DNA from: a virus
Virus record (IMG/VR): IMGVR_UViG_3300020220_000205
Span: 1-32,210 of that record
DNA length: 32,210 bases
Direction: 5' to 3' (one strand)
Shown: piece by piece, positions 1 to 32,210 of the stretch
Numbering within the stretch: position 1 is the first letter of the stretch
Layout: each line of letters begins with the position of its first letter
The notes under the pieces: generated by a model
The model's database searches: none
What the model was told of the DNA's origin: nothing
What the model saw: the letters and a program-made list of their open reading frames with translations, nothing else
Translations under genes and position numbers: made by a program

Positions 1-907
1 TCCCAATAGTAGAAACAAAAACTGCTCCACTTGATCCAGATAAATTTGCATTCAAAATTCCTGAAACGCTAGGATAGGCAGAATTCCATGTCGCATAATT
101 CGACGAACCTAAGCTGACAGTCGGGCTGTCAATCATGCTGTCATAGGTTGTGCCAGCAGTCAGAGAGATGTTGTTAGGTGTCCAGTTGTTACCTAAACCT
201 GATGAGTCTTTACCAATCGCAGCCGCTGTAGCAGCAGAATTGTCAGAAAAGTTGAGATAAAAGCCGTTAGTCCCATATGTGCCAACATATTTCTTTGGCT
301 GCCAGATACCATTGGTGTCGTATGCACCAAAGCTAACAGGTGTTAGTGCTTGATCGTTAATGAAGTTTACTTCTGCAAGGTAGCCGTCGAAATAAAATCC
401 AGCACTTAAATGTGCGCCAATTCTATGTTGTACACTTGCAACATTGATGTAATTAAAATTTGTATTTTGAGCGCAATATGTTCCTGTATAAGAAGTTACT
501 TGCACTCCATTAACATAAATAATTTCACGATTTGCCGCAGTAGCTTGAGTTGTGTCAACCGCGAGAACAATATGATACCAAGCTGATGGGTCTCTATAAA
601 CCGATGATGTTACAATGACAGTTGAACCATCTGGAGTAAAATATAATCCACCTGATGTTGTATCAAAAAATAATCCTTCATTAGTACCAGAAGTAGGGCC
701 AGCACCAAATAATTGATAATATGTCCCAGTTGCAAGGGCACCACGTTTTACCCAAACAGAATAAGTAAATTTCTGACGGTTGCCCGTGGATGCAGGAGTT
801 CTATTCAAATACGCAGTAGCAGACGAGCGGAACCGCAAGCTACGGGCGATGGTGTAATCCCTAGCGCCGCCGAGGAGAAGATTGTTTACTTCGACAGGTA
901 AACCCAT
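1..907 (-). CDS. LamG-type tail protein, N-terminal part (runs off left edge)
   Basis: The gene starts at ATG 907, 4 nt after the stop of the tail fibre gene, and stays open for 302 codons to the window edge. It begins MGLPVEVNNLLLGGARDYTI. Phrases such as FTYSVWVKRG, WYHIVLAVDTT and YFDGYLAEVNFI, then GKDSSGLGNNWTPNNIS, are typical of concanavalin A-like (LamG/laminin-G_3) phage tail proteins, which probably bind host surface glycans. The C-terminal part is very probably the segment at 31906-32210: the two pieces have the same strand and join in frame across the window ends. Known relatives usually carry a SPRY-like segment after the STIG motif, and here the window breaks exactly at STIG. 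The join may therefore be exact or may lack some sequence. The family call is confident; the receptor-binding role is inferred from position and fold. Confidence 0.85.
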   Translation of the reverse strand, partial: MGLPVEVNNLLLGGARDYTIARSLRFRSSATAYLNRTPASTGNRQKFTYSVWVKRGALATGTYYQLFGAGPTSGTNEGLFFDTTSGGLYFTPDGSTVIVTSSVYRDPSAWYHIVLAVDTTQATAANREIIYVNGVQVTSYTGTYCAQNTNFNYINVASVQHRIGAHLSAGFYFDGYLAEVNFINDQALTPVSFGAYDTNGIWQPKKYVGTYGTNGFYLNFSDNSAATAAAIGKDSSGLGNNWTPNNISLTAGTTYDSMIDSPTVSLGSSNYATWNSAYPSVSGILNANLSGSSGAVFVSTIG

Positions 908-910
908 AAC

Positions 911-2149
911 TCACCCAATATTAAGAATTGCTTGCGCCGCAATGCTAGTCGATGAACGAACCGTATAGACAATCACATCTACCGCATTGGCAGTCGTTGT
1001 AAGTGTCGGAGCCGTCGCCGCAGGGAAATCCCAATAGGACGAGTAGGCCAGTGTCCGTGATCCTGTGCCATCCTGAGTAATGAAGATCACGCCAGACTGA
1101 CCAGCGTTCAGATTTGTCGGATTGCCGAGCGTCCTGTTGCCAGCAAGCGTCACCGAGAAGTTATTGCCGACCGACATATCAACCGCGATAGTCGCCGCAT
1201 CTGTCAGCGCGTCGATCTGCATATAGGCATTAGCCGTGGCTGACATTGTACCGGAAAAGGTTGCCGTGCCAGAGGCTGACAATGTGGTAAACGCGCCAGT
1301 GGACGGGGTAGATGCACCAACCGTGGTTCCGTTTACCGCTCCGCCAGTAATGGCAACACTGCTTGCTGCCTGTGTGGAAATAGACCCAAGACCAAGATTG
1401 GTCCGAGCCGTAGAAGCGGTGGCTGTCAATTCGCTCAGATTATTGGCAACAGCAAGAGAACCAGCGCCTACAGCAGCAGCCGCTCCGGCAGACACCGAAT
1501 CAATTACCAAATCCCATTTGGCAGCATCGACATTGGTAGAAATAGGCAAAGCGCCCGTTGACGTATGAGCGGTGTTAACTCGATAAACATTATAATTTGA
1601 ACTGTCTGCAACTAGATCACGAACTGTGTAAGATGTGCTAACCGCCCAGTTTCCCCGCCAGTTACCAATTTCTTCACCGACGGTCACATTGCCATTAGTA
1701 TCAAATGCCATAATCTTGCCAGCACGGGAGATCTTAGATGGCAAAACTTGAAATGTATTAGGCTGATCAAAATCATCAAGACGGACAGCGCGTGTCAGTT
1801 TTGTCTCAAGTTGCTGCGCTATTGCAGTAAGGCGATCTAATTCAGTATTAAGATCATCAACAACAAATGGTCCAGAAAGTGGAAAGTCAGTAACACGAGA
1901 TACAGCAATATCACGAACAATAGTTACAATTTGTCCAGCTGTTGCACCAGACACCAATGTGATTGAACCGCCACCCGTAACACCAGCGCCAGTAACCGTA
2001 TAGTGGGTCGTTAGTGTTTTGAGTGTTTCGTTAATATAAACCTTTAAGTCGGCATTAGCAAAAAACTCGAACGGAACAGTAAACACCGTCTGACCAGACG
2101 TTGCCGTATATTGAGCTCGAGCACTTGTATCATTAATAATTATTGGCAT
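911..2149 (-). CDS. Tail fibre protein with T7 gp17-like N-terminus
   Basis: This 412-aa protein has an N-terminal domain (about residues 5-130) typical of the T7 gp17 tail-fibre family that anchors the fibre to the tail tube. It shows TVFTVPFEFF, a LKVYIN strand, DFPLSGPFVVDDLNTELDRL and a helix ending in RAVR. The rest is rich in Ala, Thr, Gly and Ser (for example TRTNLGLGSISTQAASSVAI), as in fibrous trimeric shafts. The C-terminus resembles small beta-structured tip domains. A GGAGG ribosome binding site lies 6 nt before ATG 2149. It follows the internal virion genes and precedes the LamG tail protein, as expected for adsorption genes. The receptor specificity cannot be told from the sequence. 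Confidence 0.88.
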   Translation of the reverse strand: MPIIINDTSARAQYTATSGQTVFTVPFEFFANADLKVYINETLKTLTTHYTVTGAGVTGGGSITLVSGATAGQIVTIVRDIAVSRVTDFPLSGPFVVDDLNTELDRLTAIAQQLETKLTRAVRLDDFDQPNTFQVLPSKISRAGKIMAFDTNGNVTVGEEIGNWRGNWAVSTSYTVRDLVADSSNYNVYRVNTAHTSTGALPISTNVDAAKWDLVIDSVSAGAAAAVGAGSLAVANNLSELTATASTARTNLGLGSISTQAASSVAITGGAVNGTTVGASTPSTGAFTTLSASGTATFSGTMSATANAYMQIDALTDAATIAVDMSVGNNFSVTLAGNRTLGNPTNLNAGQSGVIFITQDGTGSRTLAYSSYWDFPAATAPTLTTTANAVDVIVYTVRSSTSIAAQAILNIG

Positions 2150-2201
2150 AACGACCTCCAGTTACATGAGTTGGCACAATTGCAAATGCCCTCAATGCAC
2201 T

Positions 2202-5200
2202 TTAATCAAACACTTCAGACAAACTTTTTTTTGCCAAAGACCTAAATTTGTCAGGTATCCAAAGAAGGTTATTTAAGGGCACGGCATTAACAATTGCATT
2301 AGCCTTATCCCTTGGTGCCCCTTCATTAAAAGCCCTATAAATATCAAGCAATTTACCGCCAGCTGGACCAATAACTTCTCCAGCGCTGTCGTAATAATCC
2401 AAATCATTTACCCCGCCAAACTTAGGGTCGACCCCAAGTAACGGCCTCATGCCAACAGTATTTTGGGAAAAGGTTTCCATCATATAATTAAGATCTGATG
2501 TAAGAGCCAACACGCCAGAGCTATCAATTGCATTGGCAAGACGTTGGTCTATATCCATTTTATCCCAAACATAACTAGGTGTTCTTAAAGCGTTCATTTG
2601 ATAAGCAATACCAATTGCCATAAGAGCGCCAGTCATGACACTAGCGTCTCGGCCCTGCAAAGCTGAAATTAAAATTTTATTATTAGCTGCAAATCCCCAA
2701 GGCTTTAATTGAAATGGCAAAGCAAGCATAGCTGCTTCTCTTCTATTAGCGCCTTTTCCAAGAATTCCCATCATAATACTTGGCTTATCTGCAATTGTAG
2801 GAGTTGTGACTACACGTTTTTGAATTGCATCAATTGCATTAAAAAATAATTTACGAGAACCTTCATCTTTCCATTTTGCAGAATTTGAAAAAATTAATCC
2901 TTCGCTTTTTTGAAATGGCATTTTTGAAATTTTAACTGCATCTTCTAAACCAATGCCATAACTTGCAAGAAATTCTAAATCACCTTTAGTAATTGTTCCT
3001 TTTCCAGCTTCAATGCAACGTCTTAAAATTGATTCAGCGGCAACAAAACCTGTATAATGTTTAAGATAAGTTGTAAAAACACCAACACCATTTAATACAT
3101 AATATGGTGTAGAAGCAGCATAACTTAATGGACGCGCAATACGCTCCATTACTCGACCATATTTTGTTAATGCACCAAACGTATCTGGTCCACGCTCAAT
3201 AGCTTCTCTAATTACTGCTCCTAATGAAAGTTCATAATACGAGCTAGTATTTTTACGAAGTTCTTCGCTCATTAAACGAATACTTTTACCATCACCTAAA
3301 GCCTTTAATGCAAAACCTAAATTTTCTTTAACGCCCAAAACCCAAATAGGACGCGCAACTTCAACCATATTTGTAAAAAGAGCCTTGCCAAGAGTAGTTA
3401 CAGTAAACCAAGACTTTAAAATTCTTACTTCATTAACTCCAAAAGCATTTGGCGAGTAAATTGTCCCAAGTACCATATCTCTAACATTTCGTACTTCATC
3501 AACAATATTACTAATTTCTTTCATAGACTTGCCTTCAATAGCTGCTTGCATTGCTGCCTTGCTAATTGCTACTTCAGCAGTTGGGTCACCAAAAGCTCTT
3601 GAATATTCAATTCCAATACCAGCTTTTCTTGCATATTCCCTAATAATACCTTTCATATCGGTATCAATAAAATCTTTAATTAACTCAGTAGGAATATCAA
3701 GAACACGGATTTTAGCTATTGAAGCACGCCCATCATAAAAATAACCAGGCCCCTTATATGTTTCATCAATTTTAAGACCTGAGCGAATGCCAAATCCTGC
3801 ATTGGCTAAAATTGCATCATAACTTTCTTTTACAAAGTTTTCAGCAATTTCATCTAATTTTTCTGGAATATTAGAATACCCAGATTTATTAATCTTGTCT
3901 CTAATATGTTTATATAAAATATTTTTAAAATTATCAGAGTCTTGAACAATAGCGCCAACATTCCAACGATGTGGAAAATAAAATTTAATTTTTTCTGTTG
4001 GAGTTTTTTGATAAGTACTTAATGTCCATTCTTCAATATCAATTTTTCTGTTTAATTCTTTTACATAATTAAACATTGTAACAAAAATAGCATCATCTTT
4101 AATAGCATCATCTTTATTAATTAAATCTTCATATTTTTTAATAAATTTATTAATCCATTCTGTTGTAATTTTACGAGGTACTTTAAAAAATGCCAACTTT
4201 AAGATATTGGCTCCAGACCCCTTGAGCGTTGATGCTGCATATTTTTTTTTATTAAATTGAACAAGTAAATTTTTAATTGCTATTTTACGTTCAGCTTCTA
4301 GCGTTTTTAATATTGTTTCATTAGGCTGTCTTAAAAAACCAGTTTTATAACCTTCTTCTTCAAATTCTTTAAAAAACTGTTGTACTCTTTTTGCAGCCGC
4401 TTTTACTTCTGGAATTTTGTGAGTAATTTTCCCAGTAGTTTGAGCGCGAATATAAGCATTAAAAACAGCATCTTCAAATTCATCAAGACGAAGTTTACCA
4501 TCTGGACGACCAATACCACGAATTCGTCTAATAGAATCAGGAAGTTTGGCTAACGATGAGCGAAGGCTAAATCCTGCAAAAGACATAGCTTCTTTGCCAC
4601 CAGACAAATATCTTGAATGTAAATTTGAAATATCTAAAAGAGTTTCACCAGCACGAGCCAACCAAATTTCAGAAGCTAAATAAGCTGATGGTTCGGTTCT
4701 CATACCAATTTTATTACGAGCCGATGCAACTCCATGGTCGCCAGCTAAACGATTAATTAGATCTTCAAAAGCTCTAACACCAAAATTTACAACACGAGCG
4801 TATGCACTTTGTTTTGATACAAGTTTTTCAGCACCTAAAAATGCTGGAGCAAATCCAGTTGGTGTGTCGCCAGTTGGAATAACTTGATATGGACCATAAC
4901 CAGTAGACTCGGTTTGAGAAATACTTCTAAGTGTTGGCACTGGTTTATTATTCGCATCAACTTTGCCAACAATTGTTCTTGCTTCTTCAGCCATACGTTG
5001 ACCAAGAATGTTTGGTTTTTCTCCACCAAGTTTATTTAAAATACCAACTGCCCCACCAAGAGCACCAAAAACAGCAATTCCAACTAAAGCATTATGATAT
5101 GTTTCATCTAATGTAGCGGTAGGGTCTGCATAATGTCTTAATGCTTCTTGACCAGCAATAATAGGAATACCATACCCAGCAGATTTTATTATACTACGAA

Positions 5201-5729
5201 CAATGCCAGCCCCCTTTAAAGCTGGCACTGGCAAAAATATTTCAGGAGTTGCTACGCTACCTAAAACTTGAGGAATATTTTCTAAAAAACCTTCATTTCT
5301 CTCGAGTCTTGTTTCGGCAGCAAGTGTTTCTCTAATATGAGTCGCAACATTATTTGCAACTCTTTCACTGTGAACATCTTCAAACTTATGAGCATATGGA
5401 ATAATATCTCTATTCCTATCAAAAAAATCGCCTAATTTAAAATCAGGGTCATCAGGAATAGGTTGCTGATTTGCTACACTATAACTGTAGCCGTACATAG
5501 GAGAAATTATTCCTAATGCCGGAGGCGTTGCTAATTCATTATAATCATTATTAAAATCTGATAATTGACCTAACCAATTTGTATAAAATCCATCAGTAAA
5601 ATTTTTCCAAGGAGTACTTTTTTCTCCCTGTGGAATATAAGATGGATATTCAATTTGAAACTCTGGAGCAAGAGATGTATCAATATCACTTGATGGAAGA
5701 GTAATTGATAGTGGAAGAAGTTCAGCCAT
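2202..5729 (-). CDS. Large internal virion protein (T7 gp16-position)
   Basis: This 1175-aa protein lies between the transglycosylase-bearing virion protein and the tail fibre, the position of T7 gene 16. T7 gp15/gp16-type proteins are ejected with the genome and form a channel across the cell envelope. No catalytic motif is evident. The N-terminal 80 residues are polar and rich in Pro, Tyr and Asn. A Gly/Ala/Ile-rich hydrophobic stretch near residues 195-235 could insert in a membrane, and the middle is Lys/Glu-rich and helical. Its ATG shares one base with the upstream stop (TAATG), suggesting coupled translation. The gene is strikingly AT-rich in its middle compared with the head and tail-tube genes. 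Assignment rests on position and size more than on direct similarity. Confidence 0.7.
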   Translation of the reverse strand: MAELLPLSITLPSSDIDTSLAPEFQIEYPSYIPQGEKSTPWKNFTDGFYTNWLGQLSDFNNDYNELATPPALGIISPMYGYSYSVANQQPIPDDPDFKLGDFFDRNRDIIPYAHKFEDVHSERVANNVATHIRETLAAETRLERNEGFLENIPQVLGSVATPEIFLPVPALKGAGIVRSIIKSAGYGIPIIAGQEALRHYADPTATLDETYHNALVGIAVFGALGGAVGILNKLGGEKPNILGQRMAEEARTIVGKVDANNKPVPTLRSISQTESTGYGPYQVIPTGDTPTGFAPAFLGAEKLVSKQSAYARVVNFGVRAFEDLINRLAGDHGVASARNKIGMRTEPSAYLASEIWLARAGETLLDISNLHSRYLSGGKEAMSFAGFSLRSSLAKLPDSIRRIRGIGRPDGKLRLDEFEDAVFNAYIRAQTTGKITHKIPEVKAAAKRVQQFFKEFEEEGYKTGFLRQPNETILKTLEAERKIAIKNLLVQFNKKKYAASTLKGSGANILKLAFFKVPRKITTEWINKFIKKYEDLINKDDAIKDDAIFVTMFNYVKELNRKIDIEEWTLSTYQKTPTEKIKFYFPHRWNVGAIVQDSDNFKNILYKHIRDKINKSGYSNIPEKLDEIAENFVKESYDAILANAGFGIRSGLKIDETYKGPGYFYDGRASIAKIRVLDIPTELIKDFIDTDMKGIIREYARKAGIGIEYSRAFGDPTAEVAISKAAMQAAIEGKSMKEISNIVDEVRNVRDMVLGTIYSPNAFGVNEVRILKSWFTVTTLGKALFTNMVEVARPIWVLGVKENLGFALKALGDGKSIRLMSEELRKNTSSYYELSLGAVIREAIERGPDTFGALTKYGRVMERIARPLSYAASTPYYVLNGVGVFTTYLKHYTGFVAAESILRRCIEAGKGTITKGDLEFLASYGIGLEDAVKISKMPFQKSEGLIFSNSAKWKDEGSRKLFFNAIDAIQKRVVTTPTIADKPSIMMGILGKGANRREAAMLALPFQLKPWGFAANNKILISALQGRDASVMTGALMAIGIAYQMNALRTPSYVWDKMDIDQRLANAIDSSGVLALTSDLNYMMETFSQNTVGMRPLLGVDPKFGGVNDLDYYDSAGEVIGPAGGKLLDIYRAFNEGAPRDKANAIVNAVPLNNLLWIPDKFRSLAKKSLSEVFD

Positions 5730-8700
5730 TAGTCCCTAACCATTTCCATAATAATATCTGCAAATTGTTTTGCCGTCATAGTAGTTGCAATTCCTTGATA
5801 TTTTTCTGGCAAATTATTTGTAATTGAAAGCAATGCTTTTTTACTATCTCTTGTGACTTCTCTTAATACGCTATACGCACTGCTGTCTTCATTATACGAC
5901 TTAAGTAAATAAATACCACCAGTAGCCCCTTGCTGCCACATAAGATATTGTTCTTTATTTGTAGGCATACGAAAATAGTGATCTTTAAATTCCTCAAGAT
6001 TACTTACAGCTAATCTAATATTAGCTTTAATTTGTTCTTCTGGATCATTACGATCACCGCGACCATGTATTTTCCACGTATCATCAATCATTTGCCCAAG
6101 ACCATACGCAGAACTTTTAGAGCTTTGAGCAGTTGGGCTACCCCTAGATTCAGCAAACATCATTTTAGGCAAAAAACTTTTTAAAGAATCCTCATAATTA
6201 GGAGCCATTTCTGTAATATATTTGTTAGTAAGATTAACATATTTATTCATTTGATTTGAATAATTTTTACTAACAACAGCTTCAAATATATTAGATGGTT
6301 TAGCATCGTTTATATTTGGATCAAATTTTTCTTCAACATAAAAACGATTTTCATTTTTAGCTATTGCTTTATTAGCATGGTTATTTTGAAGCCAATTATT
6401 ATATTTAATTGCTGGTTCTTTTGGATTAAAAATTAATGGATTGCCATTAGCATCCTTCAATCTAACTGCGGGATGATTATCTCGCGTATACAACAAATAA
6501 TATGAATGTATATTAGTTGTAGAAGGACGAACTTCTAATTTAATATTTTTACCAAATTCAAGTTTATCTTTTGTAAATCCGTCAATAATACTTCGATCTG
6601 CTGACTCAGCCATAAGATTAACATATGGAGCCACATAATCATAATTCATTTTTTGTGTTTCTGGATTTTTGACTAATGGCAAGTTAAAAGATTTTTTAAT
6701 AATATTTGAAGATAAACCACCTTCAGCAGACACAATAACATTAGAAGTCATATAATCTCTTGCATATTCTGATTTAATAATATTTTTTATTTTTTCCCAA
6801 GACAAACCTTGAGAAGCATATAATGCCATATTTCTAATAGCATCTTCTTGAACATTATAAGGAGCTTCTTTCATATCTACTGCCTCAAGATATTTTTTAC
6901 GCGAACCTACTTCGTTTTTATCAACATAATATGTATTGCCTAGAATACTTGCTGATTCTTCTTTACTTATACCAACGCCCTTTTTAATTGCTTCTCTAGC
7001 AATTTTAGCAGCCATTGCAATAGGAGGGCCATTATTTTCAATATTGCTGCTTGACAATCCCATTAATTGAGAATCCATTAATTCAAAAAATACACGATCC
7101 TCTGATGTTAACATACTAGTCATGTCTTTATCACCAGTGCGTGTCGGAAGCACTTTCATTGCTTTATAAACTTCTAACTTTGAAGCTAAAACTTTTCTTC
7201 CACTTTCAGTTTCACCATCAATTTGATAAGAGTTTCTAAAATAATCTATATAATCTTTAGGCAAAACACCATTAAACTTCATTGCAACTTGTCTTACACC
7301 GTCACCAGTAAACAAATTTGGAACTGTTTGTACAACAGCCGCAGAAAAATCTTCTTGGCTAATTAATGGTGGTATAAAATCCATATTAGGATTATTAGCA
7401 AAAGTATTAATTATTGAATTAATTCTTTTTTCTCGGTCTGTTTCTTTAAAAAGTAAATTATAATCTTTAGCTAAAGGTTCAAGAAGATTTTTAATTACCG
7501 GAAGAGCTTCTGGAGTTATATTATCTAGAATGTCTTTTTGAGAAATACCAAATGCAGCAAGACCTTCTTCCCCCATTCCAGGGGTTAACATCTTTAAAAG
7601 ACGATTAACCTCACTTGGAGGCACCTTTCGTTCTTCAATATCTCTTTTAATTTCTGCAAATTTAGGAGCAAACCATTCTAATCCAAAAAAAACCCTTTTA
7701 TATTTTTGTTCTGTTTTAACAATTATAAGCGAGTCAGATGTGAGAGAATTTATTTTTTGTCTAACAGAATTTAAAGTCATTAATTTATAAGTTTCAAAAA
7801 TAGGAGTATTATTAGTCATAATTGCATTAAATGCAGAATCTAAATACCTTTTAATTTCGCTATCAATTATACTCCCTTCAAGGTTTATTCTAGCAGCAAA
7901 TTGATTGCGAATTTCTTTAACTGCATTAAGAACTAATTCTCGAGAAGGAGCATCTGTCCTTTTAAAAAAATCTTCTGTAAATATATCTGCAAGAGGAGAA
8001 TCATTTTGAGAAATATAAGATGGATCAAATCTTGCAATTGCATCATCTATATCTGCTAATGATCCACCATTAATAGCAAATTGCCTAATTTGAGGAATAA
8101 TAATACCAGAAAGATATAAGACACCATCCAATGTTTGTGTTGTTTTTGTTACCTCATTTTCAATTACATCTTCGCTTGCACCCGCTACAGTTAATGTATT
8201 CCTTAGATTTATAATAATTTTATTTCTAATCTCTTCAGTTTGTTTTACTGCTTCCGAAGAAGTACTACTAATTGCAGCAAGTCTTGTAAAATCTATAAAT
8301 AATTTATCGTTGGATGTAGAACTGGCTTTTATATATAGATCTCGAGCTTCTGCCCCCTGTTGATTAAACATAGTAGCTTGACGTTGATTAACTTCTCTTT
8401 TAAGAACAAGACCAATTTGGTTAGCAAACCTTGGGTCAACATTTTTTAAAACACCACTTACAACTGAATTCATTTCTGCAAAACGAGATTCAGCAGTTCT
8501 CATACGATCGCCAGCAATTTCATTAAGAGTTGTTTCTGTATCAAAATAAACTGTATTAATATAATTTTGTTCTACAGCTTGATCAAAAACGTCTTGAGCA
8601 TAAGGACCAAAATTTTCTGGCGGCTTAATTATTCCGTAATTTCCAGTTTCATCTTTTGAAATTACAACCCTACGAGCAGCTTCCTCAGCTGTTTTCTTTG

Positions 8701-8860
8701 CTTCTGTCTTTAATCCAACTTCAGCATTTTGTGATAATGTTTGTGCAAATTGTTGAACACCACTTGTAAAATCAAGTGATGGTAAATCTGTACTAAACCC
8801 AGTTGCATTTCTTACAGTTGGGTTAATTCCAATCGTTGGGATTAAAGTTTTAATAGCCAT
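5729..8860 (-). CDS. Internal virion protein with C-terminal lytic transglycosylase domain
   Basis: This is a 1043-aa protein. Near its C-terminus it carries an SLT-type (goose-lysozyme-like) muramidase motif. MMFAESRGS at residues 900-908 contains the probable catalytic Glu904, followed by SAYGLGQM (917-924) and WQQGATGG. The enzyme would cleave peptidoglycan locally during genome injection. The preceding roughly 890 residues are helical, charged and rich in Asn, Lys and Ile, like T7 gp15/gp16 internal core proteins. T7 places this activity at the N-terminus of gp16; here it is C-terminal in the protein at the gp15 position. The start (ATG 8860) overlaps the previous stop as TAATG. The DNA is very AT-rich (15 of 60 bases are G or C in 6661-6720). 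Confidence 0.85.
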   Translation of the reverse strand: MAIKTLIPTIGINPTVRNATGFSTDLPSLDFTSGVQQFAQTLSQNAEVGLKTEAKKTAEEAARRVVISKDETGNYGIIKPPENFGPYAQDVFDQAVEQNYINTVYFDTETTLNEIAGDRMRTAESRFAEMNSVVSGVLKNVDPRFANQIGLVLKREVNQRQATMFNQQGAEARDLYIKASSTSNDKLFIDFTRLAAISSTSSEAVKQTEEIRNKIIINLRNTLTVAGASEDVIENEVTKTTQTLDGVLYLSGIIIPQIRQFAINGGSLADIDDAIARFDPSYISQNDSPLADIFTEDFFKRTDAPSRELVLNAVKEIRNQFAARINLEGSIIDSEIKRYLDSAFNAIMTNNTPIFETYKLMTLNSVRQKINSLTSDSLIIVKTEQKYKRVFFGLEWFAPKFAEIKRDIEERKVPPSEVNRLLKMLTPGMGEEGLAAFGISQKDILDNITPEALPVIKNLLEPLAKDYNLLFKETDREKRINSIINTFANNPNMDFIPPLISQEDFSAAVVQTVPNLFTGDGVRQVAMKFNGVLPKDYIDYFRNSYQIDGETESGRKVLASKLEVYKAMKVLPTRTGDKDMTSMLTSEDRVFFELMDSQLMGLSSSNIENNGPPIAMAAKIAREAIKKGVGISKEESASILGNTYYVDKNEVGSRKKYLEAVDMKEAPYNVQEDAIRNMALYASQGLSWEKIKNIIKSEYARDYMTSNVIVSAEGGLSSNIIKKSFNLPLVKNPETQKMNYDYVAPYVNLMAESADRSIIDGFTKDKLEFGKNIKLEVRPSTTNIHSYYLLYTRDNHPAVRLKDANGNPLIFNPKEPAIKYNNWLQNNHANKAIAKNENRFYVEEKFDPNINDAKPSNIFEAVVSKNYSNQMNKYVNLTNKYITEMAPNYEDSLKSFLPKMMFAESRGSPTAQSSKSSAYGLGQMIDDTWKIHGRGDRNDPEEQIKANIRLAVSNLEEFKDHYFRMPTNKEQYLMWQQGATGGIYLLKSYNEDSSAYSVLREVTRDSKKALLSITNNLPEKYQGIATTMTAKQFADIIMEMVRD

Positions 8861-9387
8861 TATGAAACCTTATTTCCAGTTGAATAATACTGGCCTTTAT
8901 ATTTATTATCAAATCCAAGAGATGCCGAACGAAACGCAGCATTAGTATATGCAGATGCAGTTTGAAGATTTGTACTAAGATTTGAAAACCGTGACTGTGC
9001 TTTATTAACAGCAATTTGATCTGCAATACGACTTGTAGTTGTAGCTAAATTTAGCCGCAATGAAGCAATATCTTTTCTTAAAGCGCGATCAGCCGCCTTA
9101 TCGGCACCTTCAAAAAAAGAATAATTAGTTACGCCGGAAGAAGCAAGAAACGCAATATTAGAAGCGCGTAATCTTCTAGCTTCTTCTTGTCGAGATTGTT
9201 CAACTTGAGCAGCATTAAGTTCTGCAAGTTTTAAATTTTCTGCTTCTTGTTTATTTTGAATATCAATTTGATATTGACGAAAATCATTTTCTGCTTTGAC
9301 TGAAGCAGCAGTCATTGCAGCGCCAACAAAATTGCCAGCCGTTCCAATAAGAGTTGAACCAATAAGAATTGTAGCGGGATCGCACAT
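8860..9387 (-). CDS. Internal virion protein, T7 gp14-like
   Basis: This 175-aa protein begins MCDPATILIGSTLIGTAGNF. It has a short hydrophobic N-terminus (about residues 5-30) and then a long Ala/Gln/Glu/Arg-rich helical region (AENDFRQYQIDIQNKQEAEN onward). That is the usual architecture of gp14-type internal core proteins in short-tailed phages. It sits directly between the tail tubular protein B gene and the two large internal virion genes, as T7 gene 14 does. Both its start and its stop overlap the neighbours by one base in TAATG junctions, so the three internal virion genes are probably translated as a coupled set. Function is inferred from position, size and composition. Confidence 0.75.
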   Translation of the reverse strand: MCDPATILIGSTLIGTAGNFVGAAMTAASVKAENDFRQYQIDIQNKQEAENLKLAELNAAQVEQSRQEEARRLRASNIAFLASSGVTNYSFFEGADKAADRALRKDIASLRLNLATTTSRIADQIAVNKAQSRFSNLSTNLQTASAYTNAAFRSASLGFDNKYKGQYYSTGNKVS

Positions 9388-11564
9388 TAGACGGATACCT
9401 CCATTACCAGACCATTTAAACGAAGTGGCAACGGTTCACTTTGGGTTATAGTAACTGACGCATCACGGTGATAACCAAGAAGAAAGAACTCGCGTTTGCC
9501 AGTTACAGGAGTTGGTTGGATCGAAAAGTCATCACTAACCTGACGAATAATTAATCTGTTGCCTTGGATAGAAACAGATAGTGTTTCATTTAAATCTATA
9601 ATTACACGGTTAATGCGTTTTGGCTTACCATTGTATGATCCGCTTCTGTCTGTAATTTCAACAGGCATGGTCTGGACTTCGACAGTAAATGAATAGCCAA
9701 CAGTAATCGAAGTTACTGGAATATTCAATGTAATCTGATTTGATCCGTTTACTGTATATTGACCAAGATAATAGTTTTCAGAAACAACATCGACTTGTTT
9801 GCCATTAAAAATTGAATTTACTGTCCATGTGGTCTGAGCAGATCCGGACGTATAAGATACAGCACAATCCAGTGGCGTAGTTAAATCATCTTCCGCAAAC
9901 TTTTCAAGGAGATAATCAGTCCCACGTTTTGTAGCTACAAATGTGGCATCGCCCAATGTGCAAACAGATTCAAACTTTGGTGTGCCGCCGCCCTCAGTTG
10001 TCCAAAGTGTCCAGCCAGCAATTTTTTCTGCCCGAGATGAAGTAAACTGTGCAATTGTCCCAGTTGAATTAATAAGAAGAAGATACTGTTCACCGCGCTT
10101 CGATGTCCCATAGTTGACTGCCATATCTTGCGGAGATGTAATTAAATGCTCGGCAAGGATAGACAGCGTTGGAGATGCAAATGCTTCTTCTGCACTATTG
10201 TAGGTAAATTCACGAACAGCTTTAAGAGATGACTGGACATAGAGTGTCGCGCCATCAAACGGAATAGGAGCAATCTTGGAGCAACCATATGGTGTCTGAC
10301 GGCTAATCGTAATATTATTTGGAGTAATTGTTGTATCGTTAATACGGGGAACATAGAACTCTGATGTCGCTGTAAAGATCTGGAGTGCTCTATTAGAGAC
10401 AATATGGCGAATTGACGAGATGTCATTCGATCCAATTGTAACTTGAATAGACTCGTTATCAAGTGACTCGCCAATATCAAAATTAAAAAAATAATAGATC
10501 TTCGAAGCCCATAATGCATCAGGCTGAGAGTCGGTGCCTCCAAACCAAAGACGACCTTCATGGAATGTTACAGCTGCCGGATAACCACGAATTAAAGAAA
10601 ATGATTGCTCTTGCCAATTACGAGTTGGCACATTGGTTCCTGAGAATACGACATGAGGACCACCGCCATCTGTAGATGAAGATGAAGATCCACCAGCTAC
10701 AAATGTATAGTGGTCATCATCAATTACAGTAATGGTTCTTACACCATTTAATTGAACCGCAGTAATGCCACCAACCGCTGCACAACCAGAAAATGTAATC
10801 GACGCACCAGTCGAAAGACCGTGTGCAACATGGGTAACTTCTATAAGTGTAGATCCGTCTGTTGTCTTAAATGGATCTGGATCAAGGACACCTTCAAGTT
10901 TCTTTTTAATTGATCCCGTTGCCGTTGTCGAGTTTGTATATCCGGTGATCTCAATCTCTGAATCATACCATTTAAGACGCAAGCCAACATGAGAAGCAGT
11001 GAAGTATGCCGCGCTTGTTGTCAGTGTAGTAGAGCCGATAGCAGATGCACTTGAACTTAAAGTTACTGCATTTGCTGCAAACTTATAAAATGGTTGAAAG
11101 CTATCAGCACCATTAGCAGACTGATCAAATGCAAAAACTGCACGGGTAAATGTGCTTGCACCTGTTCGAGTAATCTTTTGTGTTGCCATATCCGGATGAC
11201 AGACAATCATAACGTCTGCAATTTGGGAATAGGTTAACTCATAAAGCATTGCTGTTGTCCAAGGACAGCTAGTCAATGTCTGGAGAAGAGATCCTGCGAG
11301 GCTATAGATCTTGAGAGTGGCATTACTAAATGCAAAAATATATTGCTCATCAAAAGCAAACTCGAATGGAACAAGTCTTGTCTGCGCTCCGAGTGTAGCA
11401 AGATATGTGGTTCCACATCGACGAGATACACCACCCTGATTAAGAAGAGCAACGTTTCTGAGTTTCTTGGCACCGTTTATATATGCGCCAGTATCGGTTC
11501 GCATATTCATAAGCGAACCAATTTCACCAGCAGAAAAATTAGTTTGAACGGTCTTAAAACCCAC
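9387..11564 (-). CDS. Tail tubular protein B (T7 gp12-like nozzle)
   Basis: This 725-aa protein has the hallmark start of the gp12-like tail nozzle family: MGFKTVQTNFSAGEIGSLMN, then DTGAYINGAKKLRNVALLNQ and GGVSRRCGTTYLA. Other family phrases are VPFEFAFDEQYIF, VTFHEGRLWFGGT and ALWASKIYYFFNFD. The nozzle closes the tail and contacts the fibres. The start codon is GTG at 11564, preceded by AGGATG from the end of the tail tubular A gene, whose stop lies only a couple of bases upstream. Size and order (gp11, gp12, gp14-like) match T7-type virions. The gene has ordinary base composition (32 of 60 G or C in 9961-10020), in contrast to the AT-rich genes downstream. Confidence 0.9.
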   Translation of the reverse strand: MGFKTVQTNFSAGEIGSLMNMRTDTGAYINGAKKLRNVALLNQGGVSRRCGTTYLATLGAQTRLVPFEFAFDEQYIFAFSNATLKIYSLAGSLLQTLTSCPWTTAMLYELTYSQIADVMIVCHPDMATQKITRTGASTFTRAVFAFDQSANGADSFQPFYKFAANAVTLSSSASAIGSTTLTTSAAYFTASHVGLRLKWYDSEIEITGYTNSTTATGSIKKKLEGVLDPDPFKTTDGSTLIEVTHVAHGLSTGASITFSGCAAVGGITAVQLNGVRTITVIDDDHYTFVAGGSSSSSTDGGGPHVVFSGTNVPTRNWQEQSFSLIRGYPAAVTFHEGRLWFGGTDSQPDALWASKIYYFFNFDIGESLDNESIQVTIGSNDISSIRHIVSNRALQIFTATSEFYVPRINDTTITPNNITISRQTPYGCSKIAPIPFDGATLYVQSSLKAVREFTYNSAEEAFASPTLSILAEHLITSPQDMAVNYGTSKRGEQYLLLINSTGTIAQFTSSRAEKIAGWTLWTTEGGGTPKFESVCTLGDATFVATKRGTDYLLEKFAEDDLTTPLDCAVSYTSGSAQTTWTVNSIFNGKQVDVVSENYYLGQYTVNGSNQITLNIPVTSITVGYSFTVEVQTMPVEITDRSGSYNGKPKRINRVIIDLNETLSVSIQGNRLIIRQVSDDFSIQPTPVTGKREFFLLGYHRDASVTITQSEPLPLRLNGLVMEVSV

Positions 11565-11566
11565 AG

Positions 11567-12151
11567 TTACATCCTAGTATTGCGACGGACATCAAGGAAT
11601 CGGCTAATGGGAAGTTTTCGATTTGTCTGACTTTGACTATCAAGATTACGGGCTATAGTAAATTGACGAAGTGCGCGTTTCTCGAAGAGGTCAGCAAGAC
11701 CTTCTTGCTGGGCAACCGAATAGGCAAAAACAGAAGCCATCTGTAAAATGACTGTCATTACAAAATACGGAGGCCATAAAGACTCGTAAGCCTGAAACAT
11801 ATAATCAATAAATACTTCATCCGTAACCGCTGCATTACAATAGATCATGTCTTGATAACGGTCGAACTCAATGGGAATACCATTAATATATATCCCGTGA
11901 ACAAGGATGCAGTCGGCTGGGATTTGATAGGCGGCATCCCATTTGTGTTCCGGAGTATCGACAAGACGGCTCATTTGGATTTGAGAAGAAGCAAACCGCC
12001 AGCGATGGCGGGAAAGAAGATCACGAACTGTATCTTGATAAAGATTGTCGGCAACAATGGCTTCGGTTGTGCCGTCATCAAATGATGTAATCGGGGATGC
12101 CCCGATCAAAATAAGCGCCCTAGCGCAAACATCAATACTCGTAAGTGCCAT
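11567..12151 (-). CDS. Tail tubular protein A (T7 gp11-like adaptor)
   Basis: This 194-aa protein opens MALTSIDVCARALILIGASP followed by ITSFDDGTTEAIVADNLYQD, then VRDLLSRHRWRFA. These are characteristic of the gp11-type head-tail adaptor found between portal and nozzle in short-tailed phages. The centre has the usual YQIPADCILVHGIYINGIPI block with aromatic residues. It is followed within 3 nt by the gp12-like gene and preceded by a terminator hairpin at 12161-12199. Its transcription therefore depends on readthrough or on a promoter I could not identify in the 90-bp gap. The family call is well supported by sequence and position. Confidence 0.88.
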   Translation of the reverse strand: MALTSIDVCARALILIGASPITSFDDGTTEAIVADNLYQDTVRDLLSRHRWRFASSQIQMSRLVDTPEHKWDAAYQIPADCILVHGIYINGIPIEFDRYQDMIYCNAAVTDEVFIDYMFQAYESLWPPYFVMTVILQMASVFAYSVAQQEGLADLFEKRALRQFTIARNLDSQSQTNRKLPISRFLDVRRNTRM

Positions 12152-12160
12152 ATTGTTACC

Positions 12161-12199
12161 TTAAGAAAAAGAGGTGGGCCGCTATTAAAACGACCCACC
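12161..12199 (-). terminator. Rho-independent terminator downstream of the capsid genes
   Basis: On the minus strand GGTGGGTCG (12199-12191) pairs with CGGCCCACC (12181-12173), 8 of 9 positions Watson-Crick with one G-U, around a 9-nt loop. A T-rich tract TCTTTTTCTT follows at once (12172-12163). It lies between the capsid/head-protein genes and the tail tubular A gene. This is the place where T7 has Tphi, which keeps capsid transcripts more abundant than tail transcripts. Confidence 0.85.
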
Positions 12200-12208
12200 C
12201 CAGTCAAC

Positions 12209-12235
12209 TAGGCGGAAGGAGAGGAAAACCGCCTA
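12209..12235 (-). other. Second intergenic hairpin before the terminator
   Basis: TAGGCGG (12209-12215) and CCGCCTA (12229-12235) form a perfect 7-bp inverted repeat with a 13-nt loop, just downstream of the stop of the small head protein gene. No T tract follows directly. It could protect the 3' end of the capsid mRNA or assist the adjacent terminator. Confidence 0.5.
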
Positions 12236-12240
12236 ATTAA

Positions 12241-12486
12241 TTACGTCCCATTGATGGTCGTAACTGTTGTTGCGCCTGTTGCTGAATTAACAACAAGAAC
12301 ATCAACAGTAGGGGTGCCACCAGTTGCGCCAACGGCAAGAATGATGTCAAATTGGCGAAGTTCATTCGTTGCATCATTAAAATAACCGGAACCAGTAATA
12401 GTGCCGATTGCATCAGCAGACGAATACCAGTGAACTTGACGAGCGCCGCCAGTAACCTTGGAGAATGTACTACGAGTGAAAGCCAT
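12241..12486 (-). CDS. Small head-associated protein, putative capsid decoration
   Basis: This 81-aa protein begins MAFTRSTFSKVTGGARQVHW and contains SSADAIGTITGSGYFNDATN and then LRQFDIILAVGATGGTPTVD. Short Gly/Thr/Val-rich beta proteins of this type (a YSTADAVGT...GYFND pattern) are common immediately downstream of capsid genes in tailed phages, and in some cases they decorate the capsid. It follows the major capsid gene by 5 nt and both precede a strong terminator, so the two are probably co-expressed at high level. The decoration role is inferred from position and composition; no direct functional motif is visible. Confidence 0.6.
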   Translation of the reverse strand: MAFTRSTFSKVTGGARQVHWYSSADAIGTITGSGYFNDATNELRQFDIILAVGATGGTPTVDVLVVNSATGATTVTTINGT

Positions 12487-12491
12487 GATAA

Positions 12492-13313
12492 TTACTCCGC
12501 AATCTGGACTTCATAGACACCAGTGGTGTCGATGAGAACGGAACCTTGGCTCATGCTCGAAGTGATGAGATTCGAAGCACGCTCCGGCACATAGTTTACT
12601 TCTGTCTGGACATCCTGAGCAGAAGCAAGGCCAACCGCCGAACGATGAAAGGCAAAGCACTTGCGGATTGTCGAAGCAATCGAAAGACCCGAATGCGTCA
12701 TCCACATGAAACCAAGCCAACGTTTGGCAACCATGCCGCCCTTGTAGGGGAGGTCATCGTAGCCAATGAAGTCAGCATCCGAGAACGCCGAAATGCTAAG
12801 TAAATCAACCCAGCCAGCCGGAGAAACAAGGAAGTAACGCTCACCGTCATCAGGAATATCCTGATTACCAAAGTATTCAAACACTGTATTGATCTTGGTC
12901 GCAGTTAAGCCGTTTGTGCTTGCTTCCGTAATCGTGTTTGATGTTGAGTCAAGTGTCGTAATAATAAGATCGTCCGACTTGCGACCGAGAGCATTAGCAG
13001 CTGACTGTGCTACAATCTGACGTTCGTCAATGTTGATCTTAAGTTCATCAAGTTTATCAACATAATCTGCCGAATAGAAATCAGAAAGTGTGCATTCTAC
13101 GTTCGTATGGTCGAGCGACATAACAGGAACCGCACCGTGGCGCGATTTCTGAGAAGCGGTACCCTTACCAACCTTTTGAAAGGTTGTAGTAGAGCCGTTA
13201 ACATTGCCCTTAAAACGGACACAGTTCCGCAATTTGGATCCAGCACGTTGGTAAGCAACGTGAACCTCGGATTCAAACTGCTTAATAAAAGCCTGATCAA
13301 TGGTCAATGCCAT
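12492..13313 (-). CDS. Major capsid protein
   Basis: This 273-aa protein starts MALTIDQAFIKQFESEVHVA. I chose ATG 13313 because GGAG lies about 8 nt upstream; the longer frame starting at TTG 13325 would read through that site. Phrases such as GKGTASQKSRHGAVPVMSLD, VECTLSDFYSADYVDKLDEL and RYFLVSPAGWVDLL, with the C-terminal MSQGSVLIDTTGVYEVQIAE, belong to a short phage capsid family (Phage_capsid_2-type) seen in podovirus-like phages. Gene order (portal, scaffold, capsid, terminator, tail tube) supports the assignment. The protein is shorter than T7 gp10A. The gene has its own 128-bp leader with a possible promoter, consistent with high expression. Confidence 0.88.
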   Translation of the reverse strand: MALTIDQAFIKQFESEVHVAYQRAGSKLRNCVRFKGNVNGSTTTFQKVGKGTASQKSRHGAVPVMSLDHTNVECTLSDFYSADYVDKLDELKINIDERQIVAQSAANALGRKSDDLIITTLDSTSNTITEASTNGLTATKINTVFEYFGNQDIPDDGERYFLVSPAGWVDLLSISAFSDADFIGYDDLPYKGGMVAKRWLGFMWMTHSGLSIASTIRKCFAFHRSAVGLASAQDVQTEVNYVPERASNLITSSMSQGSVLIDTTGVYEVQIAE

Positions 13314-13441
13314 GATAAACTCCAACAGTTTGGTTACAGATTGGTTCCAAGGTTATCCATACTGCTTTGCAAGTTATCCGTTAGGGCTTGCTCCACGAAA
13401 TACGGGCCTCAATCAAGCAATCTTATTATAGGGTTTCTCGT
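13314..13441 (-). promoter_or_regulatory. Capsid gene leader with candidate promoter
   Basis: The 128-bp gap upstream of the capsid gene holds a perfect TATAAT on the minus strand (13430-13425). No good -35 element lies 16-18 bp upstream, so it would be an unusual or activated promoter. Further down are two direct copies of GGATAAC followed by TTG or CTTG, about 21 nt apart, and then the GGAG ribosome binding site. A separate late promoter here would fit the terminator that follows the capsid genes. Confidence 0.35.
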
Positions 13442-13894
13442 TCAATGCACAGGACGAACAAAGATCTGACCACCGACTTCAAACCCCATCTTTTTATAAA
13501 GTTTGGCGGTTGCCTCTGGGTTCACTCGTGTTGTCTCTCCGCAGCGAATCTGGCGTATATTCTGCTGCGAAGCCCATGTTGTAAACTCCTTAAGGAGCCT
13601 GAAAGCAGCAGATGATCCTCTAAACTCCGGATGAACATAAAGAGCAAGATCCATTGCATACCGTTCTTTGGAAAACCAGTATTGTCCCACAAACCCGACA
13701 ATCATGCCAACGGTTGCGTCCTCATGCTTTGCCACAAAACAAACCCAATCCGGATTATTCAGACAGGCATGAGCAATTTGTTTCATTTTGGGAACGTCAA
13801 ACGTAATTGGACCTAGCGCACTTTCGCGGTGCATCATCCAACCAAGCCCAATACATGTATCTACATCCTCTGGTGTGAGGAGAGATATAATCAT
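13442..13894 (-). CDS. GNAT family N-acetyltransferase
   Basis: This 150-aa protein has the GNAT fold signature. Motif A is DLALYVHPEFRGSSAAFRLL (residues 82-101), with the acetyl-CoA-binding R-G-S-S-A-A loop at 92-97. It is preceded by the beta strand VGMIVGFVG (62-70) and followed by KLYKKMGFE (131-139), the usual motif B. It would transfer an acetyl group from acetyl-CoA to an amine, with unknown substrate. It lies inside the head cassette between scaffold and capsid genes and overlaps the scaffold stop by ATGA, so it is made with structural proteins. It may modify a virion protein or a host target late in infection. The fold is clear; the role is open. Confidence 0.85.
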   Translation of the reverse strand: MIISLLTPEDVDTCIGLGWMMHRESALGPITFDVPKMKQIAHACLNNPDWVCFVAKHEDATVGMIVGFVGQYWFSKERYAMDLALYVHPEFRGSSAAFRLLKEFTTWASQQNIRQIRCGETTRVNPEATAKLYKKMGFEVGGQIFVRPVH

Positions 13895-14643
13895 TTATTG
13901 AACTTCTTCTGGAAGAACTGCTGGACTTCCGCAATATACTTTGGATCACGGTCTGCCGGATGCCAATATCGACGGTCGTGCATCATCTTCTTTACATCAT
14001 CTTCGGTCACTTCTGTTGGTGTATCAGAAGCAACTGAAGCAGCATCGCCACGAGCCAATGCCATAATTCGTTCCATAACTTTGACTCCTTTAGCTGTTGT
14101 GCAGAACTGCTCAACAGCTTGACGTTCTTCAGGAGCAAAGTTTTTATTGACCCATAAGCCAACGGCTTCGGCGCGAACCTTTGCATTTTCGCCAAGAGCC
14201 TTTAACTCAGCATCATAATCCGGCTGGTTTGAGGAAACGGCCTCAAGATATTTGGCAATACCAACTTGAAACGTTTCATTATCAAAGGCGTTATCATAGG
14301 CAAATTGCTTCCACCATTCGGTTAGCGGCCCCCTGATTGCATCTTCTGGAATACCATCAAACTTTGGCAACTCGTATTTGTCTGGGGATTCGGGGCGAGC
14401 AGCCATAGCCTCTTCGGACAGTTCCTCAATAATTTTTGTCCGGAAGTCATCACTACGAAAGTTCTTCTCAAGTTCCGAATAGCTTTTTGCTAACTGCTCG
14501 TAGGCTGGCTTATCCTCAACCCAAAACTTTTCAGGCAACCAATCGGGACGACTAACCTTATTTTCTGGAGTAGAGATTAAAGTTTGACCGCCAGTTGGTG
14601 CAACTGATTGATCATCTTCCGGCGTATTAGCTTGCTGTTCCAT
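13891..14643 (-). CDS. Scaffolding protein
   Basis: This 250-aa protein is strongly acidic and helical and lies between portal and capsid genes, the position of T7 gene 9. It starts MEQQANTPEDDQSVAPTGGQ at ATG 14643, with AGAGGA just upstream; an upstream in-frame extension to 14679 lacks support. It contains RPDWLPEKFW, a motif widespread near the N-terminus of such scaffolds, and the central PDKYELPKFDGIP block. The C-terminal region (KKMMHDRRYWHPADRDPKYI, then a basic QKKFNK end) resembles the capsid-binding tail of phage scaffolds. It overlaps the small upstream gene by 17 nt and the acetyltransferase by 4 nt. Confidence 0.85.
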   Translation of the reverse strand: MEQQANTPEDDQSVAPTGGQTLISTPENKVSRPDWLPEKFWVEDKPAYEQLAKSYSELEKNFRSDDFRTKIIEELSEEAMAARPESPDKYELPKFDGIPEDAIRGPLTEWWKQFAYDNAFDNETFQVGIAKYLEAVSSNQPDYDAELKALGENAKVRAEAVGLWVNKNFAPEERQAVEQFCTTAKGVKVMERIMALARGDAASVASDTPTEVTEDDVKKMMHDRRYWHPADRDPKYIAEVQQFFQKKFNK

Positions 14644-14905
14644 TCTGTCCTCTCGCAATGCGCTGCTCAATAATACCAAGAAGAAACCTCATTCCCTCTC
14701 GATGAAATAATTCGTTTGTTTGTGCGTGTGGGCCTAATACAGCTTGTGTCGTAATAGATCTTAAATAAAGCAAAAACTCTTTTCCGCCCTGACTAGAAAA
14801 GATACCCGCTGCTAATTTATTTAACTCGTTTTCTTTTTCAGGCAAACGAGTAATCCCATCAGGCCCCAGTGCTAGGGGGCGTTTGTTGACCGCCAAGTTG
14901 ACCAC
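14627..14905 (-). CDS. Small conserved head-cassette protein, Bbp19-like
   Basis: The product is up to 92 aa. The core GGKEFLLYLRSITTQAVLGP, then NELFHREGMRFLLGIIEQR, resembles the Bbp19-like family of small proteins found between portal and scaffold genes of short-tailed phages (a helical fold with an FxxREG-type motif). The function is not established. The start is uncertain: GTG 14905 overlaps the portal gene by 47 nt, but TTG 14896 has AGGTGG at good spacing and may be the true start. The 3' end overlaps the scaffold start by 17 nt, consistent with coupled translation. Confidence 0.6.
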   Translation of the reverse strand: MVNLAVNKRPLALGPDGITRLPEKENELNKLAAGIFSSQGGKEFLLYLRSITTQAVLGPHAQTNELFHREGMRFLLGIIEQRIARGQNGTAS

Positions 14906-16421
14906 CTATTTGTTCTGACAGCTTGTTTACAAGCTGTGCCCTCTCCTGATCCGAGCGAAGTAATCGATCCGGAACACCAAATTTGTCGCCAAGATACTTA
15001 GCGGCATCTTCCGTTTTAATTAACATGTTAACTAACTGAGGTCCGAACCTGACACCAATCATTTCGATGAACCGATCAAAATGAACAATGTCTTGCTGCT
15101 GTTGTGCCTGAGACAAAGGACTTGTGGCACGGACCTTGATCTCACGCCCGTTAATTGTCGGGATTGAGATTCGACCCTGTTTCTTTAAAATATAAACAAC
15201 ACGACGCAGAACAGGGTTTACCAACTCAGCTTGAAGCCGACCAAACGCTGCGCCAATCTGACGAGACAAATCAGACATACGCTGAGACACTTCGGTAGCT
15301 GACATAGGAGTTTTATCAGGGTTGCCTAACATATCATTGTATAAGGCTTTCTTGATATTCATTCTCATGTCACTAAGGATCAATTGAGCAACATCGAAGT
15401 TGCCAGTTGATGTAATATTCTTCAAACCAGAAGAGCCTGGGGCAATTGGGATTAAGGTTCCAGGGACAATTTGAATTGTATCGACATTCAAAACGCCATC
15501 ATCCTCGACTTGATACAATCCAGAGATTGCCATCTGAGCATTTTCAAGAATTAACTGGACAGTGAGGTTACAGGTTTTGATTGCTGGCATTGCATTCAGC
15601 AATGGACCACGACCAAAGGTTTCACCCGCAGCCTTTGACCACCGGAATGGAACAAAAGGATTTGATCCGCTGCCCACATATGTTTCAGAATAATAAAGAT
15701 CCTTACATATTGGATCAAAGACCATACGCTGATAGCGTTCTTCAACAGATCCATACATGCGATATGTGCAGTCAATTAAATTTAATTGTGTATCTTTGCC
15801 AGTCTTAAGATCAAGATCAACCTTCATAGGAAGTTTGGCCTTGGGATAGGCAATAGTTACCTTGCTTGCGCGGATTGATCGCTCACGAAATACACCATCA
15901 ATGCGGTCATCAGGACCAACATCAATGTAGAGTTGTGTCAAAGGAATGGTTGTGAAGTTGATTGGATTTAGCGCATCGCCTTCCGTGATCTGGATGCAGC
16001 CTGTTCCAATAGCAAGATCCAAGAAACTTTCATGGACTTCTTGAGAGAAGTTTGAGTTCTGAATAATCTCAAAGATATAATTGGTAACTTGCTCAAGCGC
16101 GAGATCAACCTCGCTGCGCTGATCTTCTGGAATCTCTGATCCGGAAACAAGTTCTGCCCATCGAGCATAGTTAGGAACAAGACCCGATTGGAGACGAGAA
16201 GCAAACTCTTGCAAACCTACAACGGCAGTCTCGTCAAAGATCTTGTCTGTTTTTGTCTGAGCCTGTTCTTGAGCATAGAAACTTTCCCGTTGTGGAAAAG
16301 CATATTCATAGCATTCTTCAAACTTAGGGGTCCAAAGATCCTTAATATGCTTTGCACGGCGAAATCGTTCAGCAAGTGATTCAACCGAAAATGTATCTAC
16401 GGAAAGAACTTGACCTTCCAT
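14859..16421 (-). CDS. Portal (head-to-tail connector) protein, T7 gp8-like
   Basis: This 520-aa protein of the T7 gp8-type connector family forms the dodecameric ring at the packaging vertex. It shows the typical LAERFRRAKHIKDLWTPKFE opening, then YAFPQRESFY, LASRLQSGLVPNYARWAEL-like text (here EFASRLQSGLVPNYARWAEL), NFTTIPLTQLYIDVGPDDRI, and the late SATEVSQRMSDLSRQIGAAF helix. Length matches the family. I start at ATG 16421, whose A is the last base of the upstream stop (TGATG). It is followed by small head genes and preceded by the terminase and an 78-aa protein, the usual packaging order. Confidence 0.93.
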   Translation of the reverse strand: MEGQVLSVDTFSVESLAERFRRAKHIKDLWTPKFEECYEYAFPQRESFYAQEQAQTKTDKIFDETAVVGLQEFASRLQSGLVPNYARWAELVSGSEIPEDQRSEVDLALEQVTNYIFEIIQNSNFSQEVHESFLDLAIGTGCIQITEGDALNPINFTTIPLTQLYIDVGPDDRIDGVFRERSIRASKVTIAYPKAKLPMKVDLDLKTGKDTQLNLIDCTYRMYGSVEERYQRMVFDPICKDLYYSETYVGSGSNPFVPFRWSKAAGETFGRGPLLNAMPAIKTCNLTVQLILENAQMAISGLYQVEDDGVLNVDTIQIVPGTLIPIAPGSSGLKNITSTGNFDVAQLILSDMRMNIKKALYNDMLGNPDKTPMSATEVSQRMSDLSRQIGAAFGRLQAELVNPVLRRVVYILKKQGRISIPTINGREIKVRATSPLSQAQQQQDIVHFDRFIEMIGVRFGPQLVNMLIKTEDAAKYLGDKFGVPDRLLRSDQERAQLVNKLSEQIGGQLGGQQTPPSTGA

Positions 16422-16657
16422 CAATTAGCCTTTTTGGAAAGGAACCCAGAGCCGCCGGAAGGGCCGGAAATCAAAGAACGCATACCATACAAGCCAGCAC
16501 TACGACCAATCATCTCTGCTGTGCGCTTACGCTTTTCTTCGGAGCGAGCAGCATTCGCAGCGGCCTGTTGATTTTTTATCATGTCTTGTTGTTCTACCTC
16601 TGCCTTCATCATTGCAGGCGGTGATGATGGTTTATTAAAACTAAACAAATCACACAT
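16421..16657 (-). CDS. Small conserved protein between terminase and portal
   Basis: This 78-aa protein starts MCDLFSFNKPSSPPAMMKAE. It has a helical Ala/Glu/Gln/Arg-rich middle and a Gly/Ser-rich end (SLISGPSGGSGFLSKKAN). Small MCDLF-type proteins recur at this site in related phages, but I know no function. The start has GGAGA 5-6 nt upstream and lies just downstream of a candidate promoter/operator at 16669-16706. The stop is coupled to the portal start (TGATG). A role in head assembly is only inferred from position. Confidence 0.7.
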   Translation of the reverse strand: MCDLFSFNKPSSPPAMMKAEVEQQDMIKNQQAAANAARSEEKRKRTAEMIGRSAGLYGMRSLISGPSGGSGFLSKKAN

Positions 16658-16668
16658 GATTGTCTCCG

Positions 16669-16706
16669 GATATAATCTGTATGATACCGATTGTCCAAAT
16701 GGACAA
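16669..16706 (-). promoter_or_regulatory. Candidate promoter overlapping a 16-bp palindrome
   Basis: On the minus strand TGGACA (16697-16692, 5 of 6 matches to the -35 consensus) is followed after 17 bp by TATATC (16674-16669, 4 of 6 to the -10 consensus). The -35 box is one arm of a perfect inverted repeat TTGTCCA-AA-TGGACAA (16691-16706), which suggests an operator. It lies between the terminase stop and the 78-aa head gene, so it could drive the head genes as a separately controlled late promoter. Confidence 0.45.
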
Positions 16707-16710
16707 ACTA

Positions 16711-18231
16711 TTACAATGCACTTGCGCGCTTTTTCGGGGTAAAAGGCTTTCGAGTAAACACATCAAAGTCCCGTCTTGCTTGGACGGGTCTGCTTGATTT
16801 ACCACCCATTGTCAACGCCCGTCCCTCTCCTCCGCCAATAAAGGCATATTGGAGCGCGTCATGAACGTGGGAGTATTTGTTCTTTTCAGGTTTATCCTCA
16901 TACCGCTCGGCACCGGAGATCTGCATACGGCGATACCCGTAACCACCACGAAAACCCTTAATTAGATTGACACAGCGACTGTCGATCATGAAACCAGCCT
17001 GACCATCTACCATCCGGTTTAGTGGCGAAGTCACAGCCTCGATACGCAGTGACACATCATTATTCCCTGCCGGATAGGCCTTGATTCCAGCGGACCGAAG
17101 GATCTGAAACGGAGTTCGCTCATCGGTCTGGGCACGGTAATCACCCGCCGGATCACCATAAATCATGTATTGTTGACTTGGAAACCGCTGGGCAAGATCA
17201 CGTTTAAGCGCCTCGGTAAACCGCATAATACCCATATCTTGGGCAACCAACTCACCAAGAACTAGCCATTTGCCTCTTATATTCTGGCAGTAAGCGGCTG
17301 CCGGAGTTAACCCAAAGTCGAGGCCGACAATAATCGGGACATTAGGAACCGCAAGCAAAGGTTCTCTGGCAATGTGAACATCTTCATTAAATGAATGATA
17401 CACTGGCTTTCCATCATTGAGGCTGCCGAGACGGTTCATAATATACACATTAATCCATCCACGGGCCTTACCCTTGATAATGTCCTCATAGTAATTGCCT
17501 ACTGTATTCTTACGGTTTTCTGCCTTCGGGTTTTGCTTGTATCCATCTAATTCACCATTGGCATCCATTGTTTCAAGCAAAGCTGAGGGTTGATTAAAAA
17601 ACTCCCAAGTGTCCGGCTTGACCAACATAAGCGCCTCTTCGCGGCTTATGTAATCGGGTAATGGACTTTCGCCAGCCATAATAGGCCACCAGTGATCTTC
17701 GTCCGGCGCATTAGTATCAGCAATAACACCATACCAAGTCGGTCCGCCATCTCTCATCGAGGGATATCGACCAACACGCATGGTGCAAGCATCAACAATA
17801 GACTTTGAAAACTCTCTAGCTTCATTTAGCCAAATTCCAGTTAACTCAAGAGACAGAAGTTTTTTAATATCTTCAGGTCTATCAAGGGCTAAGAAGATGA
17901 CTTCAAGATCAATATCGCCCCGTTTTAACCGATGAGTATACGGCGGCGGATGCCAAAGCATTTTTCCCCAGACATCTTCCGGAAACCAGTCAACCCAAGT
18001 CTTAATGGTTGTGGTTCTTAACTGCGGATAACTATTGCGAACAATAGCCCAGCGAGAATGACGTATTCCGTCAAGACTTTTTTCTTGTTGTAACGCGCGA
18101 CGGAACACTTCAACTGCACAACAAACAGACTTGCCACTACCAACCGGACCTCTTAGACCACGAAAAAACTTGTTGCTCTTCATAAAATCTTTGAGCGTAT
18201 CACCATCCGGCTTATAGTTAAATTTAACCAA
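16711..18231 (-). CDS. terL: Terminase large subunit
   Basis: This 506-aa packaging motor has an N-terminal ATPase and C-terminal RNase H-like nuclease. The Walker A motif GPVGSGKS is at residues 28-35 and the Walker B-like LTGIWLNEA, with the catalytic Glu, at 130-138. Nuclease acidic residues are in GLDFGLTP (303-310), MIYGDPAG (356-363) and HVHDALQ (455-461). It powers DNA translocation through the portal and cuts concatemers. The start at ATG 18231 overlaps the upstream small gene by 8 nt, and two tandem stops end it. The gene is separated from the small subunit by eight other genes, which is unusual. Confidence 0.95.
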   Translation of the reverse strand: MVKFNYKPDGDTLKDFMKSNKFFRGLRGPVGSGKSVCCAVEVFRRALQQEKSLDGIRHSRWAIVRNSYPQLRTTTIKTWVDWFPEDVWGKMLWHPPPYTHRLKRGDIDLEVIFLALDRPEDIKKLLSLELTGIWLNEAREFSKSIVDACTMRVGRYPSMRDGGPTWYGVIADTNAPDEDHWWPIMAGESPLPDYISREEALMLVKPDTWEFFNQPSALLETMDANGELDGYKQNPKAENRKNTVGNYYEDIIKGKARGWINVYIMNRLGSLNDGKPVYHSFNEDVHIAREPLLAVPNVPIIVGLDFGLTPAAAYCQNIRGKWLVLGELVAQDMGIMRFTEALKRDLAQRFPSQQYMIYGDPAGDYRAQTDERTPFQILRSAGIKAYPAGNNDVSLRIEAVTSPLNRMVDGQAGFMIDSRCVNLIKGFRGGYGYRRMQISGAERYEDKPEKNKYSHVHDALQYAFIGGGEGRALTMGGKSSRPVQARRDFDVFTRKPFTPKKRASAL

Positions 18232-18433
18232 TTAGGTTCTCGTCAACAGCTTTCTTAAGCATGGGCAACATAACCTCTGGCCCTATTGCATCAATAAACT
18301 TATCGCATTCAAAGTTGGTAAGTTTGCTCGTCGGGTAGAATTTTAGATGTGTTTTTTTAACAATCTCTCTTAGCCGAATGCGATCTGTATAGCTTAAGAG
18401 ACTGGAAAAACTACCAGTCTGTTCATTACTCAT
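18224..18433 (-). CDS. Hypothetical protein upstream of terL
   Basis: This 69-aa protein (MSNEQTGSFSSLLSYTDRIR onward) is probably all-helical and contains LREIVKKTHLKFYPTSKLTN, FECDKFIDAIGPEVMLPMLK and a final helix. I do not recognise the family. It overlaps the terminase large subunit start and the preceding gene by 8 nt each, so the three are translationally linked. A packaging-associated role is possible only by position. Confidence 0.65.
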   Translation of the reverse strand: MSNEQTGSFSSLLSYTDRIRLREIVKKTHLKFYPTSKLTNFECDKFIDAIGPEVMLPMLKKAVDENLIG

Positions 18434-18656
18434 GTGCTGTCTTAATCAAAGCTGTCTTTGCAAGTTCTAAAAGATAGATGAGATCGCTAATGTTTATGGG
18501 ATTACATGACATAACGAACTCATCTTCATTGGACCAACCGACTACAATACCGTCTTTGAGTTTGCCACGCAGATCATCAAAGATGTCATCTACGCTATAT
18601 TCACCCAATTCGGTCTTTTTGTAAGCAGCTAGATCGACGATTGAACTATCGCTCAT
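18426..18656 (-). CDS. Hypothetical acidic protein
   Basis: This 76-aa protein has VDLAAYKKTELGEYSVDDIF followed by DDLRGKLKDGIVVGWSNEDE, then MSCNPINISDLIYLLELAKT. The pattern (a helix, a short beta segment around a GWSNED turn, then a helix that reads cells as units of Leu/Ile) resembles small phage proteins of the type KDGxxVGWxxE...L. I know no function. It overlaps the next gene by 8 nt and follows the Lys/Met-rich microprotein by 4 nt. Confidence 0.65.
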   Translation of the reverse strand: MSDSSIVDLAAYKKTELGEYSVDDIFDDLRGKLKDGIVVGWSNEDEFVMSCNPINISDLIYLLELAKTALIKTAHE

Positions 18657-18660
18657 TAAC

Positions 18661-18777
18661 TTATTTCATTTTCTTCTTCATTGCAGCCTTCATAGCCATT
18701 ATTGGTTTTTTTGCTGCTGATTTCATTGGCATCTTTGGTGCGGCTTTTGCCATTGGTTTGCCCATTGCCTTTGCCAT
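18661..18777 (-). CDS. Lys/Ala/Met-rich basic microprotein
   Basis: This 38-aa ORF is read MAKAMGKPMAKAAPKMPMKS and ends in KAAMKKKMK. Nearly a third of residues are Lys and there is no acidic residue. Its composition resembles histone H1-like tails or DNA-condensing peptides. It begins at ATG 18777, the base after the stop of the preceding basic gene, and its own stop is 4 nt before the next gene, so it fits the operon exactly. The opposite strand has a long open frame here, but its hydrophobic, low-complexity product looks like a shadow. DNA binding is inferred from charge alone. Confidence 0.6.
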   Translation of the reverse strand: MAKAMGKPMAKAAPKMPMKSAAKKPIMAMKAAMKKKMK

Positions 18778-18939
18778 TTACTTTTTTCCTTCCGTTGCAA
18801 GTTTCTGGAATTTGTCTTTACCATATTTCTTTCGACCAATATAGGCTGCAAGAGCCTTTGGTTTCTTTACACCCTTTTTCTCTAATTCGCCAACAAGTTT
18901 TTTAAAACGATCACCGGAGCCAAGTGCGGGTTTTTTCAT
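18778..18939 (-). CDS. Small basic conserved protein
   Basis: This 53-aa protein starts MKKPALGSGDRFKKLVGELE and continues KKGVKKPKALAAYIGRKKYG with a basic end. Short proteins with this RFKKL...KGVKNPxALAAxIGRKKYG pattern are common in phages and metagenomes and carry no assigned function; the fold is probably a single helical hairpin. AGGA lies 8 nt before ATG 18939. The gene follows the DUF5872-like gene by 1 nt and abuts the Lys/Met-rich microprotein. It is one of four consecutive strongly basic products in this stretch. Confidence 0.75.
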   Translation of the reverse strand: MKKPALGSGDRFKKLVGELEKKGVKKPKALAAYIGRKKYGKDKFQKLATEGKK

Positions 18940-18940
18940 A

Positions 18941-19345
18941 TCATTTCCTGTATGGTTTTACTTTAGAGGCTACCGAGGGGGGTTGTTTAGAGAATTGTTT
19001 TCCCTGTTTCATTGCGGAGCGTTTAGCTGCCGTAGTCTTGGCGTATTCGCTCGATGACAAAGATTTAATAGCTTTCTCCGGCAAATATCTTTCACCAGTT
19101 GCTTCTTTGCCCTGAGTTGATGGTTTACCAGACTTGGTTCGCCATTTCTGTTTTGTCCATTTGGCTAATGAGTTTGACGCAGACTTTGCACCACTATAAC
19201 CACCGCCAGCTTTTTTATAGGCAAGAACAGCAAGTTGGGCTTTTCGAGCAGACCATTGACCAGACTTGCCACCCTTATCTCCGGACTTGATACGGGCAAC
19301 AGTCCGTTTCCAAAGTGCAGGGTTAGTCTTGGTCGAAGTCGCCAT
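18941..19345 (-). CDS. Basic DUF5872-like protein
   Basis: This 134-aa, very basic protein has two parts. Residues 10-55 include WKRTVARIKSGDKGGKSGQW and KAQLAVLAYKKAGGGYSG. Residues 60-110 contain WTKQKWRTKSGKPST, ATGERYLPEKAIKSLSSSEY and AKTTAAKRSAMKQGKQF, which I recognise as the DUF5872-type segment found in phages and large DNA viruses. The function is unknown; charge and abundance of Lys/Gly/Ser suggest nucleic-acid contact. Its ATG overlaps the upstream stop (TAATG). It belongs to the run of basic proteins between the two terminase subunits. Confidence 0.75.
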   Translation of the reverse strand: MATSTKTNPALWKRTVARIKSGDKGGKSGQWSARKAQLAVLAYKKAGGGYSGAKSASNSLAKWTKQKWRTKSGKPSTQGKEATGERYLPEKAIKSLSSSEYAKTTAAKRSAMKQGKQFSKQPPSVASKVKPYRK

Positions 19346-19674
19346 TACTTCTTTTTCTTTCTGGCCTGATACTGTGCAAGTAACCGACGGCCTTTGGCGA
19401 CCGCACTAGCCTTGTCACCCATATGACCCCAAGCCTCAAGAGACAGTTTTAATCTTGTCTTGTCACCATTCGGCTTCTTTAACGGGCCAGCAGCCGAACC
19501 CATGCGAACAAGAAAACTGCCCTTCCGCCTCATTTCCTCCGGCCCGCTCGGACTACCCTTGACCGGAGCCTTGAGATTTCCACCAGTCTCCTTCTTGTAA
19601 GACGCACGACCAGCAGCGTTCAACCCACCCTGTGGATCTTTACCGCCTTTGCGCTGCCAAAGAGGAGTTGCCAT
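19345..19674 (-). CDS. Basic DUF6321-like protein
   Basis: This 109-aa protein starts MATPLWQRKGGKDPQGGLNA, then AAGRASYKKETGGNLKAPV and MRRKGSFLVRMGSAAGPLKK, and ends in QARKKKK. The pattern (GGLNAAGRASYNRETGGNLKAPV, FxxRM) matches a small protein family (DUF6321-type) widespread in phages and giant viruses, with no proven function. I start at ATG 19674, coupled to the previous stop by TGATG, rather than the in-frame extension with Cys/Trp-rich residues. Part of the cluster of four basic proteins; a DNA-condensing or packaging role is a guess. Confidence 0.75.
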   Translation of the reverse strand: MATPLWQRKGGKDPQGGLNAAGRASYKKETGGNLKAPVKGSPSGPEEMRRKGSFLVRMGSAAGPLKKPNGDKTRLKLSLEAWGHMGDKASAVAKGRRLLAQYQARKKKK

Positions 19675-19919
19675 CAGGACTTTTCCACATTCCAGCCAGA
19701 GCCAGCAGCAATGACACAAGTCCGTCCGTCAGGTTCGACCGATGTCAAAGTCCAACTTTGAGGGCCACGGTAAAATTGAAGTGCCAACTTATTATTTACC
19801 ATGATCGGAGACTGTGGCTCTTCGTAATATTCCCGAAGAAGGTTCTGGGCAATCAAAGCCCTATCAAGGCAAAAATGCGGGGAGGTAAAAATTACAGAGG
19901 CCAAAAGAATTTCATTCAT
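19674..19919 (-). CDS. Hypothetical small protein
   Basis: This 81-aa protein begins MNEILLASVIFTSPHFCLDR with a hydrophobic first 15 residues, then YYEEPQSPIMVNNKLALQFY and TLTSVEPDGRTCVIAAGSGW. The second half (a short beta-rich module ending in CVIAAGSGW) resembles small periplasmic-type phage proteins, and the N-terminus might be a weak signal or membrane segment. I do not recognise a family with certainty. GAAAGG lies upstream of ATG 19919. It is preceded by 175 bp without a clear gene, which contains two direct ATACAGCC copies and C-rich tracts but no convincing promoter or terminator. Confidence 0.6.
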   Translation of the reverse strand: MNEILLASVIFTSPHFCLDRALIAQNLLREYYEEPQSPIMVNNKLALQFYRGPQSWTLTSVEPDGRTCVIAAGSGWNVEKS

Positions 19920-20094
19920 GACGCGAACCTTTCAGCGGAGAAAATATTTTAATCCCAATGTTGCGGAAATGCACCGAACCTTGAAGGGGTAAAATACTTG
20001 TGATGGTCCTCTAAACACTTCACGACCGAGGATTTGAGCCCCACCCCGCCAGATACAGCCCTTCACAACCGCCCCTATCCTGAAAAATACAGCC

Positions 20095-20481
20095 TCACCC
20101 AAGGTCTATACTAACACTCAGTGAGCCGTCTAAACGGTGATCTATACGTTCGGCAGCCCTTAATCCAGCACGATCCAGTAAGTCTCGGCTTGCTTCAAGC
20201 TGTACATACTCAGACTTTGCGTCCGTGCTTAACCTCTCGATAGTACGCATTGCCTTCGGTAGACTCGCGCCTATGGCTAACGTTGTTCGCTTGTATATCT
20301 CTTGTACAATCAATGGGTTACGAAGCAATCTACACGCCTCAACATGGGCCGACTTTTCTGCGTAACCGGCCTCTTTTGCGGCCGCTGTGCCCTTACCACC
20401 GTTTGCTACATACGCCTCCACAAACGTGTCTTGTTTGCGCGTGAGATTAGCTATTCCATCACTAACTTTAACTACGTTCAT
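20095..20481 (-). CDS. terS: Terminase small subunit
   Basis: This 128-aa protein has the Terminase_2-type helix-turn-helix region. LTRKQDTFVEAYVANGGKGT (residues 13-32) and AAKEAGYAEKSAHVEACRLL (about 34-53) are followed by RNPLIVQEIYKR, then a helical oligomerisation segment. It recognises phage DNA and recruits the large subunit. I start at ATG 20481 (MNVVKVSDGIANL). The frame stays open to 20661, but that extension contains a run such as WVCGKRRTTWPKACCRS that does not look like terminase. The gene is more GC-rich than the rest of the early and virion genes. Confidence 0.85.
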   Translation of the reverse strand: MNVVKVSDGIANLTRKQDTFVEAYVANGGKGTAAAKEAGYAEKSAHVEACRLLRNPLIVQEIYKRTTLAIGASLPKAMRTIERLSTDAKSEYVQLEASRDLLDRAGLRAAERIDHRLDGSLSVSIDLG

Positions 20482-20510
20482 ATAACTACCATCTAAAACC
20501 CGAGGGGGAT

Positions 20511-20540
20511 AGATAAGGGGGAGACTCATAACATTGTCAA
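20511..20540 (-). promoter_or_regulatory. Weak candidate late promoter before terS
   Basis: A perfect -35 consensus TTGACA sits on the minus strand at 20540-20535, about 55 bp before ATG 20481. The best -10 is poor: TTATCT at 18 bp or TATCTA at 19 bp spacing. It is in the right place to start the whole minus-strand late unit. Confidence 0.3.
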
Positions 20541-21032
20541 GAGCACTTGATAAGACCACCAGCAATACGCTCCGACAACAGGCCTTCGGCCATGTCGTTC
20601 GCCTTTTCCCGCACACCCAGTCGTACCACAATATTGTCATGTGTCGGCTTGTCGCCGCCATGACTTTATTTCTGCATGGACATGAGCTCGGACCACTTTG
20701 AATTCGCCCATGCCTTCGGCGGGCTCATGTGTGGTCCTTCGCGTCATGTAATACTACCATCAACAATACGAGGGTACCACACCCGACTCCCCGTCAACCC
20801 CGCAAACGGGGTAGCCTCGTTAGTATCGGCCATTGCTTTATCTTCTACGGACGCCACAGCTTCGCGTGTGTCGTCCTAGTCGCCGCTTCGACCGACCTTA
20901 CTCGCCATGCTCGCTTCGCTCCGCTTCGTTACACTCCGCTACACTGCAGCTGCGCGTGGCTCCGTCGGTCATTCGCATCGGCTTCATCCTGCACTTCGGT
21001 GACGGGGAGCGTGCGGGTGTGCACTTTGAGCG

Positions 21033-21055
21033 TTGTCTCGGAAGAAACGAGACGA
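21033..21055 (+). promoter_or_regulatory. Inverted repeat before the first early gene
   Basis: TTGTCTCG (21033-21040) and CGAGACGA (21048-21055) form an 8-bp inverted repeat with one mismatch (six perfect inner pairs) around GAAGAAA. It lies 18 bp before the AGGAG ribosome binding site of the first early gene, so it may be an operator or a 5' leader hairpin. Confidence 0.4.
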
Positions 21056-21083
21056 TTCAACCTTATTAAATCAGGAGAGTACA

Positions 21084-21647
21084 ATGTCTAAGAAGCAAGC
21101 AATTAAGAAATCAGAAATCGTCAACGTCACTGTTAATACTGAGCGTGTCGAGCACGCCTCAGCGTTAGTCGAGAGCGTGATATACGGTCTCAGCAACCTG
21201 TTCAACATGAGCGTCACATACGAAGATCGCGAGGGTAAGACTACAACGGCCAACCGTATGCGATTCACTCTAGTTTCAGCGTATAACGGATTAGCATACA
21301 GCTTGTCACGTCAGGAAGAGTGGCTAAAAGGCCAGCTAGATGTGGCTCAAGACAAAGCAAAGACAGCGTTGTTTGCAGCTAACGGCACAGAGATTTCTAT
21401 CCTCAATGTCCAACGTGCCGCAGATCGGCTCGACCAAATCGAAGAAGAACTTGCGGCATGCGTAATGCTAAAAGACCGCTGCATCGCGGTGCACGACGAA
21501 GTGTCAGGCAAGAAATTCGAGTATCGCGGTGCGCCCGTGACTACTAAATCACAGCGCGTCGACACAAAGAACACCGACGTGCAACGACTCGCCAAGCGAA
21601 TAAACGTCTCGTTGGATAGCCTTCCAAATACGAACGGCGTTAACTAA
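21084..21647 (+). CDS. First early-unit protein, unknown function
   Basis: This 187-aa protein starts MSKKQAIKKSEIVNVTVNTE at ATG 21084 with AGGAG 6 nt upstream; the frame is open further back to TTG 21033 without support. The middle is helical and heptad-like (SRQEEWLKGQLDVAQDKAKT and QRAADRLDQIEEELAACVML), suggesting a coiled coil at about residues 80-135. The C-terminal 40 residues are polar and basic. I do not recognise the family. As the first gene of the rightward unit with a strong ribosome binding site, it may be an early host-takeover or replication accessory protein, but that is inference. Base composition is more GC-rich than in the genes further right. Confidence 0.75.
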   Translation: MSKKQAIKKSEIVNVTVNTERVEHASALVESVIYGLSNLFNMSVTYEDREGKTTTANRMRFTLVSAYNGLAYSLSRQEEWLKGQLDVAQDKAKTALFAANGTEISILNVQRAADRLDQIEEELAACVMLKDRCIAVHDEVSGKKFEYRGAPVTTKSQRVDTKNTDVQRLAKRINVSLDSLPNTNGVN

Positions 21648-21656
21648 CAACAACAC

Positions 21657-21677
21657 GGGGGGGATGACCTCCCCCCC
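21657..21677 (+). other. G7/C7 hairpin between early genes
   Basis: Seven G (21657-21663), the loop ATGACCT and seven C (21671-21677) form a very stable stem just after the stop of the first early gene. No T tract follows (AATTACAAAC), so it is not a canonical terminator on this strand. It may be an RNA-stability or pausing element. Homopolymer length should be confirmed against sequencing error. Confidence 0.5.
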
Positions 21678-21699
21678 AATTACAAACAAGGAGCGTGCC

Positions 21700-21786
21700 A
21701 TGAAGATTATCATACCTACACTCGAAATTGCAGGTTGGGCGTTACTCATTAGCGTATTGTACACTTGGATGTACGTTCTATCCTGA
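21700..21786 (+). CDS. 28-aa single-pass membrane microprotein
   Basis: ATG 21700 has AAGGAGCG about 6 nt upstream. The product MKIIIPTLEIAGWALLISVL continues YTWMYVLS and is a hydrophobic segment (about residues 9-27) able to span a membrane once. No family is recognised. Small membrane proteins early in phage operons often act in superinfection exclusion or membrane modification, but nothing in the sequence shows this. The good ribosome binding site is the main support. Confidence 0.55.
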   Translation: MKIIIPTLEIAGWALLISVLYTWMYVLS

Positions 21787-21866
21787 TACCAACAGGGCGC
21801 GAACCACCAAACGCGAGCCCGTTCGGCACCGTGCCCTGCCTGCGCGGCCTATAAGCTTTCAGTTTT

Positions 21867-21890
21867 CAGTTGTGCCTTCGCTGTCAACTG
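21867..21890 (+). other. Hairpin in a structured 146-bp gap
   Basis: CAGTTG (21867-21872) and CAACTG (21885-21890) flank TGCCTTCGCTGT. Upstream in the same gap (21787-21932), CAGGGC and GCCCTG enclose an inner GAAC/GTTC pair. The gap could encode a small structured RNA or leader. No ORF of note is seen before the CTAGGAGAA ribosome binding site of the next gene. Confidence 0.35.
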
Positions 21891-21932
21891 CACCTGCCCA
21901 GAAGGTAAAACCAAATAGTCTAGGAGAATATA

Positions 21933-22184
21933 ATGATTCACTTCGAAAATAAATCCATGTTGTCCGGCTGCATCAACATGATAGTCATAGATATGGAGCC
22001 AGAACAATTCTATGAATGTTACGATGCTTGGCAAAACGGTAAACTAATCCAAGATGCCTTTCCTAGTTTATCAATGATGGAACGTGAGTTCCTAATGACA
22101 GGCATAACGCCAGATGAATGGGAGGACTTCGACCAGTATGAGGATCGGCAACTAGCATCCGATATGTATGGACACCACTTCTAA
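21933..22184 (+). CDS. Small acidic early protein
   Basis: This 83-aa acidic protein has a TAGGAGA ribosome binding site. The central part KLIQDAFPSLSMMEREFLMT followed by GITPDEWEDF matches a pattern seen in small phage proteins (IQ.A.P.L...REFL.TG.TPEEWD), whose function is unknown. The N-terminal half (MIVIDMEPEQFYECYDAWQN) is helical. Twelve bases separate it from the next gene, which has its own strong ribosome binding site. Confidence 0.7.
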   Translation: MIHFENKSMLSGCINMIVIDMEPEQFYECYDAWQNGKLIQDAFPSLSMMEREFLMTGITPDEWEDFDQYEDRQLASDMYGHHF

Positions 22185-22196
22185 AAGGAGAAGCAA

Positions 22197-22433
22197 ATGT
22201 ATTTCGTAATCTCAATTGGATACAGCAATAAAATAGTTGTGCCTATGAATGAAAACACAAGCGTTTCTATAAAGCACATCTTCGGAGACAAAGTAGATTA
22301 TGTATCTGAATATTATATTCAAGGAGAAGGTGTAGCGTGGCAATTTACAAATGATCGAGTAAACATTGAAATCTGGGATACAAGTAAATACAAAGAATAT
22401 AAAGAACGAGGAATAAAAAACCCTAAAAAATAA
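22197..22433 (+). CDS. Hypothetical early protein
   Basis: This 78-aa protein (MYFVISIGYSNKIVVPMNEN onward) has AAAAGGAG 6-7 nt before ATG 22197. Alternating hydrophobic strands in the first 35 residues, IWDTSKYKEYKERG and a basic end suggest a small beta-alpha fold. No family recognised. It precedes the palindromic promoter of the regulator genes, and a short AACCCT/AGGGTT repeat (22419-22424 and 22444-22449) spans its stop. Confidence 0.65.
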   Translation: MYFVISIGYSNKIVVPMNENTSVSIKHIFGDKVDYVSEYYIQGEGVAWQFTNDRVNIEIWDTSKYKEYKERGIKNPKK

Positions 22434-22446
22434 TGAATCCTTGAGG

Positions 22447-22482
22447 GTTGCACTTATGCAGTAGATCCTGTATAAGTGCAAC
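22447..22482 (+). promoter_or_regulatory. Promoter within a 15-bp inverted repeat (probable operator)
   Basis: GTTGCACTTATGCAG (22447-22461) and CTGTATAAGTGCAAC (22468-22482) are inverted copies with one mismatch, around TAGATC. The outer 11 pairs are perfect. TTGCAC (22448-22453) and TATAAG (22471-22476) sit 17 bp apart as -35 and -10 boxes, so a bound dimer would cover the promoter. Direct copies of TTGAGG flank it. The next gene encodes an HTH protein, which suggests autoregulation. Confidence 0.65.
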
Positions 22483-22496
22483 TTGAGGAGAATAAT

Positions 22497-22766
22497 ATGC
22501 TGACTGGTTACTATGAACAGTTGCTCGTCTTGTGCCAAGGATCAGAGACAGAACTAAGGCGGGCCTGTGCAAAAAGTGGTGTACCAAGCAGCACTTTTTA
22601 TAGGGCCAAGCATGGTCAAGAACTTAGATTCAGCACCGCCCAAAAGATTGCCAGCCATATTCAAAAATACCATATCGATCCCAACGAAAGTTTATGTAAA
22701 CCATCCGACCCCAATGGAGGTGGAGTTTTACAAAGAAATGATAGGTCAATTAATTCAAGTTCGTAA
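22497..22766 (+). CDS. HTH regulator, Cro/CI-like
   Basis: This 89-aa protein has a predicted helix-turn-helix at about residues 18-56. RRACAKSGVPSSTFYRAKHG is followed by LRFSTAQKIASHIQKY, as in small phage repressors. ATG 22497 has GAGGAG about 7 nt upstream and lies only about 15 nt after the palindrome. The C-terminal 20 residues are polar and Asn/Ser-rich. It probably binds the palindrome just upstream and controls its own operon; this is inferred from layout. The 3' end overlaps the second HTH gene by about 50 nt. Confidence 0.75.
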   Translation: MLTGYYEQLLVLCQGSETELRRACAKSGVPSSTFYRAKHGQELRFSTAQKIASHIQKYHIDPNESLCKPSDPNGGGVLQRNDRSINSSS

Positions 22767-22929
22767 AAGTAAAAAAATTAGTCAAGAAAATTTAAACGCT
22801 ATACTTGGCATGACTGATGGGCAAATAAATAAATGGGAGTGCGGCGCACGGCTGCCGTCCTCATTCAATCTTATGTGCTGGTGCAATGCGCTTGGTCTAA
22901 GAATAAATTTGGAGTCCATCAATGACTAA
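22714..22929 (+). CDS. Second HTH protein, XRE-type
   Basis: The 71-aa product starts MEVEFYKEMIGQLIQVRKSK and shows a classic XRE HTH: ISQENLNAILGMTDGQINKW, then ECGARLPSSFNLMCWCNALG. The helix pair SQENLNAILGM / TDGQINKWE is the DNA-binding unit. No good ribosome binding site precedes ATG 22714, so it is probably coupled to the upstream regulator, which it overlaps; ATG 22741 (MIGQLIQV) is an alternative. The frame opens at 22567, but the first 49 codons look like shadow sequence. It overlaps the DUF1064 gene by 8 nt. Two adjacent HTH genes resemble a minimal regulatory pair. Confidence 0.75.
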   Translation: MEVEFYKEMIGQLIQVRKSKKISQENLNAILGMTDGQINKWECGARLPSSFNLMCWCNALGLRINLESIND

Positions 22930-23341
22930 GAAAGTAAGTGTCTCTACTAATGAAACAGGACGCAGACCTACGCGATCTAAGTATAACGCCAACGGTAGAC
23001 ATGTTGATGGGCATTGGTTTGCCAGTGATGCCGAAGCTCAAAGATATGAGCAACTTAAAGAGATGGTCGAGCAGGGTTTAATTGACCGACTTGAACTTCA
23101 ACCAGAATATAAATTGTCTATTAAAAACAAACACATAACTACATATCGAGCAGACTTTAGGTATGCAATATTAGAACGTGGACAAATTAAAAATGTCATT
23201 CTTGAGGATGTCAAGGGGATGATTACAGATGTATATGTCATTAAAAAGAAAATGGTTGAAGCAGAATATGGCATAGAGATCAACGAGATACCCGCATCCA
23301 AGATCAAACAATGGGTCGGAAGATACCCGCATATGGAGTGA
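22922..23341 (+). CDS. DUF1064 nuclease (PD-(D/E)XK-like)
   Basis: This 139-aa protein is of the DUF1064 family of phage endonuclease-like proteins. It contains SKYNANGRHVDGHWFASDAE with acidic residues near 36-38, LELQPEYKLSI, then YRADFRY (Asp78) and ILEDVKG (Asp96/Lys98). These form a PD-(D/E)XK-type active site. Members are proposed to resolve branched DNA during phage replication or recombination. The start overlaps the HTH gene by 8 nt. It lies directly before the initiator gene, supporting a replication/recombination role. Confidence 0.85.
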   Translation: MTKKVSVSTNETGRRPTRSKYNANGRHVDGHWFASDAEAQRYEQLKEMVEQGLIDRLELQPEYKLSIKNKHITTYRADFRYAILERGQIKNVILEDVKGMITDVYVIKKKMVEAEYGIEINEIPASKIKQWVGRYPHME

Positions 23342-23344
23342 ATA

Positions 23345-24085
23345 ATGTCGATTGAGGCACTTAACTGGGCACTCAATCTGCAACTAAATAAACCAGTCTG
23401 GAAAGCCGTTCTCATTGGGATCGCTAATCATGCAAACCCCAACGGTCGGGCTTGGCCTAGTGTTGCAAGATTGTGCCTGTATTCTGGATACAAAGAACGT
23501 GTTGTCAGGCAAGCCATCAATCAGATGACTGAGCAAGGCTGGCTCCATCGAGAAGAACGCGCTGGAACCACAACTGTATATACATTGTGTAAACTATACC
23601 CCCTGCATGAAGTGCACCCCTGCACCACATGCACCCCTCCCCTGCATGACATGCACCCTAACCATAATAGAACCATCAATAATAAAAAGAAGATGCAACC
23701 AGATTGGATGCCAACCACTTCAATGATTGAGTTCGCTCATGCCAATGGATTTGACGCAAGGAGAGTGCAAAATGAAGCAGACAAATTTAGGGACTACTGG
23801 ATTGGCACTGGTAAACCAATGGCAAACTGGGAAGCCACATGGAGAAACTGGGTTCGCCGTAATAACTCAATACAAAGATCGAGATCCGGAGGATATGCTG
23901 ATAGGCATACCAGAGTGGCTACTCAAAATCGTTCCCGAATCAACAATGTTGCTAGTCAATTGGATCAATATGAAAAAAGCATTGCCGCAGACCATCAACA
24001 AGTCGGGGGCAATGATCGATTTGGAACAGGCATACGCCAACTTGGTTATGGCTATGATGCCACCAGATCCAAAAGTAATACTTAA
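23345..24085 (+). CDS. Replication initiator, lambda O-like
   Basis: The 246-aa product has an N-terminal winged-helix/HTH_36 region (about residues 8-80: WKAVLIGIANHANPNGRAWP, SVARLCLYSGYKERVVRQAI, GWLHREERAGTTTVYTL). A Pro/His/Cys linker (86-105) is followed by a C-terminal segment, FRDYWIGTGKPMANWEATWR then NWVRR (148-172). This FRDYW...DWxATWRNWxR motif is common in phage replication proteins that recruit a helicase loader. The linker DNA carries three iterons (see 23600-23659), as in lambda gene O. The last roughly 70 residues are low-complexity and overlap the next gene. The ATG at 23345 is 3 nt after the DUF1064 stop. Confidence 0.82.
   Translation: MSIEALNWALNLQLNKPVWKAVLIGIANHANPNGRAWPSVARLCLYSGYKERVVRQAINQMTEQGWLHREERAGTTTVYTLCKLYPLHEVHPCTTCTPPLHDMHPNHNRTINNKKKMQPDWMPTTSMIEFAHANGFDARRVQNEADKFRDYWIGTGKPMANWEATWRNWVRRNNSIQRSRSGGYADRHTRVATQNRSRINNVASQLDQYEKSIAADHQQVGGNDRFGTGIRQLGYGYDATRSKSNT
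23600..23659 (+). repeat. Three 21-bp iterons, putative replication origin
   Basis: Three near-identical 21-bp units, CCCCTGCAnnAnnTGCACCC plus one base, lie at 23600-23620, 23617-23637 and 23639-23659. Pairwise identity is 17-18 of 21. Each has TGCA arms in inverted orientation. Copy 2 is in a different codon phase from copies 1 and 3, so the DNA, not the peptide, is conserved. An AT-rich stretch (28 of 38 bases A or T in 23659-23696) follows immediately, a likely unwinding element. The layout matches the origin inside lambda gene O. Confidence 0.7.
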
Positions 24086-24344
24086 AGCACTCGAAGCCGT
24101 GGCTTCTGTATTCAATGCGGCATTGCCAGACGAATTGGGTATCAAAGTTTACCTGACACTATTAAAAGATCTACCTCATGTTGCATTGCAAAATGCTTGC
24201 ATCACGGTGTGTGCAACGCACAAATATTCCAACATGCCTTTGCCATCCGCCTTCATTGGGGCAGGCGGTCTGTCAAAGTCATTGTTGGAACAGACAAAAA
24301 GTCGGCTGCGCCTTGCAATAAATAACTTGAAAGCAATGCAATAA
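24012..24344 (+). CDS. Putative helicase loader, lambda P/G39P-like
   Basis: The 110-aa core starts MIDLEQAYANLVMAMMPPDP and continues PKVILKALEAVASVFNAALP, VYLTLLKDLPHVALQNACIT and THKYSNMPLPSAFI. The LY..L.DLP...L..A...........P.PA-like pattern resembles small phage helicase loaders or helicase-interaction proteins that follow the initiator gene. It would bring host DnaB to the origin. The start is uncertain: ATG 24012 has GGGGGC upstream; ATG 23970 (MKKALPQTI) has GGA at good spacing. Either overlaps the initiator gene. The frame opens at 23727 but the early part looks like shadow. Family assignment is moderate. Confidence 0.6.
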   Translation: MIDLEQAYANLVMAMMPPDPKVILKALEAVASVFNAALPDELGIKVYLTLLKDLPHVALQNACITVCATHKYSNMPLPSAFIGAGGLSKSLLEQTKSRLRLAINNLKAMQ

Positions 24345-24379
24345 TGCAGTAGGTTATCTACATCCAAAAGGAGAAAACA

Positions 24380-25180
24380 ATGGATAGACTAGAATATATC
24401 GGTGGGACCGATAGCCAACGCATCATGGCTGGCGACTGGGTTAATCTGTATCTTGAAAAAACTGGTGCCAAACAACCAGAAGATTTGTTAAGCAATTTCC
24501 AAGTGCAACTTGGTAAACATACAGAACAGTTTCATATCAATTGGGTGATGAATAAACTAGGATATAATTGGTCAGTTGTTAATGAACTTAAAACATCCAA
24601 ACGTATTCCATATATGGCGGGGCATCTTGATGGGTGGATAGATAATCTTGAAACATTCATTGAGGTTAAACATTCAAATGAATGGATGAGTGCATCTGAC
24701 AAAGCCAGATATTACATGCCACAATTGCAGCATTATCTTTTTATAACTAGCTGTCCGTTCTGTTACTTCTCTGTTATTAGAGGCAACCAAGATCCAGAAT
24801 ATATTACAGTAAAAGCAGATCAAGAATATCAAGATCGTCTTATCGAGCGAGTAAAGTTATTCTGGTGGCATCTTGAAAATAAGACGCAGCCGCTTGGTGA
24901 TGAAGTCCCTTTGTCAGAACAAGAGTTAGACAAAAAGCTGGCAGAAAAAGTACCAGTAAATAATCTCAAAGTTATAGATATGACTTTTAATAATCAATGG
25001 ACAGTTTATGCCAAGCAATATCTTGATACTCAACCTTATGTTGAACAACATGAAGATGCAAAGAAAGCATTAAAGTTTTTAGTAACACCTGAGATTGGCG
25101 AAGCATACGGACATGGCATTACCATCAAGCGCGATAAGCGCGGTTCATTACGGTTCACAACAAAAGGAGAAGAAGAATGA
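24380..25180 (+). CDS. YqaJ/lambda-exo-like recombination exonuclease
   Basis: This 266-aa protein has the YqaJ-type PD-(D/E)XK nuclease motifs: YIGGTDSQRIMAGDW (6-20), LGKHTEQFHINW with Glu49, AGHLDGWID with Asp84, FIEVKHS with Glu95 and Lys97, and YMPQLQHYLFI with Gln115. Such 5'-3' exonucleases process double-strand ends for a partner annealase, here the ERF gene 0.5 kb downstream. ATG 24380 has AAAAGGAG upstream. A TTATCTACA, one mismatch from a DnaA box, lies just before it (24354-24362). It overlaps the next gene by ATGA. Confidence 0.87.
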   Translation: MDRLEYIGGTDSQRIMAGDWVNLYLEKTGAKQPEDLLSNFQVQLGKHTEQFHINWVMNKLGYNWSVVNELKTSKRIPYMAGHLDGWIDNLETFIEVKHSNEWMSASDKARYYMPQLQHYLFITSCPFCYFSVIRGNQDPEYITVKADQEYQDRLIERVKLFWWHLENKTQPLGDEVPLSEQELDKKLAEKVPVNNLKVIDMTFNNQWTVYAKQYLDTQPYVEQHEDAKKALKFLVTPEIGEAYGHGITIKRDKRGSLRFTTKGEEE

Positions 25181-25509
25181 TAGAAGATCTATTTGTAAAA
25201 GGATTGCTTAAAGTTCAAGAGCAATCAATTAAGCTGCATCGCAGACATGACCATGACACAAGCATCGAAGCAGCAATCGCAATTGCACCAAAGCTAAATG
25301 AAATACAACAACAAGTCTTGGCTTTTGCTCGCAATCAACCAGACGGATTTACAGATGTCGATCTAAATAAATTCTTTAACTGCACTGGCTCGACATTCCG
25401 CACACGCAGAGCAGAGTTAGTCGCCAAAGGATTGATTATCAATAGTTGGAAACGTGAGCGTATTCATGGTCGCTCGCATATCGTATGGATCTTAAAGGAT
25501 TATCTATGA
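25177..25509 (+). CDS. Small winged-helix protein
   Basis: This 110-aa protein has a winged-helix region at about residues 43-105. IQQQVLAFARNQPDGFTDVD, LNKFFNCTGSTFRTRRAELV, AKGLI and RSHIVWIL form the helices and wing. Similar small proteins occur in phage recombination operons and may bind DNA or regulate transcription. The N-terminal 40 residues are helical and charged. It overlaps the exonuclease stop by ATGA and the next gene by ATGA, so it is made with the recombination proteins. Confidence 0.72.
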   Translation: MIEDLFVKGLLKVQEQSIKLHRRHDHDTSIEAAIAIAPKLNEIQQQVLAFARNQPDGFTDVDLNKFFNCTGSTFRTRRAELVAKGLIINSWKRERIHGRSHIVWILKDYL

Positions 25510-25733
25510 CAATAACAGAAATAGAACATGAATATTATGATCTTGCTATGGATGCGGCACGTTCAACTGATACTCATATTCAAAGAATAGGGTTAAAGCA
25601 TCTAAGTAAAATTATACAACACCAAAAAGAAACAAATGCAGAAACTGATTTACAATTTGAAGCGTCATTAACACAAGAGCAAAGAGCGATCCTCAATAGA
25701 TCGACCTTCTACATTATAGGAGAGAAGCAATGA
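25506..25733 (+). CDS. Hypothetical protein in the recombination operon
   Basis: This 75-aa protein starts MTITEIEHEYYDLAMDAARS at ATG 25506, overlapping the upstream stop by ATGA; an earlier in-frame ATG at 25485 lies inside the preceding gene. It is acidic and helical (HIQRIGLKHLSKIIQHQKET). No family recognised. The stop overlaps the ERF gene by ATGA, and AGGAGAGAAG for that gene lies in its last codons. Confidence 0.65.
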   Translation: MTITEIEHEYYDLAMDAARSTDTHIQRIGLKHLSKIIQHQKETNAETDLQFEASLTQEQRAILNRSTFYIIGEKQ

Positions 25734-26293
25734 ACATTTATCAACGCCTTGCCAAAGTCATGGGCGAAGTTGATTATATCCAAAAAGAAAAGAAACAAGG
25801 TATGCGTTATAGCATCGTAAGCCATGATGCAGTCACAGCTAAAGTGCGGCCAATACTTCTCAAACATGGTATCGTGTATCATGTTTCAGCTATTCATTAT
25901 GAACAAGTAGGTAACCGAACTCAAGTTCATCTTGTAGTAACATTTGTTAACATTGATGACCCAGAAGATCAGATTGATTCACATTCAATTGGCTTTGGCA
26001 TTGATGATCAAGACAAAGGTGCAGGAAAAGCAATCTCTTATGCAGTTAAATACGCGCTACTCAAAACGCTCGGCCTTGAAACGGGTGATGATCCAGACGA
26101 AAATCAAGACGCAGTGTTCGATAACCCGCTTGTTACCAAAATCAAAACAGCAATTGATTTGGCAAACAGCAAAGAAGATCTCAGTAACGTAGCAGAAACT
26201 ATCAAAGCTGAGGCAAGTAACTTGGATAAAGGCACACTTGCTTCATTGCGTGGTGCGTTTGCCCAGAAACAAACATCAATCAACAACAAGTAA
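25730..26293 (+). CDS. erf: ERF family single-strand annealing protein
   Basis: This 187-aa ERF-family annealase carries the family signature GFGIDDQDKGAGKAISYAVK (88-107) and YALLKTLGLETGDDPDENQD (108-127). ERF proteins form rings that anneal complementary single strands and circularise or recombine phage DNA. The N-terminus has IYQRLAKVMGEVDYIQKEKK, also typical. The C-terminal 60 residues form a variable helical linker. It works with the YqaJ exonuclease upstream and the SSB gene 12 nt downstream. Supports replication through recombination and concatemer formation. Confidence 0.93.
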   Translation: MNIYQRLAKVMGEVDYIQKEKKQGMRYSIVSHDAVTAKVRPILLKHGIVYHVSAIHYEQVGNRTQVHLVVTFVNIDDPEDQIDSHSIGFGIDDQDKGAGKAISYAVKYALLKTLGLETGDDPDENQDAVFDNPLVTKIKTAIDLANSKEDLSNVAETIKAEASNLDKGTLASLRGAFAQKQTSINNK

Positions 26294-26305
26294 GGAGAGA
26301 CTATA

Positions 26306-26683
26306 ATGTATGCGTCATTACAAATCGTTGGCAATGTAGGTAACTTTGAACTCAAGAAAGCTGGAGAAAAAACATTCTCCAAGTTTGGAGTAGCCACAAC
26401 CAGTTGGTCAAAAAGCGATGGCAAAAAGACAACATGGTATAATGTTGTATGTTGGAATACCATGCTCTCGGAGTTTCTTGCTCAGAACATGGGCAAGGGT
26501 AGCAAAGTATTTGTTACAGGCGAACTGCAACAACGTGAATATACAGACAAGAACGGGGCAACTAAGACATCAATTGAATTGATAGTCAGCCCGTTCAATG
26601 GTACGGTTCTTATCTTGTCTGAATGGGCAAGCAAGGGAGCAACCGAAGAAGATTCACCAATTGATAATAGCGTTCCATTCTAA
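26306..26683 (+). CDS. ssb: Single-stranded DNA-binding protein
   Basis: This 125-aa SSB has an OB fold over about residues 2-108 (LQIVGNVGNFELKKAGEKTF, FGVATTSWSKSDGKKTTWYN, VVCWNTMLSEFLAQNMGKGS, VFVTGELQQREYTDKNGATK) and an acidic tail ending DNSVPF. This resembles the DDIPF tip through which SSB binds partners. It is shorter than E. coli SSB because the linker is short. GGAGAGA precedes ATG 26306. It is flanked by the ERF and ArdC-like genes. Confidence 0.92.
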   Translation: MYASLQIVGNVGNFELKKAGEKTFSKFGVATTSWSKSDGKKTTWYNVVCWNTMLSEFLAQNMGKGSKVFVTGELQQREYTDKNGATKTSIELIVSPFNGTVLILSEWASKGATEEDSPIDNSVPF

Positions 26684-26693
26684 GGAGAAACAG

Positions 26694-27557
26694 ATGAATA
26701 CATACGATCAACTCACAACGCAGTTGGTTGATATGGTTGACTCAACTACGGGGGAATGGTCCCCGCCGTGGCGCATGAGCGGCCTCGAATGTCACCAAAA
26801 TGCAAAGACATTACGCAGATACCAAGGCATGAATGTGCTTATGCTTTGGCTTACACAAATGAAAAACTCATACTCATATCCAATTTGGGCTACGCTTAAA
26901 CAATGGGGCTCGATGGGAGCCAAGGTAAAAAAAGGATCAAAGGGCACAGCCGTGGTGTTCTATGATCAATATCGCAAACAAATAAATGGAGGAGAGGATG
27001 AAGTATCTTACTCGATTGCTAAGACGCATCATGTATTCAATGCCGATCAGGTCGAAGGATATGAGATCCCAGCTAGACCCGAACTTATTATACACGACAA
27101 CAATAATGCAATCGAAAAGTTTATTAAAAATACAAAAGCAGACATTCGGATACAAGGTGAGCGAGCGTTCTATGTCCCATCGCAAGACTTCATAGCTATG
27201 CCAGACAAAGGATTATTTCCACAAGTCGAGCATTATTATTCTGTAACATTCCATGAGTTAACGCATTGGACTGGTGCAAAGGATCGACTTAATCGGGAAC
27301 TAAAAGGCAGAGGGTTACGCTCTGACTATGCCTACGAAGAATTGATTGCGGAACTTGGTGCTGCTTTCTTGTCGGCAGACTTTGGTATTCTTAATGCAGT
27401 CAAAGATGACAACGCAAAATATCTAAAGATATGGCGTGATGCAATGAAACAAGACAGTAAGATCATCTTCAATGCCGCATCAGAAGCAACAAAGGCTGTC
27501 AAGTTTATGTATGACCAGCAATACTTTTCAGAATTGGAGCAGGAGATGGCAGCATGA
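26694..27557 (+). CDS. ArdC-like antirestriction protein with zinc metallopeptidase domain
   Basis: This 287-aa protein joins an N-terminal ArdC-type ssDNA-binding domain (about 1-125: GEWSPPWRMSGLECHQNAKT, YQGMNVLMLWLTQMKNSYSY, WATLKQWGSMGAKVKKGSKG) to a C-terminal zincin-like peptidase. That domain carries HELTHWTG (HExxH at 187-191) and the downstream helix YAYEELIAELGAAFLSADFG supplying a third Glu ligand. ArdC proteins protect incoming DNA from restriction. I start at ATG 26694 with AAGGAGAAA upstream; the frame opens at 26598 within ssb. It overlaps the DnaA-like gene by ATGA. Confidence 0.87.
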   Translation: MNTYDQLTTQLVDMVDSTTGEWSPPWRMSGLECHQNAKTLRRYQGMNVLMLWLTQMKNSYSYPIWATLKQWGSMGAKVKKGSKGTAVVFYDQYRKQINGGEDEVSYSIAKTHHVFNADQVEGYEIPARPELIIHDNNNAIEKFIKNTKADIRIQGERAFYVPSQDFIAMPDKGLFPQVEHYYSVTFHELTHWTGAKDRLNRELKGRGLRSDYAYEELIAELGAAFLSADFGILNAVKDDNAKYLKIWRDAMKQDSKIIFNAASEATKAVKFMYDQQYFSELEQEMAA

Positions 27558-27997
27558 TTTTAGTTAAGGACTGTGCAGATGTAGTATCAACTATACTGCA
27601 AGTATCAATTAAGGATTTGTATGGAGATCGAAAGCAAAAGTGGGTTGCCGAGGCAAGGATGTATGTCTATTGGCTTGCCAAAGAATATACTCGGTTCTCT
27701 CTACCCCGCATTGGCAGAGCCATGCGACGAGATCATTCTACAATTCTGCACGGCATTAAAAAGATCAATAAACTTATTGAAGAGAATGATGAACGTGCAA
27801 TTGCACTGACAAAACAAATGCAAAAAGAATTAGATAATCGCTTTGGTGATGTAGATCAATTAGTAATTAATGATTGCCATGCAAATGAAATCAAAGAACT
27901 TATGCCCACCCTTGCAATGCAACTTTATACATTAGCAAAACAAATTTTACGAGAGAATAAACATGAAGGCATCAACACAAATAAGAAAGATTTTTGA
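27554..27997 (+). CDS. Stand-alone DnaA domain IV protein
   Basis: This 147-aa protein contains the DnaA C-terminal DNA-binding domain without the AAA+ ATPase. ARMYVYWLAKEYTRFSLPRI and RAMRRDHSTILHGIKKINKL span about residues 34-75, including the signature RRDHSTILHG (58-67) that reads the DnaA box. Residues 75-147 are helical and unrecognised. It could bind DnaA boxes to steer or block host initiation, or help at the phage origin. It overlaps the ArdC gene by ATGA and the next gene by 35 nt. Confidence 0.86.
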   Translation: MILVKDCADVVSTILQVSIKDLYGDRKQKWVAEARMYVYWLAKEYTRFSLPRIGRAMRRDHSTILHGIKKINKLIEENDERAIALTKQMQKELDNRFGDVDQLVINDCHANEIKELMPTLAMQLYTLAKQILRENKHEGINTNKKDF

Positions 27998-28271
27998 AGA
28001 AGCTAGTGATATTATGAGCCAACGTAATATCCAATATGGAGATTATCGAACTTTATTCTCTTACGCATCTGCATTAGCATCAATCTACACACAAAAAAAC
28101 TTTAATACATATGAAATCTGTATGGTTATGTTCTCTATAAAAATGGCACGAATTGCCAAAAACAAACACCATAAAGATTCTTGGATTGATGCAATAAACT
28201 ATCTTGCAATGGCACAAGAACTTACTGGTATTGACCAAAGGGAGAAACTTAATGAACGGAATGCAAAGTAA
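27963..28271 (+). CDS. DUF6378 domain protein
   Basis: This 102-aa helical protein has RNIQYGDYRTLFSYASALAS and IKMARIAKNKHHKDSWIDAI followed by NYLAMAQELTG, which match the DUF6378 pattern of phage proteins (RG..YG.....F......K.aR......~DsWiDiagYa.La). The conserved Asp, Asn and Tyr suggest an all-alpha NTP pyrophosphatase-like fold, but the function is unproven. GAGAG precedes ATG 27963, which lies inside the end of the DnaA-like gene. It overlaps the following coiled-coil gene by 20 nt. Confidence 0.75.
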   Translation: MKASTQIRKIFEEASDIMSQRNIQYGDYRTLFSYASALASIYTQKNFNTYEICMVMFSIKMARIAKNKHHKDSWIDAINYLAMAQELTGIDQREKLNERNAK

Positions 28272-28476
28272 AAGACTCATGGCAATTAATAAAGTCACAG
28301 ATAAATGGACTCTTGACCTTGTTGATGAGATCATAAGACTACGCAAAGATTTAGAGCAAGTAATTGTTGAACGAGATAACGCATTAAATATGTGTGTTGA
28401 ATTGGCTCAACAGAAACGTCAGTTAAACGATGAAGTCTGGACACTAACTGATAGAGAAAAAAGAGAGAACCCATAA
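28252..28476 (+). CDS. Small coiled-coil protein
   Basis: The 74-aa product starts MNGMQSKRLMAINKVTDKWT with GGGAGAAAC upstream of ATG 28252. Residues 22-65 (EIIRLRKDLEQVIVERDNAL and MCVELAQQKRQLNDEVWTLT) form a probable coiled coil. The family is not recognised. It begins inside the end of the DUF6378 gene and ends right before the next gene. Confidence 0.6.
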   Translation: MNGMQSKRLMAINKVTDKWTLDLVDEIIRLRKDLEQVIVERDNALNMCVELAQQKRQLNDEVWTLTDREKRENP

Positions 28477-28671
28477 TTGTTACATAAAAGAGATATAAAA
28501 AATTTTGTAACTAAATTAGGTGGACATGTTTTAAGTATCCATGTAAGTCGTCACTATAAAGTTGTTGCTTTATTTGGAAACAAAATAATAAAATTTGTCC
28601 ATCCTAAAACACCAAGCGACTTTCGAGGCTTAAAAAATCTTGAAAGTCATATTAAGAAACAACTAAAATGA
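28477..28671 (+). CDS. Small basic protein, HicA-like in outline
   Basis: This 64-aa protein begins at TTG 28477, the base after the previous stop, with GAGAGAAC upstream; no ATG is available. VTKLGGHVLSIHVSRHYKVV and HPKTPSDFRGLKNLESHIKK resemble a family of short phage proteins with a dsRBD/HicA-like beta layout and a conserved TPSD-R-L-N motif. It is not evidently a toxin, and no HicB partner is next to it. It overlaps the amidotransferase-like gene by ATGA. Confidence 0.6.
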   Translation: MLHKRDIKNFVTKLGGHVLSIHVSRHYKVVALFGNKIIKFVHPKTPSDFRGLKNLESHIKKQLK

Positions 28672-29309
28672 TACCACGGATAGCATTATTTGTTCATGAT
28701 CCAGAAGCAAGCAGAGAATGTGCTGATGCCATGATTGAAGTGCTATCCGGTTCATTTCAAATCTTAACATTTAATGAAGGAGAATTTAATGATGTTCTTC
28801 AAAAAGCTGATATCGTGGCTTTCGGAGGCGGTGTTGGGGATGCTCAAAAATATTATGACTTCTTCAACCGTAGTCGAGGAAATTTTGTGGCTGATTTTGT
28901 ATCTAACGGTGGCAAGTATCTTGGTATTTGTATGGGTGCCTATTGGGCTGGTCGAAATTATTTTGATTTACTTAATAACCTTAACCCTGTTCAATATATT
29001 AAAAGACCCATGGCAGATGTTAAACGATCATATCAGACTGTGGCTCATATCTCGTGGATGGGTGTAGAAACTAATATGTTCTTCTATGATGGTTGCACAT
29101 TCGAAGGTGATGGGCAAACGCAGATCATAGCAAGATATGCAAACAATGATCCGATGGCAATCATTCAAGGTCGCGTTGGCCTGATTGGTTGCCATCCAGA
29201 AAGTCAAGAAAAATGGTTCTTAAAAAAATATCTTAAGAAGCATTGGCATAATGGCGCTCACCATGAGTTGCTTTTGTCATTCACTAAAAAACTTATGAGA
29301 GTTAAATAA
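28668..29309 (+). CDS. Class I glutamine amidotransferase-like protein (BPL_N type)
   Basis: This 213-aa protein resembles the N-terminal domain of large biotin protein ligases, a class I glutamine amidotransferase-like fold. It has VAFGGGVGDAQKYY (50-63), the nucleophile elbow YLGICMGAYWAG (84-95) with Cys88, and LIGCHPESQ (172-180) with His176 and Glu178. That is a complete Cys-His-Glu triad. The substrate is unknown; it may be an amidase or transferase acting on a nucleotide or peptide. It is the last gene of the rightward unit and overlaps the stop of the convergent phosphoesterase by 8 nt. Confidence 0.78.
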   Translation: MIPRIALFVHDPEASRECADAMIEVLSGSFQILTFNEGEFNDVLQKADIVAFGGGVGDAQKYYDFFNRSRGNFVADFVSNGGKYLGICMGAYWAGRNYFDLLNNLNPVQYIKRPMADVKRSYQTVAHISWMGVETNMFFYDGCTFEGDGQTQIIARYANNDPMAIIQGRVGLIGCHPESQEKWFLKKYLKKHWHNGAHHELLLSFTKKLMRVK

Positions 29310-30234
29310 TCCATTTACCACGAAAAACAGGACGACCATCTATTAATTCAACAGTCTCTGGTGGCATCATAATCTCATTATTAAATGTAATAACAACAAA
29401 TCCAGATTGAGCGCGAGATGTTAAACCTTCAGCGTATTCGAATGCTTTATGGAATGGGTCGCCAAGCATACCGCATTCAATACCCCAGTGAGTTCCATTA
29501 CGATTTCTAATTGCCGTTACCTGTAACTGATGTGTGTGACCTGTAACTGTTGAAATTCCAGAATGAAGAGCCGCATTCCATCCGGCATGAATACCGCTAC
29601 GAAACCGATGACGAACTTCAAGATTATTAATTATTGTAGCCCAACAAAATGTCCAATTTGGAAACCTGTCACTTAAACGTCCAGCATAGTCATCAAGTTC
29701 CGGTGCATTATTAACAAGATAATTATCTACCCGTTGATCGTGATTACCCATTGTCCAAATGCAAATAGCTGATTGATATAATGTATTAATCCATTTATGA
29801 GCAGCATTAATTTCTGCTGTAAGTTTAGGTGCGTTTTGACCAAGCAATGATCCATGACGACTAACTCGAGCGCCATCAAGTATGTCACCATTTAATACAA
29901 TAACTTTTGGCTTTAATTCTTTACTTAATTTAGCAAAAGCCTTCATCATAATAGTTTCATTATGAGGCCAAATGTGAGCATCAGATCCAATAAAAACTGT
30001 GCCATCATTAATATCTATTTCATGAAATTGGGGAATAGTCCATTCATGTAATGACTTATTATTAACTTCAATAAATAATTCAGGAAATAATTGTTTAGCT
30101 CGTTCAAGTCGGCTACCAACAGTATTACGACTTAACTTCATTCGTCTAGCTGTCGCCGCTATATTACATTCTGCACTATACCAATGACGAACTGTATCCT
30201 CTGCAACTTCTTTAGCCAGTGAGGGAGGACTCAT
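29302..30234 (-). CDS. Metallophosphoesterase with N-terminal HTH
   Basis: This 310-aa calcineurin-like phosphoesterase has all metal motifs: GSDAHIW (83-89), LNGDILDG (114-121), TMGNHDQR (161-168), GIHAGW (214-219) and TGHTHQ (231-236). A helix-turn-helix region at about 12-50 (ECNIAATARRMKLSRNTVGS, RLERAKQLFPE) precedes the enzyme domain, suggesting DNA or RNA targeting. The catalytic domain could cut phosphodiesters or remove phosphates; the substrate is unknown. I start at ATG 30234 with GGAG 7 nt upstream, inside the lysozyme gene. It is the last gene of the leftward late unit. Confidence 0.85.
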   Translation of the reverse strand: MSPPSLAKEVAEDTVRHWYSAECNIAATARRMKLSRNTVGSRLERAKQLFPELFIEVNNKSLHEWTIPQFHEIDINDGTVFIGSDAHIWPHNETIMMKAFAKLSKELKPKVIVLNGDILDGARVSRHGSLLGQNAPKLTAEINAAHKWINTLYQSAICIWTMGNHDQRVDNYLVNNAPELDDYAGRLSDRFPNWTFCWATIINNLEVRHRFRSGIHAGWNAALHSGISTVTGHTHQLQVTAIRNRNGTHWGIECGMLGDPFHKAFEYAEGLTSRAQSGFVVITFNNEIMMPPETVELIDGRPVFRGKWII

Positions 30235-30745
30235 CAATCATCTCCAATGATTTAATCCGAACGCGAGAAATACGATTCAACCATCCTCGACCAAAACGAT
30301 CAAAGGTATCAAGACGATGAAGGTATTCAATACGTTCTTGAGTAAATGCTCTGACAAAATCATCAGGATGCATAGCGTTAATTTGCTTTAACGTGATTGT
30401 TCCAATGAAACCATCAACACTCACGCCAACAGAAAGTTGAGAAAATTTACCAGCCCTCATAACACCAGAATTAACAGCACAATCAAATACGCAGTAATCA
30501 ACACCAATGGGAAGTTGATCTCCTTTAATACAATCCCAATAATTTTTTTTATAAATTGGACGCACATCATCGGGCGTTAAGGCTTTAACCATTTCGACAG
30601 TAGCGGGGTATCGAACCCAACCAGACAAAGTGCCAATCGTAATACCTAGATTAGTTGCCCCACCTTTATCTTTGGGATCATTTACAAAACCGCCTTCGTC
30701 TTTCAAAAGTAACTGAAAGCACCGTTCAAAATTGTTAACGGACAT
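30212..30745 (-). CDS. Endolysin, glycoside hydrolase family 108
   Basis: The 177-aa endolysin is of GH108 (N-acetylmuramidase) type. FERCFQLLLKDEGGFVNDPK contains the catalytic Glu17, followed by DKGGATNLGITIGTL, then YDRNYW-like KKNYWDCIKGDQLP and DYCVFDCAVNSG. The C-terminal part resembles a PG_binding_3 module (VSVDGFIGTITLKQINAMHP onward). No signal peptide is seen, so it needs the holin. The start shares TAATG with the holin stop. The 3' end overlaps the phosphoesterase start by 23 nt. Confidence 0.92.
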   Translation of the reverse strand: MSVNNFERCFQLLLKDEGGFVNDPKDKGGATNLGITIGTLSGWVRYPATVEMVKALTPDDVRPIYKKNYWDCIKGDQLPIGVDYCVFDCAVNSGVMRAGKFSQLSVGVSVDGFIGTITLKQINAMHPDDFVRAFTQERIEYLHRLDTFDRFGRGWLNRISRVRIKSLEMIDESSLTG

Positions 30746-31242
30746 TATTTTGTTTCCGTATGTGTATAAGAAGATCCAAAATAATAACTGAGGACCAACA
30801 TAAGAGCGCCATCAAGAGTTCCAAGAACACGAGCTATTAACTCTCTCATCGAAGCATCGATAACATTGTTGAGCATATACCATTGGACAGTAGTCCACGC
30901 AACCACAACCACAAAAGCAAGCAATCGAGGCGTAATATCTTTGGTTTGAATAGCATAGTTGCGAGCACTGTTACGATCAGCAACAGCAATTCGTTCAAGA
31001 TCAATATCAAGAGATTTCATTTGAACTTTGAAATCATTATCAATTTTTTTTAGAGCTGCCAGCTGATCAGCAGTAGGATTTGTTAAAGCAGCAGCAAGAT
31101 CATCCTCTGTACCGTTTTCATGCCCAAACAAAGCAGATGACAAAGCCTTAACACCAATACCCCACATTGGGCCGCCAAGGGCCGTAGCAATTGTAGGAGC
31201 TACTGAGTTAAGAAGAGGACCAAATGTTTTAAGAAGATCCAT
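30745..31242 (-). CDS. Holin, 3TM family
   Basis: This 165-aa protein has an N-terminal hydrophobic segment (about 7-39), a charged helical middle with ADRNSARNYA (88-97), and two clear membrane segments at about 105-124 (PRLLAFVVVVAWTTVQWYML) and 141-157. The DRxSAR motif next to paired membrane segments is typical of the holin of 3TMs family. It permeabilises the inner membrane so that the GH108 enzyme reaches the wall. It is coupled to the lysozyme by TAATG and to the upstream coiled-coil gene by 1 nt spacing. Confidence 0.88.
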   Translation of the reverse strand: MDLLKTFGPLLNSVAPTIATALGGPMWGIGVKALSSALFGHENGTEDDLAAALTNPTADQLAALKKIDNDFKVQMKSLDIDLERIAVADRNSARNYAIQTKDITPRLLAFVVVVAWTTVQWYMLNNVIDASMRELIARVLGTLDGALMLVLSYYFGSSYTHTETK

Positions 31243-31243
31243 G

Positions 31244-31447
31244 TTATCGCCCCAATGCTTTGAATACTAAGTCTACTAAGAATCCAAATACGACCCCTAT
31301 GAGGGCCAATAAAGCACCAGCGCCCTTCCAACGATTCATGGCGGCAGATATAGATTTAATCTCTGCCTTTAATTCAGACATATCTTTATGCAGATTCTCG
31401 ACCTGAGCCTCTAGTCTGCCAATTTGTTGGTTCAGATCGTCTGACAT
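31244..31447 (-). CDS. Coiled-coil membrane protein beside the holin
   Basis: This 67-aa protein has an N-terminal coiled coil (residues 3-40: LNQQIGRLEAQVENLHKDMS, ELKAEIKSISAAMN) and one C-terminal membrane segment (about 43-62: GALLALIGVVFGFLVDLVFK). The layout resembles XhlA-type lysis proteins that work with a holin. AGGGGG precedes ATG 31447 at 6 nt. It sits directly upstream of the holin. No separate spanin pair is visible elsewhere; it is unclear whether this protein replaces one. Confidence 0.72.
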   Translation of the reverse strand: MSDDLNQQIGRLEAQVENLHKDMSELKAEIKSISAAMNRWKGAGALLALIGVVFGFLVDLVFKALGR

Positions 31448-31459
31448 TGGAACCCCCTA

Positions 31460-31909
31460 TTACAATGCTGGAGCGTTAGGATCGCGCGGCCAATCAATAT
31501 TAGTAACCGCAGCGATAAATGTTTCAATATCATCCGCACTATTAATGGCGGTCTTAATCTCTGCCGCCTTAGCACGAACAGCCGCACGATAGGTTGACCA
31601 TTCAGCGGGAACGTCTGCACCGCCTTCGGCCTTACGCACTACCATCCAATCGCTTGGCAAAAGAATTGTGTAGGCCTGATTGTTGATTTGCTGCGACCAT
31701 GACTTTTTAAGATCGGCCAAGTCTTTAGGAACGCCAAAGTTCCAGAAGAATCGATCATCATAGACTGCCGGATCAGGAGCCTCGGTAATACCGACAGCGG
31801 CTCTTTCATCAGTCGTAGCCAAACGAAGCCAGTTCGCTGGATAACTTACACCATCATATTTGAAAGCTACGTCGATCTGTAGTGGTGAACCGTTGAGAAG
31901 AAACATCAT
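31460..31909 (-). CDS. Tail fibre accessory protein, DUF4376/XkdW-like
   Basis: This 149-aa protein starts MMFLLNGSPLQIDVAFKYDG and has YPANWLRLATTDERAAVGIT followed by DDRFFWNFGVPKDLADLKK, then WPRDPNAPAL at the end. This combination (a beta N-terminus recognising expected position, an LADLK helix and a helical C-terminus) is common next to phage tail fibre genes and in XkdW/DUF4376-type proteins. Its ATG overlaps the stop of the LamG tail gene by ATGA. It probably assists fibre assembly or is a small virion part; this is inferred from position and family. Confidence 0.65.
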   Translation of the reverse strand: MMFLLNGSPLQIDVAFKYDGVSYPANWLRLATTDERAAVGITEAPDPAVYDDRFFWNFGVPKDLADLKKSWSQQINNQAYTILLPSDWMVVRKAEGGADVPAEWSTYRAAVRAKAAEIKTAINSADDIETFIAAVTNIDWPRDPNAPAL

Positions 31910-32210
31910 CTTGCCCTCGAAATGTTGAATGGATTCTCAGCAAAAGCTGCGTAGATATACGTTTGTCCCGATGCGTTAAGAGAACCACTTGATCCATAGC
32001 GCACCTTAAATCCATTTGAGAGAAAATCTAAACTTGCGCCTTTAGCTGTAGATTCCGCCGCAGATGTTTCTGCTTTAAGTTCTTTTATAGCCACATTATA
32101 TGAATCGCGGGACGTATCGTATATTTCCCAACTATGTGCGTATGTGCTTGATTTTACCATAAGCCAACGTGGCCTGTGGCCCGTGTAGATAAAAGGCCCA
32201 TCCGCCGATC
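31906..32210 (-). CDS. LamG-type tail protein, C-terminal part (enters from right edge)
   Basis: This is the C-terminal segment of the same gene as 1-907. The open frame continues past the first ATG (32160) to the window edge. It reads SADGPFIYTGHRPRWLMVKS, WEIYDTSRDSYNV, LDFLSNGFKVRYG and NASGQTYIYAAFAENPFNIS. This is the conserved ending of the phage LamG/SPRY tail family (DGPFVYTGFRP, YDTxRxxYN, NGFKLR, NASGxTYIYAAFAExPF). ATG 32160 is therefore an internal Met, not a start. Across the window ends the codon is split A|GA. It overlaps the following gene by ATGA. Confidence 0.82.
   Translation of the reverse strand, partial: SADGPFIYTGHRPRWLMVKSSTYAHSWEIYDTSRDSYNVAIKELKAETSAAESTAKGASLDFLSNGFKVRYGSSGSLNASGQTYIYAAFAENPFNISRAR

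Follow-up and report, generated by a model that had tools for sequence, protein, structure and literature searches.

Palindromic iterons of conserved spacing inside an HTH_36/DnaT phage initiator gene: a probable lambda-like replication origin

The window, i.e. the whole stretch of DNA that was analysed, is an IMG/VR virus record of 32,210 bases. On its plus strand lies a cluster of genes for replication and recombination. A gene for an HTH_3/XRE-type regulator (22567-22929) is followed by genes for a DUF1064 nuclease-like protein (22922-23341, identified by Pfam and assigned by PHROG to Holliday junction resolvases), for the putative replication initiator (23345-24085) and for a small protein (23895-24344). 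Next in the module come genes for a YqaJ/RecE-like exonuclease (24380-25180) and an ERF single-strand annealing protein (25730-26293), both identified by Pfam and PHROG, and for a single-strand DNA-binding protein (26306-26683; Pfam SSB, 2.5e-18). The regulator gene stands in the same order in relatives L017 and L349, and the order from the XRE-type HTH gene through DUF1064, initiator, small gene and YqaJ exonuclease to ERF is common to L349 and the window. Neither a helicase nor a polymerase was found among the early-region proteins scanned; the phage therefore presumably uses the host replisome. Rfam and tRNA scans of the window were empty. Further downstream we observed a gene for an ArdC-like antirestriction protein (26598-27557, with ArdcN and zincin-like peptidase domains) and one whose product resembles biotin-protein ligase N-terminal and glutamine amidotransferase folds (28668-29309). 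The nearest isolate by portal (head-tail connector) protein (14859-16424) is Pelagibacter phage EXVC031P Hodr, with 60% identity.

The initiator gene encodes 246 amino acids arranged as a winged HTH, a linker and a DnaT-type C-terminal domain. Pfam places HTH_36 at residues 20-67 (2e-9; 37.5 bits against a curated cutoff of 25) and DnaT (PF17948) at residues 116-179 (4e-8; 33.2 bits against a cutoff of 25); a search of PDB sequences returned a weak DnaT match (E 0.004-0.02). The PHROG matches are O-like replication initiators (phrog_1032, 9e-24; phrog_8540, 5e-16; phrog_391, 1.5e-13). The Pfam search gave no match to PF04492 (Phage_rep_O), the positive controls being lambda O (5.7e-36) and P22 gp18 (6.9e-38). 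In the AlphaFold2 model the winged HTH is confident and includes a predicted recognition helix at codons 51-64 (E51 R52 V53 V54 R55 Q56 ...; 23495-23536, plus strand; pLDDT 96-98), the C-terminal domain is helical, and the linker is predicted to be disordered (pLDDT <50 at residues 88-98 and 103-106). Foldseek searches produced generic winged-helix matches only, none of them at E <= 0.001.

The first-pass annotation had reported three 21-bp iterons, 17 or 18 of 21 positions identical, in the linker of an O-like gene. The location was borne out, as three copies occupy codons of the disordered linker, and so were the identities (17, 18 and 18); the 21-bp unit was not, copies 1 and 2 overlapping by four bases. 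The repeat is best described as a 13-bp core, TGCA-N5-TGCA, that occurs three times at spacings of 17 and 22 bp. Iteron 1 occupies 23600-23619 (core TGCATGAAGTGCA at 23604-23616), iteron 2 occupies 23617-23636 (core TGCACCACATGCA at 23621-23633) and iteron 3 occupies 23639-23658 (core TGCATGACATGCA at 23643-23655), all given on the plus strand. The inverted TGCA arms ascribed to the copies are weak as a description because TGCA is its own reverse complement; the true dyad is of the 6+1+6 type, perfect in iteron 3 (TGCATG-A-CATGCA) and imperfect in iterons 1 and 2. The copies are offset from the ATG by 255, 272 and 294 bases, so that the outer two share a codon phase and only the middle one departs from it, as had been claimed.

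Searched with 0 mismatches, TGCANNNNNTGCACC has three sites only in the 32-kb window, all of them in the initiator linker. The triple score of 52 was reached by none of 400 dinucleotide shuffles of the initiator gene (maximum 42) and by none of 2000 synonymous-codon shuffles (maximum 46), and the best triples elsewhere in the window scored 44 and 38. The in-gene array of at least three iterons exceeds both chance and peptide constraint. An exact search of IMG/VR for iteron 3 gave no match because the flanks vary; what is conserved is the core and the spacing.

Directly 3' of iteron 3 lies an AT-rich stretch (23659-23699, 73% AT), in agreement with the initial reading of the locus. The gene's most AT-rich 35-mers fall within it and, judged by composition, it is a probable DNA unwinding element; ~5% of 35-mers in the window equal it in AT-richness, so the stretch is not unique. 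The turn in cumulative GC skew that had been proposed near 23.6 kb did not appear, the minimum lying at ~21.5 kb; since the skew tracks gene orientation, it speaks neither for nor against an origin. The single DnaA box TTATNCACA in the window is below the chance mean; although a protein with DnaA domain IV is encoded, nothing points to a DnaA-type origin. That protein (27554-27997) has domain IV only (PF08299, 7e-18), without the ATPase part.

We gathered relatives of the initiator from phage records and from scans of IMG/VR and GTDB; a nine-member alignment was too diverse for scanning. The repeat-finding method recovers the four annotated iterons of lambda. Repeats located after the HTH exceeded synonymous shuffles (p<0.01) in 37 of 47 cluster representatives, and out-of-phase repeats did so in 33 of the 47; among neighbouring genes taken as controls such repeats were found in 1 of 93. 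At least three in-gene repeats were present in 80 of 95 non-redundant initiators, a threshold that 13-18 of the 95 genes still pass after synonymous shuffling, as codon-fixed iterons are not fully erasable by this procedure. Adjacent spacings in the 95 initiators have sharp peaks at 17 and 22-23 bp, and most of the longer spacings (33, 34, 39, 44, 45) can be composed by adding these values. Wherever a gene has both short and long intervals (38 genes), the short ones come first; this order is not an independent proof, as it is also seen in 27 of 27 synonymously shuffled genes with residual repeats and the genes are related. The spacing in the window (17, 22) corresponds to a shortened 17,17,(17),22,22,22 array. 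The 40 bp that follow the last iteron have a mean AT content of 57.5%, against means of 42.6% for the 5' portion and 40.5% for the remaining 3' portion of the gene, and the enrichment holds in 96% of 80 genes. Among L117-L176, mostly from Rhodobacteraceae genomes, many HTH_36 genes carry in-gene repeats of the GTGTCCGGAATCCGGACAC type, several of them with spacings of 93, 37, 23 and 23.

In our view 23600-23699 is very probably the replication origin of the phage, situated inside its own initiator gene and working like lambda ori. It is improbable, in comparison, that the repeats are operators by which the initiator represses or blocks transcription of its own gene while the true origin lies elsewhere. 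The winged HTH of the initiator does resemble transcription regulators (it has MarR, GntR and PaaX matches), and plasmid iteron-binding initiators commonly autoregulate. However, the sites are ~255 bp into the coding region rather than at a promoter, the window has no more exact copies, and an operator needs no AT-rich element such as the one that directly follows the last iteron in the 80 relatives at the frequency given above.

Close relatives differ in what they conserve. The initiators of L348-L350 are 43% identical to that of the window in amino acids and have TGCA-N5-TGCA three times at 17 and 22 bp, although their linker peptide (RGARGAGVHDVQGRGACGAPE) is unrelated to the corresponding window peptide (PLHEVHPCTTCTPPLHDMHP) and the iterons are flanked by GGGG rather than the CCCC of the window; their recognition helix reads YKERAVRKA, that of the window YKERVVRQA. 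The initiators of L002/L003, L017 and L339 are closer to the window protein (64-68% identity) and have K52 in place of R52; in the same place they carry GGGG..CCCC palindromes (e.g. AGGGGGACTCCCCCT) at 18 and 24 bp. Nucleotide identity of the window to L002, L017 and L339 drops to 33-42% over the iterons, in contrast to 84-86% in codons 1-44, 79-95% in the 13 AT-rich codons after the iterons and 80-85% in the DnaT domain. CCCC/GGGG repeats are also present in L346 and L347 (53-54% identity, K52). A DNA core kept in L348-L350, together with other palindromes put in place where the helix has changed, demonstrates that selection acts on DNA. The first-pass annotation had made this claim and had named retention of the peptide with loss of the DNA repeats as the contrary outcome; L348-L350 present the opposite.

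The same comparisons leave very little room for the idea that the repeats result from selection on the peptide, e.g. on a zinc-binding Cys/His linker of the form HxxH-CxxC-HxxH. The window linker HEVHPCTTCTPPLHDMH does resemble a metal-binding motif; still, L002, L017 and L339 lack the Cys/His pattern and L348-L350 have not retained it despite the common DNA core, and we discarded a zinc motif as the explanation of the linker. Three further points speak against selection on the peptide: one copy, the middle one, lies out of frame; none of 2000 synonymous shuffles gave rise to the repeats; and the linker is predicted to be disordered.

A different arrangement is present in Hodr (L337:3932-4459, OQ414635), where an XRE-type HTH is fused to DnaT at the place of the initiator. 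Here a swap of the DNA-reading module seems to have left both the DnaT domain and the gene that follows in place. No repeats were found in the stretch of the Hodr genome examined, an observation that counts against the origin reading.

Across the relatives, iteron sequence covaries with the recognition helix. Identity at residues 49-58 accounts for iteron similarity over and above what the remainder of the HTH explains (partial Mantel r=0.285; 0/500 permutations), and E51 occurs with GCA..TGC in 25 of 28 genes while D51 occurs with GAA..TTC in six of six (Fisher p=6e-5, in a table that leaves out genes with other cores); both statistics overstate certainty, as the relatives are not phylogenetically independent. 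Switches are also seen within families: L241 (D51, GAA) and L238 (E51, GCA) are 80% identical outside the helix, L262 and L257 are 71% identical, and the window (R52) and L017 (K52) are 87% identical. The rule is partial, given its exceptions, for instance L268 and L274, in which E51 occurs with GAAC..GTTC, and several genes with R56.

We regard it as an even chance that HTH_36 initiators share an origin grammar, in which linker palindromes are arrayed at ~17 and then 22-23 bp with an AT-rich end, residues of the helix set the iteron, and helix and iterons are exchanged together; it is part of this same evenly balanced proposal that E51, R52, R55 and Q56 set the iterons of the window. As only a few helix residues would set the iteron, such a grammar would make both an origin and its specificity predictable from sequence alone. 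The covariation already contradicts neutral replication slippage in a tolerant linker, a source of the repeats that we hold to be highly implausible even though the linker is predicted to be disordered and disordered linkers tolerate expansion of repeats: the spacing falls at the discrete values 17 and 22-23 bp across families with unrelated repeat sequences, the copies are dyad-symmetric as well as covarying with the helix, and the AT-rich element adjoins the last copy.

For the origin that we propose, the covariation and the structural model suggest that the initiator would use its N-terminal winged HTH to bind, as dimers, the three palindromic iterons. Spacings of 17 and 22 bp would array these dimers as a nucleoprotein complex adjoining the AT-rich stretch. 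With 10.5 bp per turn, 22 bp amounts to 2.1 turns and 17 bp to 1.6 turns, so that adjacent dimers would face alike across the 22-bp interval and not across the 17-bp one. By analogy with lambda O, P22 gp18 and SPP1 gp38, dimers on the iterons may strain the neighbouring AT-rich DNA, with opening and helicase loading to follow. The host DnaB helicase and the replisome may then be recruited by the small-gene product together with the DnaT-like C-terminal domain, on the pattern of lambda O/P and SPP1 gp38/gp39.

The small gene (23895-24344, plus strand, 149 aa) begins inside the initiator gene, whose 3' end it overlaps, and has GGAGG ahead of its ATG. Its product has no Pfam match; it is 31% identical to the product of the equivalently placed gene in L349 and 32% identical over 69 aa to its counterpart in Hodr. 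Position and this weak similarity make it the best candidate for a helicase loader gene, and we call it a probable one.

With these results a probable origin is placed in a phage type for which we found no description of replication in the open-licence literature. Annotations such as 'HTH domain protein', 'primosomal protein I' and 'replication initiation O-like' would usually mark an origin too. Because helix and iteron are linked, helix swaps offer a direct test of origin specificity in a large initiator family, and the retention of spacing among diverging iteron sequences sets limits on models for the assembly of initiator dimers in DNA opening. Our search of the open-licence literature found no description of in-gene iterons of HTH_36 phage initiators or of the spacing pattern, though Weigel and Seitz (2006) may list some such origins.

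The term 'lambda-like', used for the locus from the start, is apt for the architecture and the probable mechanism (linker iterons, an AT-rich element and a gene in the position of the loader) and does not extend to membership in the lambda O family, given HTH_36 and DnaT domains, no Phage_rep_O match and a different spacing. The lambda ori lies in gene O and likewise has palindromic iterons midway along the gene, followed directly 3' by an AT-rich unwinding region and then by the gene for helicase loader P; its iterons are partly out of codon phase, like the middle copy in the window. By contrast, lambda has four iterons at 20, 24 and 23 bp where the window has three at 17 and 22 bp, and lambda O is a PF04492 protein with its own C-terminal domain whereas the window protein combines HTH_36 with DnaT. 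The O genes of Stx phages are grouped with the lambda ori in gene O (PMC7466680), and according to work cited in PMC7466680 the two lambda iterons that adjoin the AT-rich region suffice in vitro.

For lambda, P22 and L, the initiators seem to bind iterons that lie in their own genes and differ from phage to phage (PMC8022706), the in-gene iterons of phage L gene 18 being known by inference (PMC8022706). Gene 18 of P22 has in-gene iterons as the window does, but gp18 is a PF04492 protein and the spacing is 20, 24 and 23. The iterons of lambda O (L016) and of P22 gene 18 (L341) are thus unrelated in sequence and equally spaced at 20, 24 and 23 bp, which suggests that in the lambda O family too the spacing is the conserved part. 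In oriL of SPP1, the direct repeats bound by gp38 lie within the gp38 gene, next to an AT-rich unwinding element, and initiation involves the helicase loader gp39 (PMC6316719); SPP1 is a phage of Gram-positive bacteria and its likeness to the window is one of architecture. HTH_36 plasmid Reps (e.g. Paracoccus pAES7, pMARC3 and pMOS2) have iteron-like repeats in predicted oriVs, but these are short sets of two or three repeats, one of them near the rep start codon, and not a linker array (PMC3832669). Origins made of in-gene iterons are therefore already known from lambda, P22 and SPP1; what is new here is the HTH_36/DnaT setting, the spacing pattern and the link between recognition helix and iteron.
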